64,000 nt of DNA from Oscillospiraceae bacterium (GTDB lineage: Bacteria > Bacillota > Clostridia > Oscillospirales > Ruminococcaceae), in the NCBI GenBank assembly GCA_018110825.1, contig JAGBCL010000052.1:62001-126000 (forward strand). Direction: 5' to 3'. The notes beneath the pieces were generated by a model. That model did not search any database. It saw nothing but the letters and a program-made list of their open reading frames with translations, and was not told the origin of the DNA. Positions 1-64,000 of the stretch are shown here, in pieces. Each line of letters begins with the position of its first letter. The stretch's first letter is position 1. The translations under genes were made by a program, and so were the position numbers.

Positions 1-122
1 TAATATCAACACTGTTTTTGACATAAAAATCATCTCCCTTTGATTATATAATACGACAAAAGGAAATAAAACTCAACGTTTTTCCAATAAAATTTTCAAA
101 AAAATTTAAGGAGTGAAAAAAT

Positions 123-272
123 ATGCGTAATAACAGATACTTATTTGTAACTGACCGAAACGGTGCTGTTATCGGCAGACTCAGAGAAAATTACGGGATA
201 AGCGGCTGCACGGTTGTAAACAAGCAGAATGACAACAGCACACTTGCATTTGAAATTCAAGCGTGGTTATAA
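123..272 (+). CDS. Small protein, 49 aa, unknown (possible phage tail protein N-terminus)
   Basis: An ATG at 123 follows an AAGGAG site (108-113) at good spacing and opens a 49-codon frame ending at 272. The sequence has a short strand-rich pattern (residues around LFVTDRNGAVIGRL) that resembles the very N-terminus of phage tail proteins, but it stops after 49 residues. It may be a truncated remnant of such a gene or an independent small protein. Nothing catalytic is visible. The similarity is from memory and weak; the reading frame and ribosome binding site are directly seen. Confidence 0.5.
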   Translation: MRNNRYLFVTDRNGAVIGRLRENYGISGCTVVNKQNDNSTLAFEIQAWL

Positions 273-274
273 AA

Positions 275-298
275 ATATCCCCTCGTGTGAGAGGATAT
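275..298. terminator. Hairpin between convergent genes
   Basis: ATATCC/GGATAT plus CTC/GAG with a GTGT loop form an imperfect stem just after the stop at 272 and before the stop of the minus-strand gene at 333. T-tracts are weak, so terminator function is moderate inference. Confidence 0.4.
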
Positions 299-332
299 AA
301 TTATTTGTTTGCATTCTATTTCTAAAATATAG

Positions 333-605
333 TTATTCAAATATCCTTCTTAAATCTTCACATAATGAAATAACATATTCTTCAGACATATTATTCATAT
401 TAGTTTTTTCATCATTTTCGTATTTATTATAAAAATCATTAATAATTTCTGTTTTTCCTGACGAATGTTTATCATATGCTTCTAATGCTGCTAAAATAAA
501 TTCAATAGGATTACGTTCAATCTCATCTGCTGAATGTTCTCCAGCTAAACCATGAGGAACAAGTAACTTTTCAATAGATATTGCATAAAAATGTGCGTTA
601 AACAT
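333..605 (-). CDS. Uncharacterised 90-aa protein downstream of HicAB
   Basis: The start at 605 is chosen because a strong GGAGG site (612-617) precedes it; a longer in-frame extension would overlap hicB and lacks a site of its own. The protein is short, acidic toward the C-terminus and mostly helical by composition (EFILAALEAYDKH, EEYVISLCEDLRRIFE). I do not recognise a family. It lies 43 nt after the hicB stop on the same strand, so it is probably the third gene of the hicAB transcript, possibly accessory cargo of the mobile element. Confidence 0.6.
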   Translation of the reverse strand: MFNAHFYAISIEKLLVPHGLAGEHSADEIERNPIEFILAALEAYDKHSSGKTEIINDFYNKYENDEKTNMNNMSEEYVISLCEDLRRIFE

Positions 606-648
606 ATTTCTACCTCCTAATTTATATGCTTGATATTCAAAAATCTGA

Positions 649-1062
649 TTAATTAAGATGAAGCTGCTCTTTGAGAGCGTTCTGAAGCACCTGCGAGAAA
701 TTAACATTGTTCTCAACTGCAATTTCATTAAGCCACGATGGAATTGTCAAAGTCTTTTTTACAGACTTTTCAAAGTGCTTTTTAGCGTATTCCTCAACAT
801 CAACAGAAACCATATTGATAAATGCTGTTTCGTACTCATCATATTCTGCATTAACATCAATATCGTTTATATCTGACGGAGCGGGTATATCTTCTTTGTC
901 CCTTTTAGCAGAATACAGATACAATGCTAAACAATCAACAGCCATTTCAACAGCATTTGCGAGAGTATCTCCGCAGGTTGCAAGGTGGTTAAGGTCAGGA
1001 AAGATTACAGAATAACCTCCCTCCTTTTCTTTATAAAAACAAGCAGGATAAACAGATAACAT
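649..1062 (-). CDS. hicB: HicB-type antitoxin
   Basis: The protein has 137 residues. Residues 1-70 match the degenerate RNase-H-like HicB fold (YPACFYKEKEGGYSVIFPDL, then CGDTLANAVEMAVDCLALYL). The C-terminal part from about residue 95 (KKTLTIPSWLNEIAVENNVN) looks like a ribbon-helix-helix DNA-binding domain, which in this family binds the promoter. The start at 1062 has an AAGGAG site (1071-1076). It follows hicA by 45 nt in the same direction. Known role of the family: neutralises HicA by masking its active site and autorepresses the operon. The operator candidates are the two palindromes at 1325-1349. Confidence 0.88.
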   Translation of the reverse strand: MLSVYPACFYKEKEGGYSVIFPDLNHLATCGDTLANAVEMAVDCLALYLYSAKRDKEDIPAPSDINDIDVNAEYDEYETAFINMVSVDVEEYAKKHFEKSVKKTLTIPSWLNEIAVENNVNFSQVLQNALKEQLHLN

Positions 1063-1107
1063 TAAATCAGCTCCTTTTCTATGATTATTATATGCAGGAG
1101 CAGGGCA

Positions 1108-1290
1108 TTATTTCAGCCCCGCCTGCTTCAGGATTGAGTTTGCTGTACCTTTGGGTATATCGCCCTTGTGGTTAGGTACTGTTACTTTTCCGCTTTTGGT
1201 AGGGTGTATGTACTGAAAGTGTGACCCAACAGCACTTTTTAACGTCCAACCGTCAGCTTTAAGCAGCTTTTCCATTTCTTTGAATGTCAT
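1108..1290 (-). CDS. hicA: HicA-type mRNA interferase toxin
   Basis: This 60-aa protein has the HicA double-stranded-RNA-binding-like fold: K-E-M-E-K-L-L-K-A-D-G-W near the N-terminus, then GSHFQYIHP with the family's catalytic histidine, then VTVPNHKGDIPKGT and a C-terminal helix. The start at 1290 is preferred over 1308 because an AGGAGG site (1299-1304) sits 8-9 nt upstream. Members cleave translated mRNA and are held inactive by HicB. The toxin gene comes first, as is common for hicAB. It probably stabilises the element or acts in stress/phage response (family knowledge). Confidence 0.9.
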   Translation of the reverse strand: MTFKEMEKLLKADGWTLKSAVGSHFQYIHPTKSGKVTVPNHKGDIPKGTANSILKQAGLK

Positions 1291-1312
1291 AGCACTTTCC
1301 TCCTGCAATTAT

Positions 1313-1349
1313 ATTATAGCAAATAATACGTATTATGTCAATACGTATT
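1313..1349 (-). promoter_or_regulatory. hicAB promoter with twin palindromic operators
   Basis: On the minus strand TTGACA (1336-1341) and TATAAT (1313-1318) are separated by exactly 17 bp, a perfect consensus promoter. Two identical self-complementary 10-mers, AATACGTATT, lie at 1325-1334 (in the spacer) and 1340-1349 (overlapping the -35), 15 bp apart. Binding by the HicB ribbon-helix-helix domain there would block polymerase, the usual autoregulation of hicAB. Promoter and repeats are seen directly; the binder is inferred. Confidence 0.85.
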
Positions 1350-1418
1350 GCAAAATAATTTATAAAAAAGAGGGGTAACTGTAATGGTTACCCGCTCACT
1401 ATAGTTAAATTATGTATT

Positions 1419-2354
1419 TTAACCAATTATGAATTTCTCAAGCATTCTTTGCTCTTCAATTGATTTAACAACGCCATCATATCCTGGAAATAAAAATGCT
1501 GCATTATAATTATTATTATATAAATACTTCGCTATTTTTTTACATTCAGATGTTGGTATTAAAAACTTAATCATAAACTCATTCGCTGTTTTGATTATGC
1601 AATCTAAATCTGAATAATTGCTATAAATATATGTTTCAATCTTTTTATCAAGAGGAGTGTCATTCACTTTTTCATTATGACATAACGTTTCCTCCCAATA
1701 TGCTAATATACCTTTTTGAGCCCCTAAATTTTCGTTATCATAATAACTGGGAGTAACAAAATTTAAAGGAATTTTATTACCAAAACTATTTGAGTTAATT
1801 AAATCTAGTTTATATAGTGGTAATGTCCATATAACTATTTCATCAGAAATATATTTTCCGTTATTATTAGCTTCTTTTATGGCACCAAAAACAGCAAAGT
1901 ATAATGCAACATTAAAGTCATATGTCCAATCAATAAAACTGGTAGGAACTCCATAATGCTGTGCCAAAGCCATTAATTCAATGGAATCATCTAAAGGCCA
2001 TTTTTCAAGCTTTTCGACAAAATTTAATGTATTAAATGAAGCATTATTTCGAGAAAGAAACCTCGGAATTTTAGGCACTTTCAATTTTGAAAGATTAGCC
2101 ATATTATAAAATTCCAATATTAAATTCTCCTCTGCAACTCTATATGCCAATGATGAATCAAAATCGCACTGAAAATGAGAGTATTTTTTTATTAATTCAT
2201 AATTATTCGCTCTATATATGCTTGAAACTAATGGCCAATCTTTTGCCTGCCCTCTAAACACAACCGCATTTGAGGACGGCCAACCGCCTAAAAGTGTATA
2301 CATACGCATTAAAAATTCTTCGAAAGTTTTTATTTTGAATTCACTAACTAACAT
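1419..2354 (-). CDS. FRG domain-containing protein
   Basis: The protein has 311 residues. The FRG signature is visible near residues 32-40 (VVFRGQAKDWPLVSSIYR) and a second conserved block follows at about 128-150 (ALAQHYGVPTSFIDWTYD), typical of FRG proteins. The biochemical role of the FRG domain is not settled; such proteins recur on phages, plasmids and islands. It starts at 2354 with a GAGG site and is probably the last gene of an operon with the ribbon-helix-helix protein and the unknown 130-aa protein, 40 nt downstream of the latter. Its base composition is more AT-rich than the chromosomal genes after 6 kb, as expected for a mobile cargo gene. Confidence 0.85.
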   Translation of the reverse strand: MLVSEFKIKTFEEFLMRMYTLLGGWPSSNAVVFRGQAKDWPLVSSIYRANNYELIKKYSHFQCDFDSSLAYRVAEENLILEFYNMANLSKLKVPKIPRFLSRNNASFNTLNFVEKLEKWPLDDSIELMALAQHYGVPTSFIDWTYDFNVALYFAVFGAIKEANNNGKYISDEIVIWTLPLYKLDLINSNSFGNKIPLNFVTPSYYDNENLGAQKGILAYWEETLCHNEKVNDTPLDKKIETYIYSNYSDLDCIIKTANEFMIKFLIPTSECKKIAKYLYNNNYNAAFLFPGYDGVVKSIEEQRMLEKFIIG

Positions 2355-2394
2355 AAAATTCCTCTATTGATTATTCAGTTATCAGAAATGTTTG

Positions 2395-2787
2395 TTAATC
2401 TCCCATCATATCAAAATGACGGCGGTATCTTTTTGGTATTTCAACAGGAACATCATAACCGAGTTCCTTTAAAGCTTCAGGAATAACGGTCATACCGTCC
2501 TTGAAAAAGCGTTCTATGCGCTTATCCTTGCGTGTAATTCCGCAGTAGTCAGGCGGGCACACAAAAGTCCAATCCGCACCCGAACGGTCAAGAACAATGC
2601 GGAAATACTTGTCAATATCGGTATTAGGTAAGCCGACCTTACGAAGCAGTATGTGATGTTCAACAGCTTCATCAATCTGACTTAAAATCACCTGCTCAAC
2701 GTTGAAACCTACAAGCACAAGAAGTGGTTCGTCCTGCTCCATTGCAGCTGTTACGCTTTCTTTATCGGGGTAAAAGGTTATATTCAT
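2395..2787 (-). CDS. Uncharacterised 130-aa protein in the RHH-FRG operon
   Basis: The start codon overlaps the stop of the upstream ribbon-helix-helix gene by 4 nt (ATGA), so the two are translationally coupled. The protein is a soluble mixed alpha/beta sequence with a conserved-looking central block (VGLPNTDIDKYFRIVLDRSG, then WTFVCPPDYCGIT) containing two cysteines; no transmembrane segment or signal peptide is present. I cannot assign a family. Its fixed position between a small DNA-binding protein and an FRG protein suggests a shared role, but that is only context. Confidence 0.75.
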   Translation of the reverse strand: MNITFYPDKESVTAAMEQDEPLLVLVGFNVEQVILSQIDEAVEHHILLRKVGLPNTDIDKYFRIVLDRSGADWTFVCPPDYCGITRKDKRIERFFKDGMTVIPEALKELGYDVPVEIPKRYRRHFDMMGD

Positions 2788-3002
2788 TCTGTGGTTTCCT
2801 CCGTTTCTGCTTCATCGGGAACATACTCATTTACTTTTCCCATTATTGCTGAACGTAAGAAGCTATTCATAGGTTCTTTTGATATATCCACAGCTTTTTT
2901 TAAAGCTTCATACTCTGATATTTTTAATTTTACAGATTGATATTTGAAATGTAATTTATCGTGCTTTTTATTTGATTCCATTTTTGCTTTTGATACAGCC
3001 AT
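2784..3002 (-). CDS. Ribbon-helix-helix-like small DNA-binding protein
   Basis: The protein has 72 residues from the ATG at 3002, chosen because GGGAGG (3010-3016) precedes it; the longer frame to 3068 would run through the promoter. Residues 20-55 (KYQSVKLKISEYEALKKAVD ... MNSFLRSAIMGKVNEY) show a short strand followed by two helices, the Arc/CopG arrangement. Such proteins usually repress their own promoter. Three copies of a GTTATAACGTGA-type site lie in the divergent promoter region just upstream, which fits autoregulation. It heads the operon with the 130-aa protein and the FRG protein. Confidence 0.72.
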   Translation of the reverse strand: MAVSKAKMESNKKHDKLHFKYQSVKLKISEYEALKKAVDISKEPMNSFLRSAIMGKVNEYVPDEAETEETTE

Positions 3003-3023
3003 TAAAAGCACCTCCCTAAAATT

Positions 3024-3129
3024 ATTATATACAAATCTCCAACAAGTTACAACGTGAAAAATAAACAAAAATCACGTTATAACTTTATATATAATGGCTA
3101 TTGTTATTCCCGTTATAACGTGATATAAT
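3024..3129. promoter_or_regulatory. Divergent promoters with three operator copies
   Basis: Minus promoter: TTGTAA (3047-3052), 17 bp, TATAAT (3024-3029). Plus promoter: TTGTTA (3101-3106), 17 bp, TATAAT (3124-3129). A 13-bp motif occurs three times: GTTACAACGTGAA at 3046-3058 (over the minus -35), ATCACGTTATAAC at 3071-3083 (inverted), and GTTATAACGTGAT at 3112-3124 (touching the plus -10). The second and third are exact inverted repeats. One regulator, probably the adjacent ribbon-helix-helix protein, could silence both operons. Confidence 0.8.
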
Positions 3130-3182
3130 AATATCAAGGTCAAGGACAAAGACCAAATAACAATTCAAAGGAGCGTGCTTTT

Positions 3183-3458
3183 ATGAGTACAACAGAACTT
3201 ACAAGCAAAATCGAGAACATCAAGACTTTACAGACAATGATTGACGAACTGACAGCAGAAATGGAAGCGACAAAAGATGAGGTCAAGGCTGAAATGAATG
3301 CACAGGGTGTTGACGAAATGACGGTTTCCTGCTTCAAGGTACGTTACAAGGAAGTCCAGTCCAACAGATTTGACAGCACAGCATTCAAGCAGACACACGC
3401 TGAACTGTATGCACAGTATTGCAAGCCGACTTTTACAAGACGTTTTTCAATCGCATAA
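3183..3458 (+). CDS. Uncharacterised 91-aa coiled-coil protein
   Basis: ATG at 3183 follows AAAGGAG at good spacing. The N-terminal half (residues 1-50) is a continuous helix with heptad-like leucine/isoleucine spacing (ENIKTLQTMIDELTAEMEAT), then a basic C-terminal part ending in TRRFSIA. It resembles small helper proteins of phages and conjugative elements, but no family is assigned. It is the first gene of the plus-strand operon controlled by the triple-operator region. Function unknown. Confidence 0.65.
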   Translation: MSTTELTSKIENIKTLQTMIDELTAEMEATKDEVKAEMNAQGVDEMTVSCFKVRYKEVQSNRFDSTAFKQTHAELYAQYCKPTFTRRFSIA

Positions 3459-3467
3459 GAAAAAGCC

Positions 3468-3552
3468 CTTACATTACCGCCGACCAGAGCAAAAATGTAA
3501 GAGCGTAAACCTACACGGAGCAGGTTAATTTTATTATATCGGACCTGCTCCG
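3468..3552 (+). terminator. Two tandem hairpins after the 91-aa gene
   Basis: First stem CTTACATT (3468-3475)/AATGTAAG (3494-3501). Second stem CGGAGCAGGT (3516-3525)/ACCTGCTCCG (3543-3552), a perfect 10-bp pairing with a 17-nt AT-rich loop. Neither is followed by a long T-run, so they may be attenuating or RNA-stabilising rather than full terminators. Confidence 0.45.
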
Positions 3553-3583
3553 AAATGTCAAGATATGAAAGGAAGTTTTCACA

Positions 3584-3712
3584 ATGAACAAAGCAACATT
3601 TGAAGCAATCAAAGAGTTTATCAACACTTTACCTGAGGCTGAACAAATTCAATTACAGTACGTTATCGATGCAAATACTGACGAGATAGACTACATAATT
3701 ATTAAACCATGA
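3584..3712 (+). CDS. Small protein, 42 aa, unknown
   Basis: ATG at 3584 with AAAGGAA about 9 nt upstream opens a 42-codon frame ending at 3712. The peptide is acidic and helical (FEAIKEFINTLPEAEQ) and ends in DYIIIKP. Its stop overlaps the ATG at 3709 of the next frame, and the sequence around the stop serves as the ribosome binding site for the next gene. No family recognised; existence is supported by the spacing and coupling. Confidence 0.5.
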   Translation: MNKATFEAIKEFINTLPEAEQIQLQYVIDANTDEIDYIIIKP

Positions 3713-3726
3713 AAGGATATTTTATT

Positions 3727-3927
3727 ATGGCACGGTCAAAGGAATTAACAGTCAAACGGTTTGTAAGAACAAAACGAGGAATTATCCCGATTGAAGAAAT
3801 AACACCTGAAGAACGTGAAATTTGGCAGAAGAATGTTACAGACCGCTTGAGCATTACATTCAGTAGAATATTATCGAACAACAGAGAATTGCTTGAAGAA
3901 CTCATAAACGAAGGTGCTTTTGAATAA
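3727..3927 (+). CDS. Uncharacterised 66-aa protein
   Basis: The start at 3727 (MARSKELTVKRF) is preferred over 3709 because AAAGGA (3712-3717) sits 9 nt before it. The N-terminus is strongly basic, followed by IPIEEITPEEREIWQKNVTD and a helical C-terminus. Proteins of this look are common as small unknowns on Clostridia mobile elements. It overlaps nothing and leads into the next gene by 16 nt. Confidence 0.55.
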   Translation: MARSKELTVKRFVRTKRGIIPIEEITPEEREIWQKNVTDRLSITFSRILSNNRELLEELINEGAFE

Positions 3928-3943
3928 GAAAGGATGTAGAAAA

Positions 3944-4186
3944 ATGAATAAAAGACAGCGTAAAAAAAGAGATAAGAAAATAAAAGGAATTATGAAACCA
4001 TTAAGCTCTAAAGACTGGGAATTTCTTAAGCTTCTGGGAGAATCATCTCCTGCTGAACATTATGCAATTACAGAGGTTATGAAAGCTTTTTTAAACAAAA
4101 CTTTATCCGCAAAAGATGCTGAAGCATTTATGTACCGTAAGATTGAAGAATATAACAATAACAATCCGGTTTGTGAAGCAGTTTAA
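3944..4186 (+). CDS. Uncharacterised 80-aa protein
   Basis: The start at 3944 is supported by AAAGGATG about 10 nt upstream; the in-frame ATG-like start 30 nt earlier lies inside the previous gene. Residues 1-16 are almost all Lys/Arg, followed by a predicted helical domain (WEFLKLLGESSPAEHYAITE). The basic leader could bind nucleic acid, but there is no recognisable domain. It is part of the run of small genes with GAAAGGA-type ribosome binding sites. Confidence 0.55.
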   Translation: MNKRQRKKRDKKIKGIMKPLSSKDWEFLKLLGESSPAEHYAITEVMKAFLNKTLSAKDAEAFMYRKIEEYNNNNPVCEAV

Positions 4187-4251
4187 ACCATTCCCTCTAT
4201 GTATACGGTTTGTATGCAAAATCATATGACTTAATGAAAGGATAAACCAGT

Positions 4252-4455
4252 ATGAATGATAAAAAAAGCATATTTACGGAAGCAAAATTGCTCGCTTCTT
4301 CTATAGCTTCTTCCCTTGATATTCTATATGAACACAATGTTATGAGCATCAGTACGGTTAAGCAATATAATAAATCTGACGATGTACTCTTAGTTATCGG
4401 AGTAGCAGCAAACAAGCTTTCAGAAATGATGGAAATTTTGGACGAGGAGCGGTAA
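4252..4455 (+). CDS. Uncharacterised 67-aa protein, last gene of the element
   Basis: ATG at 4252 follows GAAAGGAT at about 11 nt. The small protein is helical with a hydrophobic centre (DDVLLVIGVAANKLSEMMEI) but no clear membrane segment. It is the last credible gene before the 1.1 kb gene-free end of the element. Family unknown. Confidence 0.5.
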   Translation: MNDKKSIFTEAKLLASSIASSLDILYEHNVMSISTVKQYNKSDDVLLVIGVAANKLSEMMEILDEER

Positions 4456-5560
4456 ACGTTATTTTGTTTGGTGGTAACATAAAGATTAACCCGTTTTTTT
4501 GACGGATTTTTCTTTTACTCAATTTTGAGTAATACCAACGAAGACATTTTTGTCCCCGTTCCAGTTATGGACTTTTTTGTCCGTAAGTTGTTGCTGTTTC
4601 GGATAAAGATATTATAATATTTAGATATAGAAATTAAAATCAGCTTTTAAATACTCAAAATACACACATATTTACACTACAATCGATTTTAACAACATTT
4701 TTGATAAACTACCCTATAAATTCAAGAGTGCCTTAAAACAATGCTTATAATTAATTAAACGATATACGCTAAAATTTACTATAACCCACTCTTTTTTGAG
4801 CAGGTTGATTTTCGCTTCCCAAATTTGAGAAACAAGTTTTCGCCGTTCTTGACAAAAACCCTCGAAGCTGTTTCCTAAATATGAGAAATAGCTTTTTCAT
4901 AAATCTGCGAAAAACCTCACAAGCTGTTCGTCAAAATTGTCTAATAGCTGTCTTCCCAAAATGGAAACCGATACAATACCTTCAATCATATGAAAGCTAA
5001 GATTTTTTTAGGGTTACCTTTCGCTCAAAAATGAGCTATAGTTTTTTGCCATCTTGATTGTAATTGTTGTGTATAGATTTTTTCGGATCATTGGTTTCTC
5101 TTTTTTGAGTAACCAAATTACACATACTGAAAACTTAGATATACCACGTACAAATTTGTACGCCCTAAAAAATAATATAAATCATATAAAAATCAATAAA
5201 ATATAATAATAATTACAAGTATAAATATAATTATATATGCTATAAATTACAATTACAGTAATAATATATATAATCTTATATCAATATCATAATTTATAAA
5301 TATATATAATAATAAATAATATAATTAAATCATAACTTATATTAATATTAATATTATAATATATATTATTTAAGTTATATATTATTAAGAATGTTTTTTA
5401 TAAAATTTGTATTATTTTATTATTGATAGATTGAAAGAAATAACAGCTTGGTCGTGCAAAAAAACACTACAACTTGAGGGCACTATTAGGGCACTAAGGG
5501 CACTAAAAATAACGCAAAATCACGATAAATTACAACAAGCAAAAAGTCGTGAAACCACGT
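4456..5560. other. Gene-free, dyad-rich, extremely AT-rich end of the element
   Basis: No credible reading frame exists here. From about 4515 to 5116 at least nine short dyads occur, for example TTACTCAA/TTGAGTAA (4515-4532), CTC-T6-GAG (4789-4800), TTCCCAAATTTGAGAA (4818-4833), a related TTTC..GAAA dyad (4873-4890), another at 4896-4915, GCTCA/TGAGC (5023-5036) and TTGGTT/AACCAA (5091-5116). A perfect 16-bp palindrome, CGTACAAATTTGTACG, is at 5147-5162. From about 5165 to 5430 the sequence is nearly pure A/T. The layout is that of an origin or other cis-acting maintenance region, but no Rep gene is visible, so this is inference. Confidence 0.55.
5478..5505 (+). repeat. Three direct repeats of GGGCACTA near the attachment site
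   Basis: GGGCACTA occurs at 5478-5485, 5489-5496 and 5498-5505, about 110 nt before the tRNA-derived core. Recombinase or excisionase arm sites are typically short direct repeats at this distance, so they are candidate arm sites. The repeats are seen; the role is inferred. Confidence 0.5.
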
Positions 5561-5614
5561 AGAATAGGGATATTACAACAGGTTACGCAAAGTTACAAAA
5601 AGGGTGTTTACGCC

Positions 5615-5659
5615 CTCATAACCCGAAGGTCGTTGGTTCAAATCCAGCCTCCGCAACCA
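5615..5659 (+). other. Attachment site: 3' half of initiator tRNA-fMet
   Basis: These 45 nt parse exactly as tRNA positions 32 to 76: anticodon loop CTCATAA (CAU), stem CCCGA, variable AGGTC, T-stem and loop GTTGG-TTCAAAT-CCAGC, acceptor CTCCGCA, discriminator A and encoded CCA. CCC at 39-41 and A at position 72 are initiator-tRNA hallmarks. Upstream of the anticodon loop the tRNA match ends (ACGCC instead of the expected TCGGG), so there is no complete tRNA here. This is the duplicated att core left by island integration. Confidence 0.9.
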
Positions 5660-5662
5660 CTA

Positions 5663-5700
5663 AAAACCTCGCAGGTACGTTACTTGCGAGGTTTTCTTTT
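5663..5700 (+). terminator. Terminator following the tRNA fragment
   Basis: An 11-bp stem AAAACCTCGCA (5663-5673)/TGCGAGGTTTT (5685-5695), extended by GGTA/TTAC, is followed by CTTTT. It lies a few nt after the CCA end and is probably the original tRNA-fMet terminator left on this side of the insertion. Confidence 0.85.
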
Positions 5701-5736
5701 TATATGTAGGAATCAGTTGATAATTTCAAAATAAAA

Positions 5737-5814
5737 GTATTTAAAAATATTTTTAAATACCTCTTGACAAACAATCAGAAATGTGTTACGATCTATTTAA
5801 AGGATTCTTTAAAT
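5737..5814 (+). promoter_or_regulatory. sdpRI promoter flanked by two palindromic operators
   Basis: TTGACA (5764-5769), 17 bp, TACGAT (5787-5792). A perfect 24-bp palindrome with half-site GTATTTAAAAAT spans 5737-5760 immediately upstream of the -35, and a second, ATTTAAAG/CTTTAAAT, spans 5795-5814 at the transcription start. Both share ATTTAA, so an autorepressor of ArsR type (SdpR) could bind both. The promoter position also rules out translation starting at 5764. Confidence 0.8.
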
Positions 5815-5826
5815 AGGTGTTGCGAT

Positions 5827-6093
5827 ATGAGTGGAATGAATATTTTCAAGGTGCTTTCAGACAAGCAAAGGCGCGATATTCTTGTAATGCTAAAAAACGG
5901 AAGAATGAGTGCAGGTGAAATTGCAGAAAAACTTAATGTTACCCCTGCAGCGCTTTCCTATCACCTGAAGCTGTTGAAGGGTGCTGACCTTGTTATGGAG
6001 TACAAAAACAAGAACTACATTTACTACGAAATAAACACATCGGTTTTTGACGAACTGATTTTATGGGTAAAGCAATTCGGAGGTAATGAGTAA
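5827..6093 (+). CDS. sdpR: ArsR-family autorepressor (SdpR-like)
   Basis: This 88-aa winged-helix protein contains FKVLSDKQRRDILVMLKNGR, then MSAGEIAEKLNVTPAALSYH as the recognition helix, then a wing YKNKNYIYYEIN. No metal-binding cysteine motif is present, as in SdpR. The start at 5827 is chosen because the promoter and operator occupy the upstream 60 nt; 5836 is an alternative. Its stop overlaps the sdpI start by 1 nt. In Bacillus, SdpR represses the sdpRI operon and is sequestered by SdpI when the toxin SDP is present; that circuit is family knowledge, not shown here. Confidence 0.85.
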   Translation: MSGMNIFKVLSDKQRRDILVMLKNGRMSAGEIAEKLNVTPAALSYHLKLLKGADLVMEYKNKNYIYYEINTSVFDELILWVKQFGGNE

Positions 6094-6788
6094 TGAGAAA
6101 AGTATTATGGATTTTAGCAATTGTACCACTTGCTGTAACAGCAGTTGTATTGCAGTTTATGCCTGACAAAATTCCTGCACATTACAATTTTGCAGGTGAA
6201 ATCGACAGATGGGGTTCAAAATATGAAAGCTTCATTTATCCCCTGATTATTATTGCTATGGCAATTTTCTGGGAATGTATCAACTCATACTACTGCAAAA
6301 AATCCAAATCAGTTAAAGATGATAAGCAGCGTGCTGAGATAGCAAACAACATACGTGTTATTGGAATTACTGCAGTTGCCACAACTGTACTATTCAATAT
6401 TCTGCATTATATCAGCCTTTATAAAGCATGCACAATCTCAGATTTAAGTGTAGCAAATGTTGAAATTGACAGCATAAAGATAACCTGCGTTTTAATGGGT
6501 TTATTGTTTGTTTTTATCGGCAACATTATGCCGAAAACAAAACTTAACGGAACAATTGGTCTGCGATGTACATATAGTATGTACAATGATGTAACCTGGA
6601 GCAAAAGCAATCGTTTTGCAGGATTCGTTTTTGTAATCACAGGTATTCTTACAGTTATAACATCGCTGATTTTCAATGGGGTAATTTCCATGATTCTGAT
6701 GATGGTTTATCTTATCGTTTCTGTAATTATAATGATTCTGTACGCTAAAAAGATTTATGAAGAAGAAAATATTCCCGACAATAACTGA
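6093..6788 (+). CDS. sdpI: SdpI-family integral membrane protein
   Basis: The protein has 231 residues with about six hydrophobic helices. The N-terminus carries the DUF1648 pattern (residues 1-50, PDKIPAHYNFAGEIDRWGSK) and the C-terminal half the SdpI domain (NGTIGLRCTYSMYNDVTWSK, then FAGFVFVITGIL). In Bacillus SdpI gives immunity to the SDP toxin and acts as signal receptor. No sdpABC toxin genes are visible here, so this pair may protect against toxins from other cells. It is transcribed with sdpR and overlaps it by 1 nt. It lies immediately outside the mobile element border. Confidence 0.85.
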   Translation: MRKVLWILAIVPLAVTAVVLQFMPDKIPAHYNFAGEIDRWGSKYESFIYPLIIIAMAIFWECINSYYCKKSKSVKDDKQRAEIANNIRVIGITAVATTVLFNILHYISLYKACTISDLSVANVEIDSIKITCVLMGLLFVFIGNIMPKTKLNGTIGLRCTYSMYNDVTWSKSNRFAGFVFVITGILTVITSLIFNGVISMILMMVYLIVSVIIMILYAKKIYEEENIPDNN

Positions 6789-6913
6789 CAAAGTCCTTGC
6801 AGATTACTGACGTGTTTACGGTATATAACCTGCTCCATCTGAAGAAGCTACTGGGTTCAAAATGGTGAAACCGGAAGATTACTCAGGATGCTTTGCGGAT
6901 ATAATTTACAGCT

Positions 6914-6957
6914 AAAAACTGCTTGAACCATATTTCAGGTTCAAGCAGTTTTTATTG
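6914..6957 (+). terminator. Terminator after sdpRI
   Basis: A perfect 16-bp stem, AAAAACTGCTTGAACC (6914-6929)/GGTTCAAGCAGTTTTT (6938-6953). The 125 nt between the sdpI stop and this stem hold no recognisable gene. The T-tract runs into the -35 of the next promoter. Confidence 0.9.
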
Positions 6958-6983
6958 CACAAATTTGCATTTTATGATATAAT
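6955..6983 (+). promoter_or_regulatory. hsd operon promoter
   Basis: TTGCAC (6955-6960), 17 bp, TATAAT (6978-6983). The -35 abuts the preceding terminator, so the restriction-modification operon is insulated from sdpRI read-through. Confidence 0.75.
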
Positions 6984-7014
6984 AAAATTAACTATAAACT
7001 TGGAGGGTTTACCT

Positions 7015-8481
7015 ATGCTTACTGGGGAACTTAAAAATAAAATTGATGCGATATGGGAGATGTTCTGGACGGGCGGTATCACCAATCCGCTGGACGTTGT
7101 TGAACAGATGACATATCTTATGTTTATCCACGACCTTGATGAAGCGGATGCGAAAAAGGTCAAGAGCAGCATAATGCTTGAAATCCCGTACACAAGTATG
7201 TTTGAGGGGCACGACCAATACAAGTGGTCGGTGTTCCGTGACCTGCCTGCGGAGAAGATGTATGAGCTTATGCAGACGGAAATTTTTCCGTTCATAAAGA
7301 ATCTTCACGGAAGCAAGGACAGCACTTACTCAAAATATATGTCCGATGCGATTTTCAAGATTCCTACGCCGCAGCTGCTATCCAAGATTGTTGATGCGCT
7401 GGACGGACTTTACACCGATATGGCGAAGCAGGTTGAGAATGACACCAAGGGCGACGTATACGAAAGTCTTCTTGCCAAGCTTTCTACGGCGGGTGTAAAC
7501 GGTCAGTTCCGTACACCGCGTCACATTATCAGAATGATGGTTGAACTGCTTGACCCTAATCCTGAGGACATCATCTGCGACCCTGCCTGCGGAACATCTG
7601 GCTTCCTTGTGGCGGCGGGTGAATATCTGAAAGAAAAATACAGGGACGAAATTTTCTACAACCGTGAAAAGAAGGCTCACTACAACAACACTATGTTCTA
7701 CGGCTATGATATGGACAGGACAATGCTTCGTGTGGGTGCGATGAATATGATGACCCACGGTGTTGACAACCCGAACATTGATTACCGTGACAGCCTTTCC
7801 GAGCAGAACACTGACACGGCGAAATACAGCGTTATCCTTGCAAATCCGCCGTTCAAGGGCAGTCTTGACGCGGACACGGTTTCCCCTGACCTGCTCAAGG
7901 TGTGCAAGACAAAGAAAACGGAGCTGCTGTTCCTTGCGCTGTTCCTGCGTATGCTGAAAATCGGCGGCAGATGTGCGTGTATCGTACCTGACGGCGTGCT
8001 TTTCGGCTCGTCAACTGCACACAAGGCTATACGCAAGGAGCTTATCGAGAACCATCGTCTTGAAGCGGTAATTTCGATGCCAAGCGGCGTGTTCAAGCCG
8101 TATGCAGGTGTGTCAACGGGTATTCTCGTGTTTACAAAGACGGGACACGGCGGCACGGATAATGTGTGGTTCTATGATATGCAGGCGGACGGCTACAGCC
8201 TTGATGACAAGCGCACGGATGTTCAGGAGAACGACATTCCCGATATTATTGAGCGTTTCCGCAACCGTGACGCTGAGGCGGACAGGGAGCGCACCGAAAA
8301 GTCCTTCTTTGTGGCGAAGTCGGAGATTGTGGAGAACGGCTATGACCTTTCGATAAACAAGTACAAGAAAACCGAGTACAAGCCTGTGGAGTATCCGCCG
8401 ACGTCTGAAATCCTCGCCGAACTTCGTGATCTGCAGAAGCAGATTGACGACGAGTTGGCTGAATTGGAGGGGATGGTGTGA
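7015..8481 (+). CDS. hsdM: Type I restriction-modification system methyltransferase subunit
   Basis: The protein has 488 residues from the ATG at 7015, which has a TGGAGGG site at 7001-7007. Residues 1-130 are the HsdM N-terminal domain; the SAM-binding motif DPACGTSGFL starts at residue 189 and the catalytic NPPF is at 277-280, the N6-adenine methylase signature. With HsdS it methylates adenines in a bipartite target; with HsdR it restricts unmethylated DNA. Its last codons overlap the hsdS start. Codon use is chromosomal and GC-richer than hsdS. Confidence 0.95.
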   Translation: MLTGELKNKIDAIWEMFWTGGITNPLDVVEQMTYLMFIHDLDEADAKKVKSSIMLEIPYTSMFEGHDQYKWSVFRDLPAEKMYELMQTEIFPFIKNLHGSKDSTYSKYMSDAIFKIPTPQLLSKIVDALDGLYTDMAKQVENDTKGDVYESLLAKLSTAGVNGQFRTPRHIIRMMVELLDPNPEDIICDPACGTSGFLVAAGEYLKEKYRDEIFYNREKKAHYNNTMFYGYDMDRTMLRVGAMNMMTHGVDNPNIDYRDSLSEQNTDTAKYSVILANPPFKGSLDADTVSPDLLKVCKTKKTELLFLALFLRMLKIGGRCACIVPDGVLFGSSTAHKAIRKELIENHRLEAVISMPSGVFKPYAGVSTGILVFTKTGHGGTDNVWFYDMQADGYSLDDKRTDVQENDIPDIIERFRNRDAEADRERTEKSFFVAKSEIVENGYDLSINKYKKTEYKPVEYPPTSEILAELRDLQKQIDDELAELEGMV

Positions 8482-9566
8482 TGGAGAAGGTTAGATTAGG
8501 TGATGTTTGTGAAAAAGCCTCATCCAACATAAAACAAAGTGATTTAGATAATATAGATGGCAACTTTCCAATATATGGAGCAAGCGGATTTATAAAAGCA
8601 GTTGATTTTTATGTACAGGACAAACCATACATAGGAATTGTAAAAGATGGTGCGGGTGTTGGTCGAATAATTAAGTTGCCTGCATATTCGTCTGTAATAG
8701 GTACTATGCAATATATTATTCCAAATAGCGATATAATAAACATTGCATATCTGGCTTATGCAATGGAAAATATGAATCTTTCAAAGTATTATAGTGGCGC
8801 AACTATACCACATATTTATTTTAAGGATTATTGCAAAGAAGTTTTACCCCTCCCCCCACTCGAAGAACAAAAACAAATCGCCGCAACTCTCGACAAAGTA
8901 ACCGACCTCATAGACAAGCGCAGGAAACAGCTTGAAAAGCTTGATGAGATTGTCAAGGCGAGGTTTGTGGAGATGTTTGGGGATATTAATGTTAATGATA
9001 GAAAATGGTGTACAAAACCTTTAGGAGAATTATGTGATATATCACGAGGAGGCTCGCCCAGACCTATAGAGCAATATCTAGGTGGAACAGTACCGTGGAT
9101 TAAAATTGGTGATGCAACTGATGATGATAATATATACTTAAATTCTACTAAAGAACACATTATAGAATCTGGTGTTAAAAAAAGCAGATTGATAAAAAAA
9201 GGAAGCTTAATTTTTGCAAATTGCGGAGTGTCTTTAGGTTTTGCAAGAATAATTACTTTTGATGGCTGCATTCACGATGGATGGCTTGCATTTGAAAATA
9301 TACACAAAAGCATTGACAAAAAATTTTTACTACAATCATTGAATCAAATGACTGAACATTTCAGAAAAATTGCCCCAGCAGGTACACAGCCTAATTTAAA
9401 TACATCTATAATGAAATCTTATATGCAAATTATCCCACCAATAGATTTGCAAAAAGATTTTATTAACTTCGTAACCCAAGTTGACAAACAGAAATCATTG
9501 ACAAAACAAAGCCTTGAAAAGCTTGAAACACTGAAAAAATCACTTATGCAGGAATATTTCGGTTAA
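8481..9566 (+). CDS. hsdS: Type I restriction-modification specificity subunit
   Basis: About 361 residues with two target-recognition domains: the first covers residues 1-125 and the second about 175-310. Between them is the conserved helical spacer (LPPLEEQKQIAATLDKVTDL ... KLDEIVKARFVEMFGD), and a second spacer closes the protein (KQSLEKLETLKKSLMQEYFG). The ATG at 8481 overlaps the hsdM stop; a GTG at 8478 is possible. The recognition domains are clearly more AT-rich than hsdM and hsdR, the usual mark of exchange of specificity by recombination. No second or inverted hsdS copy is present in the window. Confidence 0.93.
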   Translation: MEKVRLGDVCEKASSNIKQSDLDNIDGNFPIYGASGFIKAVDFYVQDKPYIGIVKDGAGVGRIIKLPAYSSVIGTMQYIIPNSDIINIAYLAYAMENMNLSKYYSGATIPHIYFKDYCKEVLPLPPLEEQKQIAATLDKVTDLIDKRRKQLEKLDEIVKARFVEMFGDINVNDRKWCTKPLGELCDISRGGSPRPIEQYLGGTVPWIKIGDATDDDNIYLNSTKEHIIESGVKKSRLIKKGSLIFANCGVSLGFARIITFDGCIHDGWLAFENIHKSIDKKFLLQSLNQMTEHFRKIAPAGTQPNLNTSIMKSYMQIIPPIDLQKDFINFVTQVDKQKSLTKQSLEKLETLKKSLMQEYFG

Positions 9567-9576
9567 TGAAGGTGAA

Positions 9577-9673
9577 GTCTGAAAATAAATTTTCAGACCC
9601 GAGTTTTGTTTTTCAGACTGTCGTCTGAAATTTTGCGCTCCGACTACGTCGGGCTTAAAACCACAAAACATCG
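9577..9673. repeat. Small palindromic repeat element, copy 1
   Basis: The hsdS-hsdR gap holds nested hairpins: GTCTGAAAA/TTTTCAGAC (9577-9598), TTTCAGAC/GTCTGAAA around TGTC (9611-9630) and CCGAC/GTCGG (9640-9652). The ends CCGAGTTTTG (9599-9608) and CAAAACATCG (9664-9673) recur together at 62604-62629, and CCGAGTTTTG also at 18199. It is a REP/MITE-like intergenic element. Confidence 0.7.
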
Positions 9674-9715
9674 AAAGGAGGTATTTTCCCTGTCGGGAAA
9701 ATAAATTTAAATATG
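9674..9715 (+). promoter_or_regulatory. hsdR ribosome binding site separated from ATG by a hairpin
   Basis: AAAGGAGG lies at 9674-9681 but the ATG is at 9713, 31 nt away. In between is a perfect 9-bp stem TATTTTCCC (9682-9690)/GGGAAAATA (9695-9703) with a TGTC loop. If folded, only 9 nt (9704-9712) separate the site from the start codon, which is ideal. No in-frame ATG, GTG or TTG lies closer. Translation of hsdR may therefore depend on this hairpin. Confidence 0.75.
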
Positions 9716-12700
9716 ACCAACTTTGACTTTCTGAAAAAAGACAAGGAATTCGAAAGCTTTGCCGAGGTGGCGATTACTGCGGAAAAGCTGTTCAATATTG
9801 ACATTTCCTCCTGCGTGTTCAACATCCGCAGGGCGGCGGAGTTTGCTGTGAAGTGGATGTATTCCGTTGACAAGGAGCTGAAAAAGCCTTATCAGGACAA
9901 TTTCGTCAGCCTTATCAACACGCCGCTGTTCAAGGAAATCGTTGGCAAGGATATTCTACAGAGAATTGATTTTATCCGTATCCTTGGCAACAACTCTGCT
10001 CACACTTCCAAGAAAATCAAGCCTGAACAGGCTGAGCTTGCACTTGAAAATCTTTTCTACTTCCTTGATTTTGTTGCGTACTGCTACGGCAATCCTGATA
10101 CATACGTTGAGGCTGATTTCAACCGCGAACTGCTGAAACAAAAAGAACCTGCTCCAAAGCAGACTGAGTTTGAGCTGGACATGGAGAAGCTTATTGCTGA
10201 GAACAAGGCACTGAAAGAGGAGCTTACAAAGAAGCGTCAGGAACAGGTACAGACTTATGTTCCGAAGCCGCTTGACCTGTCTGAAAAGAGCACCCGCAAA
10301 ATCTATATTGATACTATGCTTGAAGATGCGGGCTGGGTTGAAAACAAGAACTGGTACAATGAATATGAGCTTGAAGGTATGCCAAACAAGAGCGGTGTGG
10401 GTTATGCTGATTACGTTCTTTTCGGCGATGACGGAAAGCCGCTTGCTGTTGTTGAGGCAAAAAAGACCTGCAAGGATGTTGCTGAGGGACGTCAGCAGGC
10501 TAAGCTTTACGCTGATTTGCTGGAAAAGAAATTCGGCAGACGTCCTGTGATTTTCCTTACAAATGGTTTTGACACACGTATCTGGAATGACAAGTATTAC
10601 CCTGAACGCAAGGTAAGCGGGGTTTACTCCAAGCGTGACCTTGAAAAGGAATTCAACAAGCTTACTATGCGGACTAGTCTTGCGAATATTTCTATCAATG
10701 ATGAGATTTCAGGACGCTATTATCAGAAGGAAGCTATCAAGTCGGTCTGCAATGCGTTTGATTCCGAAAACCGCAGAAAGGCTTTGCTGGTTATGGCGAC
10801 AGGCTCGGGCAAGACAAGAACGGTTATTTCGCTTGTGGACGTACTTATCCGTCACGGCTGGGTGAAGAATGTGCTGTTCCTTGCTGACAGAAACAGTCTT
10901 GTTACTCAGGCGAAACGTGCTTTTGTCAATCTGCTGCCTAATCTTTCGGTTGTAAATCTTTGCGAGGACAAGGAGAATTTCAACGCGAGAGGCGTTTTCT
11001 CAACCTATCAGACGATGATGAACTGCATTGACAGCACCCGTGACGAAAACGACGGACGGCTTTACACGGTGGGGCATTTTGACCTTATAATCTGTGATGA
11101 GGCTCACCGAAGCATTTACAACAAATACAGGGACATCTTCAATTATTTTGACGCTCATCTTGTGGGGCTTACGGCTACTCCAAGAGATGAAATCGACAAG
11201 AACACATACGGAATTTTTGAGCTTGAAAATGGTGTACCGACTTACGGCTACGAGCTTGCTCAGGCTGTTCAGGACGGTTATCTTGTTGACTTTGTGACGA
11301 TTGAAACCGAGCTGAAGCTTATGGAGCAGGGCATTGTTTACGACGACCTTTCTGATGAGGACAAGGAACAGTATGAGGAGCTGTTTGCATCAGAAGATGG
11401 TGAAATTCCTGAGTTTATTGACAGTGCTGCCCTCAACGAAAAAATCTTCAACAAGGACACTATCCGACATGTACTTGCTATTCTTATGGAGCATGGCATA
11501 AAGATTGATTACGGAAACAAAATCGGCAAGACGATTATTTTTGCAAAGAATCACAAGCACGCAGAGGAAATTTACAATGTATTCAATGAGGAATACCCGA
11601 ATCTTGCAAAGCAAAGTTTCTGCCGTGTTGTTGACAATTACACAAGCTATGCGCAGAGTCTTATTGACGAATTTTCCGACCCTATGAAGCTTCCGCAGAT
11701 AGTTGTTTCCGTTGATATGATGGACACTGGTATTGACGTACCTGAGGTTCTTAATCTTGTTTTCTTCAAGAAGGTTATGAGCAGGGCGAAGTTCTGGCAG
11801 ATGATAGGCAGAGGCACACGTCTTTGTCCGAAGCTGCTTGACGGAAAGGATAAAGACAAATTCTATATATTTGATTTCTGCAGCAACTTTGATTTCTTCC
11901 GTATGAACAAAAAGGGAAACGAAGTACCGACGGCATCTTCTGTACAGGAACGAATTTTCAATCTGAAGGTTCAGATTATCTACAAGCTTCAGGACGTTTC
12001 CTGCTGCACTGATGAGCTGACAAAATTCAGAAACAGTTTGATTGATGATGTTACAGGTCAGATTTCACAGCTTAACAAGGACAATTTCTCTGTACAGCTG
12101 CATCTGCGTTATGTGGAACAGTATTCTGACAAAAAGAGCTTTGAAACACTTAATGCGACGGATTTGTATCATCTTTCCGAAGAGGTTGCTCCGCTTATTC
12201 TGCCGATTGAGGACGAAATCAACGCTGTTCGTTTTGATGCTCTCATGTACGGAATAGAGCTCGGCTGTGCGGCGGGCACAAAATATACGATAGGTATCAG
12301 AGATCTGAAACGCAAGGCAAGAGCTGTTTCAAAGGTCGGGACGATTCCTGCTGTAATGGAGCAGGCTGATTTTCTAAGGGAGCTTCTTAATACGGATTAT
12401 ATTGAGAATGCGGGCATTAATGAATTTGAGATAATCCGTGAAAAACTCCGTGACTTGATGAAGTATATTCCTCACGATGAAGATCCTGTATACTACTCGG
12501 ATATTGATGATGATATTCTTTCTCTGGAGTGGAATGAATCCGACCTCAGCAGTGATGAGCTGCAGAACTACAAACTGAAGGTAAATCATTACATTCGTCA
12601 GCACGCTGACAATGCTGTGATTGAAAAGCTTCATACCAATCAACCGCTTACAGATGCCGATATTACGGAGCTGGAGAAAATACTCTGGTCTGAAGTGGGC

Positions 12701-13027
12701 ACAAAGGAGGATTATCAGAATGAATATCAGGACAAGCCTCTTGGTGAACTGGTTCGCGAGATCATTGGGCTTGATATGAATTCGGCAAAGGAAGCCTTTT
12801 CAAAATATCTGAATGACGTAAATCTTGACGAGAGACAGATTTATTTCGTAAATCAGATTATCAACTATATCGTGCAAAATGGAATGATGAAGGACTTCTC
12901 AGTTCTTCAGGATTCGCCGTTCACGGATAAGGGTGACGTTGCCGATATATTTGCTGATACTGTTGTATGGGTTGATATTATGAAGATTATAAAATCAATA
13001 AATGCCAATGCAATTCTCAAAGCATAA
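9713..13027 (+). CDS. hsdR: Type I restriction-modification endonuclease/translocase subunit
   Basis: The protein has 1,104 residues. An N-terminal DUF4145-like helical region (1-130) is followed by a coiled segment (160-185), the HsdR nuclease domain (about 200-310, with D-YVLF and VVEAKK as the PD-ExK-type core), Walker A ATGSGKT ending at residue 368, DEAH at 462-465, and the helicase C-terminal part with DTGIDVPEVL and QMIGRGTRL. The last 250 residues match the EcoEI-type HsdR C-terminal domain. It translocates DNA and cleaves far from the site. It is the last gene of the hsd operon, with an unusual hairpin-spaced ribosome binding site. Confidence 0.95.
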   Translation: MTNFDFLKKDKEFESFAEVAITAEKLFNIDISSCVFNIRRAAEFAVKWMYSVDKELKKPYQDNFVSLINTPLFKEIVGKDILQRIDFIRILGNNSAHTSKKIKPEQAELALENLFYFLDFVAYCYGNPDTYVEADFNRELLKQKEPAPKQTEFELDMEKLIAENKALKEELTKKRQEQVQTYVPKPLDLSEKSTRKIYIDTMLEDAGWVENKNWYNEYELEGMPNKSGVGYADYVLFGDDGKPLAVVEAKKTCKDVAEGRQQAKLYADLLEKKFGRRPVIFLTNGFDTRIWNDKYYPERKVSGVYSKRDLEKEFNKLTMRTSLANISINDEISGRYYQKEAIKSVCNAFDSENRRKALLVMATGSGKTRTVISLVDVLIRHGWVKNVLFLADRNSLVTQAKRAFVNLLPNLSVVNLCEDKENFNARGVFSTYQTMMNCIDSTRDENDGRLYTVGHFDLIICDEAHRSIYNKYRDIFNYFDAHLVGLTATPRDEIDKNTYGIFELENGVPTYGYELAQAVQDGYLVDFVTIETELKLMEQGIVYDDLSDEDKEQYEELFASEDGEIPEFIDSAALNEKIFNKDTIRHVLAILMEHGIKIDYGNKIGKTIIFAKNHKHAEEIYNVFNEEYPNLAKQSFCRVVDNYTSYAQSLIDEFSDPMKLPQIVVSVDMMDTGIDVPEVLNLVFFKKVMSRAKFWQMIGRGTRLCPKLLDGKDKDKFYIFDFCSNFDFFRMNKKGNEVPTASSVQERIFNLKVQIIYKLQDVSCCTDELTKFRNSLIDDVTGQISQLNKDNFSVQLHLRYVEQYSDKKSFETLNATDLYHLSEEVAPLILPIEDEINAVRFDALMYGIELGCAAGTKYTIGIRDLKRKARAVSKVGTIPAVMEQADFLRELLNTDYIENAGINEFEIIREKLRDLMKYIPHDEDPVYYSDIDDDILSLEWNESDLSSDELQNYKLKVNHYIRQHADNAVIEKLHTNQPLTDADITELEKILWSEVGTKEDYQNEYQDKPLGELVREIIGLDMNSAKEAFSKYLNDVNLDERQIYFVNQIINYIVQNGMMKDFSVLQDSPFTDKGDVADIFADTVVWVDIMKIIKSINANAILKA

Positions 13028-13030
13028 AAG

Positions 13031-13063
13031 TAAAGCTATCCGACCAATAATCGGATAGCTTTA
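13031..13063. terminator. Terminator between hsdR and the vWA gene
   Basis: A 13-bp perfect stem TAAAGCTATCCGA/TCGGATAGCTTTA with a CCAATAA loop, A-rich on one side and T-rich on the other, so it can serve both convergent genes. Confidence 0.88.
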
Positions 13064-13083
13064 GTTTTTACACTTGCAATTAT

Positions 13084-13734
13084 TTACTTTCTTCCGTGGA
13101 AATCTTCGTCGGCAGCTTTGCGCCAACCGAGTGAACTTGATAATTTTTTTCCCTTTCTCACGCTTGTTACAGCGGCACACATTGTATCGTACTGAACCTC
13201 GCTGCCCATTACATCACAGTGATAATCCACCGCTGTTTCACGGCTTATGCCAATACTTTCTGCGGTTTCAGCCGCATCAATATTTGCACCGAGGAAAACA
13301 AATTCCCAGCCATACTTTTCCTGCTGTCTGCTGATTAATTTCTTTACAGCACCTGCGGAATAACGTCGGCTTGCATTCTCCATACCGTCTGTTGTGATAA
13401 CAAACAGAGTATGTTCGGGAACATCTTCTGCACGTGCATACTTGTGAACGTTTCCTATGTGTTTAACCGCATCACCAACGGCGTCAAGCAATGCTGTACA
13501 ACCATTCGGGCAGTAATCCTTGCCAGTCATCTTCTCAATCTTGTCAAGGGGCACTCTGTCATGAATGACACGGCTGTTATTATTGAAAAGGACTGTTGAT
13601 ACAACTGCCTCGCCTTCCTCATCTCTCTGCTTTTCGATAAGGCTGTTGAAGCCACCTATTGTATCGGATTTAAGATTTGCCATAGAACCGCTTTCGTCAA
13701 GGATAAACACGATTTCAGTAAAATTCTTTCTCAT
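13084..13734 (-). CDS. von Willebrand factor A domain protein
   Basis: This 216-aa cytoplasmic protein is essentially one vWA domain. The MIDAS motif is DESGSM at residues 13-18, with the downstream threonine in CTALLDAVG and aspartate in VITTDGMENASRR. There is no signal peptide or membrane segment. Stand-alone vWA proteins of this type in Clostridia often sit next to macro-domain genes, as here, and probably mediate metal-dependent protein contacts. The start at 13734 has a GGAGGGA site 6 nt upstream, and this site is half of a 12-bp inverted repeat in the leader. Confidence 0.87.
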   Translation of the reverse strand: MRKNFTEIVFILDESGSMANLKSDTIGGFNSLIEKQRDEEGEAVVSTVLFNNNSRVIHDRVPLDKIEKMTGKDYCPNGCTALLDAVGDAVKHIGNVHKYARAEDVPEHTLFVITTDGMENASRRYSAGAVKKLISRQQEKYGWEFVFLGANIDAAETAESIGISRETAVDYHCDVMGSEVQYDTMCAAVTSVRKGKKLSSSLGWRKAADEDFHGRK

Positions 13735-13740
13735 AAAAAA

Positions 13741-13813
13741 TCCCTCCGTATGTTTTTAAGAAAACTGCTTGTCAGTTATCTTTTGTACCTTTATTGTACA
13801 TCATACGGAGGGA
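13741..13813 (-). promoter_or_regulatory. Leader inverted repeat covering the vWA ribosome binding site
   Basis: TCCCTCCGTATG (13741-13752) and CATACGGAGGGA (13802-13813) are exact 12-bp reverse complements 49 nt apart. On the minus strand the proximal copy contains the ribosome binding site. A TATAAT lies at 13813-13818, so transcription may start inside the distal copy, which would shorten the RNA stem; a protein-binding operator is the alternative. Confidence 0.6.
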
Positions 13814-13838
13814 TTATAGGTCGCTTTCAAAGCGACAT

Positions 13839-14846
13839 TTAAACACCAATCAGAGTCTGGTCAAAAGCAAACAAGGTTTCATTGATTTTGTAAATATCAT
13901 ACATCTTATTCTCAATGAAATACTTGATTATTACGTCAAACTTTATGCTGTTTGAAAGCGTGTAGCCAGCTTTTTCAAGCAGTTCCTTTGCTTCTTCGAT
14001 ATCCAGTTCAAGAGCAATTACGAACGCAACAGCTGTCTGCTTTTTAGGCTTATAATTGACATCACTGCGTATTTTTGAAAACAGCCTGCGGTCTATGTTT
14101 GCCTTTTTGTAAACCTGAGCGTCGGTATAGTTCCTCTCATCTATCATTCGCAGCAATGCCTGTGAAAATGATTCATCAAGCACATCAAACATCTCACAGC
14201 TGTCCTCACAGATATCCGATAATACAGCCTGTGCGCTTTCCGGTGCTTTGAATACCGATGTCAGTTTAGGCAAAGCACCGAACATTCTTTCAGAACGTCT
14301 GTAATGGTCAGCATGTTCTTCAGCATAATTATCATCAATATATTTCTGTACGCTGTTCAGAAGCTTTTCACTGACCATAACAGCAGCCTTATCAAACACC
14401 ACCATAGTTACGTCCATATCATTATCAGCAAGAAAATCATTTATTGCTGAGGTCGCAACCTGCAATGCCGCATCCTTCGGATAGCCATATATACCTGATG
14501 AAATAAGCGGAAATGCTACAGACTCACAGCCGTGTTCCTTTGCTAACTGCAAAGACTTTTCATAGCAGGAATACAACAGCTTTTCTTCGTTGCTGCCACC
14601 GCCCTGCCATATAGGGCCAACGGTATGGATTATGTATTTACAAGGCATTTTGTACCCTTTGGTGATTTTAGCCTGACCTGTTTCGCATCCGCCGAGAGTC
14701 ATACATTCCTTCAGCAGCTCTGCTCCTGCGGCACGATGTATTGCACCGTCAACGCCTCCGCCGCCAAGCAAGGTATTATTTGCGGCATTTACTACGGCGT
14801 CAGCTTTTACTTTAGTAATATCGTTTCTGATTATAGTGAATGGCAT
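13839..14846 (-). CDS. Macro-domain protein with C-terminal HTH-like domain
   Basis: Residues 1-175 are a macro domain of the MacroD type: [20 protein letters not shown], then [10 protein letters not shown] and [12 protein letters not shown]. These bind ADP-ribose and often remove mono-ADP-ribose or O-acetyl groups. Residues 220-335 form a separate helical domain ([40 protein letters not shown]) that looks like an XRE-type helix-turn-helix followed by a winged-helix-like tail. The combination suggests a protein or nucleic-acid targeting module joined to an ADP-ribose reader. It precedes the vWA gene on the same strand by 104 nt. Confidence 0.85.
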
Positions 14847-14959
14847 TTGTGATTACCCCCTATATCAATAATTATTACTGACATTATATCACATTGGAAA
14901 ATTAATTTCCAGCCTTTTTCACTGTATTCCATAAGCTTCAGCTTTTGTTCTGCAAGTAT

Positions 14960-16597
14960 CTATTCAAAATATGCAAGAGCCTGCTCCATAAGATAATCCT
15001 CACCGTTGATGAAGAGTGATTCGATTGCTGCTTCGTCAAGAGAAACTCTCACGTCAATATCGTTACCGCTTTCGTAATCTGAGCCTGAGTCGATGAGGAC
15101 ATCGCCGTTTTCATCGAGGAGAAGTGCGTTGGAGAAAACAAACTGACCGTTTTCAAGCTTGATTCCGCCGATGCCTTGTGAGGAACCGTTTGGCTCGGTA
15201 AAACCAAACACGGTTACATTTTCCATTCCCTGCATTACATAGGTAAGATGGTCTGCGGCACTTACACTGGTTGCGTTGACAAGAATAATTATGTTTCCGT
15301 CCCAGAGATTTTTACCAGTAAAGTAATGCTTCTTACCCTCGGCAAATTTTCCTGTTTCAGGGTCGGTAAGGTAGCAGCCTGCCTCGTCGTCCCATTTGCC
15401 GTCAGTTGCGTAGTAATGCTCGCCCTCAGGTGCAAAAATTTCAGCAATTGCCTTTACAACCTGACTATCGCCGCCGCTGTTGCCGCGCATATCAAGAACA
15501 ATATTTTCCACGCCTTTTGCACGGTATTCATCAAGCTTTTCGATGATTCCGTTTTTCATTTTGGAGAAATCTCCGCTTTCAGCGGAATCAGTGTCAAACA
15601 TCATTGCCTTGATACGCAGGCAGGCTGTTTTCTCGTCAATATCCGCCCACATAAGATGTCCCGTTTCAACACCGCCGTTGAGGATTTTCAGGGTTTCTTC
15701 TGCACGTTCAACATAGCTTCCAAGCTTCGGGAGTAGGGCTTCCTTTTCGACGCCGTTTTCGTCAAGGTATGTAACTGTTACGCTTTCGCCACCCACACCA
15801 GCTGCAAAAGTTGCAAGGTAGAAAGCTTCATTGTCACGGTCAGCAAAGGTTACTGCTGAAAAATATTCAGACTTTCTTGCCACTTCAAGAGGGTCTGCGC
15901 CGTCCCATTTTGTGATGATTGTACCTGTTGTAATTCCATACTGTGAAAGTGTTTCATCAACGCTTACTGCGGCAATTCTTCCATCAGCGAGTGTCACGAG
16001 GGAAAGTCCGTAGTCATTGCCGTAAAGACGATTTTTCATTTCGTCTTCAATATCTTCAACTTTGTTAGGAACATAACCCACGTGACCGTCGTGGAATTCG
16101 GCACAGAACTTCATCCAGGCAATATAGTTTGCAACTTCATCCTGTTCACGGTTTGCTTCCTTGAACATCGGGAGATACCTATCGTAAAGTTCGTCCCAGT
16201 CTGCGCCCTTGTGTTCAGCGAGAACATAATGCTTCTGCATACATTCAAAACCGTCCTTGAAATCCTGAACATAATCTGCAGCACGGTAGCTTTTGTTAAG
16301 CAGACATATCGGCACGGCGATTACAATCAGGACTGCTGAAGTAATGCTTGAAAGCTTACGCACCTTTTCCTTTTCGTTGATAAAGCCTGCAATCGGCAGA
16401 AGTGAACCGATATATGCAGGAAGCATACAAGCATCGTAGCCTTTGAGTGCTACAATAGCAAGGCAGACAACTGCGGGGATTATGTAGCAGATGCGCCATT
16501 TTGTGCTGATAACCCTTGTTGCGTACCCTGCAAGAAAATACAGACCTGCAATTGCGGCAAGGTTAATTATAATAATCAATATATCAAAGTAATTCAT
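14960..16597 (-). CDS. Membrane-anchored S41 family peptidase
   Basis: The protein has 545 residues. The first ~115 residues contain four hydrophobic helices, followed by the S41 N-terminal helical region (DYVQDFKDGFECMQKHYVLA; EFHDGHVGYVPN) and a catalytic core: ENIVLDMRGNSGGDSQVVKA, then VNATSVSAADHL, in which the serine near residue 446 is the likely nucleophile. A PDZ-like segment lies between. The active domain should face outward. It is the last gene of the ABC exporter operon, 16 nt behind the permease, so it may cleave a peptide linked to that system. Substrate unknown. Confidence 0.85.
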   Translation of the reverse strand: MNYFDILIIIINLAAIAGLYFLAGYATRVISTKWRICYIIPAVVCLAIVALKGYDACMLPAYIGSLLPIAGFINEKEKVRKLSSITSAVLIVIAVPICLLNKSYRAADYVQDFKDGFECMQKHYVLAEHKGADWDELYDRYLPMFKEANREQDEVANYIAWMKFCAEFHDGHVGYVPNKVEDIEDEMKNRLYGNDYGLSLVTLADGRIAAVSVDETLSQYGITTGTIITKWDGADPLEVARKSEYFSAVTFADRDNEAFYLATFAAGVGGESVTVTYLDENGVEKEALLPKLGSYVERAEETLKILNGGVETGHLMWADIDEKTACLRIKAMMFDTDSAESGDFSKMKNGIIEKLDEYRAKGVENIVLDMRGNSGGDSQVVKAIAEIFAPEGEHYYATDGKWDDEAGCYLTDPETGKFAEGKKHYFTGKNLWDGNIIILVNATSVSAADHLTYVMQGMENVTVFGFTEPNGSSQGIGGIKLENGQFVFSNALLLDENGDVLIDSGSDYESGNDIDVRVSLDEAAIESLFINGEDYLMEQALAYFE

Positions 16598-16613
16598 AAT
16601 TCACCCTCCGATT

Positions 16614-17393
16614 TCAATTAAGGTCGTCCTTGTGGAAGTACACATAGCCAAGGTAAAGGAAAATTGCACTTGCTACAAGCGATACAATGATTGTGCTTGC
16701 GATTTCTCCTGCGGAAAGTGGCGCTTCATAGATGTAGTTCATTTTTCCGTCCAGACCGTAGGTATACCAGCTGTCAAAAATACAGAGCATATTTATATTG
16801 GTAATGCCGAGAATTGGTGACATTCCAAGCTTGAACATGCTTGCACTTGTTCCGCCAATCATAAACGCAAAGTAACCCAGTGCCATTACTATATAAGGAT
16901 TTTTTATCACGAACACTAAGAAAAGTGCTGTGCAGAGAATTCTTATAATGGGGAAAACAAGAAGGCAATAACGAAGCACCATTTCGCCAACGTCAAGCTT
17001 TGTTCCCCAGCCGTGCATAGCCGTGTTGATGATAAGTGGCAGGGCTGTCATTACCGCAAAGCCGATTACTCCGACGATAAGACACGGAATAACTCTGCCG
17101 AGATAAACCTCAATACGCTTGTGACCTGTCATAAGCTCGTAGTTTACGGTTTTGTCCAGGAAGTCACCGCAACCTGCAAAGCCTGCAATGGTGAAAAGAA
17201 ACATCAGTGAGATAAATACGTAAAAAAATCCGTTTTCAGCAAGGAAAGCTTGTGTGGGATAATCTCCCTCCAAGGTCAGTTCACCTTGTAAAAAAATATT
17301 TGCAATTGGCATAAGAAGCAAGCCGATGTAAACAAGCCATACAAGACGTTCCTTGCGTAACTGATAAAGCTGTGATTTGATGATGTTTTTCAT
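16614..17393 (-). CDS. ABC-2 type permease subunit (second)
   Basis: A 259-aa protein with about six transmembrane helices and an N-terminal amphipathic segment (KNIIKSQLYQLRKERLVWLV), typical of ABC-2 permeases of the bacitracin/lantibiotic-immunity type. The loop DKTVNYELMTGHKRIEVYLG is shared with the neighbouring permease (DKTMNYEILSGHHRREVYFA), showing the two arose by duplication. With it and the ATPase it should form a heteromeric exporter. RBS AGGAGGAAAA precedes the start. Same operon: 18 nt after the first permease. Confidence 0.85.
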   Translation of the reverse strand: MKNIIKSQLYQLRKERLVWLVYIGLLLMPIANIFLQGELTLEGDYPTQAFLAENGFFYVFISLMFLFTIAGFAGCGDFLDKTVNYELMTGHKRIEVYLGRVIPCLIVGVIGFAVMTALPLIINTAMHGWGTKLDVGEMVLRYCLLVFPIIRILCTALFLVFVIKNPYIVMALGYFAFMIGGTSASMFKLGMSPILGITNINMLCIFDSWYTYGLDGKMNYIYEAPLSAGEIASTIIVSLVASAIFLYLGYVYFHKDDLN

Positions 17394-17411
17394 TTCAGAT
17401 TTTCCTCCTTA

Positions 17412-18179
17412 TCAGTTTACGTCGCTTTTTCTGAATATAATATAACCAAGAACAAGACAAATTACGCTTACTGCAACCGACACACCGATTGTTCCGATTA
17501 TCACAGACGGGTCAAGCTCAGTGTGGTAGATTGTTACGTCCTCGCCGTTTACATAGCCTATGCTCTGATTGAATGTGAAAAGCTTCATAAGGTTTGTATT
17601 GGCAAACTGATATGTGAATTTGATTTGCATCAATTCTTCAAAAAGCATTGGTATAAACATTGAAAACATCGATAACAAATATCCTGCCGCCCAGGCAATA
17701 TAGGCACTTTTAACGAGGAATACCAGCAATACATACTGACACACAATTCTTATCATCGGGAAAATTGCAAGTGCGAAGCGGAGTGCCATTCCGCCGAAAT
17801 CCATTGTTGTGCCCCAACCGTTGATAAGTGTAAAAATAATTATGGGAAGAAGCATAAAGCCAACGCAGAATGCAATACACCAGATATGTGCCACGATTAC
17901 TCTTGCAAAATAGACCTCACGGCGGTGATGTCCCGACAGGATTTCGTAGTTCATTGTCTTGTCGGCATAGTCCCAACCGAGTATTCTTACGCCAAGCATA
18001 AGGATTAAAAACACAGGCAGTAATGAAATACTTTCCCCATTCAAAGCCACATACTCACTTCCGGTCATATCAAAATCCAACATACCGAAAATTGTTAAAA
18101 AAATTGCCAGCAATATAGAATAATATGTAACATTATCAGTTCTTGTCTGATAATTCAGAGCTTTTATAATATTACGCAT
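17412..18179 (-). CDS. ABC-2 type permease subunit (first)
   Basis: 255 residues from the ATG at 18179, chosen for the AAGGAAAGG site upstream; the longer frame to 18224 runs through a palindromic repeat. About six hydrophobic helices are present, with the same cytoplasmic loop as its neighbour (YEILSGHHRREVY). Paired ~250-residue permeases with one ATPase resemble LanEG/BcrB-type exporters that remove membrane-active peptides. Substrate not deducible from sequence. Confidence 0.85.
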   Translation of the reverse strand: MRNIIKALNYQTRTDNVTYYSILLAIFLTIFGMLDFDMTGSEYVALNGESISLLPVFLILMLGVRILGWDYADKTMNYEILSGHHRREVYFARVIVAHIWCIAFCVGFMLLPIIIFTLINGWGTTMDFGGMALRFALAIFPMIRIVCQYVLLVFLVKSAYIAWAAGYLLSMFSMFIPMLFEELMQIKFTYQFANTNLMKLFTFNQSIGYVNGEDVTIYHTELDPSVIIGTIGVSVAVSVICLVLGYIIFRKSDVN

Positions 18180-18198
18180 TTTAAATAACCTTTCCTTT

Positions 18199-18279
18199 CC
18201 GAGTTTTGTGGTTTGCGTCAGCAAATCGAGGCTTTAGCCGAAGAAACAAAACTCATAGTTGAAAACCTCAGGTTTTCAA
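18199..18279. repeat. Small palindromic repeat element, copy 2
   Basis: CCGAGTTTTG (18199-18208) pairs with CAAAACTC (18247-18254). Inside are TTTGC-GTCA-GCAAA (18212-18225) and GGCT-TT-AGCC (18230-18239), and a 9-bp hairpin TTGAAAACC/GGTTTTCAA (18259-18279) follows and overlaps the ATPase stop codon. It sits between the ATPase and permease genes of one operon and may adjust their relative expression. Confidence 0.65.
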
Positions 18280-19190
18280 TTTTCACCCACCATATTCATA
18301 TAGTACTGTTCAAGGTTAGCTTCGTTGATATGGAGCACCACAGGCACAACTCCGTTTTCAAAGAGTGTTTTGGATACGTTGTACATATTGTCAAGCTGTT
18401 CATAAAGTCGGATACTGCCGTCCTTGTCAACGTCAAACTGGGTAATGCCAAGTTTGTTTTCAAGAATTGCTGCGGCAAGAGAGTTGTTGTCGGTGCTGAT
18501 ACGGTAATACTCACGGCAGAGCTTTTTCAGCTCCTCAGCGGAAACAGCCTGCAGAAGCTTACCCTTGTTGATGAAAAGGTAATCGGTACAAAGAAGTGAA
18601 AGCTCGCTGAGGATATGGGAGGAAATGAGTATTGTGATATGCTCCTCGCGGTTAAGCTTCAGCAGAAGCTCACGGATTTCAACGATACCCTCGGGGTCAA
18701 GTCCGTTTACAGGCTCGTCAAGCACCATAATTTCAGGCTTTGTCATAAGTGCGTTTGCGATACCCAGGCGCTGACGCATACCGAGAGAAAAGTTCTTTAC
18801 GGGCTTCTTACCCACATCGGAAAGTCCTACAATTTCAAGCACCTCGTCAATACGCTTTTTGTCGGGTATACCCTTCTGCAAACGCTGTTTTTCGAGGTTT
18901 TCCCTTGCGGAAAGCTTTTCCTTTGCGTAAGGTGTTTCAATCATAAAACTCATACGGCTTCTTGCGTGGGCAAGTCCGTTTTCATCGCTTGCTCCGTAGA
19001 TTTCAAGGCTTCCGCCTGTTGGAAGGGAAAGTCCGCCGAGCATTTTCATAATAGTTGTCTTACCTGCTCCGTTTGGTCCGATAAGTCCGCAAATCATTCC
19101 CTCTTTTATCTGAAAGCTTGCGTTATCAACAGCTTTCTGCTTCATATACTGCTTATCAAGATTTTTCACATCAATAATTATCTCGCTCAT
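18276..19190 (-). CDS. ABC transporter ATP-binding protein (bacitracin/lantibiotic type)
   Basis: 304 residues. Walker A GPNGAGKTT is at about 38-46, signature FSLGMRQRLGIA follows, Walker B is IMVLDEPVNGLDPEG, and the switch histidine lies in ILISSHILSEL. The ~80-residue C-terminal extension is typical of BcrA/LanF ATPases. It heads the exporter operon (ATPase, two permeases, S41 peptidase) just downstream of the histidine kinase but separated from it by a terminator. The stop codon lies in a palindromic repeat. Confidence 0.92.
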   Translation of the reverse strand: MSEIIIDVKNLDKQYMKQKAVDNASFQIKEGMICGLIGPNGAGKTTIMKMLGGLSLPTGGSLEIYGASDENGLAHARSRMSFMIETPYAKEKLSARENLEKQRLQKGIPDKKRIDEVLEIVGLSDVGKKPVKNFSLGMRQRLGIANALMTKPEIMVLDEPVNGLDPEGIVEIRELLLKLNREEHITILISSHILSELSLLCTDYLFINKGKLLQAVSAEELKKLCREYYRISTDNNSLAAAILENKLGITQFDVDKDGSIRLYEQLDNMYNVSKTLFENGVVPVVLHINEANLEQYYMNMVGEN

Positions 19191-19244
19191 ATTTACAACC
19201 CTTTCTGTACGGTTTTTGTGATTGTATTTTTATTGTAAAATCAA

Positions 19245-19272
19245 TTCTTAAAGAATTTCTTAAATTTCTTAA
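19245..19272 (-). promoter_or_regulatory. TTCTTAA repeats upstream of the ABC operon
   Basis: TTCTTAA occurs at 19245-19251, 19257-19263 and 19266-19272 in the exporter operon's upstream region. OmpR-type regulators bind short direct repeats, so this may be the site for the adjacent response regulator. Spacing (12 and 9 nt) is irregular, so support is weak. Confidence 0.3.
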
Positions 19273-19299
19273 TGTTTACAAAAAGTTCATATTCTCATT

Positions 19300-19327
19300 T
19301 AAACACAAAAGCCGCGCTAGGCGGCTT
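19300..19327 (-). terminator. Terminator after the histidine kinase
   Basis: AAGCCGC (19309-19315)/GCGGCTT (19321-19327) with a 5-nt loop, followed on the minus strand by TTTTGTGTTT. It separates the two-component genes from the ABC operon. Confidence 0.75.
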
Positions 19328-19329
19328 GA

Positions 19330-20235
19330 TTATGTTATATTTAATGCAATACTTATTTTCAGCACGTTGTTTTCAAGCTTTGCATCCACCTCTGCGTCCT
19401 GCTTTTCGGCAAGAAGCTTTACAATGTAAAGTCCCAGTCCAGCACTTGTTCCGTGACGGGATTTGTCGGCACGGTAGGTACGGTCGAAAAGGTGCTCAAC
19501 ATCAATGTTTCCGCTGTTCACGGGATTTGAAAAGCTTACTCTGCACTTGTTGTCTTCTGTCTCAAGTGCAATTGTAAAGTCGTGCTCAGCGTACTTGACA
19601 ATATTATTAAGCAGATTGCTGAACATACGCATCAGAAGCTGCTCATCGGCCTGTGCAAAGACAGTTTTTTCAGGAAATATCACATCTGGGTTAAGGCGGC
19701 AGCTTCGGATTACCGCTTCGTTGTCGGCTATGAACTGCATAAGCAGATTGGTGATATTGACCTTTGAAAGAGTTGTTTCGGTGCTGTCACTTTCAAGCAC
19801 GGACAGCTCGAAGAATTCATCAGCCATCTGCTTCATAGCCTCAGATTTTTCGCTGCACACACGCAGGTACTCCATTCCTCTTTCGGACAGCTTTTCCTCG
19901 CCTTCCAACATTTGCAGATTGCCCTTAATAACGGTAAGAGGAGTGCGCAAATCGTGGGCTATATCGGAAACGGACTGCTTCAGATTTCGTTCGGCACGTT
20001 CTGACTGGAGCTTCATCTGCTTCTGATAATCGAGATTCTTATTCAACTCCGTGGCAAGTGCGGAAAAATCCTTATCGATAAGGGACACGGTCAACTGACG
20101 GTTGTAGTTCTTGTCACGGGTTAATGCAAGTTCTTTTTTCAGTTTACGCATTTCGCTTTTCAGTGACAACAGATGCACCGCAAGAGCTATAACTACGATT
20201 GCGAGGACTACGGAAATTATTACAGCAATTACCAT
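19330..20235 (-). CDS. Sensor histidine kinase with minimal sensor
   Basis: 301 residues: one N-terminal membrane helix (2-24), a coiled linker (25-85), the H-box DIAHDLRTPLTVIKG with His94, N-box FSNLLNNIVKYAEH and G-box GLGLYIVKLLAE. There is no extracellular domain, as in kinases that sense through a partner ABC transporter at the membrane. It starts 1 nt after the response regulator stop. Location next to a bacitracin/lantibiotic-type exporter suggests a cell-envelope or peptide stress response. Confidence 0.92.
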   Translation of the reverse strand: MVIAVIISVVLAIVVIALAVHLLSLKSEMRKLKKELALTRDKNYNRQLTVSLIDKDFSALATELNKNLDYQKQMKLQSERAERNLKQSVSDIAHDLRTPLTVIKGNLQMLEGEEKLSERGMEYLRVCSEKSEAMKQMADEFFELSVLESDSTETTLSKVNITNLLMQFIADNEAVIRSCRLNPDVIFPEKTVFAQADEQLLMRMFSNLLNNIVKYAEHDFTIALETEDNKCRVSFSNPVNSGNIDVEHLFDRTYRADKSRHGTSAGLGLYIVKLLAEKQDAEVDAKLENNVLKISIALNIT

Positions 20236-20236
20236 A

Positions 20237-20917
20237 TTATTCCCCTTTCAGGCGATAGCCGATACCCCACACTGTTTCGATATAGTCGTTACCTGTAGCC
20301 TTTTTCAGCTTGCTTCTCAGGTTGCTGACGTGAACGTTTATGGTGTTGTCCTCATAATAATAGGTATCATTCCACACGGACTCGTAGAGATTTGCTTTTG
20401 TGTAAACCTTTTGCGGATGCTCCATAAAAAGCTTCAGAAGCATAAGTTCTTTGGCGGTAAGGGCAACTGTTTTACCTTGATATGTAACGGAGTTTTCATT
20501 TGTATTGAAACACAAATTGCCACAGGAAATTGTTCCGCTTGATAGAGAAGTACCTGCTCCGCTTCTTCGGAGCACGACTTCAATTCTCACCTGCACTTCA
20601 TTCAGGTCAAAAGGCTTGAGAATATAATCGTCAGCTCCGAGACGAAGGACTTCAAGGCGTGTTTCCATCATTGATTTTGCGGAAAGGACGATTACGGGTA
20701 TCTGTGAATACTCACGAAATTCCTTTATAAGATGCTCGCCGCTTTTATATGGCAGCATGAGGTCCATAAGCACAAGGTCAAAATCCTGTTTGCGCAGAAG
20801 CAGTGACGCTTTTCCGCCGTCCTCTGCGGAGTCGGTTTCGTACCCGTTCTTTTGCAGGAAATCTGCAAGAAGCTTATTGATTTCGTGGTCGTCCTCGACG
20901 ATAAGTATTCGGCTCAT
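20237..20917 (-). CDS. OmpR-family response regulator
   Basis: 226 residues from ATG 20917, with AGAAGGGC upstream; the longer frame would cross the promoter. The receiver has the acidic pocket EDD (8-10), phosphoacceptor Asp52 (LMDLMLP) and LKPF. The C-terminal winged helix contains TAKELMLLKLFMEHP and VHVSNLRSKL. Partner of the kinase immediately downstream. Driven by a perfect consensus promoter divergent from the second two-component system. Confidence 0.93.
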   Translation of the reverse strand: MSRILIVEDDHEINKLLADFLQKNGYETDSAEDGGKASLLLRKQDFDLVLMDLMLPYKSGEHLIKEFREYSQIPVIVLSAKSMMETRLEVLRLGADDYILKPFDLNEVQVRIEVVLRRSGAGTSLSSGTISCGNLCFNTNENSVTYQGKTVALTAKELMLLKLFMEHPQKVYTKANLYESVWNDTYYYEDNTINVHVSNLRSKLKKATGNDYIETVWGIGYRLKGE

Positions 20918-20950
20918 AGCTGCCCTTCTTTCGGTTGTAGTATTTGTTAA

Positions 20951-21026
20951 ATTATAACACGGCGAAAAAATTATGTCAAATAGGATTATGGTGATTATTG
21001 ACAAATTACGGCACTTATTCTAAAAT
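20951..21026. promoter_or_regulatory. Divergent promoters of two two-component systems
   Basis: Minus: TTGACA (20974-20979), 17 bp, TATAAT (20951-20956), perfect consensus. Plus: TTGACA (20998-21003), 17 bp, TAAAAT (21021-21026). The two -35 boxes are 18 bp apart, so a single bound regulator could affect both systems. Confidence 0.85.
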
Positions 21027-21098
21027 ATTAACTATGGATATACAAAGGACATATTGCTGTGTTAAGATACATACATCAGAAGAAAATGGGGTGCGAAA

Positions 21099-21776
21099 AT
21101 GTCATACAGAATCCTGCTTGTAGAGGATGACCAACAGATACGTGAAGTTATCGAGGATTATTTTTCCGACAAAAGCGGCGGTGAAATCACGCTTGTTACA
21201 ACGGCTGACGGTGAAGAAGGGCTTGAGCTTATACAGTATGAGGAGTTTGACCTTGTTATGCTGGATATTATGCTTCCTCACGTTGACGGGTTCACGCTTT
21301 GCAGGGAAATCCGCAGGAAAAGTATTGTTCCTGTGTTGTTTCTCACGGCAAAGGCAACTGAGGCTGACCTGCTTCACGGCTACGAACTTGGCTGTGACGA
21401 TTATATGATAAAACCGTTCTCTCCTGCTGAACTGTACGCTAAGGTTAACGCGTTGCTGAAGCGTGCAAAGGGAATGGTTATCAGCAAGGAAATCGTCTGC
21501 GGAAGAATAAGCATTAACCTTGTGACATTTGAAGCGGCTGTTGACGGGAATACAGTTGAGCTTGCACCTAAGGAATTTGCGCTTCTGAAATATTTGATTG
21601 AGCATAAGAATTGTGTTGCAGACCGTGACACGCTGCTTGACCGTGTGTGGGGATACGATTTTTTCGGCAGCGACAGGGTTGTTGACAATCACATCAAGAA
21701 GCTTCGCAAGGCACTCGGTGAGGCAGGCGGTCAGATTAAGACCGTTATCTCAAAGGGCTACAAGCTGACGGAGTAA
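21099..21776 (+). CDS. OmpR-family response regulator
   Basis: 225 residues: receiver with EDD at 9-11, phosphoacceptor Asp56 (VMLDIMLP) and IKPFSPAEL; winged-helix effector with LAPKEFALLKYLIEHK and VDNHIKKLRKAL. It is distinct in sequence from the divergently encoded regulator. Co-transcribed with the kinase 18 nt downstream. Target genes unknown; nothing downstream of the kinase on this strand belongs to the operon. Confidence 0.93.
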   Translation: MSYRILLVEDDQQIREVIEDYFSDKSGGEITLVTTADGEEGLELIQYEEFDLVMLDIMLPHVDGFTLCREIRRKSIVPVLFLTAKATEADLLHGYELGCDDYMIKPFSPAELYAKVNALLKRAKGMVISKEIVCGRISINLVTFEAAVDGNTVELAPKEFALLKYLIEHKNCVADRDTLLDRVWGYDFFGSDRVVDNHIKKLRKALGEAGGQIKTVISKGYKLTE

Positions 21777-21794
21777 TGCTCGGGAAGGGTTAGT

Positions 21795-23099
21795 ATGAAA
21801 AAACTTAAATATTCGAGGTTTCTTATCAGACGTATGGTGCCAATAATGGCGGTGGTTATTGTTATTTGCGCACTTTCTTCAGCATTTTGCAGTTATGCTG
21901 TTGATAAGCGTATTCAAAGTGATGTTGACGGCATTTATTATAATTTTACCAAGCAGCTGCCTGACCTCAGCGATTATTGCCAGGACGACATAACAGCGCT
22001 TGATTTATGGACAACTACATTCACGGAAACAGGTTTCCAAGAATGTACAGAAGCGGAGAATTTTCATCTTGTTTTTGCAGTTTCAGATGCAACAAGCAAT
22101 GAAATTGTTTCCGTTGGTATTCCTGAAAACTCCGAACACGATTCAGAAATAAATTATTTATTGACAGCTCTGAAAGATGATATGCTTTCATTTGGTTTTT
22201 CCAATGAAAGCCTTGACACTCATTTTAAAAATGTTGTTCCAACATATGGCACAGACAAAAGAGTCCTTGGCAGCACATATTACTTCTCATTAAACGAGGG
22301 AACATACCTGTTCGACTGCATTTATTCCTATGATTTCTCCAAAACAAGCGGCTATGCTGTAGTGATTATCTGGACTGTCGGTCTGCTTATCGGAATTGCA
22401 CTTTCGGTAATTCTTTCGTTGATTGCCTACAACAAGTACCGCACACAATACGAAATTGATGAATACCGCCGCAATATGACCTCGGCACTTGCTCACGATT
22501 TAAAGACTCCCCTTACTGCGATTATGGGCTACTCGGAAAATCTGAAAAGCAATGTTCACTCGGAGAAGCGTGATTACTACGCTGACGCTGTTATTGAAAA
22601 TGTACGGTATATGAATGAGATTATCACGGGCACGCTGGAACTTGCCAAAATTGAGGAGCAGGACAGCAAGCTGAACAAGACAGATATCGATATGGTTGCT
22701 CTTGCAAATGAGCTTCTTGTCAAATACAAGGCTGATTTTGATGACAGGAGCATTGCGGTGTCCGTAAACGGAAAGTGCACCGTCAAGGCTGACCGTGAGT
22801 TGATTTCGAGGGCGGTTGAAAATCTGATATCCAACGCTGTGAAATACACACCTGACGGCGGACAGGTTGAAATTATTGCAGATGACAAATGTTTCCGCAT
22901 TTCCAACAGTTGTGCGGCTGATTTGAAGGGCGTCACTGAGGATTTCTGCAAGGTATTCGGCAAGGCAGATGCAAGCCGAAGTGACCGCAAGGGCAGCGGA
23001 ATGGGACTTGCAATTGTGAAGAATATTGCATTGCTTCACAAATTCAGGCTTGAAGCTGCTGCTTCGGGAGGAAAATTTACTGCAAAAATTATTTTATAA
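21795..23099 (+). CDS. Sensor histidine kinase with extracellular domain
   Basis: 434 residues. TM1 at about 13-35, an extracellular region of ~150 residues, TM2 at about 189-212, then directly the phosphoacceptor region ALAHDLKTPLTAIMGYSENL (His near 234), N-box AVENLISNAVKYTPDGG and GSGMGLAIVKNIA. No clear HAMP domain. Paired with the response regulator just upstream. The extracellular part has no motif I recognise, so the ligand is unknown. Confidence 0.92.
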   Translation: MKKLKYSRFLIRRMVPIMAVVIVICALSSAFCSYAVDKRIQSDVDGIYYNFTKQLPDLSDYCQDDITALDLWTTTFTETGFQECTEAENFHLVFAVSDATSNEIVSVGIPENSEHDSEINYLLTALKDDMLSFGFSNESLDTHFKNVVPTYGTDKRVLGSTYYFSLNEGTYLFDCIYSYDFSKTSGYAVVIIWTVGLLIGIALSVILSLIAYNKYRTQYEIDEYRRNMTSALAHDLKTPLTAIMGYSENLKSNVHSEKRDYYADAVIENVRYMNEIITGTLELAKIEEQDSKLNKTDIDMVALANELLVKYKADFDDRSIAVSVNGKCTVKADRELISRAVENLISNAVKYTPDGGQVEIIADDKCFRISNSCAADLKGVTEDFCKVFGKADASRSDRKGSGMGLAIVKNIALLHKFRLEAAASGGKFTAKIIL

Positions 23100-23102
23100 C
23101 CC

Positions 23103-23141
23103 AAAACAGCCGCCTCGGTGACATACCGAAGCGGTTGTTTT
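23103..23141. terminator. Bidirectional terminator
   Basis: AAAACAGCCGC...TCGGT/ACCGA...GCGGTTGTTTT forms a long stem between the convergent kinase and hydrolase genes, with A- and T-tracts on the two sides. Confidence 0.85.
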
Positions 23142-24346
23142 TACACAAGCTCACTCATTGTAAGATTTTTCAGCTTTCTGATAAGTGTACCTGCTCTGCC
23201 GATGCCTACCTGCTGCAAGCCTACAAGCAGAGTTATGCCGTGCTGCGGCTCGTTGGAGAAGAATGTACCAAGCCAGCCGTCCCAGCCATACTCGCCCTTT
23301 GCTGAGAATACTGAGGTCTGAGTTTCGTCGGTACAGATACGCATAAGGTTGCCGTAGGAATAGCCGCTGAGCCAGTCCCAGCCTGAGTACAAATACTTTT
23401 TCAATTCAGGTGCAAAGCAGGTTGTGGTAAGCTGCTTTACAGCGGCTTCAGGGAGAATTCTTACGCCGTTGTATGTACCCCCATTCATAAGCATTGTAGC
23501 AAAGTGAGAGTAATCGTCCAGTGTTGAGCAAAGGCCTGCTCCGCCTGACTCAAATGCGGCAGGAACATCTCTCATATAGCGCAGGCTGAGGTGATTTGTA
23601 ATGCACTCCTCAAGTCCGTTTTTACCGTAGTTGTAGACTTTTGCAAGGCGGTGCTGTTTATCCTGCGGAACATAGAAGTCCGTGTCATACATTTCCAGCG
23701 GCTCGAAAAATTCCGTACGAAGGAACTCTCCGAAAGTTACTCCGCTTACCCTTTCAACAAGTGCACCGAGAACGTCGGCGGAAATGCCGTATAGAAACTG
23801 TGAACCAGGCTCAAAGCACAAGTCAAGCTTTGAAGCCATTTGTGCAAATTCTGCGGTTGTTGCGGGATTATCGGTATAAAGGCGCTGTTCCATTTTCCAG
23901 AACATTTCGCCCGACTGCTTTCCTCCAACAAATCTATCATCGGGATATGCAAGTCCCGAGGTCATATTCATCAGGTCGCGGACGGTTATTCTGCGTGATA
24001 CGGGTTTGCGGTCTCCGTCGCTGTTGACGTACTGCTCCGCAAATTCGGGGAGATAATCCGCAATATCCGCTGACAAATCCACCTTGCCCCTTGACACGAG
24101 GAGCATTACAGCGGCGGCTGTCACAGGCTTTGTTTGAGAATATAGCCTGAAAATCGTGTCACGCTGAATAGGCAGGCTGTTTTCAATATCACGCATACCG
24201 TATTCGCAGTAGCATTTTTCATATCCGTCCTTTATTACAAGCATATTCACGCCTGCTGTATCGCCGTTGTCAACGGCTTCCCTGATTATATCGTAAGCCT
24301 TGTTGTAAAGTTCAAAATCGTCATTGATTTCAGAAATTATATCCAT
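23141..24346 (-). CDS. Beta-lactamase-family serine hydrolase
   Basis: 401 residues with the class C/EstB-type fold. The nucleophile motif S-Q-T-K falls at about residues 70-73, followed by KPVTAAAVMLLVSRGKVDL. The second motif position reads Y-G-I (in FLYGISADVLGALVERVSG) instead of Y-x-N. There is no signal peptide, so it is likely a cytoplasmic esterase or peptidase rather than an antibiotic resistance enzyme. The ATG at 24346 is chosen for its spacing to AAGGAGG; it overlaps the end of the upstream oxidoreductase gene by 17 nt. Confidence 0.85.
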   Translation of the reverse strand: MDIISEINDDFELYNKAYDIIREAVDNGDTAGVNMLVIKDGYEKCYCEYGMRDIENSLPIQRDTIFRLYSQTKPVTAAAVMLLVSRGKVDLSADIADYLPEFAEQYVNSDGDRKPVSRRITVRDLMNMTSGLAYPDDRFVGGKQSGEMFWKMEQRLYTDNPATTAEFAQMASKLDLCFEPGSQFLYGISADVLGALVERVSGVTFGEFLRTEFFEPLEMYDTDFYVPQDKQHRLAKVYNYGKNGLEECITNHLSLRYMRDVPAAFESGGAGLCSTLDDYSHFATMLMNGGTYNGVRILPEAAVKQLTTTCFAPELKKYLYSGWDWLSGYSYGNLMRICTDETQTSVFSAKGEYGWDGWLGTFFSNEPQHGITLLVGLQQVGIGRAGTLIRKLKNLTMSELV

Positions 24347-24923
24347 AGTCATAAGCCTCCTTAACAAACTTTTCTGTGTTGCCGTCACGCTTTCCGTCAT
24401 TTCCGTAGCCGCGTGTCATCTCATCAAACACCACAAATTCGGTTTCTTTTGCACGGTCACTTATTCTGTCACCAAGCATAACTGTTTTCATAGCTTCAAC
24501 CTGGTCAATACGGTGCTTGTCCTTAATACATCCGCCCATTGTTACGAGGAAAAGAGCCTTGTCAAGTGTTTTCATTGTACGGTTATCTCCGTATGCAAAG
24601 CCGTAAGTCCACACACGCTGAAACCAGCCTGCAAGCAAAGAGGGGGCATCCGTCCAAAAGTCGGGATAGATAAAAGCAATTGCGTCGGCATTGTTTATCT
24701 TATCCTGTTCAGCAATAACGTCCTCGGGAATTGGTGCAGAAAGATTGTAAAAGGCTTCACGGAGGTACTCTGCTTCGGAAAAAACAGGGTTGAAATTCAT
24801 TGCATACAAATCTGAAACTGTATATTCGTGTCCCGCATCGGAAAGTCCTTTCAGAAAGGCTTCCTTGACCTGATATGTAAAGCTGTTATGGCTGGGGTGG
24901 CAATACACTACAAGTACTTTCAT
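24330..24923 (-). CDS. Flavodoxin-fold NAD(P)H oxidoreductase (quinone reductase family)
   Basis: 197 residues. The N-terminus MKVLVVYCHPSHNSFTYQVK and the block ADAIAFIYPDFWTDAPSLLA, then GWFQRVWTYGFAY, match the NQO/MdaB family, which binds FMN or FAD and reduces quinones or related compounds with NAD(P)H. It starts 2 nt after the AlbA_2 gene stop and runs into the hydrolase gene, so it is in the middle of a five-gene operon. Substrate unknown. Confidence 0.87.
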   Translation of the reverse strand: MKVLVVYCHPSHNSFTYQVKEAFLKGLSDAGHEYTVSDLYAMNFNPVFSEAEYLREAFYNLSAPIPEDVIAEQDKINNADAIAFIYPDFWTDAPSLLAGWFQRVWTYGFAYGDNRTMKTLDKALFLVTMGGCIKDKHRIDQVEAMKTVMLGDRISDRAKETEFVVFDEMTRGYGNDGKRDGNTEKFVKEAYDYGYNF

Positions 24924-24925
24924 CT

Positions 24926-25381
24926 TTATTCCTCCCGCTGTCTTAACATTTCACGGATTTCTTCCTCGCTGCAACGAAAATCGCCGTCGCCTATGCGGCA
25001 ATACGTGCCCTTGAAAATATCCCTACCGATATATACGGGCTTATCCTTTCTTTCGGCAGGCGGCACATTAACAACGATAATATGCTTTCCGTCAAGGTCC
25101 TCGACTGTGATATCCTCTTCGGTAAGGATGTTCACGCTGACGATGTCGGGGTTGTTAAAGTCCTCCCACAAATCACGCACCATTGCTTTCGGTGCGGGAA
25201 GATTTACAGCGTGGAGAGTACGGTCTGGGTCTTCACGGACGCCAAGCAGAATTACTCCGCCGCAGGAATTTGCAAAGGCGGAATAGGTTTCCCACAGGCT
25301 TTCGGGTATACCGCCGAGAGCCTTCTTTGCTTCTATAAATTCGCTTTCGCGGTACTGGTTAAGGTTGGAAAGGTTAATCAT
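24926..25381 (-). CDS. Stand-alone AlbA_2 (Schlafen-like) domain protein
   Basis: 151 residues covering only the AlbA_2/divergent AAA-4 N-terminal domain: ESEFIEAKKALGG, then AFANSCGGVILLGVREDPDR and YIGRDIFKGTYCRIGDGD. Family members usually continue with a winged-helix or other C-terminal domain to 350-500 residues; here a stop follows the domain, with a good ribosome site (GGAGG) at the start, so this is a short form rather than an obvious pseudogene. It might act on nucleic acids or as a regulator, which is inference. Confidence 0.82.
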   Translation of the reverse strand: MINLSNLNQYRESEFIEAKKALGGIPESLWETYSAFANSCGGVILLGVREDPDRTLHAVNLPAPKAMVRDLWEDFNNPDIVSVNILTEEDITVEDLDGKHIIVVNVPPAERKDKPVYIGRDIFKGTYCRIGDGDFRCSEEEIREMLRQREE

Positions 25382-25401
25382 AATGATACCTCCGTTGACG
25401 T

Positions 25402-26115
25402 TTATTTTTCAAGCGGTTCAGGATTTTCACAGGTAATTTCCGTTCTTTCGCTGTTTCCGCAAGTCCAGAATACAGCGTTTTCAATTACCCTCTGCACGTT
25501 TTTATCGTGGTAGATGGGATACTCCTCGTGCCCGGGCTGGAAATAGAAAATCCTGCCCTTGCCACGGCGGAAGGTTACTCCGCTGCGGAACACCTCTCCC
25601 CCAGCAAACCAGCCCATAAACACGGTTTCATCAGGCTCGGGGATATCAAACGGTTCGCCGTACATCTCCTCTTTTTCAAGAACAAACTGCTCGGGTATGC
25701 CTTTTGCAATAGGGTGCGACGGGTTGATGCACCATACACGCTCACGGTCGCCGTGTCGCCATTTAAGGTTGAGGGTTGTTCCCATAAGAAGCTTCATGAG
25801 CTTGCTGTGGTGTGCGGAATGGAGTGCAATAAGACCCATTCCAGCAAGGACGTGCTTCTGTACAAGCTGTGCGGTTTCGTCGCTTACCTTGTCATGAGCC
25901 ATATGTCCCCACCATATCAGGACATCGGTTTCATTCAGTATTTCCTCGGAAATACCCTGATTTCCCATAGCAAGGGTTGCGGTTTTCACGGTGATTTCGG
26001 GGTTTGCTTCAAGGAAAGCTTTTATACAGCCGTGGATGCCGTCGGGATAGATTTCGGCAACCTCGTGCTGATTTACTTCGTGGAGATATTCGTTCCACAC
26101 GGTTACTCTTATCAT
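25402..26115 (-). CDS. ThuA-like domain protein
   Basis: 237 residues with the glutamine-amidotransferase-like ThuA fold: IRVTVWNEYLHEVN, DVLIWWGHMAHDKVSDE, GLIALHSAHHSK and FYFQPGHEEYPIY. ThuA proteins convert 3-keto sugars or related intermediates in sugar catabolism. Its start overlaps the stop of the TIM-barrel isomerase gene by 4 nt, so the two are translationally coupled and likely handle the same sugar derivative. Confidence 0.9.
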   Translation of the reverse strand: MIRVTVWNEYLHEVNQHEVAEIYPDGIHGCIKAFLEANPEITVKTATLAMGNQGISEEILNETDVLIWWGHMAHDKVSDETAQLVQKHVLAGMGLIALHSAHHSKLMKLLMGTTLNLKWRHGDRERVWCINPSHPIAKGIPEQFVLEKEEMYGEPFDIPEPDETVFMGWFAGGEVFRSGVTFRRGKGRIFYFQPGHEEYPIYHDKNVQRVIENAVFWTCGNSERTEITCENPEPLEK

Positions 26116-26945
26116 TTTTTCAGCACCTTTCTGATATTTTCTGCGGATTTTTTCATATATTCAGCCTGATTTACGGCACCGAAATGTTCGATTGCAAATC
26201 TCCCGTTGTAGCCGTCTGCCACAAGCTTTTCAATAAGCTTATCAATTCCGATTACACCATCGCACACGATTGACGGATACATTACCGCACCTGACAAATC
26301 AGCTTTTCCGTTTGTATTGTTAAGGTCAGAATTTGCAGAATTATAGCTTCTGTCCTTGAGATGAACGTGGACAATGTAATCCTTGAGCACATCATACGCT
26401 TTCTCGGCATTTTCAAGACAATATTGGAAATTGCCTGTATCAAAGGTATATTTCAGACCATTTACATTCTGCATAAAGTAAAGCAGTCCTTCAGTTGTAC
26501 AGCATGGTGATTTTACGTCGTCAAAATCTTCGAGAGTTACGGTTACGCCGTATTCCTTTGCGGCAATGCACATTTCGTTAAGACGTTCGGCAACAATCTT
26601 TCTGCACTCGCTCATCTGCTCGTTATCATCCATAAATCCCGGCACACACAGCACCTTATCCGTACCGAAATAGGCGGCAGTTTCAAGCAGTTTACGGTAC
26701 TTTATTTCGCAGTTATTCTTATCCTCGTGTGGGAAATCGAAGAAATTGTATATTGAAGAAACCCTTACTCCACAGCTGTCAAAAAGGTATTTCACCTGCT
26801 CTTTTTCCTCAAGTCTCCACAAATCGCACTCCAGACCGTCAATACCGCATTTTACTGCGTATTCCAGCATTTCAGTGACAGTTGAACTGCTTTGCTCAGA
26901 GGCTTCAAATATATGCTCATAGAACACGGAAAGCTTGTTATTCAT
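26112..26945 (-). CDS. Sugar isomerase/epimerase-like TIM-barrel protein
   Basis: 277 residues of the xylose isomerase-like TIM barrel superfamily (AP endonuclease 2 fold): CGIDGLECDLWRLEEKEQ, VTLEDFDDVKSPCC with the metal-binding Glu, LKYTFDTGNFQYC, HVHLKDRS and FAIEHFG. These residues form the divalent metal site of ketose epimerases and inosose isomerases. First gene of the operon with ThuA, typical of pathways that degrade oxidised sugars. Exact substrate not deducible. Confidence 0.9.
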   Translation of the reverse strand: MNNKLSVFYEHIFEASEQSSSTVTEMLEYAVKCGIDGLECDLWRLEEKEQVKYLFDSCGVRVSSIYNFFDFPHEDKNNCEIKYRKLLETAAYFGTDKVLCVPGFMDDNEQMSECRKIVAERLNEMCIAAKEYGVTVTLEDFDDVKSPCCTTEGLLYFMQNVNGLKYTFDTGNFQYCLENAEKAYDVLKDYIVHVHLKDRSYNSANSDLNNTNGKADLSGAVMYPSIVCDGVIGIDKLIEKLVADGYNGRFAIEHFGAVNQAEYMKKSAENIRKVLKK

Positions 26946-26976
26946 ATAAAATTTCTCCCAAAATTCATTTTATATC

Positions 26977-27075
26977 ATTATAACAGCTATTCCGCCGTAT
27001 TTCAATATCCTGCTGTAAAAGCAATGGTAAAAAAAGTGTAAAAAGCCTTGACTTTAATTCTGTTTAGGGTATAAT
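26977..27075. promoter_or_regulatory. Divergent promoters for the isomerase operon and trkA
   Basis: Minus: TTGAAA (27000-27005), 17 bp, TATAAT (26977-26982). Plus: TTGACT (27048-27053), 16 bp, TATAAT (27070-27075). Confidence 0.78.
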
Positions 27076-27114
27076 TCTATTATAACATTAATTGCTATCA
27101 GAGGTTTATTATTT

Positions 27115-28470
27115 ATGAATATTATTATTGTTGGCTGTGGCAAAGTCGGTCAGACTCTTGCTCAGGAGCTTAACGAGGAAGACAACAATATTACCGTTAT
27201 TGACCTTGACGGGTCAATCGTAAATGACGTATCAAGCCGTTTCGATGTTATGGGAGTTGTTGGGAATGGTGCTACCCACCTGAAACAGCAGGAAGCAGGC
27301 ATCAAAGGTGCTGACCTCCTCATTGCGGTAACAGGCTCGGACGAACTCAATCTGCTATGCTGTCTGATTGCTAAAAAAGCTGGTAACTGTCATACCATTG
27401 CCCGTGTAAGAAGTCCTGAATACAGTTTGGAAGCTCCGTATTTAAAGGAGGAGCTCGGTCTTGCTATGGTTATTAACCCCGAAGCTGCTGCGGCTGCGGA
27501 AATTGACCGTGTACTCCGTTTTCCGTCGGCTATCAAGATTGATACTTTTGTCAAGGGCAAGGTTGAAATGCTGAAATTCCGCCTGCCTGAGGAAAGTCCG
27601 CTTGTTGGCTGTGCAGTAAAGGATATGGCTTCAAAATTCCATTGTGATGTACTTGTATGTACAGTTGAACGTGAAGATGACGCATTCATTGCAAAGGGTG
27701 ATTTTGTCTTTGAGGGCAAGGATATTATTTCGATTATCGCTTCACCAAGAAACGCAAACGACTTTTTCCGCAAGATTAAATATAAAATCAATTCCGTAAA
27801 GGATGCTATGATTGTGGGCGGCGGTGAGATTACTTATTATCTTTGTGAGAGACTTCACCGCGCAGGTATCCCTGCAAAGATTATCGAAAAGGACAGAAAG
27901 CGCTGTGAGGAACTTTGCTCACTATGGCCTGAAGTTATCGTAATCAATGGTGATGCCGCTGAACGTGAAACACTTATTGAAGAGGGCGTTGAGGGAGCAG
28001 GTGCATTTGTTGCGCTTACGAATATGGACGAGGAAAATATTCTTCTTTCCCTTTTTGCAAAGAGTATAAACAAGGGCAAACTTGTTACCAAAATCAATCG
28101 TATTGATTTTGACGATGTTGTAAAGCATCTTGACCTTGACACTATTATTTATCCGAAGAATATCACATCGGATATGATTCTGCGTTATGTACGTGCGATG
28201 AAAAAGACTATCGGAAGCAATGTTGAAACCTTGTACAGTGTCATCAAGGGTAAAATTGAAGCAGCTGAATTCTTTATCAAGGATAACTCCGGAATTACTG
28301 ATAAGCCTCTTGCCGAGCTGAAGCTGAAGCCTGACATGCTTATTGCGGCTATTTTCCGCGGAAAAACGGTTATTATCCCGAGAGGTAATGATACCATTCA
28401 AAAGGGTGACTCTGTTGTAATTGTTTCACGGGTTGCGGCACTTCATGATATTGATGATATTCTTATGTAA
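27115..28470 (+). CDS. trkA: Trk potassium uptake regulatory subunit TrkA
   Basis: 451 residues with two RCK units. Each has a Rossmann nucleotide-binding N-domain (MNIIIVGCGKVGQTLAQEL at residue 1 and AMIVGGGEITYYLCERL at about 225) followed by a TrkA_C domain. It forms the cytoplasmic gating ring of the K+ channel subunit TrkH encoded 11 nt downstream, opening in response to nucleotides such as NADH/NAD+ or ATP (family knowledge). Full length for the two-domain form. Confidence 0.95.
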   Translation: MNIIIVGCGKVGQTLAQELNEEDNNITVIDLDGSIVNDVSSRFDVMGVVGNGATHLKQQEAGIKGADLLIAVTGSDELNLLCCLIAKKAGNCHTIARVRSPEYSLEAPYLKEELGLAMVINPEAAAAAEIDRVLRFPSAIKIDTFVKGKVEMLKFRLPEESPLVGCAVKDMASKFHCDVLVCTVEREDDAFIAKGDFVFEGKDIISIIASPRNANDFFRKIKYKINSVKDAMIVGGGEITYYLCERLHRAGIPAKIIEKDRKRCEELCSLWPEVIVINGDAAERETLIEEGVEGAGAFVALTNMDEENILLSLFAKSINKGKLVTKINRIDFDDVVKHLDLDTIIYPKNITSDMILRYVRAMKKTIGSNVETLYSVIKGKIEAAEFFIKDNSGITDKPLAELKLKPDMLIAAIFRGKTVIIPRGNDTIQKGDSVVIVSRVAALHDIDDILM

Positions 28471-28481
28471 CGGAGTTTGAA

Positions 28482-29915
28482 ATGAATTACAGAATGATTA
28501 GATATATCCTCGGATGGATATTGATTTTCTCAGCATTGTTTATGATTGTACCGATGATTACGGCACTGTGTTATACAGAAAAAGCAGGTCTTGCCTTTCT
28601 GCTTTCAGCAGGAATAAGTGCGGCAATCGGCAGTTTGTACGTACTTAAAAGACCTGCAAAAACCGAACTTCACGCAAGGGAAGGCTTTGTTATTGTTTCA
28701 CTGAGTTGGATTGCACTCAGCCTTTCGGGCTGTATGCCGTTTGTTTTTTCGGGAGCAATCCCCCACTTTATTGATGCACTTTTTGAAACAGTTTCAGGAT
28801 ATACGACAACGGGTGCATCAATTCTCACGGAGGTTGAAAGTCTGCCGAAATGCGTACTTATGTGGCGAAGCTTCATTCACTGGGTAGGCGGTATGGGTGT
28901 GCTGGTTTTCATTATGGCATTTATGCAGCTCAGCGGCGGACAGAATATGCACCTGATGAAAGCGGAAAGCCCTGGTCCTTCGGTAAGCAAGCTTGTTCCG
29001 AGGGTGCGTACCACCGCAATGTTACTTTACTCGATTTATTTTGTACTGACACTTGCTGAATTCGTGATACTGCTTTTTGCGGATATGAGCGTTTTTGATG
29101 CTCTCAATACATCCTTTGCAACAGCAGGTACAGGCGGCTTCGGTGTAAAGAATACAAGCCTCGGCGGCTTTTCACCTGCGGTACAGATAATTGTTACAGT
29201 GTTTATGATGCTGTTTGCCACAAATTTCAGCAGCTACTATCTGATTATGAAGGGTAGCTTCAAGGATGCTTTCAACAGCGAAATAAGGCTGTTTTTCGCA
29301 ATTGCAATTACTGCAGCGATAATTATTGCGGTAAATATTTCTGATATGTACGGAAGCTTCGGTGAGGCGGCAAGGCACTCCGCCTTCACTGTTGCGTCGG
29401 TTATGTCCACAACAGGCTTTGCAACAACTGACTTTAACCTCTGGCCTGAGCTTTCACGAAGTCTTGTTGTAATCCTTACATTCGTCGGCGGCTGTGCGGG
29501 AAGCACCTGCGGCGGTATCAAAATTTCAAGAATTATCATTCTTTTCAAGAGTATGGGCAAGGAACTGCAGAACCTTGTTCACCCGAAGCAGGTCAAGAAA
29601 ATTGTTGTTGACAAACGTCCTGTTGAGCACGAGGTTGTGCGTTCGGTAAATGTTTATATGGTTTGTCTGGTAATGATTTTCGTTCTTTCTCTGCTTGTCA
29701 TTTCCTTTGACAATCACGATTTCACAACGAATTTCACTTCTGTTGCAACCTGTCTGAACAATGTTGGTCCCGGTCTCAATATGGTTGGACCTATGGGGAA
29801 TTTCGCAGGCTTCTCCCCTGTATCGAAAACAATGCTGATTTTCGATATGCTTGCGGGACGACTTGAACTGTTCCCTGTTCTGTTATTGTTCCTGCCTGAT
29901 ACATGGAAGAAATAA
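28482..29915 (+). CDS. trkH: Trk potassium uptake channel subunit TrkH
   Basis: 477 residues with about ten transmembrane helices and the four re-entrant pore loops of the SKT superfamily, for instance SGYTTTGAS, ATAGTGGFGVKN, MSTTGFAT and CLNNVGPG, each with the central glycine of the selectivity filter. Partner of TrkA in the same operon. Mediates K+ uptake driven by membrane potential. A strong terminator follows the gene. Confidence 0.96.
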   Translation: MNYRMIRYILGWILIFSALFMIVPMITALCYTEKAGLAFLLSAGISAAIGSLYVLKRPAKTELHAREGFVIVSLSWIALSLSGCMPFVFSGAIPHFIDALFETVSGYTTTGASILTEVESLPKCVLMWRSFIHWVGGMGVLVFIMAFMQLSGGQNMHLMKAESPGPSVSKLVPRVRTTAMLLYSIYFVLTLAEFVILLFADMSVFDALNTSFATAGTGGFGVKNTSLGGFSPAVQIIVTVFMMLFATNFSSYYLIMKGSFKDAFNSEIRLFFAIAITAAIIIAVNISDMYGSFGEAARHSAFTVASVMSTTGFATTDFNLWPELSRSLVVILTFVGGCAGSTCGGIKISRIIILFKSMGKELQNLVHPKQVKKIVVDKRPVEHEVVRSVNVYMVCLVMIFVLSLLVISFDNHDFTTNFTSVATCLNNVGPGLNMVGPMGNFAGFSPVSKTMLIFDMLAGRLELFPVLLLFLPDTWKK

Positions 29916-29951
29916 AAAAAGTCACAGTACATTTTTGTGCTGTGACTTTTT
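29916..29951. terminator. Bidirectional terminator between trkH and dtd
   Basis: AAAAAGTCACAG (29916-29927)/CTGTGACTTTTT (29940-29951), a perfect 12-bp stem with terminal A/T tracts. Confidence 0.92.
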
Positions 29952-29958
29952 GTTTGGC

Positions 29959-30402
29959 TTAAATTACATCACTGTCAAGAATAATGGTGAACGGACCGTC
30001 ATTAAGCAGTTCAACCTTCATATCTGCGCCGAAAATACCCTTTTCGGTATGGAACTGCTTTGCACACTCGGCAATTATGTACTCGTAAAGTTCATTCGCC
30101 ATATCGGGCTTACCTGCGTTGATGAAGGAAGGACGATTACCCTTCTTGCAGTCGGCATAGAGGGTGAACTGGGAAATCAGCAGAAGCTCTCCGCCCACAT
30201 CTGCGAGAGCAAGATTGGTTTTGCCGTTCTCATCGTCAAATATACGCAGACCAAGCATTTTCTTGATAAGTCTGTCGGCTTCAACTGTTGTATCGGTTTG
30301 TGACACGCCGATGAGCACCATAAATCCCTTGCCGATTTTGCCGACGATTTCGCCGTCTACCTTTACGGAAGCGTTTGTAACACGCTGAATTACAAATTTC
30401 AT
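29959..30402 (-). CDS. dtd: D-aminoacyl-tRNA deacylase
   Basis: 147 residues, the usual length. Signature sequences [17 protein letters not shown] (active-site SQFTL with the catalytic Thr) and NDGPFT near the C-terminus are intact, as is the conserved N-terminus [13 protein letters not shown]. The enzyme hydrolyses D-amino acids (and glycine) mischarged on tRNA. It appears to be a single-gene unit between terminator and a separate epimerase gene. Confidence 0.97.
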
Positions 30403-30462
30403 AGTATACCTCTTTTCCTGTTCAATGAAGATATTATACCACGAAATCAGCGTGCAGACAAG

Positions 30463-31473
30463 TTAAAAATTCTTTTTCAGGTTCTCCATTGCATCAATAA
30501 CCTTATCACACCAGTTATCGAACTCCTCGTCTTCAACCTGCAGTTCCTTATGCGCAAGCATATACTCAACGGCAATCTTTATACCTTCTTCGGCACGGAT
30601 TGTTGCGTTGAATTCGGGAACAGCGGCTTTAACCTTTGAGTTGTCGAAAACAACGGTATTTGCCTTGTCGCCGATAAGTCCGCCCTGGAAATCGTAATTA
30701 CTTAATTCGTGGAGCATCTGTGAGGAAACGTAGTACGGCTTTAGTTCAACACCGAGGCTGTCGGCAATTGCTTTGTAAATTTGATTCCAGGTCACGCTTT
30801 CATCGCTTGTAATGTGGAACGCTTCACCAATTGCGTGTGGGTTGCCGATAAGACCAACAAATGCAACTGCGAAATCCTCGTTGAATGTAATTGTCCAAAG
30901 GGTTGTTCCGTCACCGTGAATGATAACAGGCTTGCCGTCAATCATTCTTTTCAGTACCTGCCAACAGCCCTTGTTTCCGTGTACGCCGAGGGGCACGCTT
31001 CTTTCGTCGTATGTATGGCTTGGGCGGATAATTGTTACGGGAAAGCCGTTTTCACGGTACATTTTCATAAGGTACTCCTCGCAGGCAATCTTATTGCGTG
31101 AGTATTCCCAGTAAGGATTTGCGAGAGTTGTTCCCTCGGTAATTCTGTAGTGGCGCACTGGCTTGTGATAAGCCGAAGCGGAGCTGATGTAGAGGAACTG
31201 CTTTGTTTTGCCATTGAACAGGCGATAGTCACGTTCAAGCTGTGCAGGGACAAATCCGATAAAGTCGCAGACAGCGTCAAAGGTCATTCCTGCAAGCTTT
31301 TCAGCGGCTTCCGCTTCGTTGTTGATGTCCGCACAGATTGTTTTCACGCCCTCAGGAAGAGTATCGTTGCGTGTGCCGCGGTTGAGGATATATACCTCGT
31401 GACCCTTTTTTACGAGGAGTCTGGTTATTGCGCTGCTGATTGTACCTGTGCCGCCGATTAACAATACTTTCAT
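30463..31473 (-). CDS. NAD-dependent epimerase/dehydratase family protein
   Basis: 336 residues from ATG 31473, chosen because AAAGGAATGG precedes it. The Rossmann motif is MKVLLIGGTGTISSAI and the active-site region shows ISSASAYHKP, where the family's YxxxK motif is displaced (YSRNK follows about 25 residues on as W-E-Y-S-R-N-K). Extended short-chain dehydrogenase fold, atypical of GalE; closest in look to the isoflavone-reductase/RNA-binding-like epimerases. Nucleotide-sugar substrate is not deducible. Confidence 0.88.
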   Translation of the reverse strand: MKVLLIGGTGTISSAITRLLVKKGHEVYILNRGTRNDTLPEGVKTICADINNEAEAAEKLAGMTFDAVCDFIGFVPAQLERDYRLFNGKTKQFLYISSASAYHKPVRHYRITEGTTLANPYWEYSRNKIACEEYLMKMYRENGFPVTIIRPSHTYDERSVPLGVHGNKGCWQVLKRMIDGKPVIIHGDGTTLWTITFNEDFAVAFVGLIGNPHAIGEAFHITSDESVTWNQIYKAIADSLGVELKPYYVSSQMLHELSNYDFQGGLIGDKANTVVFDNSKVKAAVPEFNATIRAEEGIKIAVEYMLAHKELQVEDEEFDNWCDKVIDAMENLKKNF

Positions 31474-31606
31474 TTTTACCATTCCTTTCATTATTTGTGG
31501 ATAGCCGTTATCTGTTGTCGACCTTATTGTAACATATATTGGTTGATAAGTCTACAATTATGTGTTAATATTTATAATAAAATATCAGATTTGCAGATTT
31601 ATTTTG

Positions 31607-31635
31607 TTGACATATTCCAAAAAAAATGGTATAAT
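31607..31635 (+). promoter_or_regulatory. Consensus promoter of the two-repeat protein
   Basis: TTGACA (31607-31612), 17 bp, TATAAT (31630-31635), a perfect sigma-A promoter, implying strong expression of the downstream gene. Confidence 0.88.
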
Positions 31636-31672
31636 CTTTTAAAACTTACCACATAAGAAAGGATTTTTAACT

Positions 31673-32257
31673 ATGGCTTTCTGGAACAAACCCCAAAGTG
31701 CTGCTCCGGCACCTTCCCCTGCACCTGCTTCCTCCCCTGCGAAATTTGTTGACGCTGATGACTTTTTCAAGGATATGGGCAGAAAGCCCAAGCTCCCGAA
31801 GGATTTGGCTTCAATTGAAACCCCTGAGGTTACAGGACTCCGTGAGGGACCTGCTCCTGTTCCTGAATGTACTCTTGCTGATTACACAAATGAGATAAAT
31901 ACTGACGGACTTATTGACAAGGCTGCTCTTGATGACGGACAGTACCATGGTTATATGGAGGACAGACCTACTGACGAAGAGGTTGCCAGAAAGGAAGCCG
32001 CTGCTGCAAGAAAGGCTGCTGCAAATCAGCCTGCTTTCAATGACCCTGACGATTTCTTCAAGGATATGGGTAAAAAGAAGCTTCCTAAAGACCTGGCAAC
32101 AATTGAAACTCCTGACGTTGTCGGACTTCGTGAGGGACCTGCTCCTGTTGCAGAATGTACACTTGCTGATTTTACTGCTGAAATCAATACGGACGGACTT
32201 ATTGACAAGGCGGCTCTTGATGACGGTCAATATCACGGATATATGGACGAAGCATGA
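31673..32257 (+). CDS. Acidic protein made of two ~68-residue repeats, unknown
   Basis: 194 residues, cytoplasmic, beginning MAFWNKP then an Ala/Pro-rich linker (9-22). Two copies of a ~68-residue unit follow at 27-95 and 124-191, each with DDFFKDMG, LPKDLA-IETP-V-GLREGPAP, ECTLAD and INTDGLIDKAALDDGQYHGYM. The copies are nearly identical, indicating recent duplication or strong constraint. An Ala/Lys-rich helix (100-120) joins them. No known domain recognised. It is a stand-alone transcription unit with its own perfect promoter and terminator, suggesting an abundant protein. Confidence 0.85.
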   Translation: MAFWNKPQSAAPAPSPAPASSPAKFVDADDFFKDMGRKPKLPKDLASIETPEVTGLREGPAPVPECTLADYTNEINTDGLIDKAALDDGQYHGYMEDRPTDEEVARKEAAAARKAAANQPAFNDPDDFFKDMGKKKLPKDLATIETPDVVGLREGPAPVAECTLADFTAEINTDGLIDKAALDDGQYHGYMDEA

Positions 32258-32260
32258 TTT

Positions 32261-32297
32261 AAAACTGCTGTATCCTTAATGGTACAGCAGTTTTTTA
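32261..32297 (+). terminator. Terminator of the two-repeat protein gene
   Basis: AAAACTGCTGTA (32261-32272)/TACAGCAGTTTT (32283-32294) followed by TT. Confidence 0.9.
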
Positions 32298-32389
32298 TGA
32301 ACAAGGAGGATTTTTCTGAACAATATTTTGACAGAATTGACAAATTTATGTCAATTCACACAAATGTTGTCTTATTTTATATATTTCAC

Positions 32390-32506
32390 TTGAAATAATG
32401 AGAAATATATGATATAATGAGTAAGATATTAATTCAATATTAAATTAAAGGCGCTTTTTCGTCTTGTTTCTTTGCTATTCCGCCTTTGGGAAAACTTCTC
32501 AAAGGC
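32390..32506 (+). promoter_or_regulatory. Promoter and structured leader of the phosphorelay operon
   Basis: TTGAAA (32390-32395), 17 bp, TATAAT (32413-32418). The leader contains three related segments: AAAGGCG (32447-32453), CGCCTTT (32481-32487) and CAAAGGC (32500-32506). The middle one can pair with either neighbour, giving mutually exclusive stems; the 3' stem extends to 11 bp with one G-U pair. No known riboswitch class is recognised. Confidence 0.6.
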
Positions 32507-32533
32507 TTTACTATATTTATGGGGGATATTAAA

Positions 32534-32929
32534 ATGAAAACTTCTGATGCAGCAACTCCTGCCATTGCCAATGTTCTTGTCATTGATGATAACGTTATCC
32601 TGCTCCGAACTGTAAAAGATATGCTCAACTCTAAATATAATGTTTCAATTGCAACTTCCGGCGAACAGGCTCTGGAGTCAATCGCACTCAAAAAACCTGA
32701 TGTAATTCTTCTTGATTACGAAATGCCTGATCTTGACGGTGAGGATGTTATAAAAATGCTCCGTGACAACGAGGAAACTGCTGATATTCCTGTTCTTTTC
32801 CTGACAAGCAGTGCTTCCCGTGAGGTCGTAACAAAGCTGATTATGCTCAATCCTGACGGTTATATGCTGAAACCACCCAACAAGCAGACTATGATTGACC
32901 ACATTGAAAAGGTGCTCCGTAACAAATAA
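32534..32929 (+). CDS. Single-domain response regulator
   Basis: 131 residues, only a receiver domain: IDDN at 17-20, phosphoacceptor Asp61 in ILLDYEMPDLDG, LTSSAS (Thr/Ser switch) and the lysine in MLKPP, where the usual KPF is KPP. The start at 32534 follows GGGGGATAT. There is no output domain, so it should act by protein contact or as phosphate shuttle. It is the first gene of an operon with a lipid-kinase-like protein and a hybrid kinase with an HPt domain, so it is a natural acceptor for that HPt. Confidence 0.88.
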   Translation: MKTSDAATPAIANVLVIDDNVILLRTVKDMLNSKYNVSIATSGEQALESIALKKPDVILLDYEMPDLDGEDVIKMLRDNEETADIPVLFLTSSASREVVTKLIMLNPDGYMLKPPNKQTMIDHIEKVLRNK

Positions 32930-32943
32930 AGGGAGGGTTTACC

Positions 32944-33873
32944 ATGACTCACATTTTTATTATCAATCCCTTTGCGGGACACCAGACCTTTGCTGACGAC
33001 CTGCGCACAAAGCTTGCTGAAGTTAAAAACCTTGACTACTTTGTGTTCAATACCCGTTACAAAGGCTATGAAACTGAACTTGTAAGAAAAATCCTTCACA
33101 TTTTTGAGGGGGAAAAGCTTCGTTTTTATTGCTGCGGCGGATCGGGAACAATGCGCAACATGCTTAACGGCTTTGACTCTCTTGACGATGTGGAGGTTGC
33201 TTTTTTTCCATGCGGTCTTACCAATGACTTCCTGAAGAATTTCGGTAAGGATGAGGCTCGCTTCCACAATATCGAAGAACTTATCAATGGTGATGTCATA
33301 AAGGTTGACTACATTAAGACAAATTACGGTATTTCCCTTAATTCCCTTTCTACAGGTATGGATAGCAACTGTCTCGGAAAAATGAACGATTTCCGTATTT
33401 TCCGATTTATAGGAAAGGATCTGCCTTACACGCTTGCTACCCTTTACTCGATTTTTGTATCCAATCCCCATGAATACGAAATTACTCTTGACGATGAAAA
33501 GTTTACCGGAAAATTTGCAGAAATCTTTATCGGCAATGGCTGTGTTTTCGGTGGAAATATGTTCTTTGCCGACAAGACCTGCGTAAATGACGGAAAGGCT
33601 ATATCCCGACTCGTAGGCAACAAGAAGGCGTTCACACTGCTTCCTGAACTGCTTGACCTTCAGAATAAAAAACATGATAAAATCAAAAAAAATATGCTTT
33701 GCAGTGAATGCAGCAGAGTTACAATCAGACGCAGCAGCGGTTCGGATTTTTCAATCAATCACGATGGCGACCTTATAAGCGGTGTTTCAGTATGTGAGGC
33801 AGAAATTGTCCATAAGGGTCTGAATTTCGTTGTACCAAAGGGTGTAACGGTAAATAAGGGGGCAGAAGAATGA
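32944..33873 (+). CDS. Diacylglycerol/lipid kinase-like protein with altered GGDGT motif
   Basis: 309 residues of the DAGK catalytic family: INPFAGHQ at the N-terminus, the nucleotide-binding loop CCGGSGTMRNMLNG (GGSGT at 65-69, where the family has GGDGT), FPCGLTNDFLKNFG and the C-terminal strand part. The Asp to Ser change in the GGDGT loop may reduce or change activity. It starts 14 nt after the receiver gene and overlaps the hybrid kinase by 4 nt. Likely product: phosphorylated lipid or sphingolipid-like substrate, if active. Confidence 0.85.
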   Translation: MTHIFIINPFAGHQTFADDLRTKLAEVKNLDYFVFNTRYKGYETELVRKILHIFEGEKLRFYCCGGSGTMRNMLNGFDSLDDVEVAFFPCGLTNDFLKNFGKDEARFHNIEELINGDVIKVDYIKTNYGISLNSLSTGMDSNCLGKMNDFRIFRFIGKDLPYTLATLYSIFVSNPHEYEITLDDEKFTGKFAEIFIGNGCVFGGNMFFADKTCVNDGKAISRLVGNKKAFTLLPELLDLQNKKHDKIKKNMLCSECSRVTIRRSSGSDFSINHDGDLISGVSVCEAEIVHKGLNFVVPKGVTVNKGAEE

Positions 33874-36224
33874 GATCACAATTTCAGACGGGCAGCACCA
33901 CCAACACGTTTTTCTATGTATTTATGGGAATTGCTGCTATTGTTATGGGCATTGCTAATGACAGATTCTCACTTCCTATTCTGATTTTTTTCATTGTGTT
34001 TTTCGTTGGAACAACTACAGCTTTTGCGATTGCTGCCAAAAAAACGAAAAGATATACCTTGTACGGAAGGCTGCAGATGGTGGCTTTTGCTATTCTAAAC
34101 TGCTTTATTTCAATTTCCTTTGACTCGGCGCAGGCATTCATTTACGCGATGTGTTTCAGCACGATTCTTGGGTTTGTATTTATTGATGTGAAAGTATCGA
34201 AATTCCAGTTTATTCAAAGCTGTATTATTGTTGTCATTGCGGCGGCTTTTATCAGTTACTACACAGGGTCAAAGCAGACTATGCTTGCATACGGCTTTGG
34301 TACGATTGTACTTCTGGTTATGAACTGGGTCGTTGTAAGTATGGTTATCCATATAAGATTCCAGTACCGCAAGAACTCGGAGCAGGAACGAAGCCTTGAT
34401 GATATGCTGAAGGTTGTTGAGGCAAAGTGTGATGAGGCGCGTAATGCTACAAAAATCAAGTCGCGTTTTCTTGCTCACATGTCCCATGAAATCAGAACTC
34501 CTATCAATGCGGTTATCGGTATGAATGAGATGATTCTCCGTGAAAGCAAGGATGAGGAAATTCTCAAGTATGCCTCCGAAACAAAGACTGCCGCTGACTC
34601 CTTGCTGGGCATAATCAATGACATTCTTGACATTACACGAATTGAAGCGGGAAAGCTTACTCCGATTTATGTGGAGTACAATCCTGCAAAGCTTATCAAT
34701 GATATCTACAATCTGATACGCTTCAAGGCTGAAAGCAAAAACCTTGATTTTATTGTTATTATTGATGAAAATATCCCCAAAAGGCTGAAGGGCGATGACA
34801 TAAGACTCAAGCAGATTGTTCTCAACCTGCTCAGCAATGCTGTCAAGTATACTCACGAAGGCAGCGTTACTCTTGAAATAAGATATCTCGGCGAGGGAAT
34901 ACTCTCTTTCAGCGTAAAGGATACGGGAATCGGTATTAAGGAAGAAAATATTGAAAAACTGTTTGAAGCGTTTGCCCGTATGGACGAGAATATCAACAGA
35001 AACATTGAAGGTACGGGACTCGGACTTAACATTACTTCGTCACTGCTGAAAATGTTTGGCAGCAGACTTGAAGTTGCAAGCAAGTACGGCACAGGATCAT
35101 ATTTTGCTTTTGATATTTTTCAGGAAATCATTGACCCGACACCTATTGGAAAGATTGACCTTAACAACACGGAATTCGACTATAAGGCTTACAAGGAGGA
35201 TTTTACTGCTCCCAATGCACTTGTTCTTGTCGTTGACGACAATGCTATGAACAGAAAGGTATTCAAGAACCTGCTTAAAAAGACACAGGTTCAGATTGAA
35301 GAAGCTCCTGGCGGTGTGGAATGTGTGGAAATGATAAAGCAAAAACGCTATGACATCATTTTTATGGACCACATGATGCCTGTTATGGATGGTATACAGG
35401 CTCTCGGTCACGTTCGTAATGATGAGGACAGCCTTTGCAAGGATGTTCCTGTAATCGCACTTACGGCAAATGCTGTTGTAGGGGCCAAGGAGCTTTATTT
35501 CAATGCGGGCTTCGACAATTTTCTTTCCAAGCCTGTTGACCCGAAAAAGCTTGAAAAAATGCTGCTTAACGCTCTCAATCCGACACTTGTTGCAAGCTAT
35601 GAACCTGAAACAGACAACTCTGCTGTTGCCGAAGAAAATGTTGAACTGCCGATAATAAACGGAATTGACTGGCGTTATGCCAGACTCAATTTCGATAATG
35701 ACAATTCTTTACTTGATACTATTAAAATGTTCCGTAAATCTATTGCCAAGGATGTCGAGGAAATCGACGGATACTTCAGTACAATCGATACGGAGAAATC
35801 CATCAACAGCTACAGAATAAAGGTTCACGGTATGAAAAGCACTGCTGCTCTGATAGGTATTGTACGTCTTGCAGGTATGGCGATGGAGCTTGAAGAGGCT
35901 GCCCGTGAGAAAAATGCGGAAGTCATCAGGCTTCTTCATCCTATTTTCATCAAAATCTGGAAGGATTATTACAATGAGCTTGCTGTTCTTTTTTCTGAGG
36001 AAAAAGCTCTCAAGAATGCCGTTGAATTCCATGACGAAATCCTCGGAATTTTTGAAAACATCCGCAATGCTGCCAAAATGATGGATGTTGATGTTCTTGA
36101 TGAAATGTCCAAAAATCTGGATGAATACAGCTTTGAAGGCGAATATTCCGAAAAAATCGATCAGGTAAAAAAATCTATTTTCAACTTTGAAGTTGAAAAA
36201 CTGCGTGAATGTTACTACAATTAA
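33870..36224 (+). CDS. Hybrid histidine kinase with receiver and HPt domains
   Basis: 784 residues. Residues 15-165 hold about five to six membrane helices with no extracellular domain. HisKA has H-box SRFLAHMSHEIRTPINAV (His206), HATPase has N-box NLLSNAVKYTHEG and GTGLGLNITSSL, the receiver has Asp500 (IIFMDHMMPVMDG), and a C-terminal HPt has His653 in KVHGMKSTAALIG. It is a complete phosphorelay except for a final output, which the single-domain regulator at the operon start could supply. ATGA overlap with the kinase-like gene shows tight coupling. Confidence 0.94.
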   Translation: MRSQFQTGSTTNTFFYVFMGIAAIVMGIANDRFSLPILIFFIVFFVGTTTAFAIAAKKTKRYTLYGRLQMVAFAILNCFISISFDSAQAFIYAMCFSTILGFVFIDVKVSKFQFIQSCIIVVIAAAFISYYTGSKQTMLAYGFGTIVLLVMNWVVVSMVIHIRFQYRKNSEQERSLDDMLKVVEAKCDEARNATKIKSRFLAHMSHEIRTPINAVIGMNEMILRESKDEEILKYASETKTAADSLLGIINDILDITRIEAGKLTPIYVEYNPAKLINDIYNLIRFKAESKNLDFIVIIDENIPKRLKGDDIRLKQIVLNLLSNAVKYTHEGSVTLEIRYLGEGILSFSVKDTGIGIKEENIEKLFEAFARMDENINRNIEGTGLGLNITSSLLKMFGSRLEVASKYGTGSYFAFDIFQEIIDPTPIGKIDLNNTEFDYKAYKEDFTAPNALVLVVDDNAMNRKVFKNLLKKTQVQIEEAPGGVECVEMIKQKRYDIIFMDHMMPVMDGIQALGHVRNDEDSLCKDVPVIALTANAVVGAKELYFNAGFDNFLSKPVDPKKLEKMLLNALNPTLVASYEPETDNSAVAEENVELPIINGIDWRYARLNFDNDNSLLDTIKMFRKSIAKDVEEIDGYFSTIDTEKSINSYRIKVHGMKSTAALIGIVRLAGMAMELEEAAREKNAEVIRLLHPIFIKIWKDYYNELAVLFSEEKALKNAVEFHDEILGIFENIRNAAKMMDVDVLDEMSKNLDEYSFEGEYSEKIDQVKKSIFNFEVEKLRECYYN

Positions 36225-36226
36225 CC

Positions 36227-36266
36227 AAAACCGTCTTTTTCCTTTTATGGAAAGAGACGGTTTTTT
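36227..36266 (+). terminator. Terminator of the phosphorelay operon
   Basis: AAAACCGTCTTTTTCC (36227-36242) pairs with GGAAAGAGACGGTTTT (36249-36264) with one G-U pair; T-tract follows. Confidence 0.9.
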
Positions 36267-36285
36267 GCTGTACATTTATTTCAGG

Positions 36286-36314
36286 TTGACTTTTTACTTG
36301 ATATATGATATCAT
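36286..36314 (+). promoter_or_regulatory. Promoter of the large surface protein gene
   Basis: TTGACT (36286-36291), 17 bp, TATCAT (36309-36314), about 50 nt before the AAGGAG site. Confidence 0.7.
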
Positions 36315-36367
36315 AAATTTAATTATATGTGTATTTATTTCAACCCAAAATATAAGGAGAATTTATC

Positions 36368-39300
36368 ATGATTGGGAAAAAAAATCTATTGTCACGTGCT
36401 GCAGCATTTATGGCTGCAATCGCATTTCTGATAACGCTTCTTCTGCTGTTTCCTGCAGGAAGTTTCCGTGTTCATGCGGCTGAGATTTCAGCTGAAGCTG
36501 CAGGCATGAACATTACAGGTTCAATCAATCTGAACGGTGCTCCGCTTGTTGACAATTCAAGTGTCAAGAACGGAGATGTGCTTGATTTGCGAATTGACTG
36601 GAATCTACCTGAAAACTTTACTTATACCGATACCGGCACAACATTCGTTTATGACCTTGCTCCGAAGCTTAACGGTATCACGCTTACTCCAAAAACTGCG
36701 TATGTTGGAAATACCGCTATTTATTCCGTTAAAGATAATATGCTTTATATCCAGCTTCTTGAAGGTCACAGTGACCGTGAAGGTTATTTCAGCCTCAACG
36801 GTACGGTAAACGTTGACGCTTTAAATGAAAATAATAAATTTGACCTTAAATTTATCAATACAACTGCTTCCGTTTTTGTAACTGACCTTACTCCTGAACT
36901 CAAGGCTTACAAATCCGCAGGTGGTATTATATATGACAAGGATTCCCAGACATACTATCAGAAATTTACAATTTCTCTCGAAAGTAAAAATCAGCCTTCC
37001 AAGAATGTAACTGTTACTGACATTGGTGAATCAGGATTCGATTTCAGCAAAATCAAGGATTTTAGTGTTGCTTACGGTGACGGAACTGCTATTCCCGTAA
37101 CTCCTACCAATAATGCTGACGGATTCAGCATCACAATTCCTGAGGTTACCGGTGACCAGTGGAACAACAAGGTAAATATCAGCTACTCTGTTCCTATAGA
37201 TGTTAACGGCGTTATCAATGGAACAGATGGAAAGAAGAATACCGTTACAGCAGCTGCTGCAAATCAGGATCCTGTAACATCTACAGCTGATGCCAATGTT
37301 GCTGCTCCTTCTATCAGCAAGAGCGGCTCATATGATGCTGTAAACAACAAGATTAACTGGACAATTACTGTTAATCCGGGTACGCTTAAGGACAACAATA
37401 TTGATTTTACGGTAACTGATATTCCTGGCACAAATATTACTGCTGATGACCTCAGAGCTGCTTTCGGCGATGATTTGCAGATTTCCAAAAGTGAGCTTAC
37501 TCCCGACAGCAACGGCATATACACTATTACATACTCAACTCCGGTGTCGTCCACAAATCAGACTTCAGATACGTATTACTCAAATTCTGCTTCTGTAAAA
37601 TTTGATGGTCTGCCAGAATACACTTCAAATGAAGCACCGGTTACTATCGAAAAGGAATTCAAAGATTTTGCAAGCAAAAGCTATGGCAGCATAAGCGGAA
37701 ACAGCTTGCCATGGACTATTTCAGTAAAGCTTCCTGCTTCACCTGCAACAAAGATTTCCATTCAGGATTATACAGATGTTCCTGACAAGGTTAAATTTAC
37801 ACATGATATGTTCAAAATCAACGGAACATATACTCTTGCTGCAAATTCAACTGTTTATTCATCTGCGTCAAAGCTTGCTACAGATGTTGGTTACGTCGAA
37901 TATCAGGGCGGCACTATTCAGTTTGTAATTGTTGATCAGGATTTTCTGAGTGCAAATGCAAACGGAGAAGTCAATATTACCTATACAAATGAGCTGCCTG
38001 CTGATTTAACCACCTTAACAAACAGAGCAAACGTTTCTATTGATGTTGACGGAACAACTCTTTCTGAATTTGAAGCTGTAACCTACAGCCGCAGCAGAAT
38101 CGAAAAATATCTTGCGCCTACTGACCAGTTCAATACAAGTGCATATGAATTCCCTGTAGTCTGGGGCATTAAAATGCAGTTTACAGAAAAACTTGCTGTA
38201 GGTGATGTGATTACTGTTACAGATACCCTTCCTGAAGGACTTACCCTTGTTGACGGTGCTTATAAAGTAAGCGGCAGTCAGGACAACGGATATTCCAATG
38301 TTCCTCAGGATTGCATTACAGCTTCTGTAGACAATGCAACAAACACGGTTACTTTCACTGTCACTGTTACTCAGCAGCTTATCAATGAGAGCTATGAAAG
38401 CATTTGGAACAAATATCCTTTGCGAATCGTATATCTTACAACTGCTGACGGCGACAGAACTTCAATCTATCAGAACGTTTCCAAAACATACAACAATTCT
38501 GCATCTGCAACAAAGGAAACCGGAAATAATATTACAGATATGGGAAGTTCTTCCTGCGAGGTGACATTTAAACCTGACGTAAGTAAAGTTGTTACAAAGC
38601 AGGCTGTTGAACATGAGGGTACTCTCACTTCTCCTCCTTATACAACTTACACTGTTGTAATTAACCCTAACTGTGAGGATTTATCACTTGATGATACAAT
38701 TACAGCTACTGACACATTGGGTGAATATCTTACTTTAGATGCAACCTCAATTACGGTTACACCTGCTCCGCCTTCTGCACCTTCGGTAAGCGGAAATGAA
38801 ATAACATTCACACTCAATGACCAGACTGCATACACAATCAGCTATAACGCAACGGTTAAAACTATTTCTACAGATGTTGACAAGACACTTTCTGAAGAAA
38901 GAAAGGAAGAACTGTTCGGAAATACGATTTCTGTAATGTCCACAGCTCAGTCTTCCTATTCAACAATGACTATGCTTGCAAATTATGCTGTTGATGCGGG
39001 ATACTCAAATACTCAGACTCAGGGTTATATCACAATTAAAGGTACAAAATCCTGGACAAGTGATGAATACAACTCAGGTGCTCGTCCGAATTTTATTGAA
39101 ATCACACTTCGTGCTGTATCCACACCTGTAAATGGTGCACCTGTGGAAACATTTATTACCGAAAAGTTTACCCCTGAAAATGATGACTGGGCATATAAGT
39201 TTGAGGACCTTCCTATCCTTTCTACAGACGGCACAGAAAATGTTTACTACATTCATGAAATAATGGCTGACGGATATGACATTGTTTCATATGAAGGTGA

Positions 39301-42300
39301 TGTCAATACAAATAATAATAACGCCATCACAATCAACAAAACTCAATCCGTTTATGACATTGAAATCACAAACGATTTTACTGCAATTGACGAAGAAGTA
39401 GGTTCTCTTACTGTTACAAAGAACTGGGAAAATGACACTGAAGCTGACAGACCTGTTCTTCAGTTTACTGTAACTGACAAAAGCGGAAACTACACTCAGA
39501 CAAAAACTCTCACGGGAAGTTCTGTTACTTTCACAAACCTTCCTCTTTATACTTACTCAAGAGATAACAATAATAATCTTGTAAGAACACCGAGAGAATA
39601 CAAGATTACTGAATCAGTTGTGAACAGTTCAGAAGCTGAAAAGCTTGACCAGTACACTATGACAAAATCATACTCTGAAGAGTATTTTGTCCTCACAAAT
39701 GACACTTCTCTTACTTCCCCGCTCGCTACACCTGTAAATCAGACAATTACCAATACGTTCAACTCTGTTCCTATGACATCTGTTACTGTTACAAAAGAAT
39801 GGGATGACGCTGACAATCAGGACGGTATCAGACCAGGCAGCGTTGTTGTAAAGCTTTTGGCAAACGATGTTGATACCGGAAAAACAGAAACTCTAAACAG
39901 TACAAACAACTGGACTGCTACTTTCAGCAACCTTGAAAAGAAAGACACAAATGGTAATGATATTGTTTATACAGTTGATGAGGAAAATGTTCCAAACGGA
40001 TACGCAAAAACTGTAAACGGCTTTACAATTACAAACAAGCATATCCCTGAGGTAACTTCTGTAAGCGTACTCAAGGTATGGATTGACAACAACGATCAGG
40101 ACGGTTTAAGACCTGAAAAGATTATTGTAAATCTGCTTGCAGATGGAACTGAAATTCAGGAAGTCGAACTTTCTGCCTCAAACAACTGGAGACATGAATT
40201 TACCGACCTGCCTAAGAATAACGATGGCGAAGAAATCGAGTATACAATTTCAGAGGAAACTGTTGATGAATATACTTGCGATATAAGCGGTTCTGCAGAT
40301 GCAGGATACACTATCACCAACAGTCATACTCCCGGTAAAATCAGTATACCTGTCACAAAGGAATGGAATGACGACAATGACCGTGACGGTTTGAGACCTG
40401 CAAGTATTACTGTAAATCTTCTTGCTGATGGTGTAATCAAGAGTTCTCATGAACTTAATTCAAGCAACAACTGGCGATACACATTCCAGAATCTTGACAC
40501 TCACAAGAATGGTAAGAAAATCAACTACACAATAAGCGAAAATGCTATTCCTAATTACAGCGGTGCAATCAGCGGAACTGCTGAAAGCGGTTACACAATC
40601 AAAAACACCCATAAGCCTGAACAGATTTCTGTTGCTGTCACAAAGGTATGGGATGATAATGCTAATCAGGATGGTGTAAGACCTGCGAATATTTCTATCA
40701 ACCTTTATGACAGTGATGATTTGAATACTCAGATTGCAGGTGCGACCCTTTCAAATGCCAATAACTGGACACACACTTTCAATTATCTGCCTAAGTACAA
40801 AAACGGAGGCACTGAAATTGAATATGTAATCACAGAGGTTATGATTGCTGCTGAAAAGAATTACACATCTGTAATTACGGGAGATTACAAGCAGGGCTTG
40901 ACTGTTACAAATACACATACACCTGAAACCATTTCTATTGATGTAGCAAAGGAATGGGATGACGAAAATGACCAGGACGGTATAAGACCTGACAGCGTTA
41001 CAATCAAACTCCTGGCTGACACTGTCGATACGGGTAAAACTATTACCCTTAACGAAGCAGGCAACTGGGAAGGCTCATTTACTGACCTTGACAAGTACAG
41101 AGATGAAGGTGTTGAAATTGTATATACCGTTTCTGAGGAAACTGTAAGCGATTACGATGCACCAATAATAAGCGGCGATTCAGCTAATGGTTTCAATGTT
41201 AAAAACAGCCATACACCTGAAACTGTTTCTATTGCTGTAACAAAGGAATGGGACGATGAAAATGACCAGGACGGTTTAAGACCTGACAGTGTTACAATCA
41301 AGCTTTTGGCTGACACTGTTGATACGGGTGAAACTATTACTCTTAACGAAGCAGGCAACTGGGAAGGCTCATTTACCGGTCTTGCTAAGTACAGAGACAA
41401 GGGTACTGAAATTATTTATACTGTTTCAGAAGATACTGTAGCCGGTTACGATACACCGATAATCAGCGGTAATGCTGCAAATGGTTTTAATGTTAAAAAC
41501 AGCCGTACACCTGAAAAGATTACTATAAGCGGTCAGAAAACCTGGGTAGGCGGCGACGAAAACAATCGTCCGCAGGTTACTGTAAATCTTCTTGCAGGCG
41601 GTAAGAATGTTGCTTCACAGACTGTTTCCGCTCCTGACTGGGAATTTGAATTTACCGGACTTGACAGATACGCTGATGGTGAGGAAATTGTTTACAGTGT
41701 TTCTGAAAATCCAATCGAAGGTTATACTCCATCATATACGGTTGTAGGAAATAATGTTACTATTACCAATACGTATACCCCTGGCAAGACTTTCCTAAAC
41801 GTAACCAAGGAATGGGATGACGCAGGTGACCAGGATGGAATCCGCCCTGATAATGTTACTGTAGAGCTTCTTGCAAACAACACGGTAATCAAAACTCAGG
41901 TCCTCAGTGCTTCCAATAACTGGACTTTCTTCATTGACCTTGATATTGCAGATGCTCAAGGAAATACCATTGTATATTCTGTAAGAGAAAAAGATGTTCC
42001 TGACGGCTATACATCTTCCGTTTCAGGTAACATTGCAAATGGATTTGTTATTACAAACAAACACACACCTGCAACTGTTTCGGTAAGCGGTACAAAAATC
42101 TGGGACGACGTTAATAACTATGACAGAATACGTCCTGCAAGCATTATAGTAAGACTTCTTGCTGATAACAAGGAAGTAAACTACAAGGAAGTTACTGAAG
42201 CAGATGGCTGGCAGTACAGCTTTGATAATCTTCCTAAATACAAAGACGGAACTGAAATTGTTTATAAGGTTACAGAAGATGCTGTCACTGACTATACTAC

Positions 42301-42895
42301 AACATACAGCACCACAAACTACGACATTACAAACACTCATGTTCCTGCAGATGCAGATGAAAAGATTTCTGTTGACATTACAAAAACATGGAATGACAAT
42401 AACAATGCTAACAGAAGACGCCCCGGCACGCTGACAGTAGTCTTGTATCAGAATGGTACTTCCTATAAGACCATATCCGATGAATGGGTTATTAACGGCA
42501 ACACATGGACTTACAGCTTTGATAATCTTCCTAAGTATGATGACAACATGGTGCTTTACACTTACGATGTTATAGAAATAAGCCCATCCGGCTATTCATC
42601 TCAGAAGACAAATGCGGGATACAGCTTCAGTTTTGTAAACAGCTTCATAAGTGTTCCAGAAAACAATCCTGTTGTTCCGAATATCCCAAGCAATCCTTCA
42701 CAGTCAACACCACCTCCTCCGATTGTTACACCTGTTAATCCGAATTATCCTGAAGAAGATGTTTCTTCGGATGCGGGCATAATCGAAGAAGATGACACTC
42801 TCGGTTCAGTTGACACTACGTCCTATTCATATGCTGCAATTCTTCTTGCTGTTACAGCAGGCGGTATTGTAATTGCAAGACGTAGACAAAAGTAA
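36368..42895 (+). CDS. Giant Cna_B-repeat surface adhesin
   Basis: 2,175 residues. A signal peptide (1-38; cleavage near RVHA-AE) leads into an ~850-residue N-terminal region of several isopeptide-type fimbrial/DUF11-like domains. From about residue 890 to 2095 come about twelve Cna_B-type repeats, each beginning like VTKEWDDxxDQDGxRP, with the strand Lys, a central Glu (SEET) and a terminal Asn (ITNxH) that form isopeptide bonds in this family. The C-terminus has a Pro-rich spacer, then one membrane helix (SYAAILLAVTAGGIVIARRR). No LPxTG is present. Likely role: stalk-like adhesin; ligand unknown. Confidence 0.93.
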   Translation: MIGKKNLLSRAAAFMAAIAFLITLLLLFPAGSFRVHAAEISAEAAGMNITGSINLNGAPLVDNSSVKNGDVLDLRIDWNLPENFTYTDTGTTFVYDLAPKLNGITLTPKTAYVGNTAIYSVKDNMLYIQLLEGHSDREGYFSLNGTVNVDALNENNKFDLKFINTTASVFVTDLTPELKAYKSAGGIIYDKDSQTYYQKFTISLESKNQPSKNVTVTDIGESGFDFSKIKDFSVAYGDGTAIPVTPTNNADGFSITIPEVTGDQWNNKVNISYSVPIDVNGVINGTDGKKNTVTAAAANQDPVTSTADANVAAPSISKSGSYDAVNNKINWTITVNPGTLKDNNIDFTVTDIPGTNITADDLRAAFGDDLQISKSELTPDSNGIYTITYSTPVSSTNQTSDTYYSNSASVKFDGLPEYTSNEAPVTIEKEFKDFASKSYGSISGNSLPWTISVKLPASPATKISIQDYTDVPDKVKFTHDMFKINGTYTLAANSTVYSSASKLATDVGYVEYQGGTIQFVIVDQDFLSANANGEVNITYTNELPADLTTLTNRANVSIDVDGTTLSEFEAVTYSRSRIEKYLAPTDQFNTSAYEFPVVWGIKMQFTEKLAVGDVITVTDTLPEGLTLVDGAYKVSGSQDNGYSNVPQDCITASVDNATNTVTFTVTVTQQLINESYESIWNKYPLRIVYLTTADGDRTSIYQNVSKTYNNSASATKETGNNITDMGSSSCEVTFKPDVSKVVTKQAVEHEGTLTSPPYTTYTVVINPNCEDLSLDDTITATDTLGEYLTLDATSITVTPAPPSAPSVSGNEITFTLNDQTAYTISYNATVKTISTDVDKTLSEERKEELFGNTISVMSTAQSSYSTMTMLANYAVDAGYSNTQTQGYITIKGTKSWTSDEYNSGARPNFIEITLRAVSTPVNGAPVETFITEKFTPENDDWAYKFEDLPILSTDGTENVYYIHEIMADGYDIVSYEGDVNTNNNNAITINKTQSVYDIEITNDFTAIDEEVGSLTVTKNWENDTEADRPVLQFTVTDKSGNYTQTKTLTGSSVTFTNLPLYTYSRDNNNNLVRTPREYKITESVVNSSEAEKLDQYTMTKSYSEEYFVLTNDTSLTSPLATPVNQTITNTFNSVPMTSVTVTKEWDDADNQDGIRPGSVVVKLLANDVDTGKTETLNSTNNWTATFSNLEKKDTNGNDIVYTVDEENVPNGYAKTVNGFTITNKHIPEVTSVSVLKVWIDNNDQDGLRPEKIIVNLLADGTEIQEVELSASNNWRHEFTDLPKNNDGEEIEYTISEETVDEYTCDISGSADAGYTITNSHTPGKISIPVTKEWNDDNDRDGLRPASITVNLLADGVIKSSHELNSSNNWRYTFQNLDTHKNGKKINYTISENAIPNYSGAISGTAESGYTIKNTHKPEQISVAVTKVWDDNANQDGVRPANISINLYDSDDLNTQIAGATLSNANNWTHTFNYLPKYKNGGTEIEYVITEVMIAAEKNYTSVITGDYKQGLTVTNTHTPETISIDVAKEWDDENDQDGIRPDSVTIKLLADTVDTGKTITLNEAGNWEGSFTDLDKYRDEGVEIVYTVSEETVSDYDAPIISGDSANGFNVKNSHTPETVSIAVTKEWDDENDQDGLRPDSVTIKLLADTVDTGETITLNEAGNWEGSFTGLAKYRDKGTEIIYTVSEDTVAGYDTPIISGNAANGFNVKNSRTPEKITISGQKTWVGGDENNRPQVTVNLLAGGKNVASQTVSAPDWEFEFTGLDRYADGEEIVYSVSENPIEGYTPSYTVVGNNVTITNTYTPGKTFLNVTKEWDDAGDQDGIRPDNVTVELLANNTVIKTQVLSASNNWTFFIDLDIADAQGNTIVYSVREKDVPDGYTSSVSGNIANGFVITNKHTPATVSVSGTKIWDDVNNYDRIRPASIIVRLLADNKEVNYKEVTEADGWQYSFDNLPKYKDGTEIVYKVTEDAVTDYTTTYSTTNYDITNTHVPADADEKISVDITKTWNDNNNANRRRPGTLTVVLYQNGTSYKTISDEWVINGNTWTYSFDNLPKYDDNMVLYTYDVIEISPSGYSSQKTNAGYSFSFVNSFISVPENNPVVPNIPSNPSQSTPPPPIVTPVNPNYPEEDVSSDAGIIEEDDTLGSVDTTSYSYAAILLAVTAGGIVIARRRQK
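40918..41510 (+). repeat. Two nearly identical tandem Cna_B units (DNA level)
   Basis: Units of about 294 bp at about 40918-41211 and 41212-41510 share long identical stretches (for example AACGAAGCAGGCAACTGGGA). They encode adjacent Cna_B repeats of the adhesin and mark a recent duplication, so repeat number may vary between strains. Confidence 0.8.
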
Positions 42896-42901
42896 AACAA
42901 T

Positions 42902-42930
42902 AAGGTCTGTTGCATTAAGCAGCAGACCTT
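42902..42930. terminator. Terminator between adhesin and ECF operon
   Basis: AAGGTCTG-T-TGC/GCA-G-CAGACCTT forms a 12-bp stem with a 5-nt loop and T-tracts; serves both convergent genes. Confidence 0.88.
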
Positions 42931-42933
42931 ATT

Positions 42934-43620
42934 TTATATACGATATTTGATTTTTACACGTTCAAGCTTTTCACCTAAAGGCTTTGCCATAAACCACATA
43001 AATATACAATTTGAGACTGAATACATTATGGTATGTGGCAAGGCGGTTATAATTGCTGTAAGATAAAGCTCAGCACGGAATGAACCGTCATACCATACTA
43101 CTGTCCATACATCCATAATAAGGGAATAGAAAATTCCTGCAAGTACACCATATACAAGCAAAACTGCCCTATGGCTTTTAAGCGGCTTTGCAAGAATTCC
43201 TGCAATCAAGCCAATCATTCCCCATGCAAGCATCTGAAATGGGGTCCAGGGGCCTTGTCCAAAATAAAAATTTGACAGAAATGCAGACATTGCACCGATA
43301 AGAAATCCTGTTTCACCTCCGAGATAAACTGCAGAAATCACTGTAAGAGCTGTTATAGGTTTGAAAAAAGGTATAAACCTTCCTGCAACGCAAAATGCAA
43401 TGATTACCGCGGCAATAATCATTCTCCGTGAACCTATAGGCTTTTTTTCGTAACCTGCCGCAAACAGAACGAGTGCAAGCAACGCTACCCCAATTGAAAT
43501 AATTATGTGCCGACGTTCGTCGAAGAGAGTTGCACCAAGAACAACAAGCATCGGTACAGCCAGAAACGGAACAACTATTTTTACGGCATTGCGGAGTTTT
43601 TCATTTTCGATACTTATCAA
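42934..43620 (-). CDS. ECF transporter substrate-binding (S) component, probably cobalamin
   Basis: 228 residues with six hydrophobic helices, resembling the CbrT/YpdP-type S component: VLGATLFDERRHIIIS, GRFIPFFKPITALTVISAVY, GPWTPFQMLAWGMIGLIAGI. S components bind the vitamin in the membrane and dock on the shared ECF module. The dedicated T and A genes precede it in the operon, and the operon is under a cobalamin riboswitch, so cobalamin or another corrinoid is the likely substrate. Starts 1 nt from the ATPase gene. CbrT as a B12 S component is known from Lactobacillus. Confidence 0.85.
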   Translation of the reverse strand: MISIENEKLRNAVKIVVPFLAVPMLVVLGATLFDERRHIIISIGVALLALVLFAAGYEKKPIGSRRMIIAAVIIAFCVAGRFIPFFKPITALTVISAVYLGGETGFLIGAMSAFLSNFYFGQGPWTPFQMLAWGMIGLIAGILAKPLKSHRAVLLVYGVLAGIFYSLIMDVWTVVWYDGSFRAELYLTAIITALPHTIMYSVSNCIFMWFMAKPLGEKLERVKIKYRI

Positions 43621-45243
43621 CTATTCCACCGCCTTATTCAGCCTGCAAAGTTCCACTGCATCAGCAATGGAAACAGCATCTCTGTAAACACCTCGGGTCA
43701 TACGGCTGATTGCTGTTGTGTAAAAGTTATTTCCCGAAAAGAATTCCCTTGGAGTATCAGCTGAGACAATTTCTCCTCTGAAAAACATCGCACATCGGTC
43801 TGCACAATCACATGCAAATTCGGTATCATGGGTTACAATTACAATTGTCATTCCGTCCGATTTAAGTCTTCTGAGTATATCCGTAAGCTGATATTTTGAA
43901 TCAGCATCAATCCCCTTTGTTGGCTCATCAAGCAAAAGAAGCTTCGGCTTTGCAGCAAGAACCTTTGCAAGGGCAACAAGCTGCTGTTCGCCTCCTGACA
44001 AGTCATACGGATGCTTGTCCATAAGCTTTTCAAGGTCAAGCGGCAGCATTTCTGCCTCTGATTCTGCACCCTCCAATTCTTCACGAACGGTATTCCTCAT
44101 AAACACGGTCTGAACATCCTGAGGAAGAACAGTCAGACAATTCCGATAAAGGGATTGGTTTTTATACTCTTTAAGTTTTTTTTCGAAAATTTCAACAGTA
44201 CCACTGTAGGGCTTGACAATATTTGATGCAACTGACAATGCTGTTGTTTTTCCTGAACCGTTGCCGCCAAGTATACAAAAAATCTCGTTTTCATAAACTG
44301 TGAAACTCAATCCCCTCAGCACGTCAGGATAATTTCTGTCATATCGGAAATACACATCTTTGAAACACATTGCAGGCTTTTCGGAACAGGCATATTCTGT
44401 TTTCGGAAGTGCTGTTATTCTGTTGCCGAAATTTGTTTCAATAAAATGCCTTCCATCACGAATATCAAGAGGACACTTTCCTCTGCCGTCAACAGCATGA
44501 AAAAGTCTTACGGCGGCAGGCATTCCGCGGAGAAGTCTTTCGTCAAGCTCTCCTACAATTTTTTGCGGTGCATCAAAAGCTTTCACTGACCCATTTTCCA
44601 GCACAAGCAGCTTATCACATACAGTAATTGCATCCTCAAGGCGATGCTCGGAAAGTATAACCGTCAAGGATAATTCACGGTTTATTTTTTTCAAAGTTCC
44701 TATGAATTCTGAGGCAGCAATCGGGTCAAGCTGTGCAGTCGGTTCGTCGAGTATGATAATCTCAGGATTCATCACCATTACAGCTGCAAGACAAAGCAGC
44801 TGCTTCTGTCCGCCTGACAGCTCGGAAACCTTTTTATCATACCACTCTTCTATTCCGAAATATGATGCGGTTTCAGCAATTCTTCCTGCCATTACATTCT
44901 GCGGCAGATTGAGATTTTCAAGCCCGAAAGCAAGTTCATGCCAGACCGTATCGGTTACAATCTGATGTTCGGGATTCTGCATTACAAATCCGATTCCTGA
45001 AGCACTTTTCTCTGCAGTAAGCTTACTGACAGATACACTGTCAAAAAAGATTTCACCGCTTACTTCTCCCACGGGTGCAATTTCACGTTTCAGCAAACGC
45101 AGCAGCGTGGATTTTCCGCTTCCCGTTGCTCCGCAGACAGTTATGAATTCCCCGCTATTTACAGAAAAATTTATATTACTGATTGCCTGAGAATCTGCAA
45201 GAGGATATTTGAAATTCAGATTTTTGACTTTAAGTATTTCCAT
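43621..45243 (-). CDS. Fused duplicated ECF transporter ATPase (EcfA-EcfA')
   Basis: 540 residues holding two complete ABC ATPase domains in one chain. The first has GATGSGKST, LSGGQKQLLCLA and IIILDEPTAQLDP; the second has GGNGSGKTT, LSGGEQQLVALA and LLLLDEPTKGIDA. ECF modules normally use two separate ATPases, so this fusion supplies the heterodimer. GGAGG precedes the start, and the gene overlaps the end of ecfT by 28 nt. Energises uptake by the T and S proteins of this operon. Confidence 0.94.
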   Translation of the reverse strand: MEILKVKNLNFKYPLADSQAISNINFSVNSGEFITVCGATGSGKSTLLRLLKREIAPVGEVSGEIFFDSVSVSKLTAEKSASGIGFVMQNPEHQIVTDTVWHELAFGLENLNLPQNVMAGRIAETASYFGIEEWYDKKVSELSGGQKQLLCLAAVMVMNPEIIILDEPTAQLDPIAASEFIGTLKKINRELSLTVILSEHRLEDAITVCDKLLVLENGSVKAFDAPQKIVGELDERLLRGMPAAVRLFHAVDGRGKCPLDIRDGRHFIETNFGNRITALPKTEYACSEKPAMCFKDVYFRYDRNYPDVLRGLSFTVYENEIFCILGGNGSGKTTALSVASNIVKPYSGTVEIFEKKLKEYKNQSLYRNCLTVLPQDVQTVFMRNTVREELEGAESEAEMLPLDLEKLMDKHPYDLSGGEQQLVALAKVLAAKPKLLLLDEPTKGIDADSKYQLTDILRRLKSDGMTIVIVTHDTEFACDCADRCAMFFRGEIVSADTPREFFSGNNFYTTAISRMTRGVYRDAVSIADAVELCRLNKAVE

Positions 45244-46088
45244 TTCAATTCCTCCTTTATGTTTATAATTACGGGCAGCAGAATCATTACTCCATATGAG
45301 ATGTAGGCAGCAGCAAGCTTCATACTGATTTCAGGTACGGAAAAATACGGATAAAATTCAAACTTTGCACCGACTATTCCGTACAAGGCTACTGCTGAAA
45401 AAATCGGTATCATGCAAAGTAAAATCACATCATCGATTTTAAAATGGAACAACGAAAAACGTGAGCGTTTTCCTGTTCCGTAGCCCCTTGCTGTCATACT
45501 GTCAGCGGTAATAATTCCATTTTCCAATGCCCAGGTTATCATTATTGAAAACACACGCATACCGCCTTTGAAGCTGTCAATTATGTTGTCATCCTTATAC
45601 AAACCCAATGCCTTCTGACTTGCCTGAACCTTTTTCAGCTGCACACTGAAAAGTGAAACATATCGCAATGCCATCGAAAGTATCAATGCAAGTTTCGGAG
45701 AAAACGCACCAAACAGATATAACAATTTGTCACTGGTCATCACAATTGTAAAGGAACGGAACCAATACAGAACTGCTACAACAGTTGCTGAGGTGCATAC
45801 ACCGTAGATAAATGCTTCAAGGGTTATTGGGTTGTTGTTTATTACAAACAGCACCGTTGCACCGTTATGCGAAACAAGCGGATTGACAACTGCCATTACT
45901 GCAAAAAGCAAAAGGGAAAACAAGTGAGTTGATACTTCCTTTTTTTCATTTGTCATCAGGAACAGAACAATTGCCCCAATAAGCGAAATTGCTGAAATTA
46001 CAGGGTTTGCACTGAACATTGCTATGCTTGTAACAGCAACAAAATATACTGATACCACTATTGGATTGCTGTCTGCAAATGTTCGCAT
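45216..46088 (-). CDS. ECF transporter transmembrane (T) component
   Basis: 290 residues with about six hydrophobic helices and the EcfT coupling region ending AxG: TADSMTARGYGTGKRSRFSLF, the conserved ARG motif that contacts the ATPases, and an amphipathic helix before it (KKVQASQKALGLYKDD). It belongs to the CbiQ family. Located between the intrinsic-factor-like gene (11 nt gap) and the ATPase gene (overlap). Confidence 0.93.
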   Translation of the reverse strand: MRTFADSNPIVVSVYFVAVTSIAMFSANPVISAISLIGAIVLFLMTNEKKEVSTHLFSLLLFAVMAVVNPLVSHNGATVLFVINNNPITLEAFIYGVCTSATVVAVLYWFRSFTIVMTSDKLLYLFGAFSPKLALILSMALRYVSLFSVQLKKVQASQKALGLYKDDNIIDSFKGGMRVFSIMITWALENGIITADSMTARGYGTGKRSRFSLFHFKIDDVILLCMIPIFSAVALYGIVGAKFEFYPYFSVPEISMKLAAAYISYGVMILLPVIINIKEELKWKYLKSKI

Positions 46089-46099
46089 GTTACCCCTCC

Positions 46100-47662
46100 T
46101 TATTTCAAATCTTTTCCCATTTCAAGGCTGTATACCCATTTTATTCTGTCACCATCAGCAAGTGTGTAGGAATTGCAGCCAACGGAGGCTTCTTCTCCGT
46201 TGACGAAGTACATCCAGCCTGATAATTCTCCGAAATCAAATTCATAAATATAGTTCATTCCCGAAATGTAGCTTCCTGAAAATTCTGTCTGTATATTGTT
46301 TTCACGGCAAGCTTCAACGAGTATATCGTAAACTGTTTCGCCTGTTTCAAATGCATACTCCGTTTCTTCAAGAATTACTCCGCTTTCCGGAATATAATCT
46401 TCCTTACCTGCAACTGTATCACATCGTATTTCTATTGTTACTGTGCCAATAGGATTAGACTTTTCCGAGGCTGTTCCATAGTAATCCTCTGCTGTTGAAA
46501 AATCTGTAAATAGCACGATTGTTATGGCTGCAGCAGCAAAAATTGTTATAGCGATAAAATTTTTCCTGCTGCACTTTTTCGTCAGAAGCAATATAAGGCA
46601 TGCCAAAACGGTCAACGCACCGATAACAACGCAAGCAAGCGGTTTATAGGACTTGTTTTTTTCAGCTGTATACGTTGTTTGTGCTTCAGAAATGCTTGTT
46701 GCTTCCGTTGTTAATGCTGTTACTGTGGCTGTTGTTTCCGTGTCTGAATCATCTGATTTGTCTGTAATAAACAAACTTTCCTCGTTTTCATAAGCAACAG
46801 ATGCCATGAAAGCCTGAACAGTTGAGGTATGATTTGTTGTACCTCCTATTTCATGACAATAGCTTCCATCATTAAGGCGGAATTGTTCCAAGGCGGAAAA
46901 AAGTGTGTTTCCGTTTTTTATGAAACGACTGTCTGTTTCAACATCAATGTCAAGTTCGGAAAGTGCAATAATTACTTGTGAGATACTTTCGGAAACCTCT
47001 TTTCCCATTGACTTGTATCCGCCGTTTTCAAGTTGTTTATCCGAAAGGAACTGCACTGCCTTATCAATTGCTGTTGTTGCTTGCTCATACTGTTTGTAAT
47101 GCGGTGCAAGTGCCTGAATTGTCATTGCTGTAACATCAGGGTCGCCGTATTCACCCATTACAGCCCAGCCACCGTCTGCAAGCTGCATTGAAATAATTTG
47201 CTCTATTACATTTTCAGAGGTAAATGACGTACTTGTACAACCGTTGTTAAGCAGGTGCAGGCCGTAAACGTAACTCATCAGTCCTTGTTCACCAATTGAA
47301 TTTTCCATTGTTTCCGCAATATAATCCGAGTTGCTTCCCACAGTAAGAAGTGCAAGTGCATACTTCTGACGTGAGGTTGCGGAACGGATATCGTTATTGT
47401 TCAGATAAGTTTCCAGCGCAGATTTATAAGCCGCAAAATCATACTCACCGTTTTTGCTCAAGGCAATTACGTACCACTCTGAACTTGCTCCTGCATTTTC
47501 AGTAAGTACAGTATCAATCCATTCCTGAATGTTTTCTGCTCCGCTTTCACTAAGGTTATACTCAATGATTTCCGCTGACAGCAACTGTTCCGCATATACC
47601 GCAAATGTAAGCAGAAATACAGCAATTATGCAGGAAATTACAGCTGAAATTTTACTTTTCAT
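46100..47662 (-). CDS. Membrane-tethered intrinsic factor/transcobalamin-like protein
   Basis: 520 residues from ATG 47662. Signal peptide 1-24, then an alpha/alpha toroid of the prenyltransferase/terpene cyclase type (about 30-290, with repeats such as QLADGGWAVMGEYGDPDVTA and LENGGYKSMG), a Thr-rich linker, a hydrophobic hairpin (about 341-361 and 369-385) and a C-terminal DUF4430 domain (406-515, GWMYFVNGEEASVGCNSYTL). Toroid plus DUF4430 is the layout of animal intrinsic factor and transcobalamin, which clamp cobalamin between the two domains. Here both domains would face outside, joined by a membrane hairpin. Same operon as an ECF transporter under a B12 riboswitch. Binding is inferred. 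Confidence 0.85.
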   Translation of the reverse strand: MKSKISAVISCIIAVFLLTFAVYAEQLLSAEIIEYNLSESGAENIQEWIDTVLTENAGASSEWYVIALSKNGEYDFAAYKSALETYLNNNDIRSATSRQKYALALLTVGSNSDYIAETMENSIGEQGLMSYVYGLHLLNNGCTSTSFTSENVIEQIISMQLADGGWAVMGEYGDPDVTAMTIQALAPHYKQYEQATTAIDKAVQFLSDKQLENGGYKSMGKEVSESISQVIIALSELDIDVETDSRFIKNGNTLFSALEQFRLNDGSYCHEIGGTTNHTSTVQAFMASVAYENEESLFITDKSDDSDTETTATVTALTTEATSISEAQTTYTAEKNKSYKPLACVVIGALTVLACLILLLTKKCSRKNFIAITIFAAAAITIVLFTDFSTAEDYYGTASEKSNPIGTVTIEIRCDTVAGKEDYIPESGVILEETEYAFETGETVYDILVEACRENNIQTEFSGSYISGMNYIYEFDFGELSGWMYFVNGEEASVGCNSYTLADGDRIKWVYSLEMGKDLK

Positions 47663-48455
47663 TTTTCTTTGTAAGGAAAGCAGCTGCAAGTGCAATTGCT
47701 GTTACTGCAACAATACCGCTTGTACTGTTGCCTGTTGCAGGTGCAGTTGTTTCGTTTTCGGAGGAAGCAGTTACGGTTACCTTGCAAACGGGAGGAACAA
47801 GTGTCTGTGTTTCGGAGACAGCGCTGATTACATACTCGCCTGCTTCATCAAACTTGATTTCCACCTTACCCTGAGAGTCAGTTGTGAAACTTGTTTTTTC
47901 GCCGTTTATGGTAATTACAGCGTCACTTGCAAACAAAGTAACGGGGTTCCAGTCTGAGTCATAGCCTGCGTAGGAAAGGGTAAGTGCAATTTCTGCACCT
48001 GTATCAACTTCGGCCGAGTCGATATCAAACCAGCTGTACACATCAGACCATGCTATAAGGTCGCTGTATGCGTAAGCGTTGATATAATCTCCCTCTGCAA
48101 TTGTGTCGCTAAGGCTCATTGCAGAAGCATTATTCTTGTAATAACCGTAGCTGCCACCATTTTCTACACCCCAGAGCTTATTGAGTGAAAGACCATACTC
48201 TGTTTCACCCGATGCAAAGCCTGCTTCTGCACCGCCGTCATACTTAGCATCGTGAGCAGCAAAAAGTGCATCGTTGATTGTGAGCGCACCGTCAGCATCA
48301 ACGTCTGTAACGTTGATTTTTTTCTGTGCAAGAGGAAGTGCCCCTGTGCCGTCGGAAATTGTTACATAAACATACGCCGCTTCAGTGGCATAAGCTGTAA
48401 AAGCCATACTGAATGTGAGTGCGATTGCGGATACTGCTGCGATAATTTTTTTCAT
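47652..48455 (-). CDS. Secreted DUF4430-like surface protein of the B12 operon
   Basis: 267 residues from ATG 48455 (TGGAG upstream); the longer frame would cross the riboswitch terminator. Signal peptide 1-25 (cleavage near AYA-TEA), a DUF4430-like domain (28-140; LWGVENGGSYGYYKNNASA and EGDYINAYAYSD), an Ig-like strand domain (145-225), and a C-terminal anchor: APATG, one hydrophobic helix and KKNEK. APATG could be a variant sortase signal. It is the first gene behind the cobalamin riboswitch. Likely a corrinoid-binding or docking protein on the cell surface; overlaps the next gene by 11 nt. Confidence 0.8.
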   Translation of the reverse strand: MKKIIAAVSAIALTFSMAFTAYATEAAYVYVTISDGTGALPLAQKKINVTDVDADGALTINDALFAAHDAKYDGGAEAGFASGETEYGLSLNKLWGVENGGSYGYYKNNASAMSLSDTIAEGDYINAYAYSDLIAWSDVYSWFDIDSAEVDTGAEIALTLSYAGYDSDWNPVTLFASDAVITINGEKTSFTTDSQGKVEIKFDEAGEYVISAVSETQTLVPPVCKVTVTASSENETTAPATGNSTSGIVAVTAIALAAAFLTKKNEK

Positions 48456-48486
48456 TGTAATTACTCCATTTCCATAAAAAATAAAA

Positions 48487-48510
48487 GCCCCTTCACTGGT
48501 CTGAAGGGGC
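48487..48510 (-). terminator. Riboswitch-controlled terminator
   Basis: On the minus strand GCCCCTTCA (48502-48510) pairs with TGAAGGGGC (48487-48495), followed by TTTTATTTTTT. It lies between the riboswitch and the first gene, so corrinoid binding probably favours termination. Confidence 0.9.
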
Positions 48511-48638
48511 AAATTGATTACACGGCAAAAACAGCCTTGAAAAGTGTAGAAATTCAAAGCTAATAGCGACATCGGAATGATTTCGCTTTGTGATAATCGG
48601 TTGCATTGCTTCACGTCCCAAGCTATTTAAACCTCAAA

Positions 48639-48793
48639 ACACGGCAGGTCTCCTGACTTATGACAAAGCATCGCTGCGTGGAACACGCCTTCTCAAGCGT
48701 TTGCTCAATGGCATTTGTGCTCCTCTCGTCAAATACAGTAATGGCGGTTGCTCCGGATTCTCACCGGATTCCCTATTAATCTACGCGTCACAT
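48639..48793 (-). ncRNA. Cobalamin riboswitch
   Basis: Read on the minus strand, the conserved elements appear in order: AGGGAATCCGGTGAGAATCC, then GGAGCAACCGCC, ACTGTA, the B12 box-like GCCATTG near 48716, and the closing AAGTCAGGAGACCTGCCG at 48641-48658. This is the adenosylcobalamin class. It shuts down the downstream operon when cobalamin is plentiful, here through the terminator at 48487-48510. Confidence 0.96.
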
Positions 48794-48846
48794 TGCATTG
48801 CAATCTGATTTCGAACCGTATTTCGTATCGTATTCAATTGTATATA

Positions 48847-48875
48847 ACTATAACACCAATGACGGAATTTGTCAA
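48847..48875 (-). promoter_or_regulatory. Promoter of the B12-riboswitch operon
   Basis: TTGACA (48870-48875), 17 bp, TATAGT (48847-48852) on the minus strand, about 50 nt before the aptamer. Confidence 0.85.
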
Positions 48876-48883
48876 GTGAAAAG

Positions 48884-48915
48884 AAAACACCGTGAAAGCC
48901 GAAGCTCTCACGGTG
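48884..48915 (-). terminator. Terminator after the aquaporin gene
   Basis: CACCGTGA (48888-48895)/TCACGGTG (48908-48915) with an inner stem, followed on the minus strand by TTTTCTTTTC. Confidence 0.88.
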
Positions 48916-48927
48916 CGCAAAAATCAA

Positions 48928-49623
48928 TTATGCCTTTTCGTTTTCAAGGTACTTGTATACAACAGCTGCGAGTGCTGCACCAACAAGCGGACCTACAATA
49001 AATACCCATACGCAAGCGATAGCGTCTGCGTTGCCTGTGATTGCTGCAACGATTGCAGGGCCGATGCTTCTTGCAGGGTTAACGGATGTACCTGTAAGGC
49101 CGATTCCGAGAATGTGAACGAGTGTAAGTGTAAAGCCGATTACAACGCCTGCAAATGAGCCGTGGCCAGCCTTCTTGGATGTTACACCGAGGATTGTAAG
49201 AACGAAAATGAATGTGAGAACAACCTCAACGAGAAGACCTGCAACAGCACTTCCATTTACGCCTGCAAGGCCATTTGAGCCAAATCCACCTGTCTTGTCC
49301 TCAACACCGCCGAGAGAGAAAATTGCAGCGAGGACACCTGAGCCAGCGAGTGCACCTAGGCACTGGGAAACAACATAACCGATGAAGTCCTTACTTGTCA
49401 TTCCTCCGCTCATAAGAACACCGAGGGAAACCGCAGGGTTGATGTGACAGCCTGAAATATTGCCCACGCAGTAAGCCATACCTACAATTACAAGACCAAA
49501 AGCAAATGCGGTAAGGATATATCCGCCGCCGTTTACAGCGTCACAGCCAACAAGCATTGCTGTTCCGCAGCCGAGAATTACCAGTACCATTGTGCCGATA
49601 AATTCTGCTATGTACTTCTTCAT
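48928..49623 (-). CDS. Aquaporin / MIP family channel
   Basis: 231 residues, six helices with the two half-helix motifs SGCHINPAVSLGV and SVNPARSIGPA, giving the two NPA boxes. Length and the residues around the boxes point to the AqpZ (water) rather than the GlpF subgroup. Start MKKYIAEFIGTMVLVILG. It is its own transcription unit, ending in a terminator just before the riboswitch operon. Transport substrate (water or small neutral solutes) inferred from family. Confidence 0.94.
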   Translation of the reverse strand: MKKYIAEFIGTMVLVILGCGTAMLVGCDAVNGGGYILTAFAFGLVIVGMAYCVGNISGCHINPAVSLGVLMSGGMTSKDFIGYVVSQCLGALAGSGVLAAIFSLGGVEDKTGGFGSNGLAGVNGSAVAGLLVEVVLTFIFVLTILGVTSKKAGHGSFAGVVIGFTLTLVHILGIGLTGTSVNPARSIGPAIVAAITGNADAIACVWVFIVGPLVGAALAAVVYKYLENEKA

Positions 49624-49743
49624 ATAAAATTCCTCCCCAAAATTTCTTCAGACAGATATTTCCTGTCTTGTTACAATTATACTACAAAATATTATCATAT
49701 GCAACATCAAATTGTTACTTTTTCATAAATATTACAAAATAAG

Positions 49744-49920
49744 TTAAAAAGCATGAATACCATTTCGGTTTTCATGCTTTTCTTTTGCTCTGTTGTATGC
49801 TTTCGGATTATCGGGGCAGCGTGTCACAGGTGACATTCCGCCCCAATCCTTACGCTGTCGCTTATGATATTCACGCTGAGCTTTCTTGCTCATTTTTTCA
49901 AGGGATGTGTAATTTTTCAT
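49744..49920 (-). CDS. Small basic protein following rtcB, 58 aa
   Basis: ATG at 49920 lies 4 nt after the rtcB stop; its ribosome binding site (GGAGGAGGAG) is made of the last Glu codons of rtcB, so the two are translationally coupled. The protein is strongly basic (KKAQREYHKRQRKDWGGMSP) with two cysteine-poor turns and a C-terminal KEKHENRNGI. No family recognised, but basic character and coupling to an RNA ligase suggest an RNA-related role. Confidence 0.7.
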   Translation of the reverse strand: MKNYTSLEKMSKKAQREYHKRQRKDWGGMSPVTRCPDNPKAYNRAKEKHENRNGIHAF

Positions 49921-49924
49921 AGCA

Positions 49925-51139
49925 TTACTCCTCCTCCTCTGCCCCTGCTTTGAAGTTGTAAATCGGCTTGATAATATCCACAATTTCAGCGGTATCTCCG
50001 ATATTGCTCATGATATCCTCCATACCCTTGTAAGCCATAGGACATTCGTCAAGCGTTCCCCTACCGATTGAGGTGCTGTAGATACCCTTCATCTGCTTTT
50101 TGAACTCGCTTACTGTAAAGCTTTCCTTTGCCTCACCACGGCTCATAAGTCGACCTGCACCGTGTGGTGCGGAACAATTCCAGTCGGGGTTGCCCTTGCC
50201 AACGCAAATCAGACTTCCGTCACGCATATTGATTGGGATAATAAGCTTCTCCCCTGCCTGTGCTGAAACCGCACCCTTACGCAAAATCATATTTTCGGTA
50301 TCAATATAATTGTGGATTGTTGTAAACTGCTCAACAACCGTCAACTTCATTCCCTTTACGATTTCGTCCATCATTGCCTTACGGTTCAGTGCGGCATAAC
50401 GCTGAACAATTTTCATATCGTGGATATAGTCATCGAAAAGCTGTCCGCTGACATAGGCAAGATGCTTCGGTACGGCTGTACGTTTTGTGTTTTCAAGCTT
50501 TTTCAGTTCACGGCGGATTTCCGTATCACGCCCCTGTGCCTTCAAATCAGCAATAAGCTGATTGACAGCATCCTTTCCTGCGTTGTTAAGCTGCTTATAT
50601 CCCTCATTCTGATAATATTTTGCAACCTCAACACCGAGGTGTCGTGAGCCTGAGTGGATTACGATATAAATGCTTCCGTCGCTTCCCTTGTCAGCTTCAA
50701 TAAAGTGATTGCCTCCGCCAAGCGTACCCAACGACCTTTCCGCACGGCGCAAGTCAATCTTATCAGCACATCTGAGTTTACAGATGTCGATTTCGTCATT
50801 GTACCTGTGGGGCTTACTGCGGATTGCAAAGCCTGAGGGAATGTTGCTGTAAATAAGCTTGTCAAGCTGCATAAGCTCGATATGCTTTTCCTTGATTTTT
50901 ACAGTTTCCATACCGCATCCGATATCGACACCAACGAGATTCGGCACGATTTTATCGGAAATAGTCATCGTTGTGCCGATTACGCAGCCCATACCTGCGT
51001 GAACATCGGGCATCATACGGATTTTCTGCCCGATAGTGAATTCCTGACTGCAAAGCTCGATAATCTGAGAGATTGACGCCTGGTCAATCACGTCTGTATA
51101 GACCTTTGCAGAATTGTACTTTCCTGTTAATTCAATCAT
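49925..51139 (-). CDS. rtcB: RNA 3'-phosphate ligase RtcB
   Basis: 404 residues from ATG 51139 (AAAGGACAG upstream). Metal- and GMP-binding motifs are present: MMPDVHAGMGCVIG, VGVDIGCGM (Cys for Mn2+), GGGNHFIEA and HSGSRHLG. RtcB joins 2',3'-cyclic phosphate or 3'-phosphate ends to 5'-OH ends, repairing cleaved RNAs such as tRNAs. The C-terminus ends in a run of Glu. In this window several RNA-cutting toxins (HicA) are present, but any link is speculative. A leader with a terminator precedes the gene. Confidence 0.95.
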   Translation of the reverse strand: MIELTGKYNSAKVYTDVIDQASISQIIELCSQEFTIGQKIRMMPDVHAGMGCVIGTTMTISDKIVPNLVGVDIGCGMETVKIKEKHIELMQLDKLIYSNIPSGFAIRSKPHRYNDEIDICKLRCADKIDLRRAERSLGTLGGGNHFIEADKGSDGSIYIVIHSGSRHLGVEVAKYYQNEGYKQLNNAGKDAVNQLIADLKAQGRDTEIRRELKKLENTKRTAVPKHLAYVSGQLFDDYIHDMKIVQRYAALNRKAMMDEIVKGMKLTVVEQFTTIHNYIDTENMILRKGAVSAQAGEKLIIPINMRDGSLICVGKGNPDWNCSAPHGAGRLMSRGEAKESFTVSEFKKQMKGIYSTSIGRGTLDECPMAYKGMEDIMSNIGDTAEIVDIIKPIYNFKAGAEEEE

Positions 51140-51192
51140 ATTCTGTCCTTTCTTTGTACGCATCAAAGCACAATACGTCCGCACAGGAAAAT

Positions 51193-51220
51193 AAAAAACG
51201 CACCCGTACAGACGGATGCG
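51193..51220 (-). terminator. Intrinsic terminator in the rtcB leader
   Basis: CGCA-CCCGT/ACGG-TGCG with an ACAG loop, followed on the minus strand by TTTTTTATTTT. It lies about 50 nt upstream of the rtcB start and downstream of the leader frame, so it could be an attenuator of rtcB or the end of an independent short transcript. Confidence 0.75.
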
Positions 51221-51254
51221 CATACATTGACACGGATAGTTTGTATACAGAGAA

Positions 51255-51344
51255 TTACTCCTGTGACGAAAGTCCGGGCGGACAAGTCACAAGCAGCCGT
51301 CTTGATATTTTATTTTCGGATTTATATATAAAGAATATTGTCAC
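51255..51344 (-). CDS. Possible 29-aa leader peptide upstream of rtcB
   Basis: A GTG at 51342-51344 stands about 9 nt after AAGGAGGG and opens a 29-codon frame ending at 51255. The product (K-I-S-R-R-L-L-V-T-C-P-P-G-L-S-S-Q-E at its end) has no known match in my memory. Its position before a terminator and rtcB is that of an attenuation leader. A non-coding structured RNA is the alternative. Confidence 0.4.
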   Translation of the reverse strand: MTIFFIYKSENKISRRLLVTCPPGLSSQE

Positions 51345-51456
51345 GGCTTCCGCCCTCCTTTCAGATTATTTTTTCAAAGATATCTTTTCAGCTTCAAAGC
51401 TTGATGATTAGATTAACACACTTTTTTATGTTTGTCAAGTACTTTTTTAAAATTCA

Positions 51457-51491
51457 CAAAAAATGCCGCAAGAGATACACTCCTGCGGCAT
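51457..51491 (-). terminator. Terminator after the membrane protein gene
   Basis: ATGCCGCA (51463-51470)/TGCGGCAT (51484-51491) with inner GAG/CTC, followed on the minus strand by TTTTTTG. Confidence 0.9.
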
Positions 51492-51507
51492 TATGTAATT
51501 AAGCAAA

Positions 51508-52704
51508 TTACTTGGATTCGTTGTCGTTAATCTTCTTTTCAACCTTTTCAAGTGTGTTTGCAGCAAATGTTCTGCCGCCGATACCGAATGCGATTGCGAA
51601 TGCAATACATACAGCAGCGATGATGAAGATGAATGTGCTTTCAACGATAACTGTTGCAACGCCGAGCTGGCTGAGGCAGAGGAAGCCTGTTACAACGTAG
51701 ATTGCAATCTTAGCGATAAGAGCACCGCCCTTTGCTTCTGGGAACTTCTTGGAGATTGCGGACTCAGCTGTATTGCCAGCGAAGATGCCGATTGCAATAA
51801 TGAGGATTGCACTTACAGCAGCTGGAACGTAACCGAGAACGATTGCGCCGATTTCTGTGAGAACAGGAAGTTCGAGAACATTAACGCCCTGAACGAGGAA
51901 GATTACAACGAGGATGTACTTAACAGCCTGAGCGATAACCTTGGAAAGTACGAGTTTCTTGGAAGGTGTGCCTGTAACCTTTTCAACAAGTGTATCTGCA
52001 CCAACGCCAGCAAGGAGGTTTTCGAGAAGACCTGCAACAAGGCCTGCAATGAAGATACCAACTGCGATGATTACGATTGCGCCGAGGATGTTAGGAATAA
52101 TAGCGAAGATTGCGGAAACAATCTGGCTTGCAGGATTGGAAATTGCAGCGATACCGAGCTGTTCGAGAGCAGCTGTTACAACGAAAAGAATTACAAGACC
52201 GTAGATAACGTTAACGATGATGTTGGAGAATGTTGTCTTTTCTGTAGCCTGAACGCCTGTCTTTTCCTGAAGCTTGTCAACCTTTGTAGCCTTAACAAGC
52301 GGAAGAAGAAGGTCCTTGAGAATCTTTGCAATAAAGAAACCAACAACGATAATGATACCTGCAGCAACAAGCTTAGGAACAAAGTTGAGGAAAGTATTTG
52401 CAAGATTTTCGATAGGTGCGGAAACGCTGTTCATACCGAGCTTGTCGAGAACGCCTGGGAGGAAGAGAAGGAATACAACGAAGTAAACAAGCTTAGCAAT
52501 AAATGCCTTTGCATTGTCAACTGTTGATGTTTCAATTCCTGCTTTACTTGTGAGCTTTTCGGTCTTAACAAGACCAAGGAGTTTAATTGCAAGACTCTTT
52601 GCAATCTTTGCTGCGATAAATGCAACAATAAGGAGAATAATTGCAAAAATCACGTCGGGTACTCTGTCAAGTAAGGAATTCAAAAATTTGGTTAATGTAT
52701 CCAT
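51508..52704 (-). CDS. Multi-helix mechanosensitive-channel-like membrane protein
   Basis: 398 residues from ATG 52704 (AGGAGG upstream). About ten hydrophobic helices are arranged as repeats of a two-helix unit with similar sequence (VVGFFIAKILKDLLLPLVKA, AVGIFIAGLVAGLLENLLAG), matching the 'conserved TM helix' repeat related to the pore region of MscS-type channels. The large cytoplasmic beta domain of MscS is missing. Role in osmotic balance or ion leakage is inferred. Own promoter and terminator. Confidence 0.82.
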   Translation of the reverse strand: MDTLTKFLNSLLDRVPDVIFAIILLIVAFIAAKIAKSLAIKLLGLVKTEKLTSKAGIETSTVDNAKAFIAKLVYFVVFLLFLPGVLDKLGMNSVSAPIENLANTFLNFVPKLVAAGIIIVVGFFIAKILKDLLLPLVKATKVDKLQEKTGVQATEKTTFSNIIVNVIYGLVILFVVTAALEQLGIAAISNPASQIVSAIFAIIPNILGAIVIIAVGIFIAGLVAGLLENLLAGVGADTLVEKVTGTPSKKLVLSKVIAQAVKYILVVIFLVQGVNVLELPVLTEIGAIVLGYVPAAVSAILIIAIGIFAGNTAESAISKKFPEAKGGALIAKIAIYVVTGFLCLSQLGVATVIVESTFIFIIAAVCIAFAIAFGIGGRTFAANTLEKVEKKINDNESK

Positions 52705-52805
52705 TTTCAGATACCTCCTATAAATTTTTCCGTCATTGATTACGCTCCGCCTGTGCTGACGGATAAAACGCCAGGCATTTTGCACACTAAAGTGCTTACA
52801 TTTGC

Positions 52806-52834
52806 ATTGTAACACATTTGTCAAACCTTGTCAA
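52806..52834 (-). promoter_or_regulatory. Promoter of the TM-helix protein
   Basis: TTGACA (52829-52834), 17 bp, TACAAT (52806-52811) on the minus strand; the ~95-nt leader contains a CCGTCA/TGACGG stem at 52732-52764. Confidence 0.75.
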
Positions 52835-52862
52835 TAACGTAAATAATTGTAAACGGTTACTG

Positions 52863-53843
52863 CTACTCATTTTCTTTCATAACATCACGAAGCATATCAA
52901 GATATTCCTGCTTTATGTCAGCAGGGCGGACAATGCTTGCGTTTACACCAAACTGAAACAGCCATCCGTAGAATGGTGCACCGCGTCTTACTTTTACGCT
53001 TACTGTAAAATGCTCATCGCCGTCCGGGATAATTATAACAGATTTGCCAAAGCGGTCAAGCACGACGTTAACCAGAGAATTATGGAAACGAAGCTTCACA
53101 TCCTTGATTTCCCCGCTGAACATTGAAAAAGTTGAATTCATATACTCAGACAGTGAAAAATCCTTTGGCACCTTTGCAACTTTATCATCAAGTATTTTAA
53201 TTTCTTCCATTCTGTCGATTCGGAAATTAGTATAGTTATCAGGACGCTTCGGGTAAAATGCAACAAGATAATACCGCTCATCATCCCATGTAAGTGCAAA
53301 GGGAGAAGCTACACGCACACCATCACGGTAGTGTTTTTTCTTGTTAAGGTCATAATCAAAATATTTGAAGGAAATCTGCTTTTTCTCATTTATGGCACGA
53401 TGAATAATATCCACATTTATGTAGATACGCTCATTCATTGATTTCACACGGTTTGCAACGAATACCTGACGGTTAATCTGCTTACCTTCATGAATACTTG
53501 CAAGGTCCTCGATTTTACGCAGAAGCTCACGTGACTTCTTATCTGTAAGAAATCGCGATGAGGCAACAGCATCAGCAAGGAGTTTCAATTCAGGCAATTC
53601 AAAATCGCGGCTTGCAAGGTAATAGGAATACTGCTTTGCGTTGTTCATTACAATGTCGAGTCCGAATTCCTTCAACAGCTGAATATCGTTGTACAACGTT
53701 TTTCTCTCGACTGAAATACCATATCCTGCAAGCATTTCGATAATTTCCGCAATCGTCAGCGAATGCTCCTCATCGGTATACTTCATAAAAATCCTGCTGA
53801 GGTAAAGCATTTTCAGTTTCTGATTCGGATTTTTTTCAGACAT
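52863..53843 (-). CDS. WYL-domain transcriptional regulator
   Basis: 326 residues. Residues 1-75 are a winged helix-turn-helix (SLTIAEIIEMLAGYGISVER, KTLYNDIQLLKEFG). The WYL domain follows (about 140-235, with FKYFDYDLNKKKHYRDGVRV and DDERYYLVAFYP) and a WCX C-terminal part to the end. WYL proteins sense a small ligand or nucleic acid and control stress, DNA-damage or defence genes. Own promoter; no obvious regulated gene adjacent. Confidence 0.9.
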   Translation of the reverse strand: MSEKNPNQKLKMLYLSRIFMKYTDEEHSLTIAEIIEMLAGYGISVERKTLYNDIQLLKEFGLDIVMNNAKQYSYYLASRDFELPELKLLADAVASSRFLTDKKSRELLRKIEDLASIHEGKQINRQVFVANRVKSMNERIYINVDIIHRAINEKKQISFKYFDYDLNKKKHYRDGVRVASPFALTWDDERYYLVAFYPKRPDNYTNFRIDRMEEIKILDDKVAKVPKDFSLSEYMNSTFSMFSGEIKDVKLRFHNSLVNVVLDRFGKSVIIIPDGDEHFTVSVKVRRGAPFYGWLFQFGVNASIVRPADIKQEYLDMLRDVMKENE

Positions 53844-53871
53844 ACAACCATTCCTTTCCTGCTTTTTAATC

Positions 53872-53900
53872 AGTATATCACAATCATTTTCCTATTTCAA
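53872..53900 (-). promoter_or_regulatory. Promoter of the WYL regulator
   Basis: TTGAAA (53895-53900), 17 bp, TATACT (53872-53877) on the minus strand. The rest of the 373-nt gap to 54216 holds the short-RNA unit at 53944-54043 and a promoter-like TTGCAA-N16-TATACT at 54122-54149 for the lysis genes. Confidence 0.7.
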
Positions 53901-53943
53901 GCATTTTGGGAAAAAGCAGTACATTTTTTTGTACATCAATTGC

Positions 53944-54043
53944 TTGAAAACAACTTTGTGAAGTATTATAATGTAACTGTTCTCAATGTTTGTTCTGAAA
54001 TATCTTTTTGCAAACCCATACCTGATTGGTATGGGTCATTTTT
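53944..54043 (+). ncRNA. Putative short RNA with own promoter and terminator
   Basis: TTGAAA (53944-53949), 17 bp, TATAAT (53967-53972) is followed about 40 nt later by a 9-bp stem ACCCATACC (54014-54022)/GGTATGGGT (54028-54036) and CATTTTTTT. No reading frame lies between. Transcription would start near 53979 and end near 54043, a ~65-nt RNA. It could be a small RNA or an attenuated leader of the lysis genes. Confidence 0.55.
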
Positions 54044-54216
54044 TTGCTGTATAATTCATCGGCAGTTGCATTTATCCTGCGTGCAACTATTATGAGCATA
54101 AACGAATTGGTTTCAGAATTATTGCAATTACTAAAAAAAAGGATATACTGAAACTATGGGAACATATTACGCACTGCTAAAACGTTAAGGTGCGGAATAA
54201 TATTTTGGAGAGTTTT

Positions 54217-54330
54217 ATGAAATTAAAAATTATCCACAAACGGCCTGACTCTTCAGAAAATATAACTATTATCCGTACATCAAGGTTTCGTATACGGAAA
54301 CTTATTCGTCAACTGAATACAGGTCTTTAA
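54217..54330 (+). CDS. Small basic protein, 37 aa, upstream of lysozyme
   Basis: ATG at 54217 follows GGAGAG at 5-6 nt. The 37-residue product is very basic in its C-terminal half (IIRTSRFRIRKLIRQL). It ends 14 nt before the lysozyme start and is likely the first gene of the lysis cassette. No family recognised; might be an antiholin-like or regulatory peptide, but there is no hydrophobic segment. Confidence 0.45.
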   Translation: MKLKIIHKRPDSSENITIIRTSRFRIRKLIRQLNTGL

Positions 54331-54344
54331 AATAAGGAGGTAAA

Positions 54345-55079
54345 ATGAATTTCATAGGTATTGATGTATCACATCACAACGGTAATATCAACTGGGATAA
54401 GGTTAAGGCTGCAGGAATAAATTTTGCTATTCTTCGCTGCGGTTACGGCAGAAAAAGCATAAAGCAGATTGACAAACAGTTTGAACGGAATTACAGAGAA
54501 TGTAAACGCACAGGAGTACCTGTTGGCGTTTATCATTACAGCTATGCAAAAACTGCTGAGGATGCTCGTCTTGAAGCCGATTTCATGCTGGAACTGATTA
54601 AGGGAAAGCAATTTGAGTATCCCGTCATTTTTGATATCGAAGATAAAGGTCAGGAGGCTTTTGGAAAGAAGGTACTGACAGACATAACAATTGCTTTCTG
54701 TGAAAGGATTGAAACAGCAGGTTATTATACTGCTGTTTACAGCAGTGCCGACTGGTTCACAAACAAGCTTGACCTTACACGTCTTGAACAATATGACAAA
54801 TGGCTTGCGCACTGGTGCAAATCACCAAAGTGGGGCAGCGAATTCGGCGGTCTCTGGCAATACACCGACAACGGCAGGGTTGACGGAATTGAAACTGCAG
54901 TTGATATGAACATATCCTACCGTGATTATCCGTCAATTATCAAACGTGCAGGACTGAACGGTTATGGCAAAACTTTTTCTGTAACAGCACAGAAGGACGG
55001 GCTGACATCTTCCGAAGCAGACACACTTGCTGAAAAAGTATCCTCTCTGGGTATGACCGCCGTAAAGAGAGGAAGCTGA
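54345..55079 (+). CDS. GH25 family lysozyme (phage-type endolysin)
   Basis: 244 residues. Catalytic GH25 domain 1-200 with GIDVSHHNGNINWDKVKAAG at the N-terminus and YPVIFDIED, the family's D-x-E active-site strand, then GLWQYTDNGRVDGIETAVDMN. A short C-terminal domain (VTAQKDGLTSSEADTLAEKV) looks SPOR-like and may bind peptidoglycan. No signal peptide, as expected for a phage endolysin released by a holin, which is the next gene 2 nt downstream. It cleaves the N-acetylmuramic acid-GlcNAc bond. Confidence 0.9.
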   Translation: MNFIGIDVSHHNGNINWDKVKAAGINFAILRCGYGRKSIKQIDKQFERNYRECKRTGVPVGVYHYSYAKTAEDARLEADFMLELIKGKQFEYPVIFDIEDKGQEAFGKKVLTDITIAFCERIETAGYYTAVYSSADWFTNKLDLTRLEQYDKWLAHWCKSPKWGSEFGGLWQYTDNGRVDGIETAVDMNISYRDYPSIIKRAGLNGYGKTFSVTAQKDGLTSSEADTLAEKVSSLGMTAVKRGS

Positions 55080-55081
55080 TT

Positions 55082-55477
55082 ATGAACGATTTTTTCAAGC
55101 AGATTATAGCATTTCTCTGCACGGTTTTAAGCTTTGTATTCGGCGATATGGACGGAATGATGATTGCACTGATTGCGCTTATTGTTCTTGACTACATATC
55201 GGGAGTAATTGCTGCAGCGGTTGAAAAAAAGCTGTCATCGGCAGTTGGTGCAAAGGGTATTGCAAAAAAGATTTTTATGCTGCTGATTGTGGCGGTTGCG
55301 AACATTGTTGATATGAATGTTATCGGCGATGGACATGTACTTCGTACGGTTACAACTGTATTCTATATTGCCAATGAATGCATAAGTCTTATTGAAAATG
55401 CAGGACGGATTGGTGTTCCCGTACCCAAAAAACTTCTGGACGTATTGGAACAGCTCAAAAATGGTGATAAAAAGTAA
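55082..55477 (+). CDS. Phage-type holin (Phage_holin_4_1 family)
   Basis: 131 residues with three to four hydrophobic helices (FLCTVLSFVFGDMDGMMIAL, LIVLDYISGVIAAAVEKKL, MLLIVAVANIVDMNV) and a charged C-terminus, matching the toxin-secretion/phage-lysis holin family. It permeabilises the membrane for the lysozyme encoded just upstream. No other phage structural genes surround it, so this may be a remnant or a domesticated release cassette. A strong terminator follows. Confidence 0.88.
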   Translation: MNDFFKQIIAFLCTVLSFVFGDMDGMMIALIALIVLDYISGVIAAAVEKKLSSAVGAKGIAKKIFMLLIVAVANIVDMNVIGDGHVLRTVTTVFYIANECISLIENAGRIGVPVPKKLLDVLEQLKNGDKK

Positions 55478-55497
55478 GCTTATCCCACAAGAATTTC

Positions 55498-55532
55498 AAA
55501 AGTGCACCGATTAAAATAATCGGTGCACTTTT
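55498..55532 (+). terminator. Terminator of the lysis cassette
   Basis: AAAAGTGCACCGATTA (55498-55513)/TAATCGGTGCACTTTT (55517-55532), a perfect 16-bp stem with a T-tract. Confidence 0.93.
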
Positions 55533-55585
55533 TTGCATATTCGTATAGAAATTGCAGATAATGTAAAAAAAGAAAGGACATACCT

Positions 55586-55942
55586 ATGAAAAAAGGCAAG
55601 CTTTATTTTTCCATACTCGGTGCGGTAACGGGTATCTGCAACGGTTTGTTTGGCTCAGGCGGCGGGATTGTTGCTGTGCCGATGTTACAGAAGGGCGACG
55701 TGCCGACGAGAAATTCCCACGCAACTTCCCTTGCGCTTACGCTGCCTCTGTCGCTGGTGTCGGCATTTTTCTATGCAAGCGAGGGTAGCTTTCAGTGGGA
55801 ATACACACTGAAGCTTATTCCGCTGGGACTTGCGGGGGCGGTGCTGGGCAGCCTGCTGATGAAAATGATACCGACGAAGCTTTTGAAGCGGATATTCGGG
55901 TTACTGCTGATAATTTCGGGAGGGAGGATGCTGTTACTATGA
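55586..55942 (+). CDS. TauE/SafE family half-transporter, N-terminal part
   Basis: 118 residues with about four hydrophobic helices. The opening GAVTGICNGLFGSGGGIVAV and VPTRNSHATSLALTLPLSLV match the first repeat of TauE/SafE anion exporters. Full TauE proteins are ~250 residues with two such repeats; here the second repeat is the next gene, overlapping by 4 nt. Together they probably form a heterodimeric transporter for small anions. Confidence 0.82.
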   Translation: MKKGKLYFSILGAVTGICNGLFGSGGGIVAVPMLQKGDVPTRNSHATSLALTLPLSLVSAFFYASEGSFQWEYTLKLIPLGLAGAVLGSLLMKMIPTKLLKRIFGLLLIISGGRMLLL

Positions 55943-56313
55943 TTTGGGCGTACATTGCGGCTTTTTTGACTGGAGTCCTTGCCTCTCTCGGAGTCGGCGG
56001 AGGGATGGTGCTGATAATCTACCTGACGGTTTTCGGGGGTTTTGACCAGATTTCCGCACAGGGAATAAATCTGATTTATTTTCTGCCGATTGCACTTTTG
56101 TCGGTGATAATCCACAGCAGAAACGGTCTTGTTGAGTGGAAAAAAATACTCCCGTCGCTGGTGACGGGAGTGATATTTGCATTGGCAGGTGCGGCTTTGG
56201 CACGGTACATCGGCTCGCCCCTTTTGCGAAATTTTTTTGCGGGATTTATCCTGCTTATCGGGGTCAAAGAGCTTTTTGGTTCTTTCGGTAAGCGAGATAA
56301 GTCTCAAGAATAA
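55939..56313 (+). CDS. TauE/SafE family half-transporter, C-terminal part
   Basis: 124 residues from ATG 55939, overlapping the preceding stop (ATGA). Four hydrophobic helices start with AAFLTGVLASLGVGGGMVLI and FDQISAQGINLIYFLPIALL, the second TauE-type repeat with its own glycine motif. Each half has an intact start and ribosome site, so the split looks stable rather than a sequencing artefact. Its last 50 nt overlap the convergent ruvX gene. Confidence 0.82.
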   Translation: MIWAYIAAFLTGVLASLGVGGGMVLIIYLTVFGGFDQISAQGINLIYFLPIALLSVIIHSRNGLVEWKKILPSLVTGVIFALAGAALARYIGSPLLRNFFAGFILLIGVKELFGSFGKRDKSQE

Positions 56314-56689
56314 TCGTTGCGGCAACAGCGTCCACAACAGCCTTGCGCTTCTTGCCTCTGACGTTGGTTTCGTTGAGGTAATTGTGTGCGGTAACGGTTG
56401 TGCGGCGCTCGTCCCAAAGCTCGGTTGGGATACCCGAAAGCTCGCCTGCAAGACGTGCAAACTCGGCACACTTCTCGGCACGCTCGCCAGTTGTTCCGTT
56501 CATATTTTTAGGGTAGCCGACTACGATAAGCTCGGCTTTTTCCTTTTGTGCAAGCTCGGCAACCTTTTCAGCACAGCGCTGAAAGTTGTACTCGGTGATT
56601 ACCGTAAGCGGCGAAGCAAGCATTTCGCTCTTGTCGCAAACAGCAATTCCTGTTCGGCTGTCGCCGAAGTCTACTGACATTATACGCAT
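56264..56689 (-). CDS. ruvX: Putative Holliday junction resolvase RuvX (YqgF)
   Basis: 141 residues, the usual length. RNase-H-like fold with MRIMSVDFGDSRTGIAVCDK (catalytic Asp), VVGYPKNMNGTTGERA, ELWDERRTTVTAHNYL and a C-terminal DAVAATIILETYL. YqgF proteins process rRNA 5' ends and nick branched DNA. Last gene of a minus-strand operon; its 3' end overlaps the convergent TauE gene by 50 nt, so the two mRNAs are antisense there. Confidence 0.93.
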   Translation of the reverse strand: MRIMSVDFGDSRTGIAVCDKSEMLASPLTVITEYNFQRCAEKVAELAQKEKAELIVVGYPKNMNGTTGERAEKCAEFARLAGELSGIPTELWDERRTTVTAHNYLNETNVRGKKRKAVVDAVAATIILETYLAYRKNQKAL

Positions 56690-56701
56690 ATTTTTTCTCC
56701 T

Positions 56702-57229
56702 CTATCTCAATTTCTTTGAAAGATACAAAACAAGGTCATCATCATTTGTGTAAATTGTATCATATGGCGTGCACGGCTTATCCTTATACCACACACCTGA
56801 CCCGTCAGGGATATATCCTCGCTTGACATACATACGCTGTGCACTTCCATAACCGTTGTGCAAGCCAACGCCGAGATAAACCGTATCTGCATACTCTGCG
56901 GCAATTTTTTCGGCAATGTCCATAAGCTTTGTGCCGATACCTTTTCTTTGGAATTTCCACAACACATTGAAATCCACAATTTCGGGATACCCCATTCCGC
57001 CAAAAGCTCCCCATTTGCAATCGGGATAAACATTCACATAGCCCGCAGGCTCGCCGTTGTAATCAGCCGCAAGGGAAATCGCTCTCCCCTCGGCTACATC
57101 TTTAAGCCGCATTTCAAGCTTTTCAATTGTTGAGTCCCAGCCTTGCGCAATTTCGCCCTCGGTAAATATTTTCGGGTCGGTTTCGCACAAGTCACGGATT
57201 AAGATTGTTCCATCATTATAATATATCAT
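56702..57229 (-). CDS. GNAT family N-acetyltransferase
   Basis: 175 residues with the GNAT acetyl-CoA site: DFNVLWKFQRKGIGTKLMDI (R/Q-x-x-G-x-G/A) followed by VYLGVGLHNGYGSAQRMYVK and GYIPDGSGVWY. Substrate unknown. It lies between the phosphatase and ruvX genes with gaps of 18 and 12 nt, so it is part of the same transcript. Confidence 0.9.
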   Translation of the reverse strand: MIYYNDGTILIRDLCETDPKIFTEGEIAQGWDSTIEKLEMRLKDVAEGRAISLAADYNGEPAGYVNVYPDCKWGAFGGMGYPEIVDFNVLWKFQRKGIGTKLMDIAEKIAAEYADTVYLGVGLHNGYGSAQRMYVKRGYIPDGSGVWYKDKPCTPYDTIYTNDDDLVLYLSKKLR

Positions 57230-57247
57230 TCTGTACCTCTTGTAAAG

Positions 57248-57925
57248 TTACTTTTCCTTGAATTCTTCCATTTCCTTTTTGCACCACGCCGAATGTGAGA
57301 GCGTGGAAAGCTCATCGGTCAGGTGGTCATTGTTGTTGCGGAAGATGATTTTCGGAACGAGATTGTCGTCGTATTCCACAAGGGAAACCGCCGTGTTGTC
57401 CGACCAACCCACGTCTTTAAGCCGTTCAATCGGCATACCCATAGCGTAGCAGAGATATGTTCTGAGTGCACAGCCGTGGGATACGACAGCAATTGTTCTG
57501 CCGTGATTTTCTGCGGCAATTGCTGTAACTGCGGCTTTCATTCGCTCATAAACCTGACGGACACTTTCTCCGTTTTCAATTTCAAAATCGTACATACGAT
57601 TTTCCCAGACCTCATATTCTTTAGGGTAACGCTTTGGAATGTCAATCCAAGGCATACCTTCCCACACGCCGCCGTTGATTTCAACAAGCTGTTCATCACG
57701 GATTATTTCAAGGCCGTGGTGCTTATTTACAGCTTCGGCGGTGGAAATCGTGCGCTTCATGGGACTGGAGTAAATTCTCTCAATCGGGATGTCCTTGAAC
57801 CTTTCCGCAAGACATTCAAGCTGACGTGCGCCCTTTGGACTTATTTCGCAGTCGGTACGTCCCTGAAAGAACTCCTGCACGTTGCCCATTGCTTCTGCGT
57901 GGCGGACAAAATATATTTTCAGCAT
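57248..57925 (-). CDS. Histidine phosphatase family protein
   Basis: 225 residues from ATG 57925 (AAAGGAAAA upstream). The phosphoglycerate-mutase-like signature is KIYFVRHAEAMGN, with the catalytic His in RHAE, and the second His in AVVSHGCALRTYL. It dephosphorylates small molecules or acts as a mutase; substrate not deducible. Operon partner of the esterase and GNAT genes. Confidence 0.9.
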   Translation of the reverse strand: MLKIYFVRHAEAMGNVQEFFQGRTDCEISPKGARQLECLAERFKDIPIERIYSSPMKRTISTAEAVNKHHGLEIIRDEQLVEINGGVWEGMPWIDIPKRYPKEYEVWENRMYDFEIENGESVRQVYERMKAAVTAIAAENHGRTIAVVSHGCALRTYLCYAMGMPIERLKDVGWSDNTAVSLVEYDDNLVPKIIFRNNNDHLTDELSTLSHSAWCKKEMEEFKEK

Positions 57926-57943
57926 AGTAATTTTCCTTTGCAA

Positions 57944-58858
57944 TTATTTTTCAGCAACGCTTTTTATCCAGCCTGTTACACCCTTTGGCAGACGTTCGTC
58001 GGCAGGTGTACCGTTATCAAACATAAGGTTGTTCTGCACCCAGTTTATCATACAGTGCTGCCCCATTTCAAAACCGTAGAACACCGATGACAAACCGCCG
58101 TCGCCGTTGTATACCCATTCGGGGAAGAAAAGCATAAAGTTTTTCAGCGTTTCAAGCTTTTCGATATGTGGCACGATGCACTCGTCAAAGGTTGCCATTT
58201 CATCGTGCTTGCCGTGAGCAATGATTACTTCTGTGCCGCTTTCGGAAATGCGGTCAAGTGCCTCGTATGAGGGCATATATCCTGAGGAAATCGGAATTGC
58301 TCCGTCGAAATAATTTTCGTAATCTTCAAGCAGTTGCCATGTAAAGTAACCGCCTGATGAAGCACCCATAACAAATTTTTTGCCGATATTCGCGGAATGT
58401 TCCTCGCATACCTTATCGTAAATTGCCTTGACAGGTGCGGAATAAACCTTGCCCCAACCGTTCAGAATCTGTCCTTCCTCGGTACGCTCCTCATTGGCAA
58501 GGGGCACGATTATGTAAGCACCGCCCATTTCCTGCTGATACTTTGGTGAAGCGTACTGCTCCGCGCCGCAGCACATTATGCAGCCGTCACCCATAAGGGA
58601 GTTGCTTGCACCGTGAAGCCACATTGTCACGGGGTAAGTTCCGTTCGGGTCTGCACCGTGCTTTACGGGGTCATAAACATAGTAAGTGATATCGCCTGTG
58701 TCATTGCAGGGATAGCTGTACTTGTCAAAAAGGGACAGATATTTGCGTGTCGGATAGGTTGTGGAGTAGCTGATAAATTCGCCTTCCTTCATATACTTCG
58801 CCCAGTCGGGAATTACGTTTTTGTCCTGTTCCATCTTTTTAAAATCAGGTAATGCCAT
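57944..58858 (-). CDS. Alpha/beta hydrolase, esterase-like
   Basis: 304 residues without signal peptide. Nucleophile elbow G-A-S-S-G-G in KFVMGASSGGYFTWQLLEDY, acid and base likely in VIIAHGKHDEMATFDE and MGQHCMINW. The fold and YPVTMWLHGASNSL entry resemble PHB-depolymerase/feruloyl-esterase-type cytosolic hydrolases. First gene of the operon with its own TTGCAA-N17-TATAAT promoter. Confidence 0.85.
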   Translation of the reverse strand: MALPDFKKMEQDKNVIPDWAKYMKEGEFISYSTTYPTRKYLSLFDKYSYPCNDTGDITYYVYDPVKHGADPNGTYPVTMWLHGASNSLMGDGCIMCCGAEQYASPKYQQEMGGAYIIVPLANEERTEEGQILNGWGKVYSAPVKAIYDKVCEEHSANIGKKFVMGASSGGYFTWQLLEDYENYFDGAIPISSGYMPSYEALDRISESGTEVIIAHGKHDEMATFDECIVPHIEKLETLKNFMLFFPEWVYNGDGGLSSVFYGFEMGQHCMINWVQNNLMFDNGTPADERLPKGVTGWIKSVAEK

Positions 58859-58942
58859 TGTCGTTCACCTTTCCTTTTTTCATTTTTATGTAAATCAATG
58901 CCGATGCAATAACAATATTTCCGCATATTACAGGTTATTTAC

Positions 58943-58971
58943 ATTATACCATATTACACTCCGTTTTGCAA
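58943..58971 (-). promoter_or_regulatory. Promoter of the esterase-ruvX operon
   Basis: TTGCAA (58966-58971), 17 bp, TATAAT (58943-58948) on the minus strand. Confidence 0.8.
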
Positions 58972-59041
58972 ATAATTAACAACAGGTTACTCCACTCATA
59001 CTTTTAATGGGAATTAGTTATATATTTTTTACAAAAACCTC

Positions 59042-59070
59042 TTGACAGTAAAACGATTACAATGTAAAAT
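59042..59070 (+). promoter_or_regulatory. xylA promoter
   Basis: TTGACA (59042-59047), 17 bp, TAAAAT (59065-59070), about 60 nt upstream of the AAGGAGG site of xylA. No clear XylR-type operator (long inverted repeat) was seen in this gap. Confidence 0.8.
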
Positions 59071-59139
59071 ATAAATATGCGGGAAACTGCGTTTAAAATG
59101 GTTAAAATTGGATTATACATACCTAAGGAGGAACTCAAG

Positions 59140-60465
59140 ATGAGCGAATTTTTCAAGGAAATCGGCAAAATCCCTTACGAGGGCAAGGACAGCACTAACC
59201 CACTTGCATTCAAATACTACAACCCTGATGAGGTAGTCGGCGGCAAGACAATGCGTGAACAGCTCAAGTTCGCACTTTCCTGGTGGCACACTATGGGCGG
59301 CGACGGTACAGATATGTTCGGCTGCGGCACTACTGACAAGAGTTGGGGCGAAACTGACCCTGTTGCAAAGGCAAAGGCTAAGGTTGATGCTGCTTTTGAA
59401 ATTATGGATAAGCTTTCCATCGACTATTTCTGCTGGCACGACCGTGACCTCTCCCCTGAGTACGGCAGCCTTGCTGAAACAAACGAAAAGTTCGACGAAA
59501 TCGTTGAATACGTTGCTGAAAAAATGAAGGCTGACCCAAGCAAGAAGCTTCTCTGGGGTACAGCTAAGTGCTTCGACCACCCACGTTATATGCACGGTGC
59601 AGGCACATCTCCTTCCGCTGACGTTTTCGCATTCGCAGCTGCACAGATCAAGAAGGCTGTTGAAGCTACAATCAAGCTCGGCGGTCAGGGCTACGTTTTC
59701 TGGGGCGGCCGTGAAGGTTACGAAACTCTCCTTAACACAAATATGGGTCTTGAACTGGACAACATGGCTCGTCTTATGAAGATGACTGTTGAACATGCTC
59801 GTTCCCTCGGCTACACAGGCGATTTCTACATCGAACCAAAGCCAAAGGAACCAACAAAGCACCAGTATGACTTCGATACAGCAACAGTTCTCGGCTTCCT
59901 CCGCAAGTACGGACTTGAAAATGATTTCAAGATGAACATTGAAGCTAACCACGCTACACTTGCTCAGCACACATTCCAGCACGAACTCCGTGTTGCAAGA
60001 GAAAATGGCGCATTCGGTTCTATCGACGCTAACCAGGGCGATACACTCCTCGGCTGGGATACAGACCAGTTCCCAACAAACGTTTATGACGCTGCACTCT
60101 GTATGTACGAAGTTCTCAAGGCAGGCGGCTTCACAAACGGCGGTCTTAACTTCGACTCCAAGGCTCGCCGTGGTTCCTACACACCTGAGGATATCTTCCA
60201 CAGCTATATCGCAGGTATGGATACATTCGCACTCGGTCTTAAGATTGCACAGAAGATGATTGATGACGGCAGAATTGACAAGTTCGTTGCTGACCGTTAC
60301 GCTTCCTGGTCAACAGGCATCGGTGCTGACATCATCAGCGGCAAGGCAACAATGGCTGACCTTGAAAAGTACGCTCTTGAAAAGGGCGAGGTTGTTGACA
60401 GCCTTTCTTCCGGCAGACAGGAAATGCTTGAATCTATCCTCAACAACATTATGTTTAATCTTTAA
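59140..60465 (+). CDS. xylA: Xylose isomerase
   Basis: 441 residues from ATG 59140, typical length; the in-frame start at 59077 lies across the promoter. Active-site and metal-binding motifs are intact: [44 protein letters not shown] and [19 protein letters not shown]. Converts D-xylose to D-xylulose as the first step of pentose use. Translation initiation is strong (AAGGAGG). Same operon as xylB with an orphan gene between. Confidence 0.97.
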
Positions 60466-60472
60466 TTTCAAA

Positions 60473-60491
60473 GGGCGGCATTTTGCCGCCC
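60473..60491 (+). terminator. Hairpin after xylA
   Basis: GGGCGGCA (60473-60480)/TGCCGCCC (60484-60491) with a 3-nt loop and no T-run. It may stabilise the xylA mRNA end or reduce read-through into the orphan gene and xylB. Confidence 0.6.
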
Positions 60492-60521
60492 ATACATTTA
60501 TATACAGCAAGGTGACAAACA

Positions 60522-61055
60522 ATGGGCAAACAGATTAACTATTATATGGAGTACGAAGCCTTTCTGAAAATTGCACAGGCAGCACTTGACAGTGGTTGTG
60601 TTATTGTAAAAGACTATGATGGTAAAATTACGGGTACAGACATTTCCATTGTCACTCCCGACTGTACTCACTATTTCTTTCATCTTCCAGAAGCAGGAGA
60701 ACTTGGATACAAAACATATGATGATGGAAGAACAATTGTTGACTATTCATATACCGCTTCGGGAAATTCGCTTATCGAAGCAGGATATTCATTATTAAAC
60801 GATACGGATAAGGAAATCCATAGCAGCAGGTTATTTTGTATAAGCGGATATTATGACAAAAACGATGAATGGATAGCTCGTCCTGATTGCATCACAAAGC
60901 TTTACAATAAGTTGGTGCGTATTGCAAAAAAACAAGCACCATACACAGAAGTATCCAAAATAAGTCTTCGTGATGGGCAGAAATATATGACAAAAGAATA
61001 TATATCACCGTTATGCCTTGAACTCACCAGCAACAAAGATTATAAATTGAAATAA
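60522..61055 (+). CDS. Uncharacterised 177-aa protein inside the xylose operon
   Basis: Soluble mixed alpha/beta protein (YEAFLKIAQAALDSGCVIVK; CTHYFFHLPEAGELGYKTYD). No signal peptide, no membrane segment, no recognised family. It lies 56 nt after xylA and 12 nt before xylB, in the same direction. Its codon usage is noticeably more AT-rich than the flanking xyl genes, which suggests a later insertion. It is unlikely to be an enzyme of pentose breakdown; immunity or regulatory roles are open. Confidence 0.75.
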   Translation: MGKQINYYMEYEAFLKIAQAALDSGCVIVKDYDGKITGTDISIVTPDCTHYFFHLPEAGELGYKTYDDGRTIVDYSYTASGNSLIEAGYSLLNDTDKEIHSSRLFCISGYYDKNDEWIARPDCITKLYNKLVRIAKKQAPYTEVSKISLRDGQKYMTKEYISPLCLELTSNKDYKLK

Positions 61056-61067
61056 GGAGCGATTATT

Positions 61068-62591
61068 ATGCGTTATGTAATTGGTATCGACGTCGGAACA
61101 AGCGGCACAAAAACCGTTCTGTTCGACGAACTCGGCAAGGTTATTGCCTCCGCAACAGTTGAATATCCTATGTATCAGCCGCAGAACGGTTACGCTGAAC
61201 AGGATCCTGCTGACTGGTACAATGCGGCTATATCCACAATCAAGACAGTTATCACAAAGAGCGGTGTAAGCAACAAGGATATCGTTGGTATCGGTCTTTC
61301 GGGACAGATGCACGGCCTTGTAATGCTTGACGAAAAGGGCGAGGTTATCCGCAAGTCAATTATCTGGTGCGACCAGCGTACTGCTAAGGAAGTTGACGAA
61401 ATGAACGAAAAGCTTGGACGCGAAAAGCTTATCGAAATCACCGCAAACCCTGCTCTTACAGGCTGGACAGCTGCGAAAATTCTCTGGGTTAAGAACAACG
61501 AGCCTGAGAATTACGCAAAGTGCCGCCACATTCTTCTTCCAAAGGACTACATCAGATACATGCTCACAGGCGAGTTTGCAACTGAAGTTTCTGACGCTTC
61601 AGGTATGCAGCTTCTTGACGTGCCTAACCGTTGCTGGAGCAAGGAAGTATGCGACGCTCTCGGCATTGATATGTCCCTGCTTGCAAAAGTTTACGAGTCC
61701 TGCGAGGTAACAGGCAAGGTTACAGCTTCCGCTGCTGAACTGACAGGTCTTGCTGAGGGAACAATCGTTGTGGGCGGTGCTGGCGACAATGCGGCAGCTG
61801 CTGTTGGTACTGGTGTTGTTACAGACGGCAAGGCATTTACAACAATCGGTACATCGGGCGTTGTTTTTGCTCACACCTCCAAGGTTTCCATCGACCCTAA
61901 GGGACGCGTACATACCTGCTGTGCGGCTGTACCAAACTGCTGGCACATCATGGGTGTAACTCAGGGCGCAGGTCTTTCTCTCAAATGGTTCAGAGATAAT
62001 TTCTGTCAGGCTGAAAAGGATACTGCAAAACTTATGGGTGTTGACGAATACTACCTTATGGACAAGGAAGCAGAAACCGTGCCAATCGGTGCAAACCGTC
62101 TGCTTTATCTCCCATACCTTATGGGTGAACGTACACCGCACCTTGACCCTGATGCAAGAGGTATGTTCTTTGGTCTTTCCGCAATCCACACAAAGAAGGA
62201 TATGCTCCGTGCGGTAATGGAAGGAGTTGCGTACTCTCTCCGTGACTGCGTTGAAATTTGCCGTGAAATGAACATCAACGTTTCCGATATGATGGCTTGC
62301 GGCGGCGGCGGTACATCTCCGCTGTGGAGACAGATGCTTGCTGACCTTTATGCTTGCCCTGTAAAGACTGCTTCCTCCAAGGAAGGTCCTGCCCTCGGTG
62401 TAGCAATCCTCGCACTTGTTGGTGCAGGTGTTTATGCAACAGTACCTGAGGCTTGCGAAAAGCTTGTAGGCGTTGACAAGGTGCAGGAGCCTGTGGCTGA
62501 AAATGTTCCTGTTTACGAAAAGTATTTCAGACTTTACGACGAGATTTATCCTGCGGTTCAGGATAAATGTGCAAAACTTGCCAAATTGTAA
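61068..62591 (+). CDS. xylB: Xylulokinase
   Basis: 507 residues of the FGGY family: MRYVIGIDVGTSGTKTVLFD at the start, IGLSGQMHGLVMLDE, WCDQRTAKE, the conserved GGAGDNAAAAVGTG and FTTIGTSGVVFAH ATP-site blocks, and MMACGGGGTSPLWRQMLADL near the end. It phosphorylates D-xylulose to xylulose 5-phosphate for the pentose phosphate pathway. GGAGCGAT precedes the ATG. Followed by a small palindromic element and a terminator. Confidence 0.96.
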   Translation: MRYVIGIDVGTSGTKTVLFDELGKVIASATVEYPMYQPQNGYAEQDPADWYNAAISTIKTVITKSGVSNKDIVGIGLSGQMHGLVMLDEKGEVIRKSIIWCDQRTAKEVDEMNEKLGREKLIEITANPALTGWTAAKILWVKNNEPENYAKCRHILLPKDYIRYMLTGEFATEVSDASGMQLLDVPNRCWSKEVCDALGIDMSLLAKVYESCEVTGKVTASAAELTGLAEGTIVVGGAGDNAAAAVGTGVVTDGKAFTTIGTSGVVFAHTSKVSIDPKGRVHTCCAAVPNCWHIMGVTQGAGLSLKWFRDNFCQAEKDTAKLMGVDEYYLMDKEAETVPIGANRLLYLPYLMGERTPHLDPDARGMFFGLSAIHTKKDMLRAVMEGVAYSLRDCVEICREMNINVSDMMACGGGGTSPLWRQMLADLYACPVKTASSKEGPALGVAILALVGAGVYATVPEACEKLVGVDKVQEPVAENVPVYEKYFRLYDEIYPAVQDKCAKLAKL

Positions 62592-62603
62592 TTCGGCAAC
62601 TCT

Positions 62604-62629
62604 CCGAGTTTTGCTTCGCAAAACATCGG
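62604..62629. repeat. Small palindromic repeat element, copy 3
   Basis: CCGAGTTTTG (62604-62613) pairs with CAAAAC-A-TCGG (62619-62629) around a CTTCG loop. The same end sequences flank copy 1 in the hsdS-hsdR gap. Confidence 0.7.
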
Positions 62630-62653
62630 TAACTGGCTAAATTATAATCAACA

Positions 62654-62688
62654 AAACGGGTACCGTGCAAATTGTACGGTACCCGTTT
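62654..62688. terminator. Terminator between xylB and the AraC-GGDEF gene
   Basis: AAACGGGTACCGT (62654-62666)/ACGGTACCCGTTT (62676-62688), a 13-bp perfect stem with flanking A/T tracts. Confidence 0.9.
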
Positions 62689-62701
62689 AAAAATAAATGA
62701 A

Positions 62702-63511
62702 TTATCCTCTGCCAGCGATTACACAATTGTCAAAAAAGTCACTATATTTGAGATTGCCGTTAGGAATTACAACATAACCTGCGTGCATCGAAACATCAAA
62801 TTCCTTTTCACCGTACTTGACAGTTTCTCCATTATGGGCAAGAATTTTTTCAACAGCTGCCTTTGCGTCATCTTCATTGTCAATATCGGTAATCAGCACA
62901 AATTCATCTCCACCGATTCGGATTGGAAGCATACTGTCATCTGAATATTCATCAATCCTTCGCAGACACTCAGCAATAGCTATATCCCCTGCTGCTGAAC
63001 CGAGATTATCGTTAATCCACATAAGATGAACCATATCAAAGCACAGCACATATTTGCCGTTTTTGGATTTAATATAATCATAGAGATGTGAAACATCAAA
63101 TTTTCTTGAACTCATCTTAATAATTTCCTTCCCTTCATAATTGACAACTCTTTCCGATTTGCCAAGCTTAGGGAAAATCTCACTGAACTTACGGTTCTTA
63201 CGATACTTTGAAGGAGTAACACCCCACAGTCTCATAAACGCACGGGTAAACACCTCATGAGAATTATAGCCGTATTTCACAGCAATATCCAACACCGATT
63301 CATCTGTTTCCAGCAAATCACGGGCTGCAACAGTGAGCTTTCTCCTTGAAATATAATCGCTTATTCCTATATGAAAAACACAGCTGAACATTTTCTGAAG
63401 ATTTGACAAGGAATAACCGCACTTCTCCGCACACATTTCAGGAGTTAGACCGCTTGTGAGATTTTCTTCAACATATTCAAGCACAACGGACAGAATTTCA
63501 AATTTGTTCAT
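62702..63511 (-). CDS. AraC-type regulator fused to a C-terminal GGDEF domain
   Basis: 269 residues from ATG 63511. Residues 1-105 are the double helix-turn-helix of AraC/XylS proteins (MCAEKCGYSLSNLQKMFSCV; DIAVKYGYNSHEVFTRAFMR). A linker (105-150) leads to a GGDEF domain (about 150-269) with a well-kept RIGGDEFVLI active loop but a shortened N-terminal part. DNA-binding output at the N-terminus and a cyclic-di-GMP synthase-like domain at the C-terminus is an uncommon order. It may couple xylose genes or others to c-di-GMP; it is convergent to xylB. Promoter TTGAAT-N17-TATAAT at 63603-63631. Confidence 0.85.
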   Translation of the reverse strand: MNKFEILSVVLEYVEENLTSGLTPEMCAEKCGYSLSNLQKMFSCVFHIGISDYISRRKLTVAARDLLETDESVLDIAVKYGYNSHEVFTRAFMRLWGVTPSKYRKNRKFSEIFPKLGKSERVVNYEGKEIIKMSSRKFDVSHLYDYIKSKNGKYVLCFDMVHLMWINDNLGSAAGDIAIAECLRRIDEYSDDSMLPIRIGGDEFVLITDIDNEDDAKAAVEKILAHNGETVKYGEKEFDVSMHAGYVVIPNGNLKYSDFFDNCVIAGRG

Positions 63512-63602
63512 AATGGTCACCATTGTTTCAGTTTCGATATCGTATTTTTATTTTAACATGGCTTATCGCAAAATTCTTGATGATTTGAGTAAATTACATT
63601 TT

Positions 63603-63631
63603 ATTATACAATGTATTTTCCTATTATTCAA
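63603..63631 (-). promoter_or_regulatory. Promoter of the AraC-GGDEF gene
   Basis: TTGAAT (63626-63631), 17 bp, TATAAT (63603-63608) on the minus strand, leaving a leader of about 90 nt. Confidence 0.7.
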
Positions 63632-63674
63632 ATTATATTAATTGAAAATTGTGCAGAAAATTTCGCATTATGAC

Positions 63675-63722
63675 TTGACAAGTTCATAAAAATAGTATAT
63701 CATTGTATTAAACGAATAATAC
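63675..63722 (+). promoter_or_regulatory. Promoter and operator of the GntR gene
   Basis: TTGACA (63675-63680), 17 bp, TATCAT (63698-63703). An inverted repeat GTATTA-N6-TAATAC spans 63705-63722 at the transcription start, the spacing and position of a YtrA-type autorepressor site. Confidence 0.75.
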
Positions 63723-63738
63723 ACAAAGGAGGAAGCAT

Positions 63739-64000
63739 ATGCCTTGGAGCTTTGATTCATCAACTCCGCTTTATCTTCAGATTATGGAACAGATAAAGTT
63801 CAGGATTGCTGTAGGTGACTATAAAGCCGGCGATAAGCTTGCATCAGTTAGAGAACTTGCTGCTGAGGCAGAAGTTAACCCTAATACTATGCAGAAAGCG
63901 CTTTCCGAACTTGAACGTGAAGGCCTGCTCTTTACTCAGCGTACCTCGGGCAGATTTGTTACAGAAAACTCGGAATCGATTACAAGTTTAAGAAGAGGTC
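63739..64000 (+). CDS. GntR-family regulator, YtrA type (5' part, runs off the window)
   Basis: The first 87 codons are visible. A winged-helix GntR domain: STPLYLQIMEQIKFRIAVGD, then ASVRELAAEAEVNPNTMQKA, then LEREGLLFTQRTSGRFVTEN. YtrA-type members are ~125 residues with a short dimerisation tail and usually control an adjacent ABC transporter operon to the right. AAAGGAGG (63725-63732) gives a strong start. The gene continues past 64000. Confidence 0.9.
   Translation, partial: MPWSFDSSTPLYLQIMEQIKFRIAVGDYKAGDKLASVRELAAEAEVNPNTMQKALSELEREGLLFTQRTSGRFVTENSESITSLRRG

Follow-up and report, generated by a model that had tools for sequence, protein, structure and literature searches.

A five-gene operon in the genome of a gut Oscillospiraceae bacterium (Ruminococcaceae) very probably encodes a B12-repressed corrinoid acquisition system, in which proteins at the cell surface would capture the ligand and hand it over to a CbrT-type S component for import by a T/A-A′ module. 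The DNA analyzed here, which we call the window, is a stretch of 64,000 nt (assembly GCA_018110825.1, contig JAGBCL010000052.1, positions 62,001-126,000 of the forward strand); all operon coordinates are counted from its position 1, and the operon region extends over 42934..48875. The open reading frames of the window, together with motif and family scans, reveal on the minus strand five closely packed genes behind a promoter, a cobalamin riboswitch and a terminator; the genes encode, in this order, a surface protein (gene 1, 47652..48455), an alpha-toroid/DUF4430 protein (gene 2, 46100..47662), an ECF T component (45216..46088), a fused A-A′ ATPase (43621..45243) and an S component (42934..43620). 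Both this order and the gene content and positions had been proposed in a preliminary description of the sequence and are borne out by the scans. Genes 1 and 2 overlap by 11 nt, a gap of 11 nt separates gene 2 from the T gene, the T and A-A′ genes overlap by 28 nt, and the S gene directly abuts the A-A′ gene.

The leader and the ECF module

The predicted sigma-70-type promoter (48847..48875, minus strand), TTGACA-17-TATAGT, has 11 of the 12 consensus bases and is the best of the 9 promoters found in the window. The cobalamin riboswitch previously noticed at 48639-48793 was recovered as a match to the RF00174 aptamer model at 48626..48835 (99.2 bits; cut-off 31.5), which is the sole Rfam match at gathering score within the window and the sole RF00174 match in the 96%-complete genome. 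The element is a predicted cobalamin riboswitch, and control of expression by this ligand is read from its sequence. A predicted intrinsic terminator, consisting of a hairpin and a T-run (48487..48510), stands between the riboswitch and the first ATG of gene 1 at 48455, an arrangement suggestive of a transcriptional OFF switch, in which the riboswitch would let transcription run past the terminator at low intracellular cobalamin. The case for the promoter and the terminator rests on position rather than on count, because neither the 9 promoter-like sites of the stretch (12.8 in shuffles) nor the 8 terminator-like sites (5.0 in shuffles, sd 2.6) are clearly above the shuffled sequences, and the strongest hairpin anywhere in the window (48916-48887) goes with the end of the gene upstream.

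With respect to the transporter, the T component belongs to the CbiQ family of Pfam (E 2.8e-7), and the 540 aa A-A′ protein matches the ECF ATPase family (336 bits, cut-off 315). The S component, which has a TTG start, matches ECF-ribofla_trS (E 1.6e-10), and comparison of its profile with the PDB retrieves CbrT (6fnp) with E 2.2e-32, followed only at E 0.012 by the next match, 4hzu. This places the protein in the CbrT family, above the other S components of solved structure, as the preliminary description had held, and cobalamin transport is accordingly a prediction from sequence. The ECF-CbrT transporter of Lactobacillus delbrueckii, with an S component of the same family, imports B12 at the expense of ATP (PMC5997447; PDB 6fnp). 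There, according to prediction, CbrT and other S components use a single module in common, and the CbrT gene lies within nrdJ-cbrS-cbrT-pduO, whereas in the present operon T, A, A′ and S are encoded together as a dedicated ECF module, surface-protein genes accompany the S gene, and the S component has two additional hydrophobic segments at its N-terminus. The use of ECF transport for a tetrapyrrole nutrient has a parallel, with a different ligand, in the heme transporter of Staphylococcus lugdunensis (PMC7299338).

Two surface proteins and their relationship to animal B12 carriers

The protein encoded by gene 2 comprises an N-terminal hydrophobic helix, an alpha-toroid (about residues 28-300), a disordered linker, a transmembrane hairpin (residues 342-360 and 368-386) and a DUF4430 domain (441-512). 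The last of these is recognized by Pfam (PF14478, E 8e-18, 65.1 bits, cut-off 23.8); the toroid is matched weakly, by Prenyltrans at E 4e-4 and 20.3 bits, below the cut-off of 26.5. In a sequence search, the profile of gene 2 retrieves toroid proteins, including terpene cyclases; transcobalamin does not appear up to E 10. The matches of the DUF4430 profile include haptocorrin (E 0.0025) and TC-2 (E 0.28). The best match of this last profile is 3u7z (E 4.7e-11; RUMGNA_00854 of Ruminococcus gnavus), a DUF4430-type domain that, in contrast to gene 2, stands alone and is titled a putative metal binding protein. A search of plasmid proteins yielded four records, all of which cover less than 80% of gene 2.

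The structure model (pLDDT 87.9, pTM 0.60) displays an alpha-toroid followed by a beta-grasp beta domain, the order typical of transcobalamin and intrinsic factor. The fold match to transcobalamin on which the preliminary description had staked its case was indeed found: in the search of the model against the PDB, ranks 1-15 are occupied exclusively by intrinsic factor, transcobalamin and haptocorrin (E 8.1e-8 to 1.6e-6), matched over the whole length of gene 2, and the next class appears at E 1.1e-4. Moreover, strands 459-462 and 465-469, which follow helix 444-454, form a beta-hairpin insert of the type characteristic of the SLBB transcobalamin-like clade. Nevertheless, the model as a whole superposes poorly on transcobalamin (rmsd 13.6-16.4 A, TM-score by query 0.31-0.39); its domains are hence arranged differently, with the toroid and DUF4430 not packed as in transcobalamin. 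The two-domain design previously attributed to gene 2 stands in its order of toroid and DUF4430 but is interrupted by the membrane hairpin, with two or more hydrophobic segments lying between toroid and DUF4430 in 80/80 relatives. Animal intrinsic factor, transcobalamin and haptocorrin are soluble, unanchored proteins; gene 2 does not share their direct linkage of the two domains in a soluble chain, and its domains are separated by a transmembrane hairpin that, to our knowledge, is absent from the animal carriers. Also in contrast to these, importer genes follow.

The 267 aa protein of gene 1 consists of an N-terminal hydrophobic helix, a beta-grasp domain, an Ig-like domain and an anchor-like C-terminal tail (PATGN, a hydrophobic segment and KK). 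The predicted fold of its beta-grasp domain resembles the transcobalamin beta domain, carries a DxDxDG loop and, like the SLBB transcobalamin-like clade, possesses a beta-hairpin insert (strands 80-85 and 88-94 after helix 60-71). In the fold search, 5no0 appears at rank 41 (E 1.4e-3, TM 0.64 by target, rmsd 3.6), below mostly Ig-like, Rib or phi29 prohead domains. The preliminary description had considered the protein secreted and DUF4430-like; of the DUF4430 likeness we retain the fold resemblance alone and set aside assignment to the Pfam family, given that PF14478 does not match the gene 1 protein of the window and that profile comparison is unconvincing (hhalign probability 65 over 74 columns, including the signal-peptide region). 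PF14478 was also absent among the families listed (25 of 44) for 20 aligned gene 1 members.

Conservation and genomic context

From one scan, the 80 best relatives were kept. In all 80 the surface gene stands ahead of gene 2, in 74 T, A and S occur together, and in 68 a predicted cobalamin-type riboswitch of one of two classes lies upstream. The last count combines Rfam matches, a purpose-built AdoCbl-II model, shared contigs and whole-genome matches mapped by coordinates; a riboswitch was not counted in the other 12 loci, three of which are cut by contig ends, and the match in one (L170) is below the cut-off. The all-Rfam scan took in 56 of the 80 loci and detected a riboswitch at cut-off in 34 of them; all 39 matches share the strand of the operon and lie upstream of either gene 1 or T, and five loci contain two, with gene 1 and T each preceded by its own. 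The operons of Ruminococcus flavefaciens at first seemed to be switchless because the whole-genome RF00174 matches appear elsewhere by coordinates, a reading overturned when the all-Rfam scan detected AdoCbl-II in 6/8 loci; in the remaining two (L119 and L133) it is matched by the purpose-built model. A search with the AdoCbl-II-type model gave no match for a relative operon in Latilactobacillus curvatus.

Across 150 genomes, 40 of 113 DUF4430 places lie no more than 8 kb downstream of a listed riboswitch, compared with about 0.17 expected, and 73 are not within this distance. A second arrangement, riboswitch-DUF4430-CbrT-like S, is devoid of the toroid, with S adjacent in 14/18 such loci; 3u7z looks like a member of this short type. 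The toroid-containing operon is present in many gut Oscillospirales, many of them from ruminants according to record titles, and in seven named R. flavefaciens strains not marked as metagenome-assembled.

The genome encodes two MetH-like (methionine synthase-like) proteins and a B12-binding radical SAM protein; searches of this 96%-complete assembly did not find CbiD, FecCD (the BtuC-type permease), a second related S component or an adenosyltransferase of the two families searched. The bacterium thus appears unable to make corrin or vitamin B12, and because it apparently has neither corrin synthesis nor a BtuC-type importer, the cell would need import for its MetH-type methionine synthase. 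However, the occurrence of the system extends beyond corrin auxotrophs, since CbiD is also present in 3/13 relatives with full-length gene 2.

Capture, cargo and precedent

In the scheme that we favor, gene 2 would be held in the membrane by its hairpin, with the toroid and the DUF4430 domain (an SLBB beta-grasp domain) both outside and probably closing over a corrinoid like the two domains of transcobalamin. Gene 1, as a second surface beta-grasp protein, probably aids capture or closes the complex; the corrinoid would then go on to the neighboring S component of CbrT type, with import powered by the dedicated T/A-A′ module. Surface capture followed by corrinoid import is also the strategy of BtuB/BtuFCD and of the Bacteroides surface B12 lipoproteins, which have different folds and a different transporter class; FecCD was not found in this genome. 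The bolder proposal is that a bacterial transcobalamin tethered to the membrane hands its load directly to a dedicated ECF transporter of CbrT type, by means of an animal-type sandwich, and that it represents the bacterial stock that gave rise to the animal proteins; we hold this tentatively, with slightly more doubt than confidence.

Gut corrinoids are diverse, and the cargo could be an incomplete or different corrinoid, such as cobinamide, cobyrinic acid or pseudo-B12. Representatives of BtuFCD and CbrT are reported to import cobinamide along with B12 (PMC6593275), and the relatives that encode CbiD point in the same direction; nevertheless, we consider this unlikely, if far from negligible, for a genome in which CbiD and both tested adenosyltransferase families were not found, a gene complement that fits the use of complete cobamides. 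It is decidedly improbable that the surface proteins are adhesins or a toroid enzyme merely co-transcribed with the CbrT transporter, despite the terpene cyclase matches of gene 2 and the Ig-like domain and anchor-like tail of gene 1, given the co-conservation with CbrT-type S and B12 riboswitches, the whole-length fold match of gene 2 to B12 carriers, the pairing of DUF4430 alone with CbrT-like S under riboswitches, and the separate riboswitches before gene 1 and before T in five loci. Transport of cobalt or another metal is suggested by the CbiQ/CbiO-type names, in particular the CbiQ (cobalt transport) match of T, and by the title of 3u7z, but CbiQ is a generic T family, the S profile places CbrT far ahead of any other PDB chain, and cobalt uptake under a B12 switch would be of little use without corrin synthesis. 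With a CbrT-like S and CbiD absent, we set this reading aside as extremely improbable.

The preferred reading, corrinoid acquisition, was in large part anticipated, as the preliminary description had surmised for the individual parts. Burroughs et al. (2007; PMC1796856) predicted such B12-scavenging toroid-SLBB operons from sequence, describing a bacterial SLBB transcobalamin-like clade with the toroid fused to a beta-grasp domain and operons that combine CbiO- and CbiQ-like genes with a second extracellular SLBB protein. Their main text does not mention the riboswitch, and the CbrT-type S gene and the membrane hairpin are unnamed in the portions considered here; riboswitch linkage, the CbrT partner and the hairpin are therefore the additions made here. 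In a literature search of openly available journal papers, this study was the sole direct precedent found, and no experimental test of the gene set was found.

In a survey of human gut genomes, known B12 transporters were detected in only just under half of the B12 auxotroph variants, and for numerous gut genomes B12 transport was described as an open problem (PMC6593275). The operon offers a complete candidate B12 transport system for many gut Oscillospirales and for R. flavefaciens strains, and a concrete test case for the proposal of 2007 that the animal B12 carriers derive from Gram-positive bacteria (PMC1796856). Furthermore, the operon would extend ECF transport by surface proteins that capture the substrate; if the bolder proposal is correct, the importer would possess its own extracellular clamp, built on the two-domain sandwich known from animal intrinsic factor.

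Organization of the operon and its transporter

The operon and its control elements (48875 to 42934, minus strand) comprise a promoter, a riboswitch, a hairpin and five genes. A motif scan of the window places a near-consensus promoter at the 5′ end on the minus strand, the Rfam match to the cobalamin riboswitch (RF00174) ahead of the five genes scores 99.2 bits, and a GC-rich hairpin with a T-run lies 5′ of the first start codon. The genes (gene 1, 47652-48455; gene 2, 46100-47662; T, 45216-46088; A-A′, 43621-45243; S, 42934-43620) overlap, abut or lie 11 nt apart. Motif scan, Rfam score and open reading frames confirm the promoter, B12 riboswitch, terminator and tightly packed one-strand genes of the preliminary description. 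Directly upstream of the promoter lies a MIP-family channel gene (48928-49623, minus strand); downstream, a convergent plus-strand gene (36368-42895) encodes a Cna_B-repeat surface protein of 2175 aa with 11 Cna_B stretches.

The transporter genes match the Pfam family CbiQ (T), the ECF ATPase equivalog, above the family cut-off (A-A′), and an ECF S family (S). CbrT (6fnp) is the top PDB match of the window S in a single-sequence search (E 9.3e-7), and a profile of 24 S proteins, five of them from a short riboswitch-DUF4430-S type, matches CbrT at E 2.2e-32 versus 0.012 for the next chain, which confirms the proposed CbrT-type S component. The match begins at residue 65 of the 228-aa window S, whose N-terminal pair of hydrophobic segments is extra relative to CbrT. 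B12 import by ECF-CbrT is established (PMC5997447).

The two putative surface proteins

Pfam detects DUF4430 (PF14478) clearly and the toroid weakly in gene 2. An AlphaFold2 model built on 28 aligned sequences (mean pLDDT 87.9, pTM 0.60) displays a helical toroid to approximately residue 300, a disordered linker, helices at 340-360 and 366-385, and a beta-grasp domain. In a Foldseek search of the PDB with this model, ranks 1-15 are all intrinsic factor, transcobalamin or haptocorrin (E 8.1e-8 to 1.6e-6; TM-score by query 0.31-0.39; alignments of 520-559 columns), followed by terpene synthases (E 1.1e-4), and the human transcobalamin beta domain alone appears at rank 40 (E 2.3e-3, TM 0.71 by target). 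The fold therefore bears out the transcobalamin-like design attributed to the toroid and DUF4430 pair, whereas domain placement in the model differs from that in the animal carriers, given the global rmsd of 13.6-16.4 Å. In sequence searches, the DUF4430 profile extended to haptocorrin at E 0.0025 and to TC-2 at E 0.28; the gene 2 profile, searched up to E 10, matched 26 sequences, namely terpene cyclases, prenyltransferases, macroglobulins and a small number of other proteins, with no transcobalamin among them.

In all 80 relatives compared, at least two hydrophobic segments separate the toroid from DUF4430, and this pair of segments with a charged loop between them implies a putative membrane hairpin with both domains outside. 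In several relatives the toroid and DUF4430 are encoded by adjacent separate genes (e.g., L047, L048, L052, L058, and L063), which supports their partnership.

The gene 1 product (267 aa) looks like a surface protein, with hydrophobic segments at both termini in the window; of the 80 relatives, 44 have a P-x-T/S-G motif in the tail and 68 a DxDxDG loop. Its model (pLDDT 85.7) includes a beta-grasp domain whose helix is followed by a hairpin; in Foldseek, 5no0, the beta domain of transcobalamin, ranks 41st (E 1.4e-3, TM 0.64 by target, rmsd 3.6), below mostly Ig-like matches to the second domain. The DUF4430 resemblance suggested earlier for this protein is thus one of predicted fold: Pfam does not match DUF4430 in the window protein, and PF14478 is not among the best 25 of 44 Pfam families for 20 gene 1 members.

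Conservation and riboswitch linkage

The gene 2 search gave matches in 46 of 150 genomes, own genome counted. One scan of a GTDB-species collection confirmed 531 relatives, of which the best 80, picked by gene 2 similarity, were used, so that counts cover near forms rather than distant ones; by title these are mostly Oscillospirales and Ruminococcus, many from ruminant gut, including seven named R. flavefaciens strains. All 80 loci have gene 1 ahead of gene 2, and 74 carry the full T, A-A′ and S set on the same strand; among the remaining six, four end at contig ends (L153, L154, L173, and L184), L135 lacks the set, and L170 has T and S with no ATPase found. An equivalent operon lies on a Latilactobacillus curvatus plasmid record (L194, 2844-8486), annotated as LPXTG-protein, DUF4430, T, ATPase and S; its proteins match the toroid, DUF4430, T, A and S profiles, and its toroid protein is LPXTG-anchored.

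An all-Rfam scan of 56 of the 80 loci detected riboswitches in 34 (RF00174 in 24, AdoCbl-II RF01689 in 10). The 39 matches all share the orientation of the operon and precede either gene 1 or T. The gaps to the gene are 27-542 nt for 37 matches and 1.1 kb in L127, and the match in L120 overlaps an upstream alternative start; five loci (L149, L150, L152, L155, and L164) carry two riboswitches, one before gene 1 and one before T. A covariance model trained on the ten AdoCbl-II matches gave, with rough E-values and training sequences included, 50 matches with E ≤ 1 across 85 sources; 49 fall no farther than ~1.1 kb ahead of the operon in its orientation, and that in L176 lies elsewhere (E 0.21). 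The L. curvatus operon has no match to this model. By all methods combined, a riboswitch is predicted upstream in 68 of the 80 loci: 34 by Rfam, three from relatives' scanned contigs (L110, L111, and L141), 27 by the model only (26 directly, L181 via L037) and four whole-genome RF00174 matches assigned from their coordinates on the assumption of a shared contig (L135, L153, L154, and L186). The 12 loci without a counted riboswitch include three that end at contig ends (L147, L148, and L171) and L170, where a 30.3-bit match slightly below the cut-off was left uncounted. Among nine relatives scanned with Rfam in addition, only L035 has a match at cut-off, the model adds L037, L041, L044, and L045, and neither method detects a riboswitch in L034, L036, L040, and L043.

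Across the 150 genomes, own included, at least 40 of the 113 DUF4430 places follow a listed riboswitch on the same strand at a distance of no more than 8 kb, versus ~0.17 pairings expected from a rough uniform estimate (2.3 Mb per genome); among the riboswitch matches listed, none has another such place up to 12 kb away in a different orientation. Of 18 fetched loci in which a cobalamin riboswitch is closely followed by a short DUF4430 gene (L087-L104), 14 have a CbrT-like S gene adjoining the latter, with no T gene found beside them; L092 has an ATPase match on the opposite strand, S was not found in L095, L096, and L102, and L100 stops too early to show S. The solved R. gnavus protein 3u7z, titled putative metal binding protein, appears to be of this short type.

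Separately, in R. flavefaciens MA2007 (the L130 genome), a class-I riboswitch precedes a lipoprotein-like gene (L190, G170:C19, ~7000-7740, minus strand). The latter presumably recalls CbiK-type chelatases in sequence.

Predicted B12 scavenging

The own genome encodes two proteins with MetH-type domains and one radical SAM protein of the B12-binding kind; the fourth match, which scores below the cut-off, is an IMP dehydrogenase. Neither PF01923 nor PF02572 adenosyltransferases were found there despite the MetH-like proteins, nor were CbiD, a FecCD permease or a second related S gene, single absences being soft because the genome is 96% complete. Three of the 13 relatives with full-length gene 2 in the alignment carry CbiD as well as gene 2 (G039, G048, and G141).

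Bacterial toroid-SLBB fusions, paired extracellular SLBB proteins, operons with CbiO and CbiQ, and the usual absence of key enzymes of B12 synthesis are described in Burroughs et al. (2007; PMC1796856), where B12 scavenging by these operons is predicted and a bacterial origin of animal transcobalamin proposed. The literature searched yielded no experimental test of such an operon. To that description the present analysis adds the CbrT-family S component, a link to riboswitches of two classes, in some loci doubled, the predicted gene 2 membrane hairpin and the fold test. Together, fold, CbrT profile, operon conservation and riboswitch linkage back the overall reading of the preliminary description well by computation: a striking, yet foreseen, B12 operon for transcobalamin-like corrinoid capture and ECF import, in which corrinoid binding and hand-over are predicted.
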